A stretch of DNA of 64,000 nucleotides, from the NCBI GenBank assembly GCA_024280295.1, contig JAJRQK010000015.1, positions 32,078 through 96,077 on the forward strand. Reading direction: 5' to 3'. Each line of letters starts with the position of its first letter. Position 1 is the stretch's first letter. A program made the translations under genes and the position numbers. The notes below the pieces were generated by a model that had not been told where the DNA came from, ran no database searches, and saw nothing but the letters and a program-made list of their open reading frames with translations. Source of the stretch: Bacteroidota bacterium (GTDB lineage: Bacteria > Bacteroidota > Bacteroidia > Flavobacteriales_D > Crocinitomicaceae). This document shows positions 1-64,000 of this stretch, in pieces.

Positions 1-28
1 AGGAACTTACTCAACCTACCAATGGTAT

Positions 29-406
29 TTGGACGGGAATATAATTTCAGGCGCAACATCACAAACGATTACTCCAAGTGCAAATGGAAATTACACCGTC
101 GAAGTAACTAATGGAACATCGTGCAGTACATTATCGGCAGACTTCAATTTAACAAACGTGGGGCTTAATACGCTATCCAATAATGAATTTCAGATCTACC
201 CGAATCCTACAACATCCAACTTGACTATTGAATCAGAATTCTATCATAATGCTACAATTTACTCGAATTTAGGTCAAGAAATTCAGTCATTCGAACTTTC
301 TATTGGCAAAACTTCTATTGACGTTTCAAGTTTAGCAAACGGACATTATATCCTCCGACTATCAAATGATTCAAAGGCTGAGACAACAACATTCATCAAG
401 AAATAA
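29..406 (+). CDS. C-terminal part of a T9SS type A sorting-domain secreted protein (5' end probably outside the window)
   Basis: C-terminus FQIYPNPTTSNLTIES...NGHYILRLSNDSKAETTTFIKK is a typical Por/T9SS type A sorting domain; upstream sequence is cut by the window start. Confidence 0.8.
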   Translation: MDGNIISGATSQTITPSANGNYTVEVTNGTSCSTLSADFNLTNVGLNTLSNNEFQIYPNPTTSNLTIESEFYHNATIYSNLGQEIQSFELSIGKTSIDVSSLANGHYILRLSNDSKAETTTFIKK

Positions 407-423
407 CTTAAAAAAACAACAAT

Positions 424-2079
424 ATGAAATCAATCTTAATTATCGCACTTACACTTTTATCAACTACAACATCGTTCGGAGCAAATCAAACGGTAATGAA
501 CACAAATGACTCAGGAACGGGGTCGTTAAGAGAAGCAATCACATTAGCGGGAAATGGGGACACTGTTTTTTTTGACATCAATATATATGGTTCAACAATT
601 GTTTTGACAACTGAACTAAATCTTTTTACTAGTATCGTAATTCAAGGGCCAGCGATAGCCGACATGGTAACGATAAGTGGTGGTGGTGTTACCCGGATTT
701 TCAATGTTACGAATTCAAATGCTGTTATTTCTGTAGAATGGTTGAAGCTAAAATTTGGAATTGCAAATAGAGGTGGCGTTGCATACAATATTGGGACATT
801 ACATTTTGATCATTGCAGATTATTTAGTAACACCGCAGTTAGCAACAGTACTAATGATGGTGGTGGAGCAATTTTCAATAATTCTGGTGGTATTGTGAAT
901 GCCAATTATTGCGAATTTTATGACAATAAAGTAATCACTACCGGTCCTCTTATTAGCCTTAGTGCATATGGTGGTGCAATTTTAAGTCAAGGAATTAGGG
1001 TTGTCATTGACAATTGCAGCTTTTATGACAATTCAGTCTTCTCTAATGGGAATTCGAGAGGAGGAGCTATTTATTCTGCCACTCCTTTGTATATAAGCAC
1101 TTCGACCATATCTGGAAATAAATCAATAGCAGATACTACTTCCACAAATGGAGGTTCAGGAGGGTCAATATTCACTTTAGACTCTCTAATAATAACATCA
1201 TCGACTTTTACTGGAGGAGAAGCCAGTGGCGGGTCAACTGGATGGAATGGTTGGGGTGGCAACATCTTTAGCAATGGAGTCTTGGAGATAAGAAATTCAA
1301 TTGTTGCAAATGGAATCGCGGAGCTTCTTCCCGACCTTTATCAGAGCAGTATTAGTCCAATGACTAGCTTGGGCAACAATTTAATAATGGACACGAGTTT
1401 TTTCTACTTTTTCCTTGTCTCGAGTGATATCACAGGCGACCCACAATTGGATACTCTATTCTACAACAACACTGCTTTCACTAAAACGCACGCCTTACTA
1501 TGTGGAAGTCCTGCATTCAATACTGGCAACAACACAAATGCTTCTACAACAGACCAAGCAGATCAAGGACGAATATTTGACGGGACCATCGATATTGGGT
1601 CGTACGAAGCGCAAACTGACCTCACAGTACCAATCATTCCTATTGTTTCACAATCAGGATCGGACTTAACAACAGGAATCTACACAACCTATCAATGGTA
1701 TTTGGATGGAAACATAATCGCAGGAGCCACTTCTCAGACAATAACACCATCTGGGAATGGTAATTATACTGTTGAAGTTTCAAATGGATTGATTTGTAGT
1801 GCTTTATCGACAGAGTTTAATGTTTCGAATGTTGGAATTGATGAAAACTCCAACTCCAAGCTATTTATTTATCCAAACCCTGCAACATCTGTGCTAAATA
1901 TTGAAAGTGAGATTTTTACAGAGATAAGTATTTACTCAAATTTAGGTCAGGAAATCCAATCATTTGATCTTTCTCTAGGGAAGAACACTGTTGATGTTTC
2001 AAGTTTAGCAGATGGTCTTTACATCATTCAACTTTCAAATAAATCGAGTTATAAAACAACATCATTTATTAAAAACTGA
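424..2079 (+). CDS. Secreted right-handed beta-helix / choice-of-anchor Q-like protein with T9SS sorting domain
   Basis: Signal peptide; NDSGTGSLREAITLAGNGDTVFFD motif, Gly-rich beta-helix region, C-terminal IYPNPATSVLNIES...IKN sorting domain. Confidence 0.8.
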   Translation: MKSILIIALTLLSTTTSFGANQTVMNTNDSGTGSLREAITLAGNGDTVFFDINIYGSTIVLTTELNLFTSIVIQGPAIADMVTISGGGVTRIFNVTNSNAVISVEWLKLKFGIANRGGVAYNIGTLHFDHCRLFSNTAVSNSTNDGGGAIFNNSGGIVNANYCEFYDNKVITTGPLISLSAYGGAILSQGIRVVIDNCSFYDNSVFSNGNSRGGAIYSATPLYISTSTISGNKSIADTTSTNGGSGGSIFTLDSLIITSSTFTGGEASGGSTGWNGWGGNIFSNGVLEIRNSIVANGIAELLPDLYQSSISPMTSLGNNLIMDTSFFYFFLVSSDITGDPQLDTLFYNNTAFTKTHALLCGSPAFNTGNNTNASTTDQADQGRIFDGTIDIGSYEAQTDLTVPIIPIVSQSGSDLTTGIYTTYQWYLDGNIIAGATSQTITPSGNGNYTVEVSNGLICSALSTEFNVSNVGIDENSNSKLFIYPNPATSVLNIESEIFTEISIYSNLGQEIQSFDLSLGKNTVDVSSLADGLYIIQLSNKSSYKTTSFIKN

Positions 2080-2085
2080 TACACT

Positions 2086-2376
2086 ATGAAATCAATTAAA
2101 ACAATCTCACTCAGCATTATTATTTGCCTTGCTCTTATCTCCTGCTCAAAAGAGAAATCGAAAACGGTTGAAGTTTCGGGAGTTATTCAAAAACAAGAAC
2201 TCACCACCTATCAGTATGGATCACATGCTCTTGGCGGTTATGCACTATCAAGCGATACAATTCAACTCGAAAATTATGAGGGGCAAAATGTGACCATCAT
2301 TGGACATAAAGTTGAGGGGTATCCATTGGAGGGGATGAATGGACCAAAGTTATTAGAAGTCGAACAAATTTACTAA
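2086..2376 (+). CDS. Small putative lipoprotein
   Basis: N-terminal signal with lipobox-like LALISCSK. Confidence 0.55.
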   Translation: MKSIKTISLSIIICLALISCSKEKSKTVEVSGVIQKQELTTYQYGSHALGGYALSSDTIQLENYEGQNVTIIGHKVEGYPLEGMNGPKLLEVEQIY

Positions 2377-2395
2377 GCTTCTCGTCGGGGTGATT

Positions 2396-3862
2396 TTACC
2401 GCTTACTTTTTACAGAATGATAAACTGTATACCCAGCATTGATCCCAAATCCCAGCGTAAACATTAACCCAAAAAGTGCCATTGGGATATTATTTACTCC
2501 TAGAGCATAGATAATTTGAAAGATTCCATACCCCATAAATAGAAATTCAAAAATGAGGAGCGGCTTGATCTTGATTTTGTTGTATTTTTCAGTCTTTTCT
2601 ACTCTTTTTTTAGCAACAATATTGAACTTTGGAGTACGAATGAAGTCACTCTTTTTTCCAATATAGCCTTCGATAATTCCGAGTGACATATAAAGGGAAA
2701 TCCCCATGTTGAGTGTAATAAACCCGACAAAAACAAGTGGAAATTGCAAGATTGCCATTCCTTTATTCTTAGCATTTGCAATACTTCCACCTACAAAAAC
2801 GGCAAACAATATCAAGTTTGTTGAAAGGAAAATTGGGAACAGGTTATAAATCCACGAGCTTCTTGGGAGGCCTTGAATCACAAAGGTCATTGGCACAGCT
2901 AGAAGAATAAACAACAGTATAATCAAGTACATCGAGCTATTCAATAAATGAAAACAACCAATCATTTTCGCCCAAAAGCTAGGACCTTTTGCCTTTAGTA
3001 ATCCTGGGATATTTTTCCGGGCACATTCTGCTGCACCTTTCGACCATCTGAACTGTTGCACTTTGTATCCAGGCAGTGTTACTGGTAATTCCGATGGTGA
3101 TTCGATCTCGCGTGCATAGACAAATTTCCAGCCTTTAATTTGCGCCCGAAAACTCAAATCGAGGTCTTCCGTTAATGTATCTGCATGCCAGCCTCCAGCA
3201 TCTGAAATGCATGATTTTCTCCAAATCCCTGCCGTTCCATTAAAGTTAATATATGCGCCGCTTCGGTTTCTTCCTTGTTGCTCCACAGAAAAGTGTGTGT
3301 TTAATACAACCGTTTGCAGTCGCGTTAAGAAAGAATAATCTTCGTTTATGTATGTCCAGCGAGACTGCACCACACCGACTTTATCATGCACGAAATAAGG
3401 CATCGCCTCAGTTAAAAAACCTTTGGGCGGAAGGAAATCAGCATCAAAGATTGCTACAAACTCACCTTTAGCCGTTTTCAGACCGTAATCTAGCGCACCG
3501 GCTTTAAACCCTTGTCGGTCATCCCTTCTTATGTACTGAATATCAAATCCAAGTGCCTGATATTGCTCCACTTTTCGTTTTGCTTTATCAATGGTGTGAT
3601 CAGTAGAATCATCCAAAATTTGAATTTCGAGCTTGTCCTTTGGATAGTTAATTTGAACCACACAATCAATTAATCGTTCCACAACAAAAGTCTCATTGTA
3701 CATCGGGAGTTGAATTGTCACTACTGGAAGTTCATCCCAAGATCGCTTGTTATGCTTGTTTTTGCGGAAAATAAAATTGAGCAGGAGTAAAAATTCAACC
3801 AGACTGTAGACGACAAGTATCGAGCTAACAATGGTATAAATGATCAGAGTTGTTTGTTCCAA
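2396..3862 (-). CDS. Family 2 glycosyltransferase, membrane-bound, cellulose-synthase-like
   Basis: PVVTIQLPMYNE, DDSTD, FDADFLPP, TEDLDLSFR, QQFRWSKG motifs; C-terminal TM segments. Confidence 0.9.
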   Translation of the reverse strand: MEQTTLIIYTIVSSILVVYSLVEFLLLLNFIFRKNKHNKRSWDELPVVTIQLPMYNETFVVERLIDCVVQINYPKDKLEIQILDDSTDHTIDKAKRKVEQYQALGFDIQYIRRDDRQGFKAGALDYGLKTAKGEFVAIFDADFLPPKGFLTEAMPYFVHDKVGVVQSRWTYINEDYSFLTRLQTVVLNTHFSVEQQGRNRSGAYINFNGTAGIWRKSCISDAGGWHADTLTEDLDLSFRAQIKGWKFVYAREIESPSELPVTLPGYKVQQFRWSKGAAECARKNIPGLLKAKGPSFWAKMIGCFHLLNSSMYLIILLFILLAVPMTFVIQGLPRSSWIYNLFPIFLSTNLILFAVFVGGSIANAKNKGMAILQFPLVFVGFITLNMGISLYMSLGIIEGYIGKKSDFIRTPKFNIVAKKRVEKTEKYNKIKIKPLLIFEFLFMGYGIFQIIYALGVNNIPMALFGLMFTLGFGINAGYTVYHSVKSKR

Positions 3863-3864
3863 TT

Positions 3865-6060
3865 CTATTTTTCTTTATTTGTCGCCACTAATCGAAGTAG
3901 CGCAGGTAGTATTAACAAGTCCGAAATTACTGCAATTAATAACATCCCGCCAACCAAAATTCCAATATTTCTGTTGGACTGGAACTCCGAGAACCCTAAA
4001 ATAAAGAATCCTGTAGCTAAAATTAGCGATGTTACCATCACAGGAAAAGTGTTTTCATTTATACTTCGTTCAATATTTGAGACATCAACCTTCTGTGATT
4101 CTTTCACATAGTTACTTCCCAAAAAATAAATTGTATCATCAAGTGAAAGACCGAGTAAAATTGATAAAGCCATCACGCTTGATGCGTTCAATCCGATTCC
4201 AAGAATTTCAATCAAGACTATTGCTCCAAGCAATGGCAACAGATTGGGAATTATCGATATGATGGAGATTTTCCATGATTTAAAGACAATTCCGGAGATA
4301 ATTCCAGCAATCAGTAGACTCAATGCAATTCCTAATAATATCAGTCTAGTAACGCGATTCGTTGATTGATCCTTGACATAGGAGAATCCACTCATAAAGA
4401 TATCGAGGTTGCTGGATTTCATCTCATTCAGAAATTGCTTTAGCTCTTTATTTCGTCTTGAAGCTTCTGCGCTGCCAATATCTGGTAACCTTCCAATAAC
4501 TCTCAGTGTTTTTTGATCATCTGTCATCGTATTTCCCAATCCTAGGTCATTCTTATATTTCAATAAGTTTGAAAAAAAACTGCTATTTAATGCCTCAGGT
4601 AACTTATACTCAGATCGTGCGCCGTGCGAATTGTATCGATTCAGTCGTTTGATAACACTATTAACACTAAAAACAGAGCGACATTCATATTTTTCCAGCA
4701 AGTACTGCTCAATTTTTTGAACAGTTGAAATTACAGTTGAACTTAGTACATTATCAGTGGAAATAACCACCTCGATTGAGCGAATTCCGTCAAAATAATC
4801 ATCGGTAAATTGAATGGACTTCCCTAAAGATGAATTTATGTCAGTTTGTTGCTGAAATGAACTGTTGATTTTAGAATAATTCCATGCAGTTGCTCCAAGA
4901 AGGATTATAATGACACTTATAATTAGTGTAATTTGCTTGTAATGTTTTTGGAACCCAACTAATCGTTTACTCAACGACTCAAAAGCATCTCTTCGCTTGA
5001 AATTTGTCACACCGAAAAAGACTAAGAATGTTGGAAGCATAAATCGAGCGGTGAGGTAAGCAATAACAATTCCGCTACATGTTACACTAGCAAAATCAAT
5101 GATTTCATCTATACCACTCAGAAAAAAGAGAGCAAAAGCAGTAAATGTGGTTAATGAAGTAAGCCAAAGCGACAATCGAAGGGGTGATGTGGTTGCCTTT
5201 ATTCGTTTTTCAATAGGAACTTGCGGATTTTGCTTTTTAAAGCGGTGGATAACGTGAACAATATCACAAAATGAAAGAACAATGATTAACAAAGGAACAG
5301 CTGCGGTTAATACCCCAATATTAATATTCAATAACCAAAAAACAGTGCTTACCAATGCGCTATTCAACCCAAGGATTGATATAATAACTAAAAGACTGCG
5401 AAGGTCTTGAAACCAAACCATGAAAAGTAAGAGTAAAATTATACTTGAGATTATTGGTAACCAAAAGGCATCGAATGAAATCCTTTTTTGCAAATCATCA
5501 GAATAAATTTTAGTTCCGGAAAGATGTACTTCTTGAAAATCGAATTGAGTGATGAGACTTTCTAATCTAGCTTTAGAGATGCTTGCGTCGTTAACTTCAA
5601 TGAAAATCCGAGTTGCTTTACGATCTTGTGATAGAAACTTAGGTGTTATGTCTGGATAATCAGATAATCGAGAATAATATTTCTCAAATAAGGAGGTTGA
5701 CTTCAGCTTTAGTAAACTCCTTTTCCGGACACCAAACCCCGTTTTTTCTGGGAGTTTAATATTCGTCAAAGAAGAGACAGACTGACACCCCTCTTCAACA
5801 GTTAATAGTTCACATAATTGATCAATTTTTTTAAACTCGGATCGAGAAGTAAATCCATTTTCAGATTTAAGGGAAATAACTATTCCGCCATCGTTTATAG
5901 GAAACCTCTTCGAATATGCTCGGTAATTTTTGTATTCCTCACTATTCGAAGAACTAAGAGTTGTTAGACTTAAATCAACAGTTAGTTGTGACCCAAGGAA
6001 AAAACCCAACCCAATCAGAAGAAAGGAGCACAAAACAATTAGCCATCTCAATCGCCTCAT
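3865..6060 (-). CDS. RND/MMPL-family transporter
   Basis: Two repeats of TM clusters; large extracytoplasmic loops; GLSLDDTIYFLG motif. Confidence 0.85.
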   Translation of the reverse strand: MRRLRWLIVLCSFLLIGLGFFLGSQLTVDLSLTTLSSSNSEEYKNYRAYSKRFPINDGGIVISLKSENGFTSRSEFKKIDQLCELLTVEEGCQSVSSLTNIKLPEKTGFGVRKRSLLKLKSTSLFEKYYSRLSDYPDITPKFLSQDRKATRIFIEVNDASISKARLESLITQFDFQEVHLSGTKIYSDDLQKRISFDAFWLPIISSIILLLLFMVWFQDLRSLLVIISILGLNSALVSTVFWLLNINIGVLTAAVPLLIIVLSFCDIVHVIHRFKKQNPQVPIEKRIKATTSPLRLSLWLTSLTTFTAFALFFLSGIDEIIDFASVTCSGIVIAYLTARFMLPTFLVFFGVTNFKRRDAFESLSKRLVGFQKHYKQITLIISVIIILLGATAWNYSKINSSFQQQTDINSSLGKSIQFTDDYFDGIRSIEVVISTDNVLSSTVISTVQKIEQYLLEKYECRSVFSVNSVIKRLNRYNSHGARSEYKLPEALNSSFFSNLLKYKNDLGLGNTMTDDQKTLRVIGRLPDIGSAEASRRNKELKQFLNEMKSSNLDIFMSGFSYVKDQSTNRVTRLILLGIALSLLIAGIISGIVFKSWKISIISIIPNLLPLLGAIVLIEILGIGLNASSVMALSILLGLSLDDTIYFLGSNYVKESQKVDVSNIERSINENTFPVMVTSLILATGFFILGFSEFQSNRNIGILVGGMLLIAVISDLLILPALLRLVATNKEK

Positions 6061-6070
6061 TAAAACCGAC

Positions 6071-8893
6071 TTAGTGAGCGTCTAACCAATTGTCAGCAAC
6101 CTCAATCTCAACTTCCATTGGCACAACAAGTTCGACTGCAGATTCCATTTCCTTCCTCACGAGTTTTTGTAAGGTCTCAATTTCATTTTTGTGAACATCG
6201 AACACTAATTCATCATGAACCTGAAGGAGCATTTTGGATTTCATTTTTTTCTCTTGCATTGCTCCATGAACGCCAATCATTGCAAGTTTGATGATATCCG
6301 CTGCGGAACCTTGAATTGGTGCATTTACAGCATTTCGTTCAGCAAACCCCCTCACGACAGCATTTGCAGAATTGATGTCTTTCAAGTAGCGGCGGCGTTT
6401 CATAATCGTTTCAACATATCCTTTTTCCCGTGCTTCCGAAACGGCATTATCCATGTATGATTTGATCGTATTGTATTGCTCAAAATAGCTATCAATAATC
6501 TGTTTTGCTTCCTTTCGAGAAATTCCAAGATTCTGTGCTAACCCAAATGCAGATTGTCCATAAATAATACCAAAGTTTACCGCTTTTGCTGCACTTCGCT
6601 GTTCGCGTGTTACGTCGTCAATCTCAATTCCATATACTTTTGCTGCGGTTGATGCATGAATATCCTGTCCGTTTTGAAATGCATGAATCATAGCCTCATC
6701 TTCGCTTAATGCGGCAATAATCCGAAGTTCAATTTGCGAATAATCTGCTGCCATTAATTGGAATCTTTCTCCACGGGGAATAAACGCTCGACGAATCTCT
6801 TTTCCTTTGTCCGTTCGAATTGGAATATTCTGCAAGTTTGGGTTGTGCGAGCTCAATCGTCCTGTTGCTGCAACTGTTTGCATGTAGGTTGTATGAATTC
6901 GTTGGTCATTCCCATCCACCATTGTTGGAAGTGGGTCGACATAAGTGCTTTTCAATTTTCGAAGCTGACGATAATCCAAAATCATTGGAATAATCGCGTG
7001 ATCGTTCTTGTGCTTTTGGAGTACATCTTCTGAAGTTGCGTATTGCCCCGTTTTTGTCTTCTTTGCTTTGGATGAAATTTGCATGTGATCAAACAATACT
7101 TGACCCAATTGCCGCGGTGAATCAACATTGAAGTCCATTCCCGCTTCTTTTTTGATGTTCGCTTCAAGTTCCACTAAGGTCTTGCCAAGTTCTTCCGAAT
7201 ACTTGATCAAACCCTCAGAATCAATCGCAATTCCTTCTTGTTCCATCGCTGAAAGAACAGAAAGTAGCGGCATTTCCATATTGTAAAACAATTCTTTGAG
7301 GTGTTCTTTTTCGATTTGAGGTTTAAATAATTCTCTTAATTGCCAAGTGATGTCAGCATCTTCACACGCGTAATCACTCACTTCTTCTGGCTTTAAATCC
7401 GCCATATTTCCCTGATTCTTCCCTTTCTTTCCGATCAATTCCTCGATAGAAACTGGCTTATAGTTCAAGTATAATTCCGAAAGGAAATCCATACTTTGCT
7501 TCGACTCTGGATTGATCAAATAATGTGCGATCATGGTATCAAATAATGGAGCGATTACATCAACATTATATCTATTTATTACCTGCAAATCGTACTTCAA
7601 GTTATGTGCAACCTTTTCGATGCTTGGAGATTCAAAAAATGATCGAAATTCTTCAACAATTGACTTTGCATCTTCAAAATTGTGAGGAATTGCAACATAA
7701 TATGCTTCTCGTTCCTTGAATGAAAAAGAAATTCCAATCACGTTTGCATGACGAGCGACTATATTGTCTGTTTCTGTATCAAAACACACTGATTTTTGCT
7801 GCAACAGTAAGTCTAATAACTCTTTTCTTTCCTCAGGTTTGGTAATTAGATGGTAACTTGCGTTTTCAGTTGCAAGCGTTTTGAATTCTGTAGTTTCTTT
7901 GGGTGCTTGCTCTTCTACCAAACTTTGAGTTCCAAAAAGATCCAGTTGTGGAGAACTAGTCCCTTTGGAAACAGGGGTTGTTGATTTAACAACAATATCC
8001 TCTCCTAAAATCCTTCTTGCTAAATTTCTAAATTCAAGTTCTGTGAATACTTCCTTGATCTTATCTGCATTTATTGGAGAAACAACTAAGTCTTTTTCGT
8101 TCAACTCAACATCTACATCAAGAATAATTGTTGCCAATGATTTTGACATCATTCCTTGCGCTGCGAAATTCTCGATGTTTTCTCTCTGCTTGCCTTTGAG
8201 TTCGCTGCTGTTTTCAATAATTCCTTCAACTGAATCATACAGCTTTAATAGCTTCGAAGCTGTTTTTGCTCCAATTCCAGGGATTCCAGGAATATTATCG
8301 GCTGCATCTCCTTGTAAACCGAGAACATCGATCACTTGTTCAACACGGGCGACGTCAAATCGTTCACATATTTCTTTTACTCCCCATATTTCAGGAGGAT
8401 TTCCACCTCTTCCAGGTTTGAACATGAACGACTTATCTGTCACTAATTGACCAAAATCTTTATCTGGAGTCATCATAAAAGTTGTGAAACCTTCTTTTTC
8501 CGCCATTCCAGCGAGTGTTCCAATGACATCATCCGCCTCATATCCCGCAACCTGAATGATTGGAATATTGAATGCGGCAATGATGTCCTTGATCGGTTGA
8601 ATCATCGAGATAATTCCTTCTGGTGTTTCATCACGATGTGCTTTATACTCTGGAAACTCTTCTTTTCGAGAGACTGAACCACCTGGAGGATCAAAGACAA
8701 CAGCTAAATGTGTAGGGTTTTCGTTTTTGATGATATCAATTAACGAATTTGTGAAACCAAAAGCTGCTGATGTATTTTGACCTTTTGAGTTGATTCTAGG
8801 ATTCTTAGCAAATGCGAAATAAGCACGAAATATTAGCGCGTAAGCATCAATTAGAAAAAGTTTTTTATCTAGTTCCGGAGTAATCATAGTCAA
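6071..8893 (-). CDS. polA: DNA polymerase I
   Basis: 5'-3' exonuclease N-term (FLIDAYALIFRAYFAF), 3'-5' exo domain (CFDTETDN), pol motifs DYSQIELRIIAALS, VNFGIIYGQSAFGLA, LLQVHDELVFDV. Confidence 0.97.
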   Translation of the reverse strand: MTMITPELDKKLFLIDAYALIFRAYFAFAKNPRINSKGQNTSAAFGFTNSLIDIIKNENPTHLAVVFDPPGGSVSRKEEFPEYKAHRDETPEGIISMIQPIKDIIAAFNIPIIQVAGYEADDVIGTLAGMAEKEGFTTFMMTPDKDFGQLVTDKSFMFKPGRGGNPPEIWGVKEICERFDVARVEQVIDVLGLQGDAADNIPGIPGIGAKTASKLLKLYDSVEGIIENSSELKGKQRENIENFAAQGMMSKSLATIILDVDVELNEKDLVVSPINADKIKEVFTELEFRNLARRILGEDIVVKSTTPVSKGTSSPQLDLFGTQSLVEEQAPKETTEFKTLATENASYHLITKPEERKELLDLLLQQKSVCFDTETDNIVARHANVIGISFSFKEREAYYVAIPHNFEDAKSIVEEFRSFFESPSIEKVAHNLKYDLQVINRYNVDVIAPLFDTMIAHYLINPESKQSMDFLSELYLNYKPVSIEELIGKKGKNQGNMADLKPEEVSDYACEDADITWQLRELFKPQIEKEHLKELFYNMEMPLLSVLSAMEQEGIAIDSEGLIKYSEELGKTLVELEANIKKEAGMDFNVDSPRQLGQVLFDHMQISSKAKKTKTGQYATSEDVLQKHKNDHAIIPMILDYRQLRKLKSTYVDPLPTMVDGNDQRIHTTYMQTVAATGRLSSHNPNLQNIPIRTDKGKEIRRAFIPRGERFQLMAADYSQIELRIIAALSEDEAMIHAFQNGQDIHASTAAKVYGIEIDDVTREQRSAAKAVNFGIIYGQSAFGLAQNLGISRKEAKQIIDSYFEQYNTIKSYMDNAVSEAREKGYVETIMKRRRYLKDINSANAVVRGFAERNAVNAPIQGSAADIIKLAMIGVHGAMQEKKMKSKMLLQVHDELVFDVHKNEIETLQKLVRKEMESAVELVVPMEVEIEVADNWLDAH

Positions 8894-9059
8894 CAGTTAA
8901 TGAATCTATTTGTCAAATTCGACAAGGATTCTAAAATTAGGAATAAATCGGATGATGTGGTAATTGAGGAGGATATTTATGGGGAAGATGTATAAACCAC
9001 AAAGGCACAAAAAGGTTTGCGTATTTGTGGTTTGACTATTTTACTAATAGCCTTATGAT

Positions 9060-10526
9060 TTAATTCCAGCTAGTGCCTTCCTTAGAATCCTTGACAACAA
9101 TTCCAGCTCCAGCCAAGCCATCTCTGATTTTATCAGAAGTTGACCAATCCTTATTAACTCTAGCTTCTTGTCGTAAGTCCAGGATTAAGTCCATAACAGG
9201 GTCAAGGCGTGATTCTCCAGATTTTGCTCCTTGTGCAAGTCCTAAAATATCAATAACAAAGGCGTTCATTTCTGTTTGCAGAAGAGCGATATCATTGGCA
9301 GAAATTGTCGCTTTTCCGTCTTTTGTTGAATTGATAAACTTTACTGCCTCGAAAAGATGGGAAACAAGAATTGGGGCATTGAAATCATCATTCATTGCTA
9401 TGTAGAATTTCGCAATTAATTCAGGGACATTGATTGAAGATGAATCTGATGTTTCAAGCGATTGAAGAGAAGTCATTGCTTCTGTCAATTTTGCATATCC
9501 TTTTTCAGATGCTGATAATGCTTCAGAAGTGAAGTCAAGCGTGCTTCGGTAATGCGCTTGCATCATAAAGAAACGAACAACCATTGGGTTATACGCTTTT
9601 TCAAGTAAATCATTGTCCCCCGAAAACAGTTCTTCTGGCAGCAAACTATTTCCAGTAGACTTGCTCATTTTTTTCCCATTGAGTGTAAGCATGTTTGTGT
9701 GCATCCAATGTCGAACCGGTGAAACACCAGTTCCTGCAGTTCCTTGTGCGATTTCACATTCGTGATGCGGGAATTTCAAATCCATTCCTCCACCGTGAAT
9801 ATCAAATTGTTTCCCAAGGTATTTAGTACTCATTGCTGAACATTCGAGGTGCCAGCCTGGAAAACCAATTCCCCATGGAGAAGGCCATTTCATTAAATGT
9901 TCATCCGAAGCATTTTTCCAAAGTGCAAAATCTAGTGGAGCACGTTTTTCATTTTGTCCATCGAGTTCGCGTGTGTTTGCGATTAGATCTTCAATTTTTC
10001 TTCCAGAAAGTTCACCGTATGGATGAGACTCGTTGTATTTCTCGACATCGAAATAAACAGATCCGTTTGATGCGTAGGCAAATCCATTATCAAAAATCGA
10101 TTTAATTAATTCAATTTGTTCAATGATATGTCCAGTTGCTGTTGGTTCGATATCTGGCGCGATTGCATTAAACTGTTTCATCACGTGATGAAAATCGACA
10201 GTATATTGCTGTACAATTTCCATTGGTTCCAACTGCTCCAGTCTTGCTTTCTTCGCAATTTTATCTTCACCTTGATCGGCATCATCAACAAGATGTCCCA
10301 CATCTGTGATGTTTCGCACATAACGAACTTTATATCCTAGATGAATCAAGTAGCGATAAACAAGGTCAAATGAAATGAACGTTCGACAATTTCCAAGGTG
10401 CACATTGCTATAGACAGTTGGTCCGCATACATAGAAACCAATGAAGCCTTCATTTAGTGGAATGAAAATTTCTTTCGATCCAGTTAAGCTGTTGTAAATG
10501 GATAATTGTGCTGCTTCTACTTTCAT
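9060..10526 (-). CDS. cysS: Cysteinyl-tRNA synthetase
   Basis: [16 protein letters not shown] (HIGH-like), [18 protein letters not shown] (KMSKS). Supplied ORF starts at 10610; internal Met at 10526 ([12 protein letters not shown]) is the likelier start. Confidence 0.95.
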
Positions 10527-10727
10527 TTTTCTCATTCGATAATTCAGAGCAAATATAGTGGATTTGAAGACTTCAGGACAGCAGTTCGATTCTAAAATTC
10601 CTAAACGCAAAAAAGCAGGCTAAATCACTATTGATTCAACCTGCTATAAACAAAGCTAGTTAAGTTAAGGGCTTCTTGCATTTCTAACTCTCTACATCAG
10701 TAGATTCAACTAGCTAATGCAAGTTTT

Positions 10728-11677
10728 TCATTTTCTAGGTTAAACATAGCGAAAAACACCTTTTCTGGAGTTTGGAAATTCAATTTTTTTCGTGGTCTTT
10801 TATTTAAGAGGTCCATAACTACAAGGTTTTGACTTTGTTTTATTATTGTTCAATTCCATTTGTTTAGGGTAGAACTGTCTGATTAATTTGTTGATATATT
10901 CATTTAAGTCCCTTTCATATGAAGCATACGGATTACAAAAAAACACTTCTGTATTGAGTTGTTTAGCAGTAAGCTTGTGCAACGAAAACTCTCTTCCATT
11001 GTCGTTGGTTATGGTTTTTATGGTTGATTTGCAGGGCGTTAGCTGAAACAATAGCTTTTTGAACTTCTTGTGCCCTTTTGGATGTTAAAGTCTGTATAAC
11101 TGGTCATTCTGTCTACCATTGTTAATTGAGCTCCTTTGTGTCCTTTACCAATAATCAAATCAATTTCAAAGTCCCCGATTCTTGACTTCTGTTCAACAAT
11201 ATCAGGACGTAGTTCTATTGGAATTTTATCAGGAATTTTTCTCTTGAATCAGAATTTCCACACTTCTTTTTATATCGTTTTTGATGGCGCAAATACGTGT
11301 AAAGTTTTCCGCCAGTGCCTTTGTCAGTGTTTATATATTGGTAGATTTTGGTATGAGAAACCATCCGTATTGAATTGACTTTACACCAGCCCACTTATTT
11401 GTTCAGGAGACCAGAATAAATGCAATCTAGAGTTAATTATTCTAACCATTGAGTCAGTTAATCGAGTTTTCATATGCTGATCTCGTTTACGTTCGGTTGC
11501 TAGCATTTGAGCATACTCAGCATTGTACTTATTCTTTTTAGTATTACGCTTCAGTTCGCGATAAAAAGTAGACCCTGGAATATTTAAGGAAGACCAAATG
11601 TCTTTTTTCTTGACTTTAGCCCGAAGCATTACTTCAATACTATATCTTTGGGTAAAAGATAAATGTTTTTTTGTCAT
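10728..11677 (-). pseudogene. IS30-family transposase, broken into several frames
   Basis: N-term HTH ORF (MTKKHLSFTQRYSIEVMLRAKVKKKDIWSSLNIPGSTFYRELKRN) 11677-11381; middle and end (DNGREFSLHKL, RPRKKLNFQTPEKVFFAMF) are in different frames. Confidence 0.85.
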
Positions 11678-11698
11678 AAATACAAATATTTAGCTTTT

Positions 11699-11728
11699 CC
11701 CTTGGTTTTGCAACCAAGGGATTTTTTT
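11699..11728 (+). terminator. Rho-independent terminator-like hairpin
   Basis: CCCTTGGTT-ttgc-AACCAAGGG stem followed by ATTTTTTT on the + strand, just inside the IS30 right end. Confidence 0.7.
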
Positions 11729-11841
11729 AAACTAAAAACTTGCATTAGCATTTTAATCTAGGCGGTTTTAAGGCAGAATTATCTGGATAAATCAATCCCT
11801 GGATTAGGAAACCTTTATGTGTCTTGGAAAATCAAAACCAA

Positions 11842-13599
11842 CTATAATGTCAGCTTAATATTCAATTCCTTAAATTGTTCTTCATTCAATGGTGATGGTG
11901 CATCAATCATAACATCACGACCACTGTTATTTTTCGGAAAGGCGATGTAATCACGAATCGATTCTGACCCGCCCATTGTTGCCACTAAACGATCTAATCC
12001 AAACGCTAACCCGCCATGTGGAGGTGCTCCATATTCAAATGCTGACATCAAGAAACCAAATTGAGCCTCTGCTTCTTCTTTTGTGAATCCGAGTAAATCG
12101 AACATTCTTGATTGAATTGCACGATCGTGAATTCTAATTGATCCCCCACCTAATTCAACACCATTCATAGCAAGATCGTACGCATTTGCACGAACTTTTC
12201 CTGGATCAGTATCAATCAAGTGCATATCTTCTGGTTTTGGAGAAGTAAACGGATGATGCATTGCATGGTAGCGTTGAGATTCTTCGTCCCATTCTAAAAG
12301 AGGGAAGTCAACCACCCACAAAGGTTTGAATACTTTCGGATTTCTCAACCCTAGTTCATCACCCATGTGCAATCGAAGTTCATTCATTTGTTTTTGAACT
12401 CTTGCAAGACCACCGCTTAACACTAAAATTAGATCTCCCGGTTTCGCCTTTGCAGCTTCTGCCCATTTAGCAAGATCTTCTTGTGAATAAAATTTATCTA
12501 CGGAAGATTTAAATGTTCCATCCTCATTGCAACGCATGTAAATAAGTCCTTTGCATCCAATTTGTGGACGTCGAACCCAATCTGTTAATTTATCGAGTTG
12601 TTTACGCGTATAAACTGCACATTGTTCTGCATTTATTGCAATTACAGCTTCAGCATCGTCAAAGATTCCAAATCCTCGACCTTTTGTCACCTCATTGAAA
12701 TCAACGAATTCCATTCCGAATCGAATATCAGGTTTGTCAGACCCGTAGCGCGTCATTGCTTCAGCGTAGGTCATTCGTGGAAATTTATCTCCCAAATCAA
12801 CACCTTTCACTTCAGTAAAGAGATGTTTAATCATGCCTTCAAACGTGTTCAAGATATCATCCTGTTCTACGAATGTCATTTCACAATCAATTTGCGTAAA
12901 TTCAGGTTGACGATCTGCTCTCAAATCTTCGTCACGGAAGCATTTTACTATCTGATAATAGCGATCAAATCCAGAAACCATGAGTAACTGCTTGAATGTT
13001 TGTGGAGATTGTGGAAGGGCATAAAATTGACCTGCGTTCATTCTACTAGGAACCACAAAATCACGTGCTCCTTCAGGAGTTGACTTAATCAACATTGGAG
13101 TTTCCACATCAACAAAATCTATAGAGTCTAGGTACTTTCTTGTTTCTAAAGCAACCTTATTTCTTAGGCGCAACTTCTCTTGAACTGGGTTTCTACGAAG
13201 ATCCAAGTAACGGTATTGAGCGCGTAACTCTTCTCCACCATCCGTATCATCTTCTATTGTAAACGGTGGCGTTTTGGATGCATTTAGCACCGTTAATTTT
13301 GAAACTCTGATCTCAATTTCTCCCGTTGGAATTTTCATGTTTTTGCTAGAGCGTTCGATCACTTCCCCCTCCACTTGGATAACATATTCACGTCCTAATT
13401 TATTTGCCTCAGCTGTTAACTTAGCGTTATCCTCTGAATTAAAATTCAATTGTGTAATGCCGTAGCGATCACGAAGGTTAACAAATGTCAATCCTCCTAA
13501 ATCTTTTGAACGTTGCACCCAACCAGCGAGTTTAACCGTTTCTCCAATATGTGATGGGCGCAATTCGCCGCAAGTATGTGATCTATACATGTGTCTCAA
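11842..13599 (-). CDS. aspS: Aspartyl-tRNA synthetase
   Basis: [24 protein letters not shown] anticodon-binding OB fold; class II motifs; [16 protein letters not shown]-term. Confidence 0.96.
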
Positions 13600-13733
13600 T
13601 TAATGCTGCAAAAATAGGGATTTCTTAGATGGTTGATGCCCGAATATTAGATAGTTTGTATGCAAATACGATATTATCCGTTGATTCAATCGTGTGAACT
13701 AACATTTACTCTTATTTTCGAGGTTCAATCCTC

Positions 13734-15407
13734 TTGAGTTTTATGCAACAAAGTCGATTTTCACAGTTTATCAACACGAACAAGTACTTGCTTGTGTTTT
13801 CTGGTATTCTTGTCATTTACGGCTTCAATTTATTTATCGATGTTATGGATGTTGATGCAGCTCAATACGCGTCGATTTCAATGGAAATGTCACAAAATGG
13901 AAACTATTTAGAGGTTTATCATCGAAATATGGACTATCTCGATAAACCTCCACTTTCTTTTTGGATGTCCTCGGCAAGTTTCAGCCTTTTTGGATTGAGC
14001 AATTTTGCCTATAAACTTCCTGCACTTTTACTTACTCTGCTTGGATTGTACAGCACATTTAGGTTTACGCAACTTTTTTACAGCAAGAAGACAGCCGTTT
14101 TTGCAATTCTGATATTAGCATCTACTGAAGGAATGTTTTTGATGACGAACGATGTTAGAACGGATACAAGTTTACTCGCTTTCGTGATCTTCTCGATTTG
14201 GCAACTGATGCTTTTCGTGAGGCGAAATACATGGAAAAACCTCATCCTTGGGTTTATTGGCGTAGGATTAGCGATGCTCGCAAAAGGTCCAATCGGAATT
14301 GTTGTTGTTGCAGCAGCACTTGGAACGCACTTCATTATTAAACGTGAATGGAAGCACATATTTAAGTGGCAATGGATTGTAGGATTAGTCATTGTGGTGT
14401 TATTGCTTGCGCCTATGACTTATGGATTGTACACACAATTTGATCTCCACCCTGAAAAAATTGTCTACGATTTGCAAGGTCCATCAGGCGTTGAGTTCTT
14501 CTATTGGACGCAAAGTTTCGGTAGAATTACTGGTGACAGCGCATGGCAAGATGATTCGGGCTTCTTCTTCTTTTTCCATTCGATTTTATGGGATTTTCAA
14601 CCATGGATTCTGTATTTAGTCCTTGGGTTAGCAGCTGGAATCAGAGCATTTTTCAAGAAGATGAAATTTAACGGTCCTGAATATATCACACTCGGTGGAT
14701 TTGTTGTTATCTTTTTTGCCTTATCACTTTCGCAATTTAAACTTCCCCATTATATCTTTGTGACATTCCCATTTGCTGCTATTATTGCTGCCAACTACTT
14801 TGTCAAGATTACTGAGAAACAACGTTGGATACTATATATTCAAGTATTTTTTAATGTCCTATTTTGGATTATCATCGTGATAGGATTGACAGCTTTATTT
14901 CCAGCAACTAATATTTTCCTGCCGATTGCATTAATAGGACTGTTTGCATTATCGTGGTATTTCTTTTTGAAACAGCGAGCGCTATCCAATCGGTTGTTTT
15001 TAAGCACAATTGCGACGATAATTGCATTTAATTTGCTGCTCGCATCACATTTTTATCCTCAATTGGTTGGTGATTATCAAGCTGGTGGAAGGGTAGGGCG
15101 AATGGTACTCAAAGAAGGCAAGGAATTGGATGAATTCGTTTACCTCGATCTTCATGACCACAGCATGGATTTCTACCGTGAAGGAATCATTGAAGGCATT
15201 AATATTTGGGATATTGAAGGATTAAAGTCAGGGGTTTGGATCTACACAAGCGAAGCAAGGTATCATGAAATCGTTAAAGATGGTCTTCCTTGTAAGTTCG
15301 TCAAAGAGTTTGATGATTTTCCAGTGACACAGTTAAAAATCCCATTTTTATATAAGGAAACAAGGGCTGAAACGGTGGAAAAGGTCTATTTGCTGGAAAG
15401 ACTATAG
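13734..15407 (+). CDS. ArnT/PMT-like membrane glycosyltransferase
   Basis: DVDAAQYASISMEM, HRNMDYLDKPPLSFW motifs and multi-TM topology typical of GT-C PMT_2 proteins; TTG start in supplied ORF, Met at 13743 also possible. Confidence 0.8.
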   Translation: MSFMQQSRFSQFINTNKYLLVFSGILVIYGFNLFIDVMDVDAAQYASISMEMSQNGNYLEVYHRNMDYLDKPPLSFWMSSASFSLFGLSNFAYKLPALLLTLLGLYSTFRFTQLFYSKKTAVFAILILASTEGMFLMTNDVRTDTSLLAFVIFSIWQLMLFVRRNTWKNLILGFIGVGLAMLAKGPIGIVVVAAALGTHFIIKREWKHIFKWQWIVGLVIVVLLLAPMTYGLYTQFDLHPEKIVYDLQGPSGVEFFYWTQSFGRITGDSAWQDDSGFFFFFHSILWDFQPWILYLVLGLAAGIRAFFKKMKFNGPEYITLGGFVVIFFALSLSQFKLPHYIFVTFPFAAIIAANYFVKITEKQRWILYIQVFFNVLFWIIIVIGLTALFPATNIFLPIALIGLFALSWYFFLKQRALSNRLFLSTIATIIAFNLLLASHFYPQLVGDYQAGGRVGRMVLKEGKELDEFVYLDLHDHSMDFYREGIIEGINIWDIEGLKSGVWIYTSEARYHEIVKDGLPCKFVKEFDDFPVTQLKIPFLYKETRAETVEKVYLLERL

Positions 15408-15589
15408 CACTAGGCCTATGGAAAGATCTCCTTCGATTCAACAAGAAACTTGTTGAAATAATTACATCAACAAAAGAAGCTTCGTTCAAGTTTAAGAATG
15501 TCTATAACTTTGATTTCGCACTTTGTGACTTTAATCAGTAAATTTGCGTACAATTACACTACTTAATCTTACACTGACAAATTTAAATT

Positions 15590-17371
15590 ATGAAAAAACT
15601 GCTACTAAGAAGGTATACAAGAAAAAGTATACAACTATCAATATTTAGCGTCATGACAATAATTCCATGGGCGGCAAATTCTCAATGTGACACTGCAAGC
15701 GTCACGTTTTCGATAGACAACCCAATCTCCTGTTTTGGCGATACAACCGGAGTCATCTCTTTTACACAGAATGTCGCTATGCCATTAATTATTACTGAGA
15801 TAGATAGAAATAGTCCTGATTTCATTGAGGTTCAAAATGTTTCCGCTTCGACTTTTGATGCTACTGGATACTACGTAGTAGTAAGCTCCGATTACACTAA
15901 TATTAACATTGCTAACCAAACTGTCTGGAATTTATCAGGAATGCTACCGCCAGGTTGGATTGATTATAGAGATGATGCAGCAGGAGCCAATTATTGGGGA
16001 AACAATATTTTTTGGAATAGTGGCTCTGCTAGTTGGGCGGTAATTTGTGACCCAAGCAACAATGTGGTTGATGCAGTTTTTTGGGGGCATACTGCTGCTG
16101 CAATTGCAACATTTGCACCAATTGTTAACGGTAACACATTAACACTATCACCGTCTCAATGGATTGGTGATGGCTGGTCAGGAGGTTGTGGTACTGGTTC
16201 AATGACACGTTCAACAAATATTGAAAACAATGATTTAACAGATTGGACATGTAATATTGGTTCAACTGCCGGTGTAACAAACATCACTCTTATTCCTTCT
16301 AGCAATAGCTCTATCTCAAGTTATGCTTGGAATACAGGTGCAACAACAAATCCAATTTCAGGATTGGGCGCGGGGACCTATGTACTAAGTTTTGTTGATT
16401 CTTTAGGATGCCCTGGGATGGACAGCATTACGCTTGTCGAACCTCCAATGTTGTTAGGTACTTCTATGCTTACAGGTATTCTCTGTTTTGGAGATAGTAC
16501 TGGTACAGCAACTACAGTAACAAGTGGGGGAACAGGCCCAATAGTGATTGATTGGGGAACAGCTAACCCTACAATGCTGCCAGGTGGGTATACGAGTTAT
16601 ACATTAACAGATTCTTTAGGCTGTTCGGTAATGGATAGCGTTCTAATTAATGAGCCCACTATTCTTTCAGGAGTAATTAGCGGTGGTACTGTTCCATGTT
16701 TTGGTGATACAACTGGAGGTGTGTTAAACCTAACTGCTTCAGGAGGAACCCCATCTTACACTTATCTTTGGAACACTGGAGATATGACAAGTTCTATTTC
16801 TGGTCTTGGTCTTGGAAGTTATTCTGTTACTGTTACTGACACCAATGGTTGTACAATTATGGTTTCTACCATGGTAACCGCTCCAACTCAATTAACAGTT
16901 TCTGGTACAACAACAGATGAAACGATAGGTGCAGACGGGGCAATTGATATTACTGTTGCTGGAGGTACAAGCCCATATACTTATTCATGGACAAATGGTG
17001 CAGGTTCGGTTGAAGATCCCTCAGGATTAATCACAGGAAGCTATACTGTAACTGTAACTGATAGTAATGGCTGTACAATAATGGGTACATATATCGTTGG
17101 ATCTCAGGTTGGGGTTGATGAGTTGTCATTGATTCATTTAAATGTTAACCCAAACCCGAATAACGGGACGTTTGATATTAGTGTTGATGGTGTTTCAGGG
17201 GGTTATGAACTAGTAATACTTAATAGTCTTGGGAAAGTAGTTTTCTCAGACGATTTAAACGCAAATGGAATACATACGATTCGAACTAATTCATTAATGA
17301 GTGGTGTTTACTTTGTTCGCATCAATTCTGATCTTGGTAAGATCGTAGAAAGAATTGTAATCAATAAATGA
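15590..17371 (+). CDS. Secreted lamin-tail / SprB-repeat protein with T9SS sorting domain
   Basis: Lamin-tail-like DFIEVQNVSASTFDATGYYVVV; repeats CFGDTTG...LWNTGDMTSSISGLGLGSYSVTVTDTNGCT; C-term VNPNPNNGTFDISV...VINK. Confidence 0.8.
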   Translation: MKKLLLRRYTRKSIQLSIFSVMTIIPWAANSQCDTASVTFSIDNPISCFGDTTGVISFTQNVAMPLIITEIDRNSPDFIEVQNVSASTFDATGYYVVVSSDYTNINIANQTVWNLSGMLPPGWIDYRDDAAGANYWGNNIFWNSGSASWAVICDPSNNVVDAVFWGHTAAAIATFAPIVNGNTLTLSPSQWIGDGWSGGCGTGSMTRSTNIENNDLTDWTCNIGSTAGVTNITLIPSSNSSISSYAWNTGATTNPISGLGAGTYVLSFVDSLGCPGMDSITLVEPPMLLGTSMLTGILCFGDSTGTATTVTSGGTGPIVIDWGTANPTMLPGGYTSYTLTDSLGCSVMDSVLINEPTILSGVISGGTVPCFGDTTGGVLNLTASGGTPSYTYLWNTGDMTSSISGLGLGSYSVTVTDTNGCTIMVSTMVTAPTQLTVSGTTTDETIGADGAIDITVAGGTSPYTYSWTNGAGSVEDPSGLITGSYTVTVTDSNGCTIMGTYIVGSQVGVDELSLIHLNVNPNPNNGTFDISVDGVSGGYELVILNSLGKVVFSDDLNANGIHTIRTNSLMSGVYFVRINSDLGKIVERIVINK

Positions 17372-17476
17372 TTTTCAACTTACTAATCCCCGCTTTAATT
17401 TAATCGATAGAGTTCCCCTAGACTTTGCCTTGGGTGTCGCGTATTGATATTCCTATATTTATGAGTGAACACATCC

Positions 17477-17518
17477 ACAAAAGTCATAACAAGAGCTTGC
17501 TTTTGTTATGACTTTTGT
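17477..17518 (+). repeat. Perfect 16-bp stem hairpin, IS200/IS605-like end structure
   Basis: ACAAAAGTCATAACAA-gagcttgctt-TTGTTATGACTTTTGT; overlaps the first codons of the tnpA remnant. Confidence 0.7.
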
Positions 17519-17679
17519 TTGTCCGATCAAATATAGAAGAAAAGTACTTAGTGATGATGTTTCTATCACCTTCAAAAAAGTATGTTTAGAGATTGAAGAG
17601 CGTTATGATTTTCATTTTTTTGGAAATCGGATTAGACGGTGATCACGCTCATTTTTTGATACAGAAAGGACTTACCTAG
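17508..17679 (+). pseudogene. IS200-like (Y1 transposase) tnpA remnant, frameshifted and truncated
   Basis: Frame 1 MTFVCPIKYRRKVLSDDVSITFKKVCLEIEERYDFHF, then, after a shift in a T7 run at 17615-17621, LEIGLDGDHAHFLIQKG (HUH-type DGDHxHF motif). Confidence 0.75.
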
Positions 17680-17680
17680 G

Positions 17681-18027
17681 ATCAACAGTGATTGGAGTAA
17701 AACTTCTTTACCCTATGGCGCAACTGAATCATTGGGGTTAGGTTATCGAGATTTTTTCAGTGCGGCTAATCATACTACGTCGCGCTTGTTTTTAGAAAAT
17801 GAGCAATGTAAAAAGTACTACAAACAAAAGCTTAGATACCTAATAAGTCAACTATTGGCATGGTGGCTTGGACAAATCAAGGGCAACAATGTGATCAATG
17901 GCTAGCCGATCACAACAACTGCGATATTTTTATGTCATTACCAATGAATGGCGAATTTTTGATGGATAAATCGAAAGAAAAAGGAATCACACAACAACTT
18001 AAATTCATTAAGGATTGCAGTGACTGA
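17681..18027 (+). pseudogene. Frameshifted remnant of an unidentified protein gene
   Basis: INSDWSKTSLPYGATESLGLGYRDFFSAANHTTSRLFLENEQCKKYYKQKLRYLISQLLAWWLGQIKGNNVING then, in the next frame, WLADHNNCDIFMSLPMNGEFLMDKSKEKGITQQLKFIKDCSD*. Confidence 0.6.
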
Positions 18028-18975
18028 TTAAGCCCAAACCTTAGCTCCTTCAGAGCAATTTTGGCAAATTTCAATCTGATTTCTCCCCGTTAAAATTGCT
18101 TGTCGAAAAGTCATGTATTTTGGAGATTTCCAAATTTTGGAGAAATCATTTGATTCCAATGATCCCAAAACATGTTTCGCGTCTTTATCAAAACAACAAG
18201 GAACAACTTTCCCGTCCCATGTTAGTACACTTGAAGACCACATTCGCCAGCAGTGATTTCCTGTTTCTTGTTTTAGAACGTAAGTTCCATCACTTTTCAT
18301 TTTATATCGCGCGTATTTTTCATTGTTAGGCATTAATGAGTTACCATTTTTGTAATCGTATAGTTGTGCCGTTTTGATTCGAACTTCATCAATTCCTAGT
18401 TCTTTTCCAAGAACAAAAACTTGATCTATCTCATGCTCATTTGGCTTCACTGCAAGAAATTGAAAAATTAAATGAGGTGTTTTTGATTTGAGTTTTTTCT
18501 TTGCTTTAATCAAATGCTTGGTTCCGCTTATCACTTTTTCAAGCTTGCCATTAATACGGTAGTTTTCATACGTTTTTTGAGTTAATCCATCAATAGAAAT
18601 AATCAAACGATCAAGTCCAGATTTAACTATTTCCTTTGCCTTTATCTCATCGATAAAATGCGCATTGGTTGATGTTGAGGTATAAATCTTATGTTTTTTT
18701 GCAGATTTAATAAGATCCAAAAATTGAGGATGCAAAAAAGGTTCACCTTGAAAATAGTAATTGATGTAAAATACTGATCGTCGCACTTGGGTCAGCATTT
18801 TTTCGTGCAAATTGAGATCTAGTTTCCCTGTAGGGCGAGTGAATTGCTTCAATCCACTAGGGCATTCTGGACATCCTAAATTACAAGCTGTTGTTGGTTC
18901 AATGCTCAAGCTATATGGAAGTCCAGATAATCTTGCCTTCCGAGAGATTCTCGATATCCAATAACTCCACTTCAA
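18028..18975 (-). CDS. Radical SAM/SPASM domain protein
   Basis: EPTTACNLGCPECPSG (CxxxCxxC) and C-terminal SPASM-like cysteines (CCFDKDAKHVLG, ICQNCSEG). Confidence 0.9.
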   Translation of the reverse strand: MKWSYWISRISRKARLSGLPYSLSIEPTTACNLGCPECPSGLKQFTRPTGKLDLNLHEKMLTQVRRSVFYINYYFQGEPFLHPQFLDLIKSAKKHKIYTSTSTNAHFIDEIKAKEIVKSGLDRLIISIDGLTQKTYENYRINGKLEKVISGTKHLIKAKKKLKSKTPHLIFQFLAVKPNEHEIDQVFVLGKELGIDEVRIKTAQLYDYKNGNSLMPNNEKYARYKMKSDGTYVLKQETGNHCWRMWSSSVLTWDGKVVPCCFDKDAKHVLGSLESNDFSKIWKSPKYMTFRQAILTGRNQIEICQNCSEGAKVWA

Positions 18976-19067
18976 GCGTAGTATGTTCCATCCCCGGTAA
19001 AAGGTTAGATGCTTGATAATATTGATATTGTCGGTAGTACTTGAGATGAATCAAATTTACGCAGAAA

Positions 19068-21221
19068 CTATGACACTCTCACTGCTATCACACAGACATC
19101 GTCGATTTGTTCTTCCTCACCTCGCCAGTCTTCGAAGTTTTTTTCAATTATTTTATGTTGATCCCCAATTAATTCCTGCTGTATTTTTAGCAAAAACTCC
19201 TTAAACGGCTTGGATTTGTATTTCTTCCCAAGTGGACCACCAAATTGATCGGCATATCCATCGGTTGACATAATTAATGTATCTCCCATGCAAAGTTCAA
19301 CACTAACAGTTTTGAATGATTCTATTTTTCCTGGGAAATGTCCAATTGGCATTTTGTTAGGAGGAACTTCCAAGAGGACGAAATTAAATTCAGGAAGATC
19401 AATGATTCTGCGAAATGGATTCACGGTGAAACTTTCACGATTTCGAACAATCCAAAGCGGGTTATTTGCTCCAGCATAATGTAATATGTTTGATTCTTTC
19501 TCCCAAACGCAAAGACCAATGTCCATTCCATCTTTAGGCTGATCCTGACTGTTTTTTTCTAATGCTCTTAGGACTCTTTCTCTTAATCTATTCAGAATGT
19601 CACCTGGTTTTCGATGTCCTCCTTCTAGTATGATTTGATTTAGAAAGGAAGTTCCGAGTAGACTCATAAATGCTCCAGGAACACCATGTCCTGTACAATC
19701 AGCAACTGCCCAAATTCCTAGTTTTTTCTGAATATCATAATGTGCCCAATAAAAATCACCGCTCACAACATCTTTTGGTTTGAAAAGAATAAATCGGTGT
19801 GGTGAAATTTGCTTCCATGCTTCTTCATTACTGATCATGGCGCGTTGAATACGTTTTGCATAGGTGATACTATCTGTAATTTCGGAATGTTGCTTCTCTA
19901 CGATTTGATTTTTTAGTTTGACTTGTTTGTTGCTTTTGTAAAGGAAGTAGATTCCAATTCCAACAAAAAGGAGAGCGATCCCAGAGAAGAGTAATAAAAT
20001 GTCTCGGAAGTATATTTTTTCATCATTTAGAGCCTTTTCAGTAAGTTTTTCTTTCACGCGCTGTAGTTCTGCTATCGAATCTGAGAACACTTTTTTTTCG
20101 ATACGATAATTTTCTTCAGCACCTAAAGATTGCTCATTTAGGGCAAGCAAGTTCATGCTATCTTTATAAGCGTAGGCATACGATAGAAGAGCGTAGGCAT
20201 CAGAGTATTCCCCCATTTCATAATAGAGACTTGCACTCATCGCATTTGCTTCAACAAGGATAAGAAAACTCCTTGCCGAATCTGCATATAATAATGCCTT
20301 TTCTGATGCTTCCAGGGATTCATCCAACCTCCCTAAATCGAATAAATTATACGATAAATTATGATACTGAATCGCAATACTTGTGAACGATTTTAGATTT
20401 TTACTTAAAGCTAAAGAGCGCTCGAAGTAGGCCATGCCTAATTCAGATTCTTTCTTTTCGAAGTAAACATTTGCAATATTGTTTAATAGATCGACCTCGA
20501 TTTTAGAGTAGTTGATTGCCTCAGCCACTTTAAGTCCTTCTTCATAGTACACAAGTGCTTTATCATAATCCTCATCTCCTTTTGCAAGAATTCCTAGATT
20601 GTTTAAAGCTCCAGATAGACTTATGGAATCATGGTATTTCCTGGAAGTTTTAAGTGCTTTTAATTGGTATTCCAATGCTTTCTTTCTATTTCCTGTTTGG
20701 CGAAAAGCGAGACCAATGTTTACATACCCAGATGCTGCGTCAGCTTTGTTCGTTTGTTCAGCGATAGAAACTGCCTTGAGATAAAAATTGATTGCATTAT
20801 CATACTTTGTTTGATAATGGTAAACGGTACCTTTGGATTCATAAGATTTAACAAGGAGTTTTCCTTTTGTAATTTTTTTCGATCTTAAAATACTTTCATC
20901 TACGAATATCATGGCAGAGTCAAATTCGTTCAAATACAACTTCGCTCGACTTAAATTGTGTAGGCTCTCAATAGTACCTCTTGGATACTCTATCTTCTGT
21001 GAAATTTGATACGCTAAACGTGCATATTTCTGTCCTTTTTCCGTATTGCGAAACATACTATCTTTTGCCGTTTGATTTAACTTGATCAGCATGGATGAGT
21101 CACGTATGGTGAATGACTTAGTCTTAATGGCACCAATTCTTTTCAAATAGGGATCTACTTGGGCATTACCCATATTCGAGATCATAAACAAAGAGAGGAT
21201 TAACCCGAAAATTAATTTCAT
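19068..21221 (-). CDS. TPR-repeat membrane protein with SpoIIE/PP2C-type phosphatase domain
   Basis: N-terminal TPRs, one TM segment, then FILFKPKDVVSGDFYWAH...VADCTGHGVPGAFMSLLG...GDTLIMSTDGYADQFGG. Confidence 0.9.
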   Translation of the reverse strand: MKLIFGLILSLFMISNMGNAQVDPYLKRIGAIKTKSFTIRDSSMLIKLNQTAKDSMFRNTEKGQKYARLAYQISQKIEYPRGTIESLHNLSRAKLYLNEFDSAMIFVDESILRSKKITKGKLLVKSYESKGTVYHYQTKYDNAINFYLKAVSIAEQTNKADAASGYVNIGLAFRQTGNRKKALEYQLKALKTSRKYHDSISLSGALNNLGILAKGDEDYDKALVYYEEGLKVAEAINYSKIEVDLLNNIANVYFEKKESELGMAYFERSLALSKNLKSFTSIAIQYHNLSYNLFDLGRLDESLEASEKALLYADSARSFLILVEANAMSASLYYEMGEYSDAYALLSYAYAYKDSMNLLALNEQSLGAEENYRIEKKVFSDSIAELQRVKEKLTEKALNDEKIYFRDILLLFSGIALLFVGIGIYFLYKSNKQVKLKNQIVEKQHSEITDSITYAKRIQRAMISNEEAWKQISPHRFILFKPKDVVSGDFYWAHYDIQKKLGIWAVADCTGHGVPGAFMSLLGTSFLNQIILEGGHRKPGDILNRLRERVLRALEKNSQDQPKDGMDIGLCVWEKESNILHYAGANNPLWIVRNRESFTVNPFRRIIDLPEFNFVLLEVPPNKMPIGHFPGKIESFKTVSVELCMGDTLIMSTDGYADQFGGPLGKKYKSKPFKEFLLKIQQELIGDQHKIIEKNFEDWRGEEEQIDDVCVIAVRVS

Positions 21222-21301
21222 ACAGTAGAAGTTGCGATGTTAAGATAGTGGATTTCATAAGATTGCTGATGTTTGGATGAAATAAATTTAACACGAAATC
21301 A

Positions 21302-21330
21302 TTGTTGTTTCCAAACATGAACTAGTTTTG
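21302..21330 (+). promoter_or_regulatory. Bacteroidota-type promoter TTG-N18-TAGTTTTG
   Basis: TTG 21302-21304, TAGTTTTG 21323-21330, four nt before the ATG at 21335. Confidence 0.55.
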
Positions 21331-21334
21331 TGCT

Positions 21335-23725
21335 ATGACGCGACTTACATTATCACTTCTATTCAGTCTTATTTCGGTTCTATCTATTGGTCAACGATCT
21401 TTAGAAATTCGTGATGAGATTTTGGATCGATCGGTTCCTTTCGTAAAAGTATTTCCAGATGTTGGATCACCATTTTTGACGGATCTTGATGGAAGGATGC
21501 AACTTCCGGATAGCGTAACACAATTTTATCTTCAGTCTTATGATTATGCCGATACTCTGATAATTGTAAGAGAAATTGCTGGTGGTATTATTTATTTGTC
21601 GACACCATCACAGGAAATTGAAGGTGTGGTAGTTGTTGCTGGGGAGAATCGTGCACATCGAATTATGCGATTGGTAATTAATAATCGAAAGAAAAATCAT
21701 CCACTTGCCAATGATGCCTTTACCTATAAAAGTTATAGTAAATTCATTTTTGATGTCAATCCAGATGGAGTAGCTGCGATACCTGACTCAAGTACAGATT
21801 CAACTTTGATTCAGATTAAAAAATTCATGGGTAGTCAGCATCTTTTCCTAATGGAGAGTGTCTCAAAACGGGCATTCACTCCACCGTATCGCGACAAAGA
21901 GGAAATTATAGCCTATAAAGTATCTGGGTTTAATGATCCAATGTTTTCGACTTTCGCGAATAGTTTTCAATCGTTTAGTTTCTATGAAAACCAATTTGAT
22001 ATTCTTGGAAAGCAATACATAAACCCAATTGCCAGAGGTGGAATTCGACGTTATTTTTTCATTCTGGAGGATACAACACTGGTTGGAAATGATACAACAT
22101 TCACGATTTCATTCCGCCCAAGGGTTGGGAAGAATTTTACAGGAATGAAGGGACAATTGTTTATTAACTCAAACGGGTATGCCATTGAAAAGGTTATTGC
22201 GGAACCATACAATGATTCAAGCGGAATGCAAATGAGAATTGTGCAGGAGTATGAATTCATTGATGGGATAAAGTGGTTTCCTGTGAAGTTGAGTACTGAG
22301 CTTGATTTGAAAAGCTTTACCACCACTGGTAGTTTCTCGGATTTGTATATGCAGGGTAGAGGCAATTCTTACATCGAGGAGATTAAACTCAACCCAGAGA
22401 TTAAAAAACGCTTTTTCAATAATAATGTAACAATTGCAACTGCGGAAGATGCTGGAGAATTAGAAGATGGAGAGTGGAATACACTACGTAGATATGACAT
22501 CACTGAAAAAGAAGTCAACACTTACCATACAATTGATAGTCTATCCAAAGTGATGAATTTCGAGCGATTTCTTACGATAGCAAAGGTATTAGCTGACGGA
22601 AAGTTTCCTCTTGGGAAATATGCAAACCTTGATCTTAAGCGACTAATTAACTATAATCTCTACGAAAAATACCGATTTGGGGTTGGCTTGGAGACATCTC
22701 GAAAACTAATGAAACCAGTTCAATTCGGCGGGTATTTTGCATGGGCAACTGGTGATAAACGGTGGAAATATGGTGGTCATGCAACCATCCATATCGCCAG
22801 AAAGCGAGGAATTCATTTAGACCTTAATTACCATCAAGACAACTTAGAGCGAGGAGAATATAAATTTCACGAGAGCCGCTCTTTGATCTCTAAGGATTCG
22901 TATCGAAACTTATTCATCTCGCAAATGGATGAGCAACGACTAGGTGAAGCAGTACTATCTTGGGATATCAAATCGAATATTGAACTGAAGCTCTTTGGGA
23001 ATTACCAACGAATTTGGCACTCAGATGATTATGCGTATTTACTAAATCCGCAGCGTAGAATAGATCTTGCAGAAACGGGCGTCGAGTTGACATGGAATAT
23101 CTTAGAAAAATCAATGATGCTTGGCAACAGAAAAGTTTCCCTTGGTAAAAAGTATCCGCAAATCAAGGTTAAAGCTATTCATGGTTGGAAAGGTTGGTTT
23201 GAAAGTGATTATGAATATACACGAATCAATGCTCAGGTAAGTCAAACAATTCCAGTACTAGGTATCGGGAAGTTTCATTGGAAAATAGCAGCTTCTAAAC
23301 TTATTGGTAGTGTTCCTTTAACACTTGCTTATAATGGAGATGGGACAGGTAAATTTTGGCTGATTTCGGCACCAAATACATTTGAAGCAATGCTGCCAGG
23401 GTCGTTTTACACAACATCTCAGTTAAGCTTCTTTACACGCTTTGATTTCAAGGCAATAGCAACAAAGGCAAAATGGAATGAACCTCGATTTGCACTTCAT
23501 CATGCAATTGGAATCGGAGAATTTGAGAATAGAGAAGACCATCAATTAACCTTTGAAACGATGGATAATGGCTACTATGAAGCAGGGTTGATTTTGGATG
23601 GAATTATTACCACAAAAACCTCTTCTATTGGATTGGGAGCGTTTTACAAGTATGGACATTATTCGCGGCCTGAAGTTCTTGAAAATATAGTTCCAAAGAT
23701 TGTGATATCGTTTAGATTAGAGTAG
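21335..23725 (+). CDS. DUF5686-like outer-membrane protein with carboxypeptidase-regulatory-like N-term
   Basis: Signal peptide, SLEIRDEILDRSVPFVKVFPDVGSPFLTDLDG plug-like start, long beta-barrel-like C-term. Confidence 0.75.
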   Translation: MTRLTLSLLFSLISVLSIGQRSLEIRDEILDRSVPFVKVFPDVGSPFLTDLDGRMQLPDSVTQFYLQSYDYADTLIIVREIAGGIIYLSTPSQEIEGVVVVAGENRAHRIMRLVINNRKKNHPLANDAFTYKSYSKFIFDVNPDGVAAIPDSSTDSTLIQIKKFMGSQHLFLMESVSKRAFTPPYRDKEEIIAYKVSGFNDPMFSTFANSFQSFSFYENQFDILGKQYINPIARGGIRRYFFILEDTTLVGNDTTFTISFRPRVGKNFTGMKGQLFINSNGYAIEKVIAEPYNDSSGMQMRIVQEYEFIDGIKWFPVKLSTELDLKSFTTTGSFSDLYMQGRGNSYIEEIKLNPEIKKRFFNNNVTIATAEDAGELEDGEWNTLRRYDITEKEVNTYHTIDSLSKVMNFERFLTIAKVLADGKFPLGKYANLDLKRLINYNLYEKYRFGVGLETSRKLMKPVQFGGYFAWATGDKRWKYGGHATIHIARKRGIHLDLNYHQDNLERGEYKFHESRSLISKDSYRNLFISQMDEQRLGEAVLSWDIKSNIELKLFGNYQRIWHSDDYAYLLNPQRRIDLAETGVELTWNILEKSMMLGNRKVSLGKKYPQIKVKAIHGWKGWFESDYEYTRINAQVSQTIPVLGIGKFHWKIAASKLIGSVPLTLAYNGDGTGKFWLISAPNTFEAMLPGSFYTTSQLSFFTRFDFKAIATKAKWNEPRFALHHAIGIGEFENREDHQLTFETMDNGYYEAGLILDGIITTKTSSIGLGAFYKYGHYSRPEVLENIVPKIVISFRLE

Positions 23726-23826
23726 AAATAAGACGTTAAGGCTGAATAGCTAGGTTGAAAAGGCACTTTGAGAGTTTCAGTATGCTCCGTTTGAATTATT
23801 AGAAAACGAGTTTTGCGTTAGTGATT

Positions 23827-23903
23827 GGAGCGGTATCCTTTTTATAGAATGGACATTTCGGATTCGCTCAATATCCATTCTATAAAAAGATATAACGGAA
23901 AGC
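23827..23903. ncRNA. Structured intergenic hairpin element with flanking boxes GGAGCGGTATCC ... GATATAACGGAAAGC
   Basis: CTTTTTATAGAATGGA (23838-23853) pairs perfectly with TCCATTCTATAAAAAG (23874-23889), bordered by the two boxes; resembles an element I recall from other Flavobacteriia intergenic regions. Confidence 0.55.
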
Positions 23904-24035
23904 ACGATTAATTGGCTTTTGCAAAAAGGAAATTAAAACGCCCGAATGAGCTTGAAACTTGACTAAGGTGTTAATGCACCCAGTAATAATTAACTTAGAA
24001 TAGACGGAGAATCTACTCTCACAGATAGGAGTGAT

Positions 24036-24569
24036 TTATTCCATTGATTTAGGGGGTTGAAGTAAATCAGTTAGCCCAGTCAGTTCAAGAGAAATTGCCA
24101 ACTCTAAGGGTGTTCTTCCCGCATTATCTAGAGGGCAAAGATCAGCATCAGTGTCAACTAGTAATTTTACAAGTTGTTCGTTTTTTGATTGTATTGCGTA
24201 AATTAGACATGAAATGTTTTGTCCTCCAAGAAGGTTGACATTCGCTCCTTTCTCAATCAGTAGAGATGCTACTTCAAAATCACCCCTGTAACAAGCTGCG
24301 TGTAATGCTGTTCCCTCTTGAGATTGGTAGTTAACATCTGCATCTTTTGATAAGATAAACTCTATAGACTCAACTTTATTTCTGTAAACTGCTAGGATTA
24401 ATGGTGAAAACCCATGTTCATTTAAGGAATCAAAGATGGTATTGTCTTGATTGTATGCTGTTTTTAAATCCTCCAGATTACCAGATCGACTTGCTTCGAA
24501 GACATCGATTTGGGAAAATGATGAACCAATAGTAAAAATAATAGCTGCAAATGTCAAATTAAGATTCAT
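24036..24569 (-). CDS. Secreted ankyrin-repeat protein
   Basis: Signal peptide; repeats such as EGTALHAACYRGDFEVASLLIEKGANVNLLGG. Confidence 0.85.
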   Translation of the reverse strand: MNLNLTFAAIIFTIGSSFSQIDVFEASRSGNLEDLKTAYNQDNTIFDSLNEHGFSPLILAVYRNKVESIEFILSKDADVNYQSQEGTALHAACYRGDFEVASLLIEKGANVNLLGGQNISCLIYAIQSKNEQLVKLLVDTDADLCPLDNAGRTPLELAISLELTGLTDLLQPPKSME

Positions 24570-26065
24570 TACCGAAGAACAATTTTTTTGCTCAATGTTC
24601 CATGCTCGCTTACTAATTGTAGCACTATTAATCCACGAGGAAGACTACTTAGATCTATTGATGTACGACTGGCTAAATTTGGGAGTGATTTAAGAATTTG
24701 TCCTGATAGAGATACAAGTTTTATCAAGTACTGTTCCGTTAAATCCGTTGTAATGATTAACTGGTTTGCTGTCTCAAATGATATATCGAAGAATGATTCT
24801 AGTTCATTTAGACTATTTGTATAAACGGCGAAATTCCAAGTAGTGCTATCCGAAATTCCAGCAAATTGATTACCAATTAAATCTGTAATTGCAGTCGGGT
24901 CAATAGTGATGGAATACTGTCCGTCGATAGATAGAAAATTTGTTGGATTAATGAAAATCGTATTCATTGACAGAGACAAGTTCAATGCAGTTGTCACATC
25001 AAAACTCTCAATGATTGCTCCCGTTAAGTAGTTCTTGAGAGTAATATTCCCAGTTCCAAATGCAATATCTTCATCAAATGAAATCGTAAAATTGCTATTC
25101 AATGTAACATTCACCGCATTGTCAATAGGAATAAAAGCACCGCTTATCAATGGGGGAGTGCTATCGTTAGAATTATCTAAAGTTTCGAAATTCCATGTTG
25201 TACTATCTATGAATCCACTATAAGAATTAAGAGAGAAATCTTGAATGGCATTGGAATCTACTGTAATGTAATATTCTGTAAAACTGGCTAGTAGATTTGT
25301 CGGAAGTAGTGTTAGTGCTGGTCCCGATATACTCAAATTAGTACTTGTTGCGACATCGTACTGTTCAATAAGCGATCCTGAATTGAGTTCATGTAATTTG
25401 ATGTATCCAGTACCAAACATAATATCTTCATCAAATGTGATAGTCATGTCCGTCGCCAACGTTGCACCTGTAGAATTATCAGAAGGAAAAAGAAATCCAG
25501 AAATCACAGGGGGGATTGTGTCAGGAAACACCCACGTGAACGTTGTGTTCCCTCTAAATGCAGATCCATGATACCCAAGAGTATAAGTGCTATTGCTACC
25601 TGTAGCCCAAATAATATTAAATGAATCATCTGAATAATTAAACTCATGATCTTCAGAATCGCCAGTAACTAGAAATCTCTTTGCCTCAAAAGTTCGAGTG
25701 CCTCCAGAAGTTACCATTGAGATTAAATCCCAATCATCCACAATGTCTTTGTTTACACCAGTAGCACCTTGTGAAGTCATGTTGTAATCAAAAATGCCCA
25801 ACGAATGCATCGCGCCTGGCTTACCATCTGAGTATATTAAAGCATCGGAATTGGACATACTGCTTCCGAAACCGCATGCAAGCCAACGATCTGACGGACC
25901 TTGAAATGTGATTGTAATATCAGAAGGTGTTATCACCGCACCAAAGTAGATGTTAGAGCCAGGAGAAACTTCAGTTAAGGGAATTATTTTTGGTTGTGAA
26001 CTAACACTATCAGAGAGAAGGAGTAGAGAAATGAAGAGTAGCGATTTGCTGATGAGGGTGCTCAT
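24569..26065 (-). CDS. Secreted DOMON-like + Ig-like (Big_5-like) repeat protein with T9SS sorting domain
   Basis: DRWLACGFGSSMSNSDALIY N-term; two PPVISGxxxPxDNxxxVTLxxxxTISFDEDI repeats; C-term sorting domain. Confidence 0.75.
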   Translation of the reverse strand: MSTLISKSLLFISLLLLSDSVSSQPKIIPLTEVSPGSNIYFGAVITPSDITITFQGPSDRWLACGFGSSMSNSDALIYSDGKPGAMHSLGIFDYNMTSQGATGVNKDIVDDWDLISMVTSGGTRTFEAKRFLVTGDSEDHEFNYSDDSFNIIWATGSNSTYTLGYHGSAFRGNTTFTWVFPDTIPPVISGFLFPSDNSTGATLATDMTITFDEDIMFGTGYIKLHELNSGSLIEQYDVATSTNLSISGPALTLLPTNLLASFTEYYITVDSNAIQDFSLNSYSGFIDSTTWNFETLDNSNDSTPPLISGAFIPIDNAVNVTLNSNFTISFDEDIAFGTGNITLKNYLTGAIIESFDVTTALNLSLSMNTIFINPTNFLSIDGQYSITIDPTAITDLIGNQFAGISDSTTWNFAVYTNSLNELESFFDISFETANQLIITTDLTEQYLIKLVSLSGQILKSLPNLASRTSIDLSSLPRGLIVLQLVSEHGTLSKKIVLR

Positions 26066-26092
26066 ATATTTTATATGTCCTATTTAAAGTTG

Positions 26093-28777
26093 CTACCTAA
26101 TAATATTAATATGTCCACCAATCATTTTTTCTGGATTGTGTGGTTCGCAAGAAACATAGACTATTTTCCAAATATATCCACCATCCTGAACTAGTTTTCC
26201 ATTAGGACCAACACCATCCCAGCCAACATTTACATCATAAGATTCAAAAATGATTTCTCCCCAACGATTAAAAATTTCCATGTGCCATTCTTCGACTGTT
26301 AAATAGACAATCGGTAAGAAAACATTGTTGAATTCATCACCATCTGGTGTAAATGTATTTGGGGCAAAGACTGTAAATGGTTCGATAAACAATTGCGACG
26401 AAGAAGTGTCCTTACAACCAAATTCATTCGTTACTATTTGATATGGGTAATGATTTCCGGGTGTTACATAAGTATGGAATGGTGATTGAATTCCTGTACT
26501 GTGAAGTGTCGTATCATCATACCAATAGAACCAATCTGTAGCTCCTATTGAGGCATCATTGAATCGAATACTCGAATGACAAATGTCTGTATAATCTGGA
26601 GTAACTGTGAAGCTTGATGTTGGCTTTGGCCGCACATTAACTATGTCAGGCTGGATTAATATCAATGTGTCAACACAACCGCTTGTTGTATGTATGCTTA
26701 ACGTTACCGGATAATTCCCAACATTAGGGTACAAATGCGTCGGATTCTGATCTGTGGATGTTGTACCATCACCAAAATCCCAGTTGTAGAAAATGGTCGT
26801 TTCTGCGGTGGAAAGATCAATAAACTGAGCATTAAATGGTGCACACTGTAATCCAGGTGCAATGGCGAAATCAACCTCAGGGGGATAAAAAATGTAGATG
26901 TTTTGTGTAACCGATTCGATACAATTTTCGAATGTTCCTGTTAAGGTAATTGGAATCGACCCTATTGTATCAAATACGACATTTGAAACATCGATATTGG
27001 TCGATGTCTGTATAGAGGAATTCGGACCAAATGTCCACGTAAAAACAGAACTCGGAGGTCCACCTACCGTTCCATCGAAATTGAAATTGTTTGTTGTTAA
27101 ACAAAGTGAATCTTCCGAAGTAAATGATACGACTAATTGCTCGTTTAGTGTAATTGTTGCCGTAGTTTGATCAGTGCAAAATGGCGTTGAACCTGAGACA
27201 AGAGTAATCGTATAAGTCCCTGGAGATGGGAATGTAAAGGTGGGGTCGAATACTGTGCTAATGTCTGTGTTTGTACCTGCTACTCCAAAATCCCACGCAT
27301 ACTGTGTTGAATTTTGAGATCCGTTTCCAAATGTAATTGTGAGTCCGTCACACTCTACATCTTGCGGTACGTTAATCTGTGCAATTGGCTCTGGAAAAAT
27401 GTAGATTGAGTCTGTGAAAGATGCGGTGCATAAATTATTTTCGATTGTCACTGTTACGGAGATAAAACCAGTAGTATCAAACGTAACTCCATTTATGTTT
27501 GTTCCAGTTGTGCTTGGCGCCGTTGCATTCGGGCCAAAGTTCCAAGAATAAGTAGATCCAGGAGGGCCGTTGGATTGTGCGACAAAATCAAAGCTATTTC
27601 CAAAGATGCACAGTGAATCATTAGAAGTAAAATCTACAGTGATTTGATTGTTCACAATAATATCCATATACGCAGTATCAGTACAGGGCCACCCAGGGTT
27701 GACAACGAGCATTACTGTATAAGCTCCATCAGCTGGGTAAGTGTAAGTAGGAGCAAATGCAGAACTTACATCGGTAGTAATTCCCGGCACACCAAAATCC
27801 CATGCATAGTTAACTATTCCTGTTCCAACGGAGTTGTTCACGAAGTCAATTGTCAATCCTTGGCAATAGGATACAAAAGTTGGTAAATCACTCTGTATCG
27901 GTAAATTAGCTTCTAGTTGCAAGATACAATTGAACACACGAAATAAGAAATCACGTGTTGTAGAATTGATCAATACGCCATTTCTGTACTCTGAAACTCT
28001 AATTCCAACGACAAATAATCCCAGTAAGTTAGGGGATGCAGTTAAAAGACCAGTAGCAGGGTCAATGTTTATTGTAGCACCTGGCCCCAATGGGTTTGCT
28101 GCACCATATCCTCCCAGCCAATTAACAGGTGCATAGCCTGGTGGTGGTGCTGGATTTGGTGCTGGATTCGCTCCGGAAGCTCCAGAAAGTGGGGTTACAA
28201 GTGAATAAACAAGCTGATCTCCATCTGGATCTGTTGCGCTATGATCAAAAATTAAATCGTCATTGTTACATAAAAGTAAAGGCGGATAACCGATAAATCT
28301 TGGGCTGCTATTGACGTAGGCTCCCGTATTAAAACCCGGAACAACGCAAGTCAGCGTAAATCCAGTATCGTCAGGATTGCTAATATTTGTTACGTTCGGA
28401 CCGCGACAGCATCGTTGATAAGTCACAGTATAGCCACCAATCGCAGGAGGCAAATTCACATCCACAGTATAAAGTGCATTTTCCGTGCAAATATTAGTAG
28501 GAGGAGTAACACATGGGTTATTAGATACAACGGGGATCATTGTACTTCCTGGAAACGGGACATTCACACTCTGAACCAAATTTCCATTACTATAAACAGC
28601 TAAAGACAAAGGATTATCGAATTCCGCACCTGGAGAATTACAGTCTCGATACATTGAAATGTAAAATCGGTAAACATTATTCCCCATATAGTCATAGTAA
28701 ATCTCACCCCCAACAATATGGGAAGCGTTACTAGTTAGTGAACTAGCCAGTATTATAAGAACTATTAGGTACTTCAT
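26093..28777 (-). CDS. PKD-domain protein with gliding-motility-associated (CHU_C) C-terminal domain
   Basis: Multiple PKD repeats (YNWDFGDGTTSTDQNPTHLYPNVGNYPVTL), C-term FAPNTFTPDGDEFNNVFLP...MEIFNRWGEIIFES...GWDG. Confidence 0.88.
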   Translation of the reverse strand: MKYLIVLIILASSLTSNASHIVGGEIYYDYMGNNVYRFYISMYRDCNSPGAEFDNPLSLAVYSNGNLVQSVNVPFPGSTMIPVVSNNPCVTPPTNICTENALYTVDVNLPPAIGGYTVTYQRCCRGPNVTNISNPDDTGFTLTCVVPGFNTGAYVNSSPRFIGYPPLLLCNNDDLIFDHSATDPDGDQLVYSLVTPLSGASGANPAPNPAPPPGYAPVNWLGGYGAANPLGPGATINIDPATGLLTASPNLLGLFVVGIRVSEYRNGVLINSTTRDFLFRVFNCILQLEANLPIQSDLPTFVSYCQGLTIDFVNNSVGTGIVNYAWDFGVPGITTDVSSAFAPTYTYPADGAYTVMLVVNPGWPCTDTAYMDIIVNNQITVDFTSNDSLCIFGNSFDFVAQSNGPPGSTYSWNFGPNATAPSTTGTNINGVTFDTTGFISVTVTIENNLCTASFTDSIYIFPEPIAQINVPQDVECDGLTITFGNGSQNSTQYAWDFGVAGTNTDISTVFDPTFTFPSPGTYTITLVSGSTPFCTDQTTATITLNEQLVVSFTSEDSLCLTTNNFNFDGTVGGPPSSVFTWTFGPNSSIQTSTNIDVSNVVFDTIGSIPITLTGTFENCIESVTQNIYIFYPPEVDFAIAPGLQCAPFNAQFIDLSTAETTIFYNWDFGDGTTSTDQNPTHLYPNVGNYPVTLSIHTTSGCVDTLILIQPDIVNVRPKPTSSFTVTPDYTDICHSSIRFNDASIGATDWFYWYDDTTLHSTGIQSPFHTYVTPGNHYPYQIVTNEFGCKDTSSSQLFIEPFTVFAPNTFTPDGDEFNNVFLPIVYLTVEEWHMEIFNRWGEIIFESYDVNVGWDGVGPNGKLVQDGGYIWKIVYVSCEPHNPEKMIGGHINIIR

Positions 28778-28856
28778 GTTTTATTCTAGACGCAAAAGGT
28801 AAGCAAAAGTTATTCCAAAGAAGTCATTAATTATTATCAACGGTTGAAATCCAAGT

Positions 28857-29678
28857 TTAGTACTTGTCTAATTTCGGGAAGATAAATAAAGGTGAATTGT
28901 ATTTAAAATCATGCTCCTGCATCAGTTTTTGACCCGAAATTAAGCGATGAATTGAGGTTGATTGGGCAAATTTTGGAGCAGTCAAATCATAGTGTTTTGC
29001 CGCACTTCGATAGTAAGATTCTCTCGATGGATGCATCGGATTAACAAGATTGAAAACTCCCGAAATTGACGTGTCATTCGTTACTTTCTCAATTGCATTG
29101 ATCACATCATTTAGATGAACAATGTTAATTGGACCGTCGGGATTAGAGATGTATTCTCTCCCTGCTAAAGAGGTTATAGGATGTCTATTTGGGCCAATTA
29201 ATCCTCCTAACCTAAGAATAACACTACTTTTTTTTGAATGTTTAATAGCTTCTTCGAGTTGATAAGTTGAGGTCTGTTGCTCTTTGTCTGTAAACGTATA
29301 GGTTTCGTAATATTCACGTTCTCGTTTTGGATAAATGCCTGTTGAACTGGTAAAGATAACACGCGTCGAATCTTCAAATTGAGCAGCTAATTTTTCCATG
29401 AATTCTCGATTTTCTTCGATGCCCAAAACACCTTTATTTCGACTTGTTGGAGGAAGGGTGATAATGAGCAAATCCGTTTTATCAATAACTTTTTTAGGAA
29501 TAGTTACCTTTTGGTATGAATCGAGCAAAAATGGTTGGATTCCAATCGCATTTAATTCATCAAAAAAAGATTCATTTCTCGTTGAGCCGTAAACGGTATG
29601 TCCTGATGTGTGAAGTTGTTCACCAAGGGGTCGACCTAGCCATCCACATCCAATTATTGTTATAGTCATTTCACTCAT
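28857..29678 (-). CDS. NAD(P)-binding SDR/epimerase-like protein
   Basis: MTITIIGCGWLGRPLGEQL Rossmann start; supplied ORF extends to 29855 but overlaps the divergent ctaA; start at 29678 (MSEM) more likely. Confidence 0.85.
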   Translation of the reverse strand: MSEMTITIIGCGWLGRPLGEQLHTSGHTVYGSTRNESFFDELNAIGIQPFLLDSYQKVTIPKKVIDKTDLLIITLPPTSRNKGVLGIEENREFMEKLAAQFEDSTRVIFTSSTGIYPKREREYYETYTFTDKEQQTSTYQLEEAIKHSKKSSVILRLGGLIGPNRHPITSLAGREYISNPDGPINIVHLNDVINAIEKVTNDTSISGVFNLVNPMHPSRESYYRSAAKHYDLTAPKFAQSTSIHRLISGQKLMQEHDFKYNSPLFIFPKLDKY

Positions 29679-29679
29679 T

Positions 29680-29713
29680 TTGTCGGCATCTAAGTTACGA
29701 ATGATTAAGTTTG
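29680..29713 (+). promoter_or_regulatory. Bacteroidota-type promoter TTG-N23-TAAGTTTG
   Basis: TTG 29680-29682, TAAGTTTG 29706-29713, four nt before ATG at 29718. Confidence 0.5.
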
Positions 29714-29717
29714 TAAC

Positions 29718-30731
29718 ATGAATTATTCGAAGACATTCGTTCGCTTTAATTGGCTCGCCTTGGTGTTGATTTACCTCGTTGTTGTTGCGGGTAGTTTTGT
29801 TCGGATAACAGGAAGTGGTATGGGCTGTCCTGATTGGCCTAAATGCTTTGGGCAATGGATTCCGCCTTCGGATGTAAATGAATTGCCTGATAATTATAAA
29901 GAAATTTATTCAAAGAAACGAGAGAAGAAGATTGCCAAATTCTCAAAAATGCTTGATGCTGTCGGGTTGAATGAAACAGCGAAAGAGCTTCGAAATGATC
30001 CTGAATTAACGAAGGAGGAAGATTTCAATTCAAGACGGACATGGACGGAATATGTGAATCGCCTATTTGGCTTTTTAGCTGGAAACGCGATGCTAGCGGC
30101 ATTTATTTGGCTCTTAATTAAATATCGAAGAAGAAAGTTGATCGTTTTGGCAGGTTTTAATCTGTTGTTAATGGGATTTCAAGGGTGGTTTGGCTCAATC
30201 GTAGTAGCATCAAACCTTGTTCCATGGACAATCACTGTTCATATGTTTCTAGCATTAGTGATTATTGGACTTCAACTCTATTTGATGCGAATAATTAGCC
30301 CATCTCAGCGTGAACCTATCAATCTCACAAAGTGGTCGTTTTACCTTATTTGGACATGCTTTGGAATTACAATTTACCAAATGTTCTTGGGAACTCAAGT
30401 GCGCGAAGCGATAGATGAATTGACAAAAATTGGTGTGGGTAGAGAGGCATGGACAGATGAGTTGGGCATTCAGTTTTACATCCATCGAAGTTTCTCATGG
30501 TTAGTGCTACTATTACTTACAGTTGTTGCGTTTATCAATGAGCGTGGAGCTAAACACAAAGCGTTGCGAGCTACTTATATCATTTTGGCATTAGAATTAC
30601 TATCAGGAGTTCTATTGGCAAATGCTGATATGCCCGGGTTGATTCAGACAAGTCATTTAATTTTTGCAACTATTATTTTTGGGATATTGACAATGGTAGT
30701 CATCCGTGGCAGACGTGAGTTAGTTGTCTAG
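29718..30731 (+). CDS. ctaA: Heme A synthase, COX15/CtaA family
   Basis: VVVAGSFVRITGSGMGCPDWPKCFGQWIPP; LGTQVREAID; multi-TM with conserved His. Confidence 0.9.
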   Translation: MNYSKTFVRFNWLALVLIYLVVVAGSFVRITGSGMGCPDWPKCFGQWIPPSDVNELPDNYKEIYSKKREKKIAKFSKMLDAVGLNETAKELRNDPELTKEEDFNSRRTWTEYVNRLFGFLAGNAMLAAFIWLLIKYRRRKLIVLAGFNLLLMGFQGWFGSIVVASNLVPWTITVHMFLALVIIGLQLYLMRIISPSQREPINLTKWSFYLIWTCFGITIYQMFLGTQVREAIDELTKIGVGREAWTDELGIQFYIHRSFSWLVLLLLTVVAFINERGAKHKALRATYIILALELLSGVLLANADMPGLIQTSHLIFATIIFGILTMVVIRGRRELVV

Positions 30732-30764
30732 ATCAGATTATTTGGTCAAATTTTTTCATTTCAC

Positions 30765-30794
30765 TTGAAAGTTTCTTTACGAATGCTAACTTTG
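30765..30794 (+). promoter_or_regulatory. Bacteroidota promoter for the tRNA: TTG-N19-TAACTTTG
   Basis: TTG 30765-30767; TAACTTTG 30787-30794; tRNA 5' end 35 nt downstream. Confidence 0.7.
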
Positions 30795-30829
30795 CAGCCG
30801 TGCGAATGCAGATATTCTCTGTTTTTGCG

Positions 30830-30903
30830 GGTCCTATAGCTCAGTTGGTTAGAGCACCTGACTCATAATCAGGGGGTCCATGGTTCGAGCCCATGTGGGA
30901 CCA
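30830..30903 (+). tRNA. tRNA with CAU anticodon (tRNA-Met elongator, or tRNA-Ile2)
   Basis: Acceptor GGTCCTA/TGGGACC, D-arm TAGCTCAGTTGGTTAGAGCA, anticodon arm CCTGA-CTCATAA-TCAGG, T-arm CATGG-TTCGAGC-CCATG; CCA not encoded. Confidence 0.95.
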
Positions 30904-30913
30904 CTAGTAAAAC

Positions 30914-30950
30914 AAAGGCTTTCAACGATTTAGTTGAAAGCCTTTTTCTT
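30914..30950 (+). terminator. Rho-independent terminator after the tRNA
   Basis: AAAGGCTTTCAAC-gattta-GTTGAAAGCCTTT then TTCTTTT. Confidence 0.85.
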
Positions 30951-30958
30951 TTCCGCGT

Positions 30959-31193
30959 GCTTTTCGCGTGCTATTTTTTTAGTTTCTATTAGCTGTTGAA
31001 AACTTTTTATCATGAGGCATCATGAACAGTCATCTAGCTAATAAATCGTGATATTTCAAACCTATAAAAGTCATCTAGAGAATTCAAGTATCGGTTGAAA
31101 TTGTCATTACTCTTCAGATTATTGAACTGATCAAAGTATAAGTTTCCTAACTGATTACTTTCTTGTAGCCTTGAAACAAGACCAATATTTAAG
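30959..31193. repeat. Left copy of island-flanking direct repeat
   Basis: TTCGCGTGCTATTTTT...TTGAAACAAGACCAATATTTAAG closely matches 38262-38485; reverse strand encodes ...GLVSRLQESNQLGNLYFDQFNNLKSNDNFNRYLNSLDDFYRFEISRFIS. Confidence 0.85.
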
Positions 31194-31484
31194 CCGTATT
31201 TAGTCAATGCTATTTTCTCTTTATCTGTGGTTCCATATACAGCACGTTTTTTTTAAGTGTTTCTGGTATTTTTCGTGGCTTTGATTTTGGGTAGTTCATA
31301 AAGTTTCGATATGTTTTTTAGAATATGTCAGTTTTTTCAATTGTCATGCTGTTACTCGTTTTTATAGTGTTTTCTGAAATGGGAAAAGATAAAACCCATA
31401 AGAGAACTAGTATGGAGCGATTGAAACGACAAGGATTGGCTTCTGCGAATTCCTCCTTGCGTTTCTATCTTTGACTCCATGCCT

Positions 31485-31747
31485 TGTACACTCCAGTTAC
31501 GTGCTCAGTACCTTTTCTATTATCAAAGCCATGCTTGTTCTTCTCCTCAAACTCTTTAATCATCTTAAAGGTTCGTTTCTCTGTGGTTTTTTGAACGACT
31601 CTTTCTAAGGCTCTCTCAGTAATTCCCTTGGCATAATTTTTCGCTTCTGTATTAGACTGAGAAGAAGATGAACTGCTATTATAGCCTGAACTCACGTTTG
31701 CCGTAATGCTTCCAAAAACTTTCGAATCTTTTGAAACAGAAACTGAT
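31485..31747 (-). repeat. 263-bp near-identical duplicate of part of the CDS at 36704-37894
   Basis: Matches 36796-37058 with about two mismatches by eye; encodes the fragment SSGYNSSSSSSQSNTEAKNYAKGITERALERVVQKTTEKRTFKMIKEFEEKNKHGFDNRKGTEHVTGVY. Confidence 0.9.
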
Positions 31748-32623
31748 GCAGGCTCATCTTTAAGGCGTATACAACGTTTTATAGCAAGCTATAGTTTTGA
31801 TTCTGACCTTATCGCTAAGCTGATTTTCAACCTTTTACCTAAGCAAGATAAGCTGATCCTGAGTATTGATAGAACTAACTGGAAATTTGGACAAACTAAT
31901 ATCAATATATTCATGCTCGGCGTTGTATATAAAGGGGTTGCATTCCCTTTATTATTTACAATGCTTGATAAAAGAGGTAATTCTAATAGTCAAGAGCGGA
32001 TCAATTTAATCAATCGATTTATTCGCCTTTTTGGCAAAGAAGTTATTGAATCAGTAGTTGCAGACAGAGAGTTTGTGGGCCAACAATGGCTGGAGTTCTT
32101 AAATACAAATAGCATTAGATATTACATACGCATTCGCAATAATTTCAAGGTGTTTCTACCACATAAAAACAAAGAGATTAAGGTCTCACATTTGTTTAAT
32201 CAATTTAAGTACAATGAATTTGTGTACTACAATAAGATTGTCCGAGTTAACGGACAGCTTTGCTACTTGTCTGGATGTAAACTCAGGAGCAATAATTCAA
32301 AATTAGATTTCTTAATTATCGTGTCTTTTAATAAGCCTGAAAATGCACAACACGATTATCAAAAACGATGGCAAATAGAAATGAGCTTTAAGGCGATGAA
32401 ATCTAGCGGATTTGACATTGAAAAAACACACCTCCAAAATATTCAAAGAATAGAAAAATTGATTTTATTGGTAATGATTGCATTTGTTTGGTGCTATAAA
32501 GTTGGGATATACTTGCATCAAATTAATCCTATTACGATCAAAAAATATGGGAGAAAGGCTAAAAGCATCTTTAAATACGGGCTGAACTTTATTGCTGGAA
32601 CGCTATTAAATACTGAAAAATAG
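31748..32623 (+). pseudogene. IS4-type DDE transposase, 5'-truncated (supplied ORF 31706-32623 begins inside the duplicated segment)
   Basis: LILSIDRTNWKFGQTNINIFMLGVVYKGVAFPLLF, VVADREFVGQQWLEFL, YQKRWQIEMSFKAMKSSGFDIEKTHL motifs; first approx. 14 codons are antisense of the duplicated gene. Confidence 0.8.
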
Positions 32624-32652
32624 ATAGATATGGATACATTTCAGTTTTTGTC

Positions 32653-33222
32653 ATGTACTTAGAAATGAAGCTAATCCTATTTGAGGATGATGGTAAACCT
32701 GGAAGTGGTTTTGAGATTGCGCTTCCAAGCAATTCTGAATTTTCCAGAGGAATTGCAATTGAAGCTGTCCAACGTGCATGCCATATTGTTAAGAAAATCA
32801 AAGGAGTGGGATCTTGGAACAAATTTTACATGCAAACTAAAAGCGACGGACTGGAGAAGTTAGCTAACAAAACTCTATTGGTTCCGTTGGAATACATCGA
32901 GAACCTTTCGGACACTGTTGAATTGAAAGAAATGTACTCTAAAACTATTCAGTTTGTATCAATGGACGAAATTCATCAGAAAATTGAAGAGTCGCACGAT
33001 AATTTCGCCTATTTATTAGTCGCAGAAGAACTTGTGAACCTTCATGTTCAATATGTATGTATGGCAAATGATTCAGAAGTTTTGGGACATTATCATAAAA
33101 TGGTTCAAAGTTCTAAGACAATGCTTTCAGGTGGAATAAAGCACATGTACATTGATAAGAAAATCTTCAAGAAACTGTTCTCGAAATTACTTGACCTCTC
33201 AAATAACAAACGAATCACGTGA
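32653..33222 (+). CDS. Hypothetical protein
   Basis: 189-aa uninterrupted ORF with normal composition. Confidence 0.45.
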   Translation: MYLEMKLILFEDDGKPGSGFEIALPSNSEFSRGIAIEAVQRACHIVKKIKGVGSWNKFYMQTKSDGLEKLANKTLLVPLEYIENLSDTVELKEMYSKTIQFVSMDEIHQKIEESHDNFAYLLVAEELVNLHVQYVCMANDSEVLGHYHKMVQSSKTMLSGGIKHMYIDKKIFKKLFSKLLDLSNNKRIT

Positions 33223-33793
33223 TTATTTTTCTAAAAGGTAACTATCATTCGAAGTAGAATCTAAAAGCCTTATGCAATAAACAAGACGAACCGCTCCCAT
33301 AAAGGAGGAACGACGACTGTGGAAGGGTAGACGCTCGTCAAAAGCGAGATGAGACTTGGGGGAAAGCAAAAGAGCAGTTTCAAACTGCGTTTGCGACCAC
33401 TGTTGCGACTAAAAAAGCACATGCTTCTAGCAGCGCAGTTTTTAGAAGACAACACAAACAAATGGCATGAGTTTTTGAGTGTGCAATTGCAGTGAAGAAT
33501 GAGTCTGCGTTGGATATAACTTGCCCTAACTAAAAAGTTTTCTTGCACTAAAGAATATTTTGATTCTAGTGAGTCCAATTGAGTATCATAAACTGCCTTA
33601 AAATTGGTTTTGGGATCAAAATTTCTTTCGTAGATCAACTTCTGACCTTCTAAGGGAACTGCCTGGCAGCTTTCGCGGGAGAGAGTGCTTGGCAGTTTTT
33701 GCGAACAGAAAAGCAGCGACTGAGAGAGAAAACGAACGTAATGAGTATAAACAAGTGAAGGAACACTGCTTTTTTTCAAAGCTGTGTGACGAA

Positions 33794-33894
33794 GCGTTAA
33801 AAACAAGGGCTAGAAAGTTGCAAACTTTGTTGCTTTGTATCCCCCTTGATTTTTATGTTTTGCGAAAAAAGTGAGGTTACGATCGAAGACCATT
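33794..33894. repeat. 101-bp imperfect direct repeat, copy A
   Basis: GCGTTAAAAACAAGGGC...CCCTTGATTTTTATG...GAAGACCATT; about 90% identical to 34770-34871; forms a hairpin. Confidence 0.8.
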
Positions 33895-33989
33895 AAGAAG
33901 CTTCCGAACGACCTCGAGGAGGAGGGAAAACGTCAATTCACAACACATTTTCAATATTTCGAACTATCATATTCTCGCTTGAATGAGTT

Positions 33990-34298
33990 CTATTTGTTTT
34001 TGTCCGGGTCTTGTTTCATACCAAAGACACGTATAATATATGCTACATGACCCTTGGATATAAAACTAATTTTATAGTTTCCAATAAATAGTTTTTTACA
34101 ATTCCCTAGATGACTAAATTCTTGATCTATAGCAGCTACATCTAGTTTTTCAATTAATTCTGCTTCAGTATTTTTGACTAAATCACTAATAATCCTTGAA
34201 GCAGTTTGAGAATCGTGAATTTGTTTGTAATAAGAAAAGGTTTTGATTAAATCTTGGTTCGATCTATACGACCAAAAGACCTCTTTAATTATTTCCAT
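33990..34298 (-). CDS. RelE/ParE-family toxin
   Basis: 102 aa, C-term FIGNYKISFISKGHVAYIIRVFGMKQDPDK; overlaps the upstream antitoxin-like ORF. Confidence 0.75.
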   Translation of the reverse strand: MEIIKEVFWSYRSNQDLIKTFSYYKQIHDSQTASRIISDLVKNTEAELIEKLDVAAIDQEFSHLGNCKKLFIGNYKISFISKGHVAYIIRVFGMKQDPDKNK

Positions 34299-34519
34299 GT
34301 ATCAACTTGTCTCAATAATTCTTTTGTAGAAATAACCTTTCCATCTCTAATATCATCCAACCCTTCTTTCATCATCTGCTCCATCTCACGGTCAACAGAG
34401 ACAACCTCTACTTGTTTTCTCCTATAATTCAATAGGTTTTTAAACGTCTCAATTAGAAGTGGATCTTTCACAAAATCCATTTCAGCTTTTATCCACTTGA
34501 TATCTCCCTCTACATTCAT
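34289..34519 (-). CDS. Antitoxin-like protein paired with the RelE/ParE toxin
   Basis: 76 aa immediately upstream and overlapping; ends KVISTKELLRQVDTWK, an antitoxin-like tail. Confidence 0.65.
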   Translation of the reverse strand: MNVEGDIKWIKAEMDFVKDPLLIETFKNLLNYRRKQVEVVSVDREMEQMMKEGLDDIRDGKVISTKELLRQVDTWK

Positions 34520-34769
34520 AGTTTCAAATTTAACATCTTCTCAATACAACTAACGAAAATTATGCCGTATTTGTTATAGTTAAAGATACGGAATTTATTC
34601 CATTCAACGGAAATTGATCAATGACCAAACTATTTATACATCTTTTCTATTGGGATCAGAACAATTACTATTCATCATAAGTCATATTATTGGGCAAGTA
34701 AATCATTGATAATTAGACTTGACCAATATTGGCACACTTTTGTTACGGTATTATGTAGAATGCACAAGA

Positions 34770-34871
34770 GCGTTAAAAACAAGGGCAAACAAAGTTGCAA
34801 ACTTTGTTGCTTTGTATCACCCTTGATTTTTATGTTTTATGAATAAAGTGAGTTTACGAAAGAAGACCATT
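34770..34871. repeat. 102-bp imperfect direct repeat, copy B
   Basis: See copy A at 33794-33894. Confidence 0.8.
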
Positions 34872-35038
34872 GAAACCACAGTGACGAGTTTTACGAGGAA
34901 CGGCTAATTTAGTTTGTTGAACTATTCATGAAGATTTTAGATATAGAGAAAGTTCTATTGTTGTATTGGGGTTATGGAAGAACAAAGTATCTTTAACGGA
35001 CTAAACAACAGTTTCTCGCTAATAATAGGAATTCCACT

Positions 35039-35614
35039 ATGGGTATAAAACACAATGGTTCACTCGAAGAGGCGAAATCTCCTTTTTTTGAAGTTAACAG
35101 AAAAATTTGTGAAGATTGGGAAAAATATATTCTACAACAAGTCAATGGAGTTATACGGGGTAAGTTTAATTCATGGAGCTTTAATTTTAGCGCACGAATC
35201 AACAAACTCACCCCAATTGATATTACAGTTAAAAAGTCAACATATACGAGCGGAATTCTTCTATTTTCATCTAAATATCAAAACCTTGACCTAAGGACGC
35301 AAATCAAAGTAAGTTTACTTAATCCAAAATCCCTAAATTTTACGTTCAAGAGAAAAACATTGAGTTCTCGTCTACGATACCTTTTTACCAAAAAATCCTA
35401 TAAACTAGAGACAGGTCCATATTATATCTTTGGAGAGGCAAAAGAAAATCCATTTGTCATCAAGCTTTTATATCTACTGAGTAAACCACTTGAAAATAAA
35501 GAATTAAGCCACCTCAAATTTTTAAATGAGAGTAATACCTTGTCCATGGAACTCCTCAATATTGATTTGGATACTAGTATGTTAAATGGATTACAAGAAC
35601 TCAGTAAAGGATAA
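35039..35614 (+). CDS. Hypothetical protein
   Basis: 191-aa ORF, no recognised motif. Confidence 0.5.
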   Translation: MGIKHNGSLEEAKSPFFEVNRKICEDWEKYILQQVNGVIRGKFNSWSFNFSARINKLTPIDITVKKSTYTSGILLFSSKYQNLDLRTQIKVSLLNPKSLNFTFKRKTLSSRLRYLFTKKSYKLETGPYYIFGEAKENPFVIKLLYLLSKPLENKELSHLKFLNESNTLSMELLNIDLDTSMLNGLQELSKG

Positions 35615-35621
35615 ATGTAGT

Positions 35622-36140
35622 TTATTCTAGGTTAGAAACGGCTTTAACTTGGACTGTTCCCTCCTTTTTTGTATAAAGCATCAACCCGAGAACAACAATA
35701 AAGACTACTTCAAATCCTATCGGGATTAACTGCGAATACGGATTGTTCTCCAAGTATAAATAGTACTTATTAAGATTCTCATAGTGTGTTCGGTTCAAAA
35801 GAGATGCTACCCATAATCCAACAAGAAACTGTAACAAATGAATAACTAAGAAAGTCAAGATCAGATTTCTTAATATTATCCATATACTCTTTTTAAAAAG
35901 TATTCTGCGTAGAATTATAAAAAAGAAGATCAATCCCAAAACCATGGAAATAGTCTCAGAAAGCAAAAAAATGTAACTATGTGAAATTTCTAAATCTATA
36001 AATAGTGAATTTACATTACTATAAACCAATACACAAAAACTTTTAGTGACTATCCACAATACAATTCCAATCCCAATAAGGTGATTAGGGTTGTGAGCTT
36101 TTTCACTCGAAGAAGCAGATCCGTCTATTAATTCATCCAT
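35622..36140 (-). CDS. Hypothetical multi-TM membrane protein
   Basis: About four hydrophobic segments. Confidence 0.6.
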   Translation of the reverse strand: MDELIDGSASSSEKAHNPNHLIGIGIVLWIVTKSFCVLVYSNVNSLFIDLEISHSYIFLLSETISMVLGLIFFFIILRRILFKKSIWIILRNLILTFLVIHLLQFLVGLWVASLLNRTHYENLNKYYLYLENNPYSQLIPIGFEVVFIVVLGLMLYTKKEGTVQVKAVSNLE

Positions 36141-36154
36141 TGCTATTATATCTG

Positions 36155-36595
36155 TTAATCAACATCTTTCAAATCTTGGATTCCATCATACTCAACTGTA
36201 CTTTTTGTCTCTAATTCAGTTTTCTTTTTTAGTAATGCATCTTGCCAATTATGCAATTTACCAATTTCAACTGCATCTGCATCTTCCGCTCTGCTGATGA
36301 AGAAATCTCGCCACGCTTCACCAGCGTTAATTATTGCATCCGTCTTTTTATATGTTACTGGAGTTGGTTTCCCTTTACTCGCTTCAAGAAAAGCACTTCC
36401 AGGAGAAATTACTTTCAGCCTCTTTGTGATATAGTCCAAAGACCCATTTACGCGTGCAAGTTCACTCTCAATGTATTCAGGGTTTGTAACTGTAACTTTT
36501 TGTGTACTCCAAGTACCATCGCCATTATCGATAGCTAACTTAATTGTCAAATAATCTTGGTTATCATGATAATCAGAAGTTGCACGAACAGGCAT
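36155..36595 (-). CDS. Hypothetical protein; open frame continues upstream almost to the end of the preceding gene
   Basis: Reading upstream of the Met gives LKLDRTLSYFLSRKVQFYLTTYRYNQYGTGVRESGDMPVRATS without a stop, directly after the stop of 36704-37894. Confidence 0.6.
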   Translation of the reverse strand: MPVRATSDYHDNQDYLTIKLAIDNGDGTWSTQKVTVTNPEYIESELARVNGSLDYITKRLKVISPGSAFLEASKGKPTPVTYKKTDAIINAGEAWRDFFISRAEDADAVEIGKLHNWQDALLKKKTELETKSTVEYDGIQDLKDVD

Positions 36596-36703
36596 ATCTC
36601 CTGACTCTCGAACCCCTGTACCATATTGGTTGTACCTGTATGTCGTCAGATAAAACTGAACTTTTCGGCTTAAAAAATAAGATAGAGTTCTGTCTAATTT
36701 AAG

Positions 36704-37894
36704 TTAAAACTCTGCTGGACTTGGTACGCTTATTTCAAATAATAAACGTCTTCCATAGTTGACAAGTTCATTATCGTAAATTTTATCTACCCATCTGTAC
36801 ACTCCAGTTACGTGCTCAGTACCTTTTCTATTATCAAAGCCATGCTTGTTCTTCTCCTCAAACTCTTTAATCATCTTAAAGGTTCGTTTCTCTGTGGTTT
36901 TTTGAACGACTCTTTCTAAGGCTCTCTCAGTAATTTCCTTGGCATAATTTTTCGCTTCTGTATTAGACTGAGAAGAAGATGAACTGCTATTATAGCCTGA
37001 ACTCACGTTTGCCGTAATGCTTCCAAAAACTTTCGAATCTTTTGAAACAGAAATTGATCCACTTACATCAAAAGATTTGTCCTTTTGTAGTTCTTTAGCC
37101 GCTTCTGTGCTTAATTCGTGTCGCTCAGTTGTTGTTGTATCATTTATGTTTTCGATTTCAGTTTCCGTCGTTGATTCTGTAGAAAATTCAGTTCTCAGTA
37201 AGTTTCTAGTACTTTTCTCTTTATACTCTCTCGCCATTATGTTTTCAATGTGAGAAACTTCTCCAGGGACATAACAACAAAGTGTCTGCTCAACTCTTCG
37301 ATATTCTTGTACTCCAAGGTTTTGAACACCAAACATTTTTCCTCCACAGTTTGCAAAACGCCATGATTTAAAACATGAGATAACAACATCGGGTATTACG
37401 ACAATTAACTTTGACACATCTATTAAATCCAGTGTTTCTGAGTTTTGTATATAGTGTTGAGCAATTATTAATTGAATACAGGCTTGTCTAACCGTTTTGG
37501 ACTTTTGTATCGCTGTTTGAATAAATAATTCATCCCAAACTTGTAACAATTCCGCCTCGTTTAGAGGTGCTGGTAGTTCTGCCTTAAGTTCGTTTTTCGA
37601 ACTGTCATTTTTCTTCTGTTGCATTAACAGAGAAGAATAGTCGTATAATTCAGGATTTATACCCCTTATGTCTTTGTAGTTGTTTACAGGCTTAAAACTG
37701 TTTATGAAATCGTTCAGCGACCCATCAGAAGTTTGTCCCTCCCTTGGAATCGGACATTGATTAAATCTGCTTTTTGTAATGTCAGGGTGGTGAATAAAGT
37801 CCTGATTCTTTTCGTTGAAATCAATTTTGTCTGGTGAACGAAATGTTTTAAAACTAAACAAGTTCGTTTTAATTGGAGGCGTTTTTTGTGCCAT
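36704..37894 (-). CDS. Uncharacterised protein with Thr/Glu-rich and poly-Ser segments
   Basis: 396 aa; motifs CCYVPGEVSHIENIMAREYKEKSTRNLLRTE, TTTTERHELSTEA, SSSSSSQSNTEAKNYAKEITERALERVVQKTTEKRT, HVTGVYRWVDKIYDNELVNYGRRLLFE. Confidence 0.7.
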   Translation of the reverse strand: MAQKTPPIKTNLFSFKTFRSPDKIDFNEKNQDFIHHPDITKSRFNQCPIPREGQTSDGSLNDFINSFKPVNNYKDIRGINPELYDYSSLLMQQKKNDSSKNELKAELPAPLNEAELLQVWDELFIQTAIQKSKTVRQACIQLIIAQHYIQNSETLDLIDVSKLIVVIPDVVISCFKSWRFANCGGKMFGVQNLGVQEYRRVEQTLCCYVPGEVSHIENIMAREYKEKSTRNLLRTEFSTESTTETEIENINDTTTTERHELSTEAAKELQKDKSFDVSGSISVSKDSKVFGSITANVSSGYNSSSSSSQSNTEAKNYAKEITERALERVVQKTTEKRTFKMIKEFEEKNKHGFDNRKGTEHVTGVYRWVDKIYDNELVNYGRRLLFEISVPSPAEF

Positions 37895-38026
37895 ATTATC
37901 AATTCAGTGGGGGTTAGTACTAAGGACAATTTACAACTATTTTTTTGTTGATTAATTTTTTAAGAAAAATTAGTGTTTCCCGAAATTTGAAAAGAGTAAT
38001 TTCTGCAATTAATTTAAGTTTTGAAT

Positions 38027-38254
38027 TTATCCGCCCACTATATTCGAATTCGCAGTATCTAAAGCGTCATCATCAAAAGAATCCAAATAAATCTGAGTTG
38101 TTTTGATTTCCGAATGCCCCAAACCTTCAGAAATAAGTGTAATAGGAACATTCTTCCTTTTGGCGATTGTTGCCCAAGAATGTCGAGCGAAATAGCTTGT
38201 GATGCTTTTATCAATTTTAGCTAATTCAGCCATTTCGCGTAGTTTACGATTCAA
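38027..38254 (-). pseudogene. C-terminal remnant of a tyrosine recombinase/integrase
   Basis: ITSYFARHSWATIAKRKNVPITLISEGLGHSEIKTTQIYLDSF contains the H-x2-W, LGH and catalytic Tyr region; the N-terminal part is absent. Confidence 0.85.
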
Positions 38255-38261
38255 TCTTTTT

Positions 38262-38485
38262 CTTTTTCGCGTGCTATTTTTCAGCTTCTATTACCTGTTG
38301 AAAACTTTTTATCATGAATAGCCCTTTAGCTAATAAATCGTGAGATATCAAACCTATAAAAGTTATCTAGAGAATTCAAGTATTGGTTGAAATTGTCATT
38401 ACTCTTCAAATTATTGAACTGATCAAAGTATAAATTTTCTAACTGATTACTTTCTTGTAGCCTCGAAACAAGACCAATAGTTAAG
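38262..38485. repeat. Right copy of island-flanking direct repeat
   Basis: See 30959-31193; reverse strand encodes LTIGLVSRLQESNQLENLYFDQFNNLKSNDNFNQYLNSLDNFYRFDISRF. Confidence 0.85.
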
Positions 38486-38752
38486 AAACGAACTTATGGC
38501 TATCATGGAGCGAGGTGTTACAACAGAGAACTCGGTAAGTACATGAATGTTGACCCACATGCGAGTAAATAGTCGCTCCTTAAATTTAGCGAATAAGGTT
38601 AATTATCAACGAGTTGTGAAGGTCGTTTTGGTCCTCATACTTCAAATGGCTTTGGCATTTAGGATTCCTCGAATGAACGTACTATTGATCGTAAGTAACC
38701 TTGTTCCTTTTCGTCTAAGGTGTTTTATTAACTTTTAATGACTCATGTTTAC

Positions 38753-39199
38753 ATGAAAAAAACGTTTTCCTTAATTCTTATTTTAGCACTCATAGTTACA
38801 ACGCAACTATCTGTCCAGGAATCACCTAAATCGACACATTCCATTAGTTTAAATTTTTCGAATTTTCGAAACAACGATGGTTACTTGTATATTTATCTTT
38901 ATAAAACAGAAAAACAATACCCATATCATCCTTACAAGCATTTTAAAGTAAGCAAGAAACGAATTAAGAATAACAGGTTGAAGTACACCATTTACGCCTT
39001 AGCGAAAGGGAAATATGCCATATCAGCGATTGATGATGAGAATTCTAATATGGATCTGGATAGATTTTGGGGAATTCCAACCGAAGGATATGCCTTTTCG
39101 AATAATCCCAATACCTGGGGATTTCCGTCTTACCATCGACTAAAATTTGGTGTTTATAGCACAAAAAATTATCAGCATCTAAAAATGCAATACATTTAA
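38753..39199 (+). CDS. DUF2141-like secreted protein
   Basis: ISLNFSNFRNNDGYLYIYLY...LAKGKYAISAIDDENSNMDLDRFWGIPTEGYAFSNN is typical of DUF2141. Confidence 0.8.
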   Translation: MKKTFSLILILALIVTTQLSVQESPKSTHSISLNFSNFRNNDGYLYIYLYKTEKQYPYHPYKHFKVSKKRIKNNRLKYTIYALAKGKYAISAIDDENSNMDLDRFWGIPTEGYAFSNNPNTWGFPSYHRLKFGVYSTKNYQHLKMQYI

Positions 39200-39205
39200 T
39201 CATTT

Positions 39206-40804
39206 ATGAAAATTACTCTCTTAACATTCACAATTCTCTATTCCTTTTTTGGTTTAGCTCAACCAATTGACTTTATTGAAACTGCAGATCAATTTTTCAA
39301 GCGTCACTGCAGGAATGGACTGGTAAACTACAAGGCAATCAAATCAGATGAAAATCTTCCAAAACTGATAGAACACATTGCCAAAAATAAAATTCCTGTC
39401 GGAGGTGAAAAGGCATATTTAATTAACGTATATAATCTGTTTGTAATCGATCGGATTACAAAAATGTACCCAATGGGATCACCTATGGGCGACCCTGAAT
39501 TTTACGACGGCGCATACTCTAACATAAATGGGAAAAGAATATCGCTAGATGCTTTAGAAAATGAAGTCCTTCGAAAAGAGTATACAGACTCTCGCTTACA
39601 TTTCGTTCTTGTGTGTGGCGCTCTTGGTTGCCCTCCAATTGTTGATTTTGCTTACAGGTCTGATAGGTTAGATAGTCAACTAGAAGATCAAACAAAGGCG
39701 GCATTGAATAATGATGATTTTGTTTATCAGAAATCAGAAACTATGACAATCCATTTATCTGAAATATTCACATGGTACGAATCTGATTTTGGGTCGAATA
39801 AAAAAGAAGTTATTGCTTACATCAATAAGTACCGAAAATCACCTTTCGATGTTAGCTATAAAGTGAAATCGTACGCTTATGATTGGACGATTAATGATGT
39901 TACAATTAAGATGACTGAATCGGGAGCGGGAAATGATATTGATGATATTCCTTCAACTCGAAACCTCCAAATGTTCACAGCAGGAAGTTTGTTGACTAAA
40001 GGGAAATCCGATATAACACTTTTTAATACACTGTATACTGAGACGAAAGGAACTTGGCTTGGCGAATCTTATTCTGGCTTTCGAACATCCTTTATGACTC
40101 ATTTATTTCAATACACCTTTGGTGTAAGTAAAAGTAAACGGTTCAATATTGGTGTGGATCTCACTTTTAGATCTGCTGGAACTGCTGTTGATTCAACCAT
40201 TTCAGGTTTAAAACCTACTTTTCTCTATACAAATACAGACACAAGCAGAGTTGGATTGACATCAGCAGGCTTGCGCGTAAAATGGCAACCTTTTAAAGCT
40301 GTGTCTAATTTCACACTTCAAAGTACCATAATGGCTCCTACCATTAAACATCCAGAAGGTCTCTTTGCAGATACGGGGAAAGTTTTGCACTGGGCTGATT
40401 GGAACCGAATAACATGGTGGAATCAATTTTACTATACAAAAACATTTGGGAAATTTCAATTGTTCACTGAATTGGATTTCTTATTTAGATTTAGAGTAAA
40501 TGAATCCCAAATTGGGATGTTAGACCTTCCTGTAAGTGTGTTCTTGAGTTATTTTCCAACTAGAAAGATTACAGTTTATGGAATGACTCAGCACGTACAT
40601 CGCTATACGAATAACATCGATCCGGACAATCCTATTATTACTGATTGGGTGATTCCGAGTAATTATACTGCTTCTGGAATTGGATTTAAATATCAATTGT
40701 TGTCAAACCTTAATTTAGAGTTACTTTACACAAATTTTTGGCGTGGACGCAATTCTGGGCTTGGAAGCACGTTTAATCTAGGAATTAAGTTCTTAACAAA
40801 ATAA
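39206..40804 (+). CDS. DUF547 domain fused to an outer-membrane beta-barrel-like C-terminal region
   Basis: N-term KAYLINVYNLFVIDRI, LHFVLVCGALGCPPI typical of DUF547; from about residue 250 barrel-like alternating strands, ending FNLGIKFLTK. Confidence 0.75.
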   Translation: MKITLLTFTILYSFFGLAQPIDFIETADQFFKRHCRNGLVNYKAIKSDENLPKLIEHIAKNKIPVGGEKAYLINVYNLFVIDRITKMYPMGSPMGDPEFYDGAYSNINGKRISLDALENEVLRKEYTDSRLHFVLVCGALGCPPIVDFAYRSDRLDSQLEDQTKAALNNDDFVYQKSETMTIHLSEIFTWYESDFGSNKKEVIAYINKYRKSPFDVSYKVKSYAYDWTINDVTIKMTESGAGNDIDDIPSTRNLQMFTAGSLLTKGKSDITLFNTLYTETKGTWLGESYSGFRTSFMTHLFQYTFGVSKSKRFNIGVDLTFRSAGTAVDSTISGLKPTFLYTNTDTSRVGLTSAGLRVKWQPFKAVSNFTLQSTIMAPTIKHPEGLFADTGKVLHWADWNRITWWNQFYYTKTFGKFQLFTELDFLFRFRVNESQIGMLDLPVSVFLSYFPTRKITVYGMTQHVHRYTNNIDPDNPIITDWVIPSNYTASGIGFKYQLLSNLNLELLYTNFWRGRNSGLGSTFNLGIKFLTK

Positions 40805-42075
40805 TGCGCGCAATTGCTTTCGTTTTATTTGTCTTTTCTACAAGCTTTGCTTTCTCAGCTAAGGTAGAGTCGATTTCGTTTGAGGGATTAACAATCACCA
40901 AAGAGACTTACTTACGAAAGTTAATTTCGTTAAACGAAAACGATTATTTCGAGGAAAAGCTTTTGCAGGACGATGTCTTTTTACTGCGTAATTTGAATCT
41001 ATTTTTCAGTGTTGAAGGAATTGTTAAAGAAGTTTCGCAAGGATTAGTTGCAATAACATTTCGGATAAGAGAAGCAAGCTATCTCTATCCTATAATTTCA
41101 ATTTCCGGCTTCAAAAATCAAGTTAAGGTACAAGCTGGTGCGAACCATATTAATTTTTTAGGAAAAGCACAATCATTTGGCGCACTATATCAATTTTATG
41201 ATCGACATTCATTTACAGTTTTTCATTCTTCTAAGCGACATAGTAATAATAAGACTGGTCATATTGCAGCGATATCAAAACTCTCTACCATAGAGCCACT
41301 ATATTCCCCAGCAGACTTTAATTCTATGGTTGACACAGTAAGTTTCTTTAATTTTGATAATTATTCGATTTCTGGGACAGGTTATTTGTGGCTCAAGCAA
41401 TACTTAAATGTTGGCATCGGTGGGGCATTTATGTATGAGAATTATCATCAACGAGACAATGCATTCACCGATTATAGCCAGATGGATTTTAGCTTTTTCA
41501 AGCACCAACTAAGTGCTAGTTTAAACTTCAATAAGGTAGAAAATATTTATGAACGCCAAAATGGTGTGAAGGGTACGATCTATGGGGAATGGATTAACAC
41601 TTATTCTGAAAATGCTCCCAGTTTCTTAAAATTACTTTTTGATTGCACATGGAATACATTGCACGGTGAAAGAGGAAACCTTTCCACTAGGACTAAATTT
41701 GGACTCTCAACTAACAATTATAGTCCATTTGCTCCATTTGTTCTAGATGGTCTATTGAATGTTCGAGGAATTGGAAATCGAGTGGAACGTGGAACAGCAT
41801 CATTGGTTCTTAATGCGGAATACCGTTATAGTTTTTGGAAGCATAAATTTGTAACCTTTCAAGCAGCTGCATTTGTTGATTATGGAACACTACGAAATCC
41901 TGGAGATAACTTCGATGAGTTTTTTCCAATGAGCGAGCAAAATATTTTTACTGGCGTTGGGATTCGCGCCAATTTAAACGTTCTTTATAAGACGTGCATA
42001 AGAGTTGATTATTCCTTCAACCCAACTGATGTGACTCAGCAAGGATTTACGTTTGGCTTTGGGCAGTTCTTTTGA
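40804..42075 (+). CDS. Omp85/BamA-like outer-membrane protein
   Basis: POTRA-like N-term (VESISFEGLTITKETYLRKLISLNENDYF), barrel ending TQQGFTFGFGQFF. Confidence 0.75.
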   Translation: MRAIAFVLFVFSTSFAFSAKVESISFEGLTITKETYLRKLISLNENDYFEEKLLQDDVFLLRNLNLFFSVEGIVKEVSQGLVAITFRIREASYLYPIISISGFKNQVKVQAGANHINFLGKAQSFGALYQFYDRHSFTVFHSSKRHSNNKTGHIAAISKLSTIEPLYSPADFNSMVDTVSFFNFDNYSISGTGYLWLKQYLNVGIGGAFMYENYHQRDNAFTDYSQMDFSFFKHQLSASLNFNKVENIYERQNGVKGTIYGEWINTYSENAPSFLKLLFDCTWNTLHGERGNLSTRTKFGLSTNNYSPFAPFVLDGLLNVRGIGNRVERGTASLVLNAEYRYSFWKHKFVTFQAAAFVDYGTLRNPGDNFDEFFPMSEQNIFTGVGIRANLNVLYKTCIRVDYSFNPTDVTQQGFTFGFGQFF

Positions 42076-42694
42076 TTAAATCTTGATCTCAACGAATTGA
42101 TACAACAACTTGAACCTTCTATTTTCATCTGGCTAATTCAGATTTCAAATAGAAAGTTCAAGAGGTAATTGGAGGACTACGGAATTAAGATGATTTTATT
42201 AGGTCTGAGCGCAGCCTTATTGCAAAAGCAAACTCTTCTTTTAGTCCTCCAAAGATTAGTTTTCACACTTGAGCATATTTATGCGTTCAATTATAGTCAA
42301 GAGTTCGAACGTTCTATCCAAGTCAAAAAATGACTATCAAAAGATAGAGTATAAATTCGCTCCTAATAAATAGTTGTATGAAAATGTGATTTGTTCCAGC
42401 CAATTTTTATGGCTTTAGAAGCGGGCAAAAAAATCCCGGACACATTGGGCCAGGTCATTTATTTGCAATTAGACTTTCCGTCTAGTTGTGACTGGTCACT
42501 TTGGCGATATATGATTGTTCAGATAACATAACTTGTGTATTATTATGACACAGACGCATAATGAATTGAAAAGGAAGCTTCGGAGTGAAAAATAAATTGA
42601 AACTCACTATTTATCGTAACATTAAACTGATAACTACGGTTTTATGGGGTAAACGCTGTAATGTCAGATATAAGTAAATAGTACTAATTTTACA

Positions 42695-44272
42695 ATGAAC
42701 AAATTTTCGTGTGCTATGCAACTTCGATTGCTCGTTTTTCTTCTTTCTTTCTTTTCTCTGAATACGATCGGTATATCGCAAGAATGCTGTCAGAAAGAGA
42801 TCCTCAAATTAGAGAAGAAACTCGGTAGAAAATATGACTCATTTGAGCGAATAAATGTAGTTCCAAAAGACGGAGAAGTGAGTTCAATGAATGAAGTATT
42901 TTATTTCGTTCATAAGAAGAAAAAGCATGGAATAATAAATGGAAATCGGCTGCTTATTTATAACTCTTATTGGGAAAGTGTTGAACTTATTTCATTCGAA
43001 AATTTATCTGAAAAGTTTACATTTTTTGAGTACCGTGTTGAAGGAGAATCTGGTATTGGTTCGGTTGAATATGGACTTCATTTGCCTCCTAAATTTGAAT
43101 CCGTCTCGATTCAAATAATTGATGATTCAAATACAATTTGTCTCATCGGGGAGAAGAATAATCAGACGCGAGTTGATTGGATGAAACAAGGCAATAAGAG
43201 ATGGATCTCTAAAGAGTTGAATTTCACGATTCAGAAAATCGATATTTACCGACGAGCATCTACACTTCGGTATGGAAAGTATGATGATTTAGTCTTTTTC
43301 AACGGAAAATCTGAAGCTTCTTCGTTTGAATTAAAGTCTGGTAAATCAAGTGTCAGTGGTCCACTTGAATACACTAATACGGTAAAAATTGATAATATTG
43401 AATCGCCAACACTTTTGTGTTTGAATCATCAAACTGGTTACTATGATTTGTTAACTCCTAATGAAGATAATAAGCTTAAGACGATATTCAGCTATAATGA
43501 AGTGATCGTAAATGGTAGAGTTATCGAAGGTGGATTAATCATAGCCAAAACGGAATTAGGTAAATTTAAACTTCCATTAAGTGAACACGCAGAAGATTTT
43601 CAGTTGGACTATTACGACCAACTTTTCCATTCAGATCAAAATTTATTTCTGATTAAAGGCAATCATTTGGTGATTGTCAATCGTCAGGGATCACGACAGA
43701 TTATCATTCGTAATTACTACGAACCAGATGTCTGTGGCAATTATCATCCTGAAGTTCACCTTAGCGAAGAGGGGGAGTCGTTTTTCGGCCATCCAATTAG
43801 ATCATTAGAAGGAAGTCTTTTTGTTACCCGCAATGGTCAACTGTTGAATGATAGTGTTTATCTGATGTCAGTTTTAGACAAGAAGCAATGCTTGTATCTA
43901 TTTTGGGAGGATGAATACAGAGAGGGAGTTATGGGTACTGCTGCTGCAAAAAACTATCGTGGAGTAATGGACGCGAATGGAAGAGTGCTGCTTAATTCAG
44001 AATACAGCGCGATTTGGAAAAAGGGGAATTATTTTCTTACAATGAAAGGGGGAAGTGTGGTAAGTATGATCCTCACTCCAACACTCTACGAGGGGGGTAA
44101 ATGGATTTTGTATGACAGTGATTTTAATTCCATCGGTTCTCCTGTGGAGGATGCTGAATTTAGGGAAGGGGGTGTGATCGAAAAGAACGGTTTTACCATA
44201 GACGATACTTACTACACTACCTATGAATTCACCAAGAAATTTTTTGGAGTAGGAGTTTACAATCCAGATTAA
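42695..44272 (+). CDS. Hypothetical secreted protein
   Basis: 525-aa ORF with signal peptide. Confidence 0.7.
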   Translation: MNKFSCAMQLRLLVFLLSFFSLNTIGISQECCQKEILKLEKKLGRKYDSFERINVVPKDGEVSSMNEVFYFVHKKKKHGIINGNRLLIYNSYWESVELISFENLSEKFTFFEYRVEGESGIGSVEYGLHLPPKFESVSIQIIDDSNTICLIGEKNNQTRVDWMKQGNKRWISKELNFTIQKIDIYRRASTLRYGKYDDLVFFNGKSEASSFELKSGKSSVSGPLEYTNTVKIDNIESPTLLCLNHQTGYYDLLTPNEDNKLKTIFSYNEVIVNGRVIEGGLIIAKTELGKFKLPLSEHAEDFQLDYYDQLFHSDQNLFLIKGNHLVIVNRQGSRQIIIRNYYEPDVCGNYHPEVHLSEEGESFFGHPIRSLEGSLFVTRNGQLLNDSVYLMSVLDKKQCLYLFWEDEYREGVMGTAAAKNYRGVMDANGRVLLNSEYSAIWKKGNYFLTMKGGSVVSMILTPTLYEGGKWILYDSDFNSIGSPVEDAEFREGGVIEKNGFTIDDTYYTTYEFTKKFFGVGVYNPD

Positions 44273-44275
44273 GAT

Positions 44276-47068
44276 TCACATCTCAGAGGGCTTTTTCCCG
44301 TAGCGCTCATAGAATTTTTTGTTGAAGTGTGAAGCCGTTGGGATTCCCACAAAATGTCGTACTTCAGATAATGTAGCAAATTTTTTGTCAGCGATGCAGA
44401 TAAAGGCTTTTTGAAGACGGAGTTCAAGAACAAACTGCACACTTGACATTCCTGTTAATTTTTGAGTTATTCGGGACAATTGTCGAGTACTATATCCCAT
44501 TTCTTCTGCCAAATCAGTAATCTTAAATAATTCGTTGGACAAATTATCGTTCACAATTCCCTTCATTTTTTCCAGTGATTGATCTTCGAGAGTTGCATCA
44601 TTTTCCCCAATAAATTCAAGATTATCCTTTATCCATCGTTCCCGTTCAGTTTTAGTAGTTAGTAAGTTCTTAACTCGGACGAGTAATTCTTCTCGTGAAA
44701 ACGGTTTTGTGATATAATCATCCACTCCCAAATTATAACCTTCAATTTTATCCTTTAACTGTACCTTTGCGGTGATAAAAATGTAAGGCGTATTTTTATA
44801 ATTTTCTAGCCGATTAATTTTTCCCCGCAGTTCAAAACCATCCATTAATGGCATCATCACATCTGAGATAATTAGGCTATATTTTTTCGTTTGGACTTTT
44901 TGAAGCCCTTCTATTCCATCAAATGCTGAGTCACAAGAATAATGCACAGAGAGTATTTCTGTTAAAAAAGCATTCATTTCTGGATTGTCTTCAATGATCA
45001 GTATGTTGAATTTGGGTAATGAGAGTAAGTCAATTTTTTCGGATGTTACTAGTTCTTCTTTTTCATTGAAGACTTTCTTTACTTGTTTAAGTTGGCCTAC
45101 CGCTTGAATGGGTATTTGTAGGGTAAACATAGCCCCCTCATTGGGTTTACTCTTCAAAATCACTTCACCATTAAGAGAGACTGCAAAATCTCTAGCTAGT
45201 GAGAGTCCTACTCCTACACCTCCAATAGTTGAAGTTTTAGAAGATTGATAAAAACGATTAAATATTTTTTCTTGCTCTTCTTTGAGTATTCCAGGTCCAT
45301 TATCTTTAATTGAGACTGATAGCTGTTGCTCAATAACATTGACAATGCATTTAATGAAGGTGTTTTTGGGTGAAAACTTGATTGCATTTGAAATGAAATT
45401 GTTTGCTATTTTCTCAATTCTACTTTCATCAGATTCGAAACAAAAATCTCCGTCAACATTTGAAGAATAATCAAGTTGGATGTTTTTAATTTCAGCTAAA
45501 GATTCAAACGAAAAGAATATTCTACGCATAAACGAATCAAGTGTAATAACCGATTTTTTTAATGGAAGTTCGCCCTTTTCAAGTTTGAGTAATTCGAGTA
45601 TTTCATTTGCGTTTGCAAGTACTTTACTACTGCTCATCAAGGCAGAATCTATTTGTTTTAGCGCTTTAGCATTACTGATTTCATCTTTAGCAATCGTTAA
45701 ATGACCGTTAATTAATGTAATTGGAGTCCTAATTTCATGTGCAATATTCTCTAAAAAGGTCGTTCTGAATTCATTCATTTCACGTTCTTTGTTAAGTTCA
45801 TTGAGAGTAAGTGCCTTTGCCTTTTTTCTGCGGAAATAGAGTATGGTGAAAAGAACAAGAAGAATTAATCCACCAACTGCAATTCCAGAAACAATACGAT
45901 CTTGCTTTGCCTCTGCCTTTGCCGAACTTAGTTTTTGAAGTGCAATCTCCTTGTCTTTTTCCTCAAGTTGAAATTCTTTATTATACTTAATATACCTCTC
46001 ATTTAATTCAACCTCTGACAATGAATCAACAATTTCAGCATGTCTTTTAGACAAAAGATATGCTTCTGAAAACTCACCTTGATACGCTAAAATTTGACTT
46101 ACAGCATCCAAATAACCAACCTTATTCCCAAGGATGATATCCTCAAAGTCAAAGAGTTGATCATATTCTGTCAATGTCACAGCAGCAGCACTAAAATCCT
46201 GCATCTGAACTTGAGCATTCATTAGGTCAAGGAGTACCACTTCTAACGCATTCTGATCTCCCGTTTTTTTAGTGTAATCAGCAGCTTTTGAATACCAAGT
46301 GATTGCCTCTTGAAATTCCTTAAACTCACTCATGTGATCCCCCTTAACACTATAACAGTAACCAATTAGGTAATCAATCTTGGCATTCAGAGATCGTTTT
46401 AAGGCATAATCAATGAGTTCAATCTTCTTACTTTTATCTGTAACAACTCTTGATAACGTTATATAAGAATGAATAATTGGGCCTGGAGATGCGTCAATTT
46501 TTTTTAGAACGCGGATCGCTTTACGCAAAAACACTTCGGCATTTTTACGATTTTCAGGCGTATTAGTAAGATTCACATAAGCATTACCAATATTAGCATT
46601 TAATATACCGATGTTCATTGAATCCTTCACTTCAGTAGCTAAATCTAATGCCTTGATCAAATATTCCAGTCCTTTATTTGTATAACCTTGAATACCCTTT
46701 ACTGATCCAAGAGCAGAGTAATTACGGAATTGAAAACTTTTATCTTTAAGTTTTTCAGCAAGTTTTATTGATTTCCAAAAATCATCTTCTGCGTTTCCAT
46801 AATCTCCCTTTTTATACCAAACATAACCACGCTCATAATGGCATCTCATCATCATTGAATCCAATCCACTCTCTTCACAATAAAAGCATGCTTTATTCAT
46901 AAATAGCATTGCAGTATCCGCATGATTCGCAGCATCCGCTAAATCAAAGAACTTAAATGCGTTCGTTACATTTTTCTTTTGAGAACTATTGATGTTTTTG
47001 GACTGCCCAAACCCACTATTTGAAATGAGAAAAGTTAAAAAAAATGAAACAAGTAAGTGTTTAGACAT
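44276..47068 (-). CDS. Hybrid two-component regulator: TPR - TM - histidine kinase - receiver - AraC-type HTH
   Basis: TPR-like N-term; FLENIAHEIRTPITLINGHL (H-box), NNFISNAIKFSPKN, DNGPGILKEEQEKIFNRFYQ; receiver NILIIEDNPEMNAFL...IISDVMMPLMDGFEL; C-term HTH ITDLAEEMGYSTRQLSRITQKLTG. Confidence 0.93.
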   Translation of the reverse strand: MSKHLLVSFFLTFLISNSGFGQSKNINSSQKKNVTNAFKFFDLADAANHADTAMLFMNKACFYCEESGLDSMMMRCHYERGYVWYKKGDYGNAEDDFWKSIKLAEKLKDKSFQFRNYSALGSVKGIQGYTNKGLEYLIKALDLATEVKDSMNIGILNANIGNAYVNLTNTPENRKNAEVFLRKAIRVLKKIDASPGPIIHSYITLSRVVTDKSKKIELIDYALKRSLNAKIDYLIGYCYSVKGDHMSEFKEFQEAITWYSKAADYTKKTGDQNALEVVLLDLMNAQVQMQDFSAAAVTLTEYDQLFDFEDIILGNKVGYLDAVSQILAYQGEFSEAYLLSKRHAEIVDSLSEVELNERYIKYNKEFQLEEKDKEIALQKLSSAKAEAKQDRIVSGIAVGGLILLVLFTILYFRRKKAKALTLNELNKEREMNEFRTTFLENIAHEIRTPITLINGHLTIAKDEISNAKALKQIDSALMSSSKVLANANEILELLKLEKGELPLKKSVITLDSFMRRIFFSFESLAEIKNIQLDYSSNVDGDFCFESDESRIEKIANNFISNAIKFSPKNTFIKCIVNVIEQQLSVSIKDNGPGILKEEQEKIFNRFYQSSKTSTIGGVGVGLSLARDFAVSLNGEVILKSKPNEGAMFTLQIPIQAVGQLKQVKKVFNEKEELVTSEKIDLLSLPKFNILIIEDNPEMNAFLTEILSVHYSCDSAFDGIEGLQKVQTKKYSLIISDVMMPLMDGFELRGKINRLENYKNTPYIFITAKVQLKDKIEGYNLGVDDYITKPFSREELLVRVKNLLTTKTERERWIKDNLEFIGENDATLEDQSLEKMKGIVNDNLSNELFKITDLAEEMGYSTRQLSRITQKLTGMSSVQFVLELRLQKAFICIADKKFATLSEVRHFVGIPTASHFNKKFYERYGKKPSEM

Positions 47069-47181
47069 TGGGATGAATTTAATGAAAAATTTAGAACTCC
47101 TATTCGGTTTTGGACAACCTCAATCATAAATCACACCTTTTAACTGCTTGAAATTCTCTAAAAACGGGAAATAGTGTAAGG

Positions 47182-47247
47182 TGTCCGAAATGAGAAAGCT
47201 CTTGTCTGAAATGAAACAATTCAAACATCTAAAACAAACCAAATTTG
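47182..47247 (+). promoter_or_regulatory. Direct-repeat operator plus -7 element upstream of the fibre gene
   Basis: TGTCCGAAATGA (47182-47193) -N9- TGTCTGAAATGA (47203-47214) -N25- CAAATTTG (47240-47247). Confidence 0.7.
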
Positions 47248-47293
47248 TAGAAAGGGAGAATCATTTACTCCTAAATAACTAATATCTCTTGAC

Positions 47294-50200
47294 ATGAAAA
47301 AAATCCTTTTAGCAATCACAGTAACATTTGCTATTTATTTATCCTCTTTTGGACAAGCTCCAGAGGGGTTTAAATACCAAGCAGTAATTAGAAATGGTTC
47401 TAATACCATTATAACCAATCAACCTATTGGCATTCAACTTCGAATTCTACAGGGATCATCAACTGGTACCATCTTCTATTCTGAAACATTCACTCAAAGC
47501 ACAAACACATTTGGACTTATCAACCTTGAAATTGGTACTGGAATAACGACTTACAATTTTGCAAGTATTGATTGGAGCAATGGTCCTTATTTTATTGAAA
47601 CTTCTATTGATATAAGTGGTGGGAATGTTTATTCACTCATGGGAAGTTCACAACTAATGAGCGTACCATACGCACTCTATGCTAAAAACTCAGGCAGTTC
47701 AACTCCCGGTCCTCAAGGTTCTGCTGGAACAAATGGCATTGACGGAGCGATTGGTCCAACAGGTCCAGCGGGAATAGATGGAAATGGCATTACCTCAACT
47801 GTCAATAATGGCAACGGAACCTATACCTTCAACTATTCAGATGGATCATCATTCACAACTGCAAATTTAACGGGACCACAAGGTGCAACAGGAAGTGCTG
47901 GCGCAATAGGTTCTACTGGTGCGACTGGAACTCAAGGGCCAATTGGAAATACAGGGTTAACTGGACCATCAGGAAACAATGGTATCAACGGAACAAATGG
48001 GAACGATGGAATAGGAATTACCTCAACTGTCAATAATGGCAACGGAACCTATACCTTCAACTATTCTGATGGATCATCATTCACAACTGCAAATTTAACA
48101 GGTTCTCAAGGACCAATTGGAAATACAGGGTTAACAGGACCAGCAGGAAACAATGGTATCAACGGAACAAATGGAATAGGCATTACCTCAACTGTCAATA
48201 ATGGCAACGGAACCTATACCTTCAACTATTCAGATGGATCATCATTCACAACTGCAAATTTAACAGGTTCTCAAGGACCAATTGGAAATACAGGGTTAAC
48301 AGGACCAGCAGGAAACAATGGTATCAACGGAACAAATGGAGTAGGCATTACCTCAACTGTCAACAATGGCAACGGGACCTACACTTTCAATTATTCGGAT
48401 GGATCATCTTTCACAACGGCAAATTTAACAGGACCGCAGGGTGCAGCAGGAAGTACTGGCGCAACAGGCTCTACTGGAGTTCAAGGGCCAATTGGTAACA
48501 CTGGGTTAACTGGACCACAAGGTGCAATGGGTTCTACTGGTGCTACAGGTCTACAAGGCCCAGCAGGTGCAGATAATCAGAACTTGTCACTTATTGGGAA
48601 TACCTTATATATCCAAAATGGAAATGCTGTTGATCTAAGTACATTGCAATCTTCCACTTCGGATAGCGTTTGGTTTATTGAAAATACTACAACTCCATCA
48701 ACCTCAACAACTGACCAAATTTATCATACAGGAAATACTGCAATTGGTAAAAATACAGCCGATTTCAAACTCGATGTTGAAGACCTTTCGGGTGCGAGTC
48801 GTGCAGTGAATATAAAAATAGGAGGGACAACTAGCACTGATATATATGGACAGTATATCCAGAATATCAATACTGGTAGTGGTAAACACTATGGAGTCTA
48901 CACAGATATATCGGGTACTGGAATTAATGATCAGTATGGCTACTATTCATCTATCTCAAATTCATCAAATGGCGTACACTATGGTCTTTACAATGATTTG
49001 TCTAGTAACGGAGATGGGGCAAAAAAAGGAGTCTATAATATTCTATCTGGAACAGGTCATGGTCCTGTAACAGGTATAGAAAATGGATTAATTGTAGAAG
49101 GAGATGGCCCACAAACTGGAATTAGTAATTCACTTTTAGGAGATGGTGATGGTGAACATATTGGAGTGTCTAACAACATAGCTGGAAATGGCGTTGAAAA
49201 ACATTATGGTGTTTACAATTGGATCTTTGGTGGCGGATCTAATGAACAATATGGAACATACTCTTCTATCTACAATTGGGGAAATGGCTACCATATCGGT
49301 TCCTATAATGATGTTGCTGGAACGGGAAATGGTCTTCATTGGGGTACGTACAATAATTTAATTGGATCAGGAACGGGAACACATTACGGTACAAGTAACT
49401 GGATATCAGGAAGTGGGTCAGGATATCAGTATGGTTCAGTTCAAACAATTTTAAACACAGGAAACGGAATACATTTTGGATCAAGGAATGACCTTCAAGG
49501 AGATGGTTCAGGTGTTCATTATGGAGTCAACACCATACTTTCAGGTGCTGGAACAGGAACTCAATACGGAGCGTTTTCTTTGATAACGAATATTTCAAAT
49601 TCTGAGCACTACGGGGTGAGAAACGAACTTATCGGGACAGGTAATGGAAATCATCGTGGAACTTACAATTTGATGGGGGGAACAGGTGAAGGAAATCAAC
49701 ATGGAACATACAATCAAATTACCAATTCAGGATCATCTGCGCATATTGGCACACTTAATGACTTGACAGGAAATGGTGATGGAACACAATTTGGTACTAC
49801 AAACTCGGTTGCTGGAAATGGGACAGGTTTTCATTACGGAGTAAGTACAGTTCTAGCAGGTGCTGGCACAGGCGATCAATTTGGAGCTTATGCATTAATT
49901 GCAAATAGCTCTAATTCAAACCATTTTGGTATAAAAAATGAAATCATTGGAGGGGGTAGCGGAAATCATCGTGGAACTTATAATTTAATGGCAGGTAGTG
50001 GGGTTGGAACCCAACACGGAACATACAATGAAATAACAAATTCTGGAACTGGAGTTCATGTTGGGACAATAAATAGCCTTTCTGGTAGTGGTAATGGTCG
50101 TCAAGTTGGAGAATACAATAATATCAGTAACGTCGGAAATGATGAGCACTATGGTATTTACAATCAACTAACTGGAACGGGTTCGGGTATTCATATAGCG

Positions 50201-50968
50201 GCGTTAAACGAGATTTCTGGGAATAGCTCAGGTTTACAATACGCGAGTTACAATCAAATTTCAAATTCATCGAATGTTGCACAATACGGATCCTATAATA
50301 TCAATAATTCATCAGGAAGTGGAAACCATTACGGATCATACAACTCAATCGGTGGGTCGTCCAATGGGGTATTATATGGGAGCTATAATGTAGTTGGGAA
50401 TCTACTTTCGACTACAACAATCTATGGCGTTTATTCAAATGTTTCAACCAATGCTGGATCAGGAATGGGTATCAATAATTACGCAGGTTGGTTCTCAGGA
50501 AATGTTCATGTCACAGGAACCTTCACAAATCCATCTGATAGAACTTTAAAAGATAATATTTCATTGACAGAAAATGTACTGGACAAAATCACTCAACTCG
50601 AAGTTAAAGATTACGAGTTCAAGAAAGAATTATCCAAAATTCATGGATTTCCACAAGGAACACAAACTGGTTTTATCTCTCAAGAATTAGAGGAAATAAT
50701 TCCAAACCTTGTTCAAGAAGAGCGAATGCCAGAAACAAGAGATACGGAAGGAAACGTACTGGCAGAATCACGTGAATATAAATCAATCAATTACTTAGGG
50801 TTGATACCATATTTGACAAAAGCAATTCAAGAACAGCAAGACTTAATTCTATCCCTTAAATCGAATGAAGAAAGGTTAATAAATACAATTGAGCATCAGG
50901 AAGAAGTAATTAAATCAATGAATGCTAGACTCTTGAAAATTGAAAAATCTCTCTTAGAAAATAAATAA
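47294..50968 (+). CDS. Secreted fibre-like protein: N-term domain, collagen-like region, 34 x 15-residue repeats, C-terminal peptidase S74 chaperone
   Basis: [19 protein letters not shown] collagen-like triplets; HYGxYN repeats; C-term [32 protein letters not shown] typical S74 start. Confidence 0.85.
47786..48440 (+). repeat. Four near-identical tandem repeats (165-bp period for the last three)
   Basis: [30 protein letters not shown] units starting 47786, 48014, 48179, 48344. Confidence 0.92.
48884..50413 (+). repeat. 34 consecutive 45-bp/15-aa repeats
   Basis: Units such as [45 protein letters not shown]; 34 x 45 = 1530 bp, matching the coordinates with no indel. Confidence 0.92.
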
Positions 50969-50974
50969 CTGGTT

Positions 50975-51043
50975 AAAAGAGCAGGTACTGATGAATTGGT
51001 GTTAAAGGGATTTCACCTTTTAGGATGCTCCTGCTCTTTTCTA
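50975..51043 (+). terminator. Terminator-like hairpin between the S74 gene and the next gene
   Basis: AAAAGAGCAGG (50975-50985) pairs with CCTGCTCTTTT (51030-51040). Confidence 0.6.
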
Positions 51044-51058
51044 CTAAAAATAAACACT

Positions 51059-51526
51059 ATGAAAAATACAATCATAACATTATCGATGATACTAATAACA
51101 GGTATCTCAAACAGTCAAGAAGTTATTTCGTCACAAGGGAATTCATACTCTAATGGGGCTAGTTCAATCGACTTTACAATAGGTGAGGTAATCATTGATA
51201 CTGGAACTGATGGTTCGACAACAATCACTCAAGGTTTTCATCAAACAATCTGGAATGTAGTTGGAATTGAAGACCACATCCCAGACTTTGAAGTTCTTGT
51301 CTTTCCAAATCCAATACAAGATCAATTGCATATAAAAACTGACAATTTCAACAACGTTAATTATCGCTTATTTGACGCAAAAGGTCGATTAATAATGGCT
51401 GATGAGTTAAAAACAAATCTAACTCAACTGGAAGTTAGTCAACTAACAATGGGAGCATACATTCTTCAGTTTTACGATCAAAACCAACAGAGCTTGAAGA
51501 CAATTAAACTTACTAAGAACAACTAA
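51059..51526 (+). CDS. Secreted T9SS type A sorting-domain protein
   Basis: Signal peptide MKNTIITLSMILITGISNSQ; C-term VFPNPIQDQLHIKT...KTIKLTKNN. Confidence 0.8.
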   Translation: MKNTIITLSMILITGISNSQEVISSQGNSYSNGASSIDFTIGEVIIDTGTDGSTTITQGFHQTIWNVVGIEDHIPDFEVLVFPNPIQDQLHIKTDNFNNVNYRLFDAKGRLIMADELKTNLTQLEVSQLTMGAYILQFYDQNQQSLKTIKLTKNN

Positions 51527-51537
51527 AAACCATTCTC

Positions 51538-53274
51538 ATGAAAAAGAACATTCTATTTTTTATATCTGTACTATGCTTCAGCTTGAATTCAATCGCGCAA
51601 GCTCCAAATGGATTCAATTACCAAGCAACCATTAGAGATCACTCAAATACAATTCTTGTGAGTAAATCAGTTGGAATCCAATTTCGAATTCTACAAGGAA
51701 AGATGGATGGACTGAACATTTACTCCGAAACATTTTCAACTATTTCAAGTTCTTCGGGAATAGTCAATTTAGAGATTGGCTCTGGAAAAACACTGGATGA
51801 TTTCACAACAATTGATTGGGGAAATGGTCCTTACTTTATTGAAACTTCTATCGATTTATCTGGAGGCTCTGATTATTTAATAGCAGGAACTACTCAATTG
51901 TTAAGTGTCCCTTACGCTCTATATGCGGAAAATTGTGGAGCGACACATGCTCAACTTAAAAATACAGGTGGCCCCCATATTGTAGATGTTGATGGTGACA
52001 CCAAGGTTGAAGTAGAAGAAAGTGCAGATGAAGATATTATTCGGTTTGACCTTGCTGGAACTGAGCGTTGGGTAATGATCGGTGCTAGATTAGAAGCACT
52101 AAACAACGGGAATTCATTATTTCTAGGAGAAAATGCAGGAAAAAACGATGATTTAACTGATAACTATAACACTTTTATTGGAGTGAATTCGGGGAAAACA
52201 AATACTTCTGGATCGTATAATACAGGGATAGGATATAATACATTAAATACAAATTTGGTTGGGTCATATAATACTGCGATTGGTGGCGGTACGCTTCAGG
52301 AAAACACACAAGGATCTAGTAACGTAGCTATAGGATTATGGTCCTTGAGCGATAATACATTTGGAGATGACAATATTGGAATTGGATGGCATTCTCTTGG
52401 AGCAAATATTAGTGGCTATCAAAATATTGGTCTAGGGATACATTCACTCCTACTAAACAAATATGGCTATGGTAATATCGCTATCGGAGGGAATACGCTA
52501 CAAAATCTTGGAGAAGGTGACGCTAACATTGTTATTGGCGCTGAGTCTGGAGCCAACCTACTTACTGGATCTGCAAACATTATAATTGGAAATAATATAT
52601 CCACACCTGATTCATCAATTCAAAATCTCAATATTGGGAATATCATTTTTGCACGCGGGATAGATGGAGTTGGTACTACTATCTCCTCTGGATGTGTTGG
52701 TATAGGTACAAACAATCCTGACTTAGCATATAAATTCGATGTTCTTGGCGATGTTCGCATTAAGGGTGATACCCGAATTCAACCAGCTAACACTTCCTAT
52801 TTTTTTCAAGTTAGCAATATTGGTGTTGAGCCTTCATTTCTTCCATCTACAAACAACTATGGTTATGTAGGAAGTAGTACCAAGAAAATCTATCGAGGTC
52901 ACTTTTACGATTTAACAACCACACTCCTTACCACTCTTTCTGATCGAAAGATTAAAGAAAATATTCAACCAATCAATGGAGCATTAGCCAAGATTTTGCA
53001 ACTTGATGGAAAGACCTATGATATCAAACGTGATTTCGTTTTTGCTGACACAGATGAAGATATGCCAACAAGGAAACGTGAAGAAATTGAAAAATCACGT
53101 CTCGATAGAATTGGATTTATCGCTCAAGAACTGGAAGAGATATTTCCAGAATTAGTTAAATACGATGAGGAGTCAGATTTAAAATCAGTTGACTATATCG
53201 GGCTCATTCCTGTATTGGTTGAGGCAATAAAAGAACTCACTGAAAAAGTAGAATTACTAGAAAACAACAATTAA
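51538..53274 (+). CDS. Secreted tail-fibre-like protein with YadA-head-like repeats and C-terminal peptidase S74 domain
   Basis: NTFIGVNSGKTNTSGSYNTGIGYNTLNTN repeats; LSDRKIKENIQPINGALAKILQLDGKTYDIK; same N-term domain as 47294-50968. Confidence 0.87.
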   Translation: MKKNILFFISVLCFSLNSIAQAPNGFNYQATIRDHSNTILVSKSVGIQFRILQGKMDGLNIYSETFSTISSSSGIVNLEIGSGKTLDDFTTIDWGNGPYFIETSIDLSGGSDYLIAGTTQLLSVPYALYAENCGATHAQLKNTGGPHIVDVDGDTKVEVEESADEDIIRFDLAGTERWVMIGARLEALNNGNSLFLGENAGKNDDLTDNYNTFIGVNSGKTNTSGSYNTGIGYNTLNTNLVGSYNTAIGGGTLQENTQGSSNVAIGLWSLSDNTFGDDNIGIGWHSLGANISGYQNIGLGIHSLLLNKYGYGNIAIGGNTLQNLGEGDANIVIGAESGANLLTGSANIIIGNNISTPDSSIQNLNIGNIIFARGIDGVGTTISSGCVGIGTNNPDLAYKFDVLGDVRIKGDTRIQPANTSYFFQVSNIGVEPSFLPSTNNYGYVGSSTKKIYRGHFYDLTTTLLTTLSDRKIKENIQPINGALAKILQLDGKTYDIKRDFVFADTDEDMPTRKREEIEKSRLDRIGFIAQELEEIFPELVKYDEESDLKSVDYIGLIPVLVEAIKELTEKVELLENNN

Positions 53275-53284
53275 CCTCTCAAAA

Positions 53285-53318
53285 ACATCCCTTATAGACT
53301 ACTGTTTATAGGGGATGT
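53285..53318 (+). terminator. Hairpin downstream of the 51538-53274 gene
   Basis: ACATCCCTTATA ... TATAGGGGATGT, 12-bp stem with one G-T pair. Confidence 0.5.
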
Positions 53319-53381
53319 CCGTTTTGACACCATCGTTGTCTGAAATGACTTCACCTTACGGATGGACATGCTGTAGCTTTG
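53316..53381 (+). promoter_or_regulatory. Second copy of the direct-repeat operator plus -7 element
   Basis: TGTCCGTTTTGA (53316-53327) -N9- TGTCTGAAATGA (53337-53348) -N25- TAGCTTTG (53374-53381). Confidence 0.72.
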
Positions 53382-53406
53382 TAATGAACAATTTAATCCC
53401 AGTAGT

Positions 53407-53817
53407 ATGAAATTATTAATCCCAACTTTATTAGTACTTAACTCTGCCTTTGTAGGGTTATCTCAAGACGCAAATTTAGCATCAACTGTTGATCATCTTT
53501 CTTATGAGTATTATCAAAATACGACAGAGCAAGACTTGATTGATAAGACAACATCACCAACTATTCATTCAGAAAGTGATGCCATTCCATTTTTAGAATC
53601 CACTGCCTACTTCAATGCTGCAAAAAAAACAATCGTCGTTGAAGAGAATAAGAATCGCTCGTATCGAATACTTAATTCCTCAGGAAAGTTAATTAAGAAG
53701 GGATGGGTAAATAAAAACTCACAAGATATAGATGTAGAGCATCTTTCTAGCGGAACATTCTACATCCTAATAGATGGAAAAATGATAACTACAACACATA
53801 GAATATTCATCTTTTAA
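53407..53817 (+). CDS. Small secreted protein with degenerate T9SS-like C-term
   Basis: Signal peptide; C-term NRSYRILNSSGKLIKKGWVNKNSQDIDVEHLSSGTFYILIDGK. Confidence 0.65.
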   Translation: MKLLIPTLLVLNSAFVGLSQDANLASTVDHLSYEYYQNTTEQDLIDKTTSPTIHSESDAIPFLESTAYFNAAKKTIVVEENKNRSYRILNSSGKLIKKGWVNKNSQDIDVEHLSSGTFYILIDGKMITTTHRIFIF

Positions 53818-53828
53818 TCCCAATTATC

Positions 53829-55637
53829 ATGTTAAAACAACTTATTACTTCGACGTTAATTTTAGCTTCAGCACATTTTGTAAGCGCACAAAATATTGGA
53901 ATCAATTCAACTGGAGCAACTCCAGATGCCTCTGCTACACTGGATGTTTCATCTACAAATGGTGGATTACTTGTACCAAGAATGATACTTACTCAAAGAA
54001 ATGCGATAACAACGCCCGCAACAAGTTTACTTATTTATCAAACAGATAATACTCCTGGGTTTTATTATTACAATGGAACTGCTTGGGTGCCAATCAATTC
54101 TCTTTCAACAAATCCAAATTGGTCAAAATTAGGTAATGCATCCACTATAAACGGCACACATTTTATTGGTACAACAAATGGTCAAAATTTAGATATACGA
54201 ACTAACAACGTTATTCGGGTTCGTATAACTCAAAAAGGCCAAATTGAAATACTCAATACTGGAGGATCAACTTTTTTGGGTGAAAATGCAGGTATGTCCG
54301 ATAATCTAATCAGCAATTACAATACATACATTGGTTATAGATCTGGTCAAACTGCCATATCTGGATCGTTTAATGTTGGTCTTGGAAGCCGAACGTTGGA
54401 GTCTATGACAATTGCAAACAATAATACTGGACTAGGGACATTGAGTTTAAACGCAACTACAACAGGATCACAAAATACTGCTGTTGGAACTCGCTCTGGA
54501 GCTAGTAATACGACAGGTGGAGGAAATAGTGCCTACGGAGAACAAGCACTCTATGCCAACATTTCAGGCAACTACAATACGGCATTAGGTGGTCTTTCAT
54601 TAGCTTCATCTACCGGAGCAAATAATGTTGGATTAGGCTATGGGGCTGGATCAAATATTACCACTGGTTCGAATAATATTATGCTTGGGTATACTATTAA
54701 CGCACAATCTGCTACAGGATCTAACCAACTCAATATTGGAAACTTGATTTTCTCAAATGGTATAGACGGAACCAATTCAATCTTATCAACAGGCTCAATT
54801 GGAGTTGGAATATCCTCACCACTAGAAAAACTTGATGTTGCTGGAGCTATTAAATTCAGCAACACAAACTCTACCAACCTTGGAACAATCCGATGGACAG
54901 GAACAGATTTTGAAGGGTACACTGGGTCAGGGTGGCTTTCATTGACAGCACCTGGAGGCACATCGCTATGGACAACAACAGGTACTGATATTTACAGACC
55001 AACAGGCGCAGTCGGTATCGGGTTATCACCAAGTGGAGGTTATGCACTTGATGTACAGGGTACAGTTCGAATTTCACCACCAATTGCAAATTCAGATTTT
55101 ATCTTCAGTAATAATGGATTTGAACCTACATTTCTACCCAGTACAAATAATTTCGGTTATGTAGGGAGCAACCTAAATAGAATCTATCAGGGACATTTTT
55201 CAAACCTTACTGTATATAATACATTTACTAACTTGTCAGATCGAGCGATTAAAGAAAATATTAAGCCAATAAACTCCGCTCTTAGCAAAATTCTGGCGTT
55301 GAGCGGTAAAACATATGACCTGAAACGGGAATTTGCTTTAGGTGACACTCATGGCATGTCTGATGAAAAAATTCAACAATTGGAAGCAGGACGAATGAAT
55401 AAAATCGGTTTCATTGCACAAGAACTTGAAGAAATTCTTCCAGAATTAGTTCACTATAATGAAGAATCAAAGCTAAAATCAGTTGATTACATTGGTGTGA
55501 TTCCTGTTTTAGTTGAATCTATCAAAGAACAACAAGAAATCATCAATACTCAAGATCAACGAATGAAGGATCAAGATGAAAAAATTGAGGAATTGTATGA
55601 GTTAATTCTTGAGTTAACATCAAAGGACAAAAAATAA
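53829..55637 (+). CDS. Secreted tail-fibre-like protein with C-terminal peptidase S74 domain
   Basis: NTYIGYRSGQTAISGSFNVGLG... repeats; LSDRAIKENIKPINSALSKILALSGKTYDLK. Confidence 0.87.
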   Translation: MLKQLITSTLILASAHFVSAQNIGINSTGATPDASATLDVSSTNGGLLVPRMILTQRNAITTPATSLLIYQTDNTPGFYYYNGTAWVPINSLSTNPNWSKLGNASTINGTHFIGTTNGQNLDIRTNNVIRVRITQKGQIEILNTGGSTFLGENAGMSDNLISNYNTYIGYRSGQTAISGSFNVGLGSRTLESMTIANNNTGLGTLSLNATTTGSQNTAVGTRSGASNTTGGGNSAYGEQALYANISGNYNTALGGLSLASSTGANNVGLGYGAGSNITTGSNNIMLGYTINAQSATGSNQLNIGNLIFSNGIDGTNSILSTGSIGVGISSPLEKLDVAGAIKFSNTNSTNLGTIRWTGTDFEGYTGSGWLSLTAPGGTSLWTTTGTDIYRPTGAVGIGLSPSGGYALDVQGTVRISPPIANSDFIFSNNGFEPTFLPSTNNFGYVGSNLNRIYQGHFSNLTVYNTFTNLSDRAIKENIKPINSALSKILALSGKTYDLKREFALGDTHGMSDEKIQQLEAGRMNKIGFIAQELEEILPELVHYNEESKLKSVDYIGVIPVLVESIKEQQEIINTQDQRMKDQDEKIEELYELILELTSKDKK

Positions 55638-55658
55638 TCAATTTTACACTTATATGTT

Positions 55659-56933
55659 ATGAAAAAAGAACGAAGAATCGATCTCTTAGTAATGGTATTC
55701 ATGTTAATTGGATTATCATTTAATGCAAGAACACAAAACAGAATAATTATCAATAATGCAGGCTATTTAACCTTCGGAACTACTGGATATCTCGTTGTAG
55801 ACAATTCATTGGCAAATGCAATTACTACACTTGGAAATGGTGGAGGGATTATTTCAGAAATGGAAACCGCTTATGTTATATGGAATGTTAGTATCGCAGC
55901 TGGGTCTTATACAGTTCCCTTTTGTACAGCCTTGCCTACAGTAGTCCCAATTCCTGTAAATTATAGCGTAACTAATACAGGGAATACATCTGGGAATGGA
56001 TTTGTGATATTTTCCACATACCCTACTACAGTGCCAACAACACAAGCCCCATGGCCAGTTGTTGTGAGCTGTTTAAATTTCACAACACCGTCCTGCTCTG
56101 GTCCTGATCAGCCTTATTCAGCTGTTGATCGTTTTTGGCTTATTGGACAGGGCGGATATAGTTTTAATTCAAATCCAGCTGCCACGCTAGAGTTGTCTTT
56201 TCTAAACATTGAAGCTGCAGCTCCTAATACAATTACTCCAGCAAATTTAAGAGCATACAGGTACGACTCAAATAATAATGATTGGTATGGGTATAATTCG
56301 GGGACATCTTCTTCTGGACCAACAGTCAGTAAAGTATCAAACATTGTTCTTCCATCATCCAATTCGTTCTATGAATGGACGCTTGCAGATGTACTTCTAC
56401 CACTCCCCGTAGAGTTGTCTTCATTCGAAAGTAAGTGTTTGGAAAACAAAACGCATCTATCTTGGACCACAGACAGTGAATCAAACAGTGATTATTTCGC
56501 TGTTGAAGCAAGCGTAGACGGAATTTATTTTGAGGAAGTCGAGCGTGTTCAAGCACAAGGAAACAGTAACTCTACAACCAATTACTCCTACAATGTTTCA
56601 GATTCTCGAAAAGGGAATTATTACCGTCTCAATCAAGTAGATGTGGACGGGGTTTCTGAATTATCAGAAGTAATCCATTCAAATTGTGACCCAAAACTGC
56701 TCGAATTAATGGTGTACCCGAACCCGACAGATGGCTTATTCACAGTTGATATATCTAACAATAGTTACGGTTCACTGCTCATAAGTAGCCCACTTGGAAA
56801 AGTAATTAGATCAATTAAACTTGATGCACAATTTTCTTATCAAATTGATCTCAGCGAGCATGCTCCAGGGATTTACTTCGTGACTTTATTTACTGAAAGT
56901 AATAAAAGCACAGTGAAAATTATTAAAAAATAA
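55659..56933 (+). CDS. Secreted protein with T9SS type A sorting domain
   Basis: LPVELSSFESKCLENKTHLSWTTDSESNSDYFAVEAS followed by VYPNPTDGLFTVDIS...VKIIKK. Confidence 0.85.
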   Translation: MKKERRIDLLVMVFMLIGLSFNARTQNRIIINNAGYLTFGTTGYLVVDNSLANAITTLGNGGGIISEMETAYVIWNVSIAAGSYTVPFCTALPTVVPIPVNYSVTNTGNTSGNGFVIFSTYPTTVPTTQAPWPVVVSCLNFTTPSCSGPDQPYSAVDRFWLIGQGGYSFNSNPAATLELSFLNIEAAAPNTITPANLRAYRYDSNNNDWYGYNSGTSSSGPTVSKVSNIVLPSSNSFYEWTLADVLLPLPVELSSFESKCLENKTHLSWTTDSESNSDYFAVEASVDGIYFEEVERVQAQGNSNSTTNYSYNVSDSRKGNYYRLNQVDVDGVSELSEVIHSNCDPKLLELMVYPNPTDGLFTVDISNNSYGSLLISSPLGKVIRSIKLDAQFSYQIDLSEHAPGIYFVTLFTESNKSTVKIIKK

Positions 56934-56941
56934 TTCAGGAT

Positions 56942-58126
56942 TTATGATTGAACAGATGGGAAAATAATTGTGCATTTAGTTCCTAGATCGCTCGATGTAA
57001 ATGAAACGGATCCGTTTATCTGAGAAGCCAATGTGTTAATCAAATCAATACCCATAGTATCAAGCTCCTTGCTAAGATCGAACCCAACGCCGTTGTCAGA
57101 AACGATGAGCTGTACTTTACCACTTAATTGGCGTAATTGAATTCTAAGATCACCTTTTTCCTCAAGAAAAGCATGCTTCATTGAATTCACTAGAAGCTCA
57201 TTTAGAATAAGCCCGAATGGAATCGATGTCTCAATGTCCAAATAGAGTGTTTCAAGATCAAGATTCAATTTAATATCACTATCTGGATCGTATGCGATAA
57301 GTAATTCTTGACAAATTTCATTGATGTACTTTTTTGTATCAATCTCCGACAAGTTTTTCTTATTGTAAAGTTGTTCATGAATAATACTCATAGCTTTGAT
57401 TCTATTCTGGCAGTCCACAAATATTTCAACCTCCTTATGATCTCCTATCCTATTAGCATGAAGATTTAGTAGGCTTGACACAATTTGAAGGTTGTTCTTA
57501 ACACGATGATGAATCTCTCGCAGTAAGGTTTCTTTCTCAATATTACTTTTTTGAATTTGATTGTTCGAATCTTGCAGCATTTTAATTGTCTGCTGCAATT
57601 CATGCGTCTTTTCAGTCACTCGTTTTTCTAAATCCGCTTTGTGCTGTGCCAATTCCTCAACAGCTTTCGTTTGTGCAATTTTCACAGATACTAATGAGGC
57701 AATTGTATTGAGTATTTCCAAATCTTGATCTGAAAAGTAATTTTTCTCTGGGTGCTCTGAATCTATTATTCCAATGACTTCTCCGTCTGATAAAATAGGA
57801 ACCGTAATTTCCGACAAACGAGCTTCATCATCGACAGCATATCGAGAATCCTGAGATGTATCTCTTATAACTTCACCTATCTTTGTTAAGGCAACATGTC
57901 CACATATCCCCTCACCAAATTTTAATATTATAGGTTTTTCAATATCGAAGGCAGTTGGGTTTTTATTTCCATGTGCCGCAGACTGAAACAGCTCACCTTC
58001 ATCATTTACTAAATAGACGATACAATCCACATAGCCTAAGCGCCCAACAGTATGCTTTGCGACGGCCCAAGCAGCTTCATTCACAGTAGTAACGCGCAAC
58101 AACCGAGATGCAAATGAATTTATCAT
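56942..58126 (-). CDS. GAF-domain histidine kinase (HisKA_2 type)
   Basis: GAF-like N-term; LLREIHHRVKNNLQIVSSLLNLHA H-box; ILNELLVNSMKHAF; DNGVGFDL. Confidence 0.9.
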   Translation of the reverse strand: MINSFASRLLRVTTVNEAAWAVAKHTVGRLGYVDCIVYLVNDEGELFQSAAHGNKNPTAFDIEKPIILKFGEGICGHVALTKIGEVIRDTSQDSRYAVDDEARLSEITVPILSDGEVIGIIDSEHPEKNYFSDQDLEILNTIASLVSVKIAQTKAVEELAQHKADLEKRVTEKTHELQQTIKMLQDSNNQIQKSNIEKETLLREIHHRVKNNLQIVSSLLNLHANRIGDHKEVEIFVDCQNRIKAMSIIHEQLYNKKNLSEIDTKKYINEICQELLIAYDPDSDIKLNLDLETLYLDIETSIPFGLILNELLVNSMKHAFLEEKGDLRIQLRQLSGKVQLIVSDNGVGFDLSKELDTMGIDLINTLASQINGSVSFTSSDLGTKCTIIFPSVQS

Positions 58127-58334
58127 TTCAATGAAGTTGGCTTTCTTTAGTTGAGTCGAGATTTTATCTGAATTTGAGATAGTTAGCTGTTTTTATTGCA
58201 AGTTAACCATTCTTTGAACTATTGCAATAAATGACGAATCCGAAGATTTTTCTGCATCCATGAAAATCTTTACATTAAAACATCTCTTCTCTTATCAAAT
58301 ACTTGTATATTCTCACCAAATTGTTGGTACACGA

Positions 58335-59507
58335 ATGACAAATATGGTTTCCGTTTTTCAAGCGATGAAAATGGTTGAGGAGTTTTCACCACGACTTGAT
58401 GTTGTAGAGCTTGAGTTGACTAATGCCTTAAATCAAGTATTGGCAACAGATGTGCACTCTCCAATAAATATGCCCCCGTTTAATCAATCTGCAATGGACG
58501 GTTACGCAGTCTGTATGCATGATTCTAATACCTACTCACTGATCGGAGAAGTGAAAGCTGGAGATGATTCTAAGTATAATTTAACTGCTGGCGAAGCTAT
58601 TAGAATTTTTACTGGAGCGATGGTTCCAAATGGAGCGGATGCTGTAATTAAGCAAGAAGATGTGGATCGACCTAGTGATCACATCCTTATTACTGCCGAA
58701 ACTAAAGCTGGAATGAACGTTCGTCCATGTGGAGAGCAAATTAAATTAAATACACTTGCAATTCCTGCAGGATCGATATTAAACCCTGGATCGATAGGGT
58801 TTCTTTCAACGCTTGGAATTACACATGTGAATGTCTATCGAAAACCAAAAATTGTAGTCCTTGCAACAGGGAGTGAATTAGTGAAGCCTGGAAATAATCT
58901 TAGCGGTGGAGAAATCTTTGAATCAAACACTTTCATGCTTCAAGCGGCACTAAATAAATCGGGTTTCAGTGCGGAAATTTCATCGGTGAAGGATGACTAT
59001 GAGCTTACTAAAAAAGCTATCTCTGAAGCTATTTCAAACTGCGACATGGTTCTTATTACTGGAGGCATATCTGTTGGAGATTATGACTTCGTTGGAAAGG
59101 CTTTACACGAATTGAACGTTACAACACAGTTTTACAAAGTGAAACAAAAACCAGGAAAACCACTCTTATTTGGGACAAAAGATTCAAAAGTGATTTTTGC
59201 ACTTCCTGGGAATCCAGCAGCCGTACTTTCTTGTTATTATGCATATGTCGAGCCAAGTCTTCGTAAACAAATCGGGGTGAGTCCAGTGTTTCCACGTAAA
59301 AAATTCACATTGGCATCTCACTATAAAAAGACGGCTAAAATGACCCATTTCTTAAAAGCACGTTTAGAAAATGAAACGATCGAAATACTCTCCGCTCAAA
59401 GTTCTGCTATGCTCAGTTCATTTGTTGAAGCGAATTGTATTATCGTACTAGAGCAGGACAGAGAAAACTGGGAAGTGGGAGATCAAGTGGAAGTAATACT
59501 CCTATGA
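58335..59507 (+). CDS. moeA: Molybdopterin molybdenumtransferase
   Basis: PPFNQSAMDGYAV, FTGAMVPNGADAVIKQED, LITGGISVGDYDFV, ALPGNPAAV. Met at 58335 preferred over ORF start 58260. Confidence 0.95.
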   Translation: MTNMVSVFQAMKMVEEFSPRLDVVELELTNALNQVLATDVHSPINMPPFNQSAMDGYAVCMHDSNTYSLIGEVKAGDDSKYNLTAGEAIRIFTGAMVPNGADAVIKQEDVDRPSDHILITAETKAGMNVRPCGEQIKLNTLAIPAGSILNPGSIGFLSTLGITHVNVYRKPKIVVLATGSELVKPGNNLSGGEIFESNTFMLQAALNKSGFSAEISSVKDDYELTKKAISEAISNCDMVLITGGISVGDYDFVGKALHELNVTTQFYKVKQKPGKPLLFGTKDSKVIFALPGNPAAVLSCYYAYVEPSLRKQIGVSPVFPRKKFTLASHYKKTAKMTHFLKARLENETIEILSAQSSAMLSSFVEANCIIVLEQDRENWEVGDQVEVILL

Positions 59508-60094
59508 ATAGGAATTCAAAAATGACAGGAATAATCCTCGCTGGAGGGAAAAGTACGCGCATGGGAAGTGATAAAGGTTTACTTTCTTACCGTGGTAAGC
59601 CAATGATATCTTATCCTATTGAATTACTTAAGTCCTTAGGGATGCCTATTATAATTATCAGCTCAAACAACAACTATGAGCAATTTGGATATCCGGTATT
59701 CGAAGATAGATATCTTAATAAAGGACCCGTTGGAGGAATTTATTCAGGACTTACCTCTTCTACAAACGAATTCAATTTAATTCTTCCATGCGACACACCC
59801 AATTTAACACTTGAAATCATAGAGCATCTCATAGATGCTTCAAGTGGTCAGCAAGTTACCGTCCCAAACTATCGCGGTCAACTTCATCCTCTTGTTGGAA
59901 TCTACTCGAAAAGTATTTTACCACGTTTAAAGACAAATATTTCTGAGAATCGGCTTAAAATGAGCATTCTTTGCAAGGAATTCGATGCACTTGAAGTTGT
60001 TTTGGACAGTTCTGTATCAAACGACGTTGATTATTTCGCAAACATCAATAACTTAGAGGATCTAAATAGAAGTCAGGATGAGCACACCAGTTAA
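59504..60094 (+). CDS. mobA: Molybdenum cofactor guanylyltransferase
   Basis: MTGIILAGGKSTRMGSDKGLL, GPVGGIYSGL, LPCDTPNL; ATGA overlap with moeA stop. Confidence 0.92.
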   Translation: MNRNSKMTGIILAGGKSTRMGSDKGLLSYRGKPMISYPIELLKSLGMPIIIISSNNNYEQFGYPVFEDRYLNKGPVGGIYSGLTSSTNEFNLILPCDTPNLTLEIIEHLIDASSGQQVTVPNYRGQLHPLVGIYSKSILPRLKTNISENRLKMSILCKEFDALEVVLDSSVSNDVDYFANINNLEDLNRSQDEHTS

Positions 60095-60317
60095 GTACTT
60101 TGGATTGATTGCCGAAGAACTCGGAAAGACAGATGAAGTGATTGTGTTTAATTCTACATCAGGTGAACTCGATCTTCAACAGTATTTTGAGGATCGCTAT
60201 CCTAGTTTGAAGAAACTGACCTACAAGATTGCAGTAAATCAGGAGTTTTGTACCCATCTCGATACGAATAGTGAAATCTCAGAAATTTCCTTACTTCCTC
60301 CTTTTGCTGGCGGATAA
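60078..60317 (+). CDS. moaD: Molybdopterin synthase small subunit
   Basis: 79 aa ubiquitin-like, C-term LLPPFAGG. Confidence 0.9.
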   Translation: MSTPVKYFGLIAEELGKTDEVIVFNSTSGELDLQQYFEDRYPSLKKLTYKIAVNQEFCTHLDTNSEISEISLLPPFAGG

Positions 60318-60323
60318 AAAAAT

Positions 60324-61400
60324 ATGAACGAAGAACACGAATTTTATAGTCGCCAAATCATTCTTGATGAAATCGGTGAGAATGGGCAAAAAAGGCTCAA
60401 GTTGTCACGTGTTCTAGTTATTGGAGCAGGTGGATTAGGCTGCCCTGTACTTCAATATCTTGTTTCTGCAGGAGTTGGAACTGTTGGAATCGTAGATTTT
60501 GATACTGTTTCTAGGTCAAATTTACACCGTCAAGTTCTTTATAATTACAACTCCATTGGAAAAAATAAAGCAGTAGAAGCACAAAAACGGCTAAGTGAAT
60601 CAAACCCATTTATTGAAGTAATCGCTCATACAGATCAACTGATTCCAGAAAACGCAATTGACATTATCAAGGAGTATGATATCATCGTTGATTGTACTGA
60701 CAATTACGAATCCCGTTATTTAATTAATGACGCCTGTGTTCTGCTAGGCAAGCCTCTCGTCTATGCTGCCATCTATAAATTTGAAGGACAAGTCGCAGTA
60801 TTTAATCTCACAAACGGACCAACATATCGTTGTCTTCATCCCAATTTCCCAAAGGAGGCATCAATGACAAACTGTGAACAAAGTGGGGTTCTTGGAGTTT
60901 TGCCAGGAATTATTGGTACACTACAAGCGAATGAGGTTTTGAAATTACTACTTCAAATTGGAGAACCACTAAATGGGCAACTTCTCACATTTTCGAGTCT
61001 AAGAAATACGACTAGCATCTTCAGGTTGAAGAGGATTGATCATTCTGTTTATGCTCAGAATAAAGCTTTGGATTCATTAGAAGCAGATGAATATAAATCA
61101 CTTTCCTGTGGTACAGTCCGAGAAATTGAAATGGAAGAATTTAAACAAATTGCAGCGGTTTGTCAGCTCGTTGACGTTCGTGAATTATTTGAAGAACCAA
61201 GGGTTGAAGAATTAAATGCGCTAACAATTTCCATGAGTGAATTAGAAGTTCGTTACTCAGAGATTGATCCAACCATACAAACTGTGATATTCTGTCAACA
61301 CGGAATTCGAAGCGCTGCTGCAATTAACTATTTACAAGAAAAATATCATTTTACGAATTTGACCAGTCTGAAAGGAGGAATTGAATCCTATACTGGTTAG
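60324..61400 (+). CDS. moeB: MoeB/ThiF-type adenylyltransferase with C-terminal rhodanese domain
   Basis: RVLVIGAGGLGCPVLQYLVSAGVGTVGIVDFDTVSRSNLHRQ; C-term QLVDVRELFE...VIFCQHGIRSAAAINYL. Confidence 0.9.
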   Translation: MNEEHEFYSRQIILDEIGENGQKRLKLSRVLVIGAGGLGCPVLQYLVSAGVGTVGIVDFDTVSRSNLHRQVLYNYNSIGKNKAVEAQKRLSESNPFIEVIAHTDQLIPENAIDIIKEYDIIVDCTDNYESRYLINDACVLLGKPLVYAAIYKFEGQVAVFNLTNGPTYRCLHPNFPKEASMTNCEQSGVLGVLPGIIGTLQANEVLKLLLQIGEPLNGQLLTFSSLRNTTSIFRLKRIDHSVYAQNKALDSLEADEYKSLSCGTVREIEMEEFKQIAAVCQLVDVRELFEEPRVEELNALTISMSELEVRYSEIDPTIQTVIFCQHGIRSAAAINYLQEKYHFTNLTSLKGGIESYTG

Positions 61401-61415
61401 AATAATTAATAATTT

Positions 61416-61844
61416 ATGAAAAATTGCTTTAAAGAAGGAGCTATTACTCCAGAGTTCATTGCGAATTCAATTTCACACCACCAAGTGAAGACGAATATTG
61501 GAGCACACCAAATATTTCTAGGACAAGTCAGAAATGACCTAATAAATGAAAATGAAGTTGTTGCGATTGACTATTCTGCGCATGAAGAAATGGCGAACAA
61601 AGCATTCCATGAAATTCGAGAATCAACTTTTGATACGTTTGATTTGACCTGCATGCATATTTACCATAGTATTGGACGTGTGAATACTGGTGAAATTTGT
61701 CTCTTTGTATTTGTGTCGTCAAAACACAGGAAGGAAGTTCAAAAAGCAATTGAATATGTGGTCGAAGCAATTAAGGCTGATGTTCCTGTTTTTGGGAAGG
61801 AATTATTTGCAGATGATTCTCACGTTTGGAAAGAAAATAAATAG
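61416..61844 (+). CDS. moaE: Molybdopterin synthase catalytic subunit
   Basis: IGAHQIFLGQVRNDL...VAIDYSAHEEMANKAFHEI...HSIGRVNTGE. Confidence 0.92.
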   Translation: MKNCFKEGAITPEFIANSISHHQVKTNIGAHQIFLGQVRNDLINENEVVAIDYSAHEEMANKAFHEIRESTFDTFDLTCMHIYHSIGRVNTGEICLFVFVSSKHRKEVQKAIEYVVEAIKADVPVFGKELFADDSHVWKENK

Positions 61845-61847
61845 GTT

Positions 61848-62759
61848 ATGGTAGACATTACACAAAAATCGACGACATTAAGAAGAGCGATCGCACAGGC
61901 AACTGTTCTAGTTAGTAAGCAGGAAACGATTGATGCCTTGGTAAATGACAATGTTCCAAAGGGAAACGTATTCGAGATGGCAAAAACAGCTGGCTTATTT
62001 GCTGTGAAGAAGACTTCTGATGTCATTCCTGATTGTCATCCTCTTCCGATTGAATTTACCGCTGTAAACTACAAAATTGAGGGGCTAAAAATCTACATTG
62101 AGATTGAAGTAAAGACAATATATCGAACAGGTGTTGAAGTTGAAGCAATGCACGGCGCCAGTGTGATTGCTTTGACTATGTATGACATGTTAAAGCCTAT
62201 CGATAAAGGAATCGAAGTTCAAAACATAAAGCTTCTTGAAAAACAAGGCGGCAAATCTGATTACCGTGACAAATTCAGGAAAGATTTAACCGCCGCTGTG
62301 ATTGTTTGTTCAGACTCTATATTCGCTGGAAAAAAGGAAGATAAAGCAGGAAAGGCGATTGTTGAGAAATTGGAAAACATTTCTGTGAATATCGTAGAAT
62401 ATAAAGTCGTAGCTGATGAAGTTGACCAAATTCAGGCAGCACTTCATAAGCATTCTGAACTAAAAACTGATATGATTATTTATACTGGCGGAACTGGGCT
62501 TTCTAAGCGAGATGTGACACCAGAAGCACTTTTACCACTCCTTGATCGTGAGATCCCTGGTGTTTCTGAAGCTTCGCGAAATTATGGTCAGGATAGAACT
62601 CCATTTTCGATGTTGTCGAGAAGTGTTGCTGGCGTGAAGGATAATACGCTTGTTTTGGCGTTACCTGGATCTACAAAGGGTGCTTCAGAATCAATGGATG
62701 CTTTGTTTCCAGCATTGCTACATGTTTTTAAGGTCTTTGCAGGGGGGAGACACGACTAG
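61848..62759 (+). CDS. Bifunctional MoaC-MoaB fusion
   Basis: N-term MoaC (PDCHPLPIEF, VEVEAMHGASVIALTMYDM), C-term MoaB/MogA (IIYTGGTGLSKRDVTPEA, LALPGSTKGA). Confidence 0.92.
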   Translation: MVDITQKSTTLRRAIAQATVLVSKQETIDALVNDNVPKGNVFEMAKTAGLFAVKKTSDVIPDCHPLPIEFTAVNYKIEGLKIYIEIEVKTIYRTGVEVEAMHGASVIALTMYDMLKPIDKGIEVQNIKLLEKQGGKSDYRDKFRKDLTAAVIVCSDSIFAGKKEDKAGKAIVEKLENISVNIVEYKVVADEVDQIQAALHKHSELKTDMIIYTGGTGLSKRDVTPEALLPLLDREIPGVSEASRNYGQDRTPFSMLSRSVAGVKDNTLVLALPGSTKGASESMDALFPALLHVFKVFAGGRHD

Positions 62760-62811
62760 CACGAAGAATGTTGTTTTTAAAAAGAAGTTAGGGGAGAGGT
62801 GTACAGGAGAT

Positions 62812-63812
62812 TTATCCACCGATTGATGTCATTGATCTGTTTTTGTGTTTACTCACTTCCTCGTTAGAAAACTCTAATAATCCACCCCGCTCTTTATGTT
62901 TCAACTTAAAGGCTTGGCGTATTTTGCCCTCAATAGACTCATTTCTTCGAAGTGCTGATAATAAATCAGATTCGTCTTCAGAGAAAAGACAATTTTTAAT
63001 TTTGCCATCTGCCGTTAAGCGAATTCGATTACATGTATCACAAAAAGGATTGGTAACGGAACTAATAATTCCAAATGTTCCAATCCCTCCTTTCAATCTA
63101 AAGTTTCGAGAGGTATCATTTGGTTGATCCTCAATTTTGAAGAATCCATCTTTTCTAAAAGTGTTCTCAACTTCTTCTAAAATTTCCTTGTAGGATACCT
63201 TTTTTTCGGTATTCCAGTTATTTCCATCAAATGGCATGAATTCAATGAAACGAATCTGTACATTTTCAGTGCGTGACCACTCAATAAAATCTGCAATCTC
63301 AGTTTCATTAACTCCACGAATCACTACCACATTAACTTTCACATTGAAGTCGTTTGCGATGAGTAAATCAATGTTTTTTTGATCTGTTTGAAGTAATTTC
63401 TCCGTGAAATATTGTTAAAGCAATCTTCCTTGAGTGAATCCAAGCTAACATTCACTGATTTTATTCCAGCTTCCTTGAAAACGGTTATAAATCGATCAAC
63501 AATCACAGCATTGGTGGTAATTGCTAATTCCACAGGGAGTTTACCCAATGCACGGATGATCATTTCCGCGTTCTTTTTTATCAATGGTTCACCGCCTGTC
63601 AAGCGAATTTTCTTAATTCCCATTTCAACAAATATTTTTGCGATGGAAATCAGTTCCTCTGCCGACATGAATTCAGACTTCTCCCTCAATTGTACACCCT
63701 CCTCAGGCATACAATAGAAACAACGCAAGTTGCAACGCTCCGTGAGGGAAATCCTCAAGTAATCGTGTACTCGACCAAATCGGTCTGTAATATTTGCTTT
63801 GGGCTCAATCAT
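62812..63812 (-). pseudogene. moaA: GTP 3',8-cyclase, split by a single-base frameshift in an A7 run
   Basis: ORF 63812-63339 holds the radical SAM half (ERCNLRCFYC, TGGEPL); ORF 63342-62812 holds the C-terminal half (TNPFCDTCNRIRLTADGKIKNCLF); one extra A in the T7/A7 tract at 63374-63380 joins them. Confidence 0.85.
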
Positions 63813-64000
63813 GTATGACGCATTCTTGTTGTCTTTGTAAATCTTCTAATAGTTATATATTGCTGTACAAATGGAAATAAAATCTCCTCCTCTTAAGGCT
63901 ATGAAGTTGGAATAGATCTACTAATATTTGACCATTTATTCTTAAGATAATTCAAAGGTAACGCTTTGAGACGCATAAACTACACATTATTATATAATGT

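Follow-up and report, generated by a model that had tools for sequence, protein, structure and literature searches.

One of the questions that this locus raises is what a pair of short direct repeats does in the gap between a hybrid two-component regulator (HTCS) and a divergent gene for a large fibre protein. The locus lies in a stretch of 64,000 nt, here called the window, from a Bacteroidota bacterium (GCA_024280295.1, contig JAJRQK010000015.1, positions 32,078-96,077, forward strand; GTDB lineage Bacteria; Bacteroidota; Bacteroidia; Flavobacteriales_D; Crocinitomicaceae). An original prediction for 47182-47247, made by a model from the letters and a list of open reading frames without database searches, had read the repeats as the operator of the divergent regulator, followed by a -7 element. 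A sequence check finds both repeats and the -7 octamer where they had been placed. The features discussed here are collected in Table 1.

Table 1. Positions of the regulator, operators, hairpin and fibre genes in the window
Feature	Position	Strand	Remarks
Hybrid two-component regulator, 930 aa	44276-47068	-	Signal peptide, TPR region, TM ~390-412, HisKA, HATPase, receiver, AraC HTH
H914 codon, second recognition helix	44327-44329	-	Column that best tracks half-site base 6
Operator 1, distal half-site TGTCCGAAATGA	47182-47193	+	Position check, genome pattern search, operator alignment
Operator 1, proximal half-site TGTCTGAAATGA	47203-47214	+	21 bp from the distal one, 9-base spacer
Putative -7 element CAAATTTG	47240-47247	+	25 bases after the proximal half-site; ATG at 47294
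Fibre 1, 1224 aa	47294-50968	+	MAT-like N-terminal domain, collagen repeats, S74 chaperone, SDRTLK
Small secreted protein, T9SS sorting tail	51059-51526	+	ORF listed from TTG 50996; ATG 51059 gives a signal peptide
Fibre 2, 578 aa	51538-53274	+	S74 (SDRKIK); residues 1-150 like fibre 1, remainder like fibre 3
Strong hairpin, probable terminator of the first operon	53279-53327	+	-24.6 kcal/mol, z -7; downstream of fibre 2
Operator 2, distal half-site TGTCCGTTTTGA	53316-53327	+	TTTT inside the 3' side of the hairpin
Operator 2, proximal half-site TGTCTGAAATGA	53337-53348	+	Genome pattern search
Putative -7 element of operator 2 TAGCTTTG	53374-53381	+	
Small protein, T9SS sorting tail	53407-53817	+	First gene behind operator 2
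Fibre 3, 602 aa	53829-55637	+	S74 (SDRAIK)
424-aa secreted protein	55659-56933	+	T9SS type A tail

The probable operators and their putative promoters

The genome scan that the original prediction had named as its check gives a clear answer. In pattern searches of the 3.46-Mb genome that allow up to two mismatches, TGTCYGNNNTGA-N9-TGTCYGNNNTGA turns up just twice. Both matches are perfect and lie on the + strand of this window, and each heads a fibre operon. Only 0.18 occurrences of the paired motif would be expected in the window even with three mismatches, and the paired repeat is thus far beyond chance. The second site (53316-53348) had been missed before and lies in the gap in front of a second fibre operon, 53407-56933; its spacer and flanks are unrelated to those of the first. 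Base 6 of the half-site was fixed to G solely in this pattern and left free in the generalised ones, and the half-site consensus is TGTCC[G/A/C]AAATGA, in two direct copies 21 bp, or two helical turns, apart.

At both window operators exactly 29 bp separate the proximal half-site from the start of TTTG (47244 and 53378). The housekeeping sigma factor of the Bacteroidota has TAnnTTTG as its published -7 consensus, confirmed in Flavobacterium johnsoniae (PMC7366714). The proposed -7 element holds as regards the fixed position of its TTTG, but the octamer CAAATTTG is itself one base off the consensus; its counterpart at operator 2, TAGCTTTG, matches perfectly. Since F. johnsoniae promoters generally have no identifiable -33 motif (PMC7366714), a missing -33 element is by itself no argument for activation. 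When the generalised pattern is combined with TTTG at +29, the genome holds exactly three perfect matches, two of them the window operators and the third on contig C74. Among 11 operators found by the repeat alone, TTTG stands at +29 in nine and at +30 in one, and the remaining one has TTTCG. Alignment of 13 operators gives up to 2.4 bits per column in the half-sites and the -7 box and 0-0.6 bits in the 25 bp between them.

The hairpin behind fibre 2 extends into operator 2, and its 3' side covers the distal half-site. There, TTTT replaces the AAAT of most other half-sites and coincides with the T-run that a terminator would be expected to have. One stretch of DNA may thus both end the first operon and control the second. 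A terminator at this position means that the second operon needs its own promoter, which is consistent with operator 2. Another inverted repeat, AAAAGAGCAGG ... CCTGCTCTTTT (~50976-51046), was seen by eye between fibre 1 and the next gene and may be a terminator or attenuator that separates fibre 1 from the genes that follow.

The divergent regulator

The divergent gene had been described as a TPR/HK/receiver/AraC regulator. Its HisKA, HATPase, receiver and HTH domains score above the Pfam cut-off; the sensor is TPR-like, with TPR matches below the cut-off. The N-terminus resembles a signal peptide and a single hydrophobic stretch follows at ~390-412. Judged by this predicted architecture the protein is an HTCS. 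The phosphoacceptor histidine and the receiver aspartate are kept in all 12 regulators compared here (AHEIRTP and SD[VI]MMP).

In Bacteroides thetaiotaomicron, HTCS operators are described as direct repeats with an average 21-bp period, read as dimers on one DNA face, and the HTCS_Rgu-1 (BT4111/BT4124) operator is given explicitly as 12-9-12 (Ravcheev et al. 2013, PMC3878776). This backs the earlier argument that a 21-bp direct-repeat spacing suits an AraC-type dimer. The present locus is like HTCS_Rgu-1 in having two 12-bp direct sites with a 9-bp spacer upstream of an operon that adjoins a regulator that joins histidine kinase, receiver and AraC domain in one polypeptide, and like the B. thetaiotaomicron systems in having paralogous regulators with related motifs. 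The consensus TGTCC[GAC]AAATGA and the fixed 29 bp to TTTG are described here; the comparison with the published operators (PMC3878776) is one of architecture.

The same operator beside related regulators

The third perfect site of the genome, on contig C74, is flanked on one side by a paralogous regulator (44% identity) and on the other by a divergent operon that encodes an S74 fibre and a T9SS-tailed protein. This regulator is the sole close paralog of 44276-47068 in the genome, and all three perfect sites adjoin these two, the genome's only members of the regulator clade.

A profile scan of 84,980 genomes with a four-regulator alignment gave ten related regulators (L049-L058), two of which, G004 and G009, were already part of the query alignment. 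Almost all of these loci are from MAGs, which carry the labels Flavobacteriales, Flavobacteriaceae, Bacteroidales, Bacteroidetes and Chlorobiota, and the phylogenetic non-independence of the loci is partly dealt with below. In eight of the ten loci the paired repeat stands plainly between the regulator and the divergent gene, in one of these with three mismatches; in L053 and L056 it has drifted and was recognised when anchored on TTTG. In a leave-one-out matrix search the divergent gap ranks first in 12 of 12 loci. Eleven of them reach 24-48, where no reversed control exceeds 16, whilst L056 scores 14, below the top reversed control of 16, and is not significant alone. Reversed controls are also nearly empty in the operator pattern searches.

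The next outgroup regulator, L156/L157, adjoins a fibre of the same kind and its operator is ambiguous: in L157 the proximal half-site is perfect and TTTG lies 29 bp from it, but there is no clear distal half-site. No comparable site was found in 70 less related loci (866 kb), and pattern searches across the phylum turned up nothing convincing beyond the source genome: the regulator clade is rare (5/240 family genomes and 5/399 order genomes). The viral contigs searched hold no relatives. In distant HTCS loci, any 21-bp repeat followed by TTTG occurs 14 times, against 24 in reversed controls.

Several other matches were set aside or noted. Those in L003-L005, L046 and L047 lie inside coding sequence and were dismissed as chance, and L131 (G450) has the paired motif without TTTG at +29 and without such a regulator in the 3 kb examined. 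Some distant HTCS loci (L142, L144, L016, L012 and L009) carry other 21-bp-spaced repeats beside the regulator (TGTTACAAATCA, TGCAACAAT), overall no better than controls. A degenerate fourth site of the source genome, TGTCTAAAACAG-N9-TGTCCAAAATAA (L130 3865-3930; G000:C59:53864-53929), lies upstream of a 425-aa secreted protein, with TTTG at +29 and A at base 6 in both halves; its matrix score is 28, and a pattern search that allows as many mismatches yields equally many control matches.

Base 6 and the recognition helix

Loci differ in base 6 of their half-sites (G, A or C), yet the two halves of an operator agree at this base in 13 of 13 cases, where 4.5 would be expected (permutation p ~2e-5, with the tree ignored; the TTTG geometry helped to place two of the 13 operators, L053 and L056). 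Over the 12 regulators, residue 914, which sits in the second recognition helix directly before an invariant FNKK, ranks first of 727 variable columns in its association with base 6. Histidine goes with G in four regulators, tyrosine with A in five and asparagine with C in two; L057 is the exception, with histidine and C. The outgroup L157 contradicts the rule by pairing tyrosine with a G half-site.

A tree from which the HTH domain was left out needs at least six changes of base 6 and five of residue 914, so the pairing is not one inherited block. Independent base-6/914 pairs number 2-3, all in the expected direction and too few for significance. We tentatively suggest that residue 914 sets base 6 (histidine reading G, tyrosine A and asparagine C) and in this way insulates the paralogous fibre regulators, H/G here from Y/A on C74, although we would not yet favor this over its negation. 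If true, the specificity of a family of HTCS regulators would follow a simple rule. The loci also provide naturally occurring combinations of an AraC-type recognition residue and the DNA base that varies with it, so that family specificity can be tested by single substitutions. That base 6 tracks a residue of the recognition helix in any case ties the regulator family to these sites.

Mode of regulation

What, then, do the repeats do? Based on the sequence evidence, the repeat is most probably an operator through which the divergent HTCS (44276-47068) activates transcription. The assignment of the operator to the divergent regulator, as originally predicted, is supported by the same operator beside a paralog and ten related regulators, by its published 21-bp form and by the relation between base 6 and the recognition helix. 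Under activation, the TPR domain would sense a cue in the periplasm, and this would lead to autophosphorylation at H444, followed by phosphotransfer from H444 to D736 of the receiver. Two AraC-type DNA-binding domains would then occupy the half-sites on one helix face, near -45 and -66 relative to the predicted start. The bound regulator would bring the housekeeping RNA polymerase to a promoter that has a -7 element and lacks a -33 element. Both fibre operons would be turned on together, and their products at the cell surface would be mosaic S74 fibres (trimeric, self-cleaving) with small T9SS-tailed partners.

Another option is that the operators do belong to this HTCS and are repressive, the unphosphorylated protein binding and blocking transcription until it is signalled. 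The S/CHIP motif of the receiver alpha3-beta4 loop is tied to HTCS autoinhibition and is common, not universal, among HTCS (PMC11253607). The regulators here are like that autoinhibition class in the receiver-AraC/HTH_18 fusion, the conserved phosphoacceptor and the retained P and K of the motif, but unlike it in that the S/C-H is missing in 12 of 12, which read NTP, NIP, LIP, LTP and similar. The contact that keeps the DNA-binding domains off in most HTCS would thus be absent, so that binding without phosphorylation, and with it a repressor mode, is conceivable; HTCS that depart from S/CHIP have been proposed to bind unphosphorylated, and BT2391 represses (PMC11253607). The position of the sites makes repression unlikely, however: the proximal half-site stops 29 bp upstream of the -7 TTTG, which places it beyond the core promoter, in the position that activators occupy, and a geometry to TTTG that stays fixed over very divergent loci fits contact with the polymerase.

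It is more improbable still that the repeats bind a different, unlinked regulator and that the divergent HTCS is a mere neighbor. The genome is not short of candidates, with 62 histidine kinase/receiver relatives at first look, but the operator recurs beside one regulator clade in several genomes, the three perfect sites of this genome all lie beside its two clade members, and base 6 follows the recognition helix of that same clade. Finally, both window sites lie near related fibre genes and the second could be a copied promoter, yet the unrelated spacers and flanks, the same geometry in other species and the nearly empty reversed controls leave a negligible chance that the repeats are an accident or a duplication artefact without function.

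The predicted fibre operons and their relation to known systems

We infer operon membership of the downstream genes from gene order and spacing. Fibre 2 is 51% like fibre 1 over its N-terminal 150 aa and 44% like fibre 3 in its body, and the SDxxxK autocleavage motif is kept in all three window fibres, which resemble, as predicted from their sequences, mosaic adhesive trimers. Fibres 1 and 2 match NF053851 (NCBIfam Bdello_MAT_N) at 33-38 bits (E 3e-8 and 1e-9), with a curated cut-off of 60, and the structure model of the N-domain is poor (pLDDT 54). They are like the Bdellovibrio MAT fibres (PMC10769870) in the signal peptide, a possible N-terminal domain of ~130 aa, the variable middle and the C-terminal S74 with SDxxxK, and also in mosaicism, fibre 2 being a mosaic of fibres 1 and 3. 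Unlike those, they score below the Bdello_MAT_N cut-off, fibre 3 and the fibres of the relatives have no match to it, and the genes sit with T9SS partners and an HTCS.

The genome has five strong S74 genes and one weak one, and four of the five strong genes lie behind the three operators. The fifth (C59:121332; L161 1686-3690, G000:C59) has a T9SS neighbor and neither the operator nor an adjacent regulator, and is useful as an internal control. In most related loci the divergent genes encode secreted proteins with an S74 chaperone domain. Elsewhere the product of the divergent gene is large and secreted and has a T9SS tail that scores below threshold (L055), or is a multidomain secreted protein (L058), and in L051 (4975-5134) the full operator lies between a clade regulator and an RHS/SpvB-like gene, so named by its N-terminal sequence, rather than an S74 fibre.

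The published targets of B. thetaiotaomicron HTCS are susCD and polysaccharide genes (PMC3878776), whereas here they would be S74 fibres and T9SS proteins. No HTCS control of S74 or T9SS fibres is described in the open-access literature searched. By sequence, a predicted periplasmic TPR sensor, the lack of S/CHIP and a cargo of mosaic S74/T9SS fibres set the system apart from the Bacteroides HTCS. HTCS regulation would thus reach from glycan foraging to secreted mosaic fibres, and such regulons can be sought with a transferable pattern of 12-9-12, then 29 bp, then TTTG. In fibre 1 itself we also observed several copies of a 28-aa module that alternate with collagen-like stretches, together with many short GxHYGxYN repeats.
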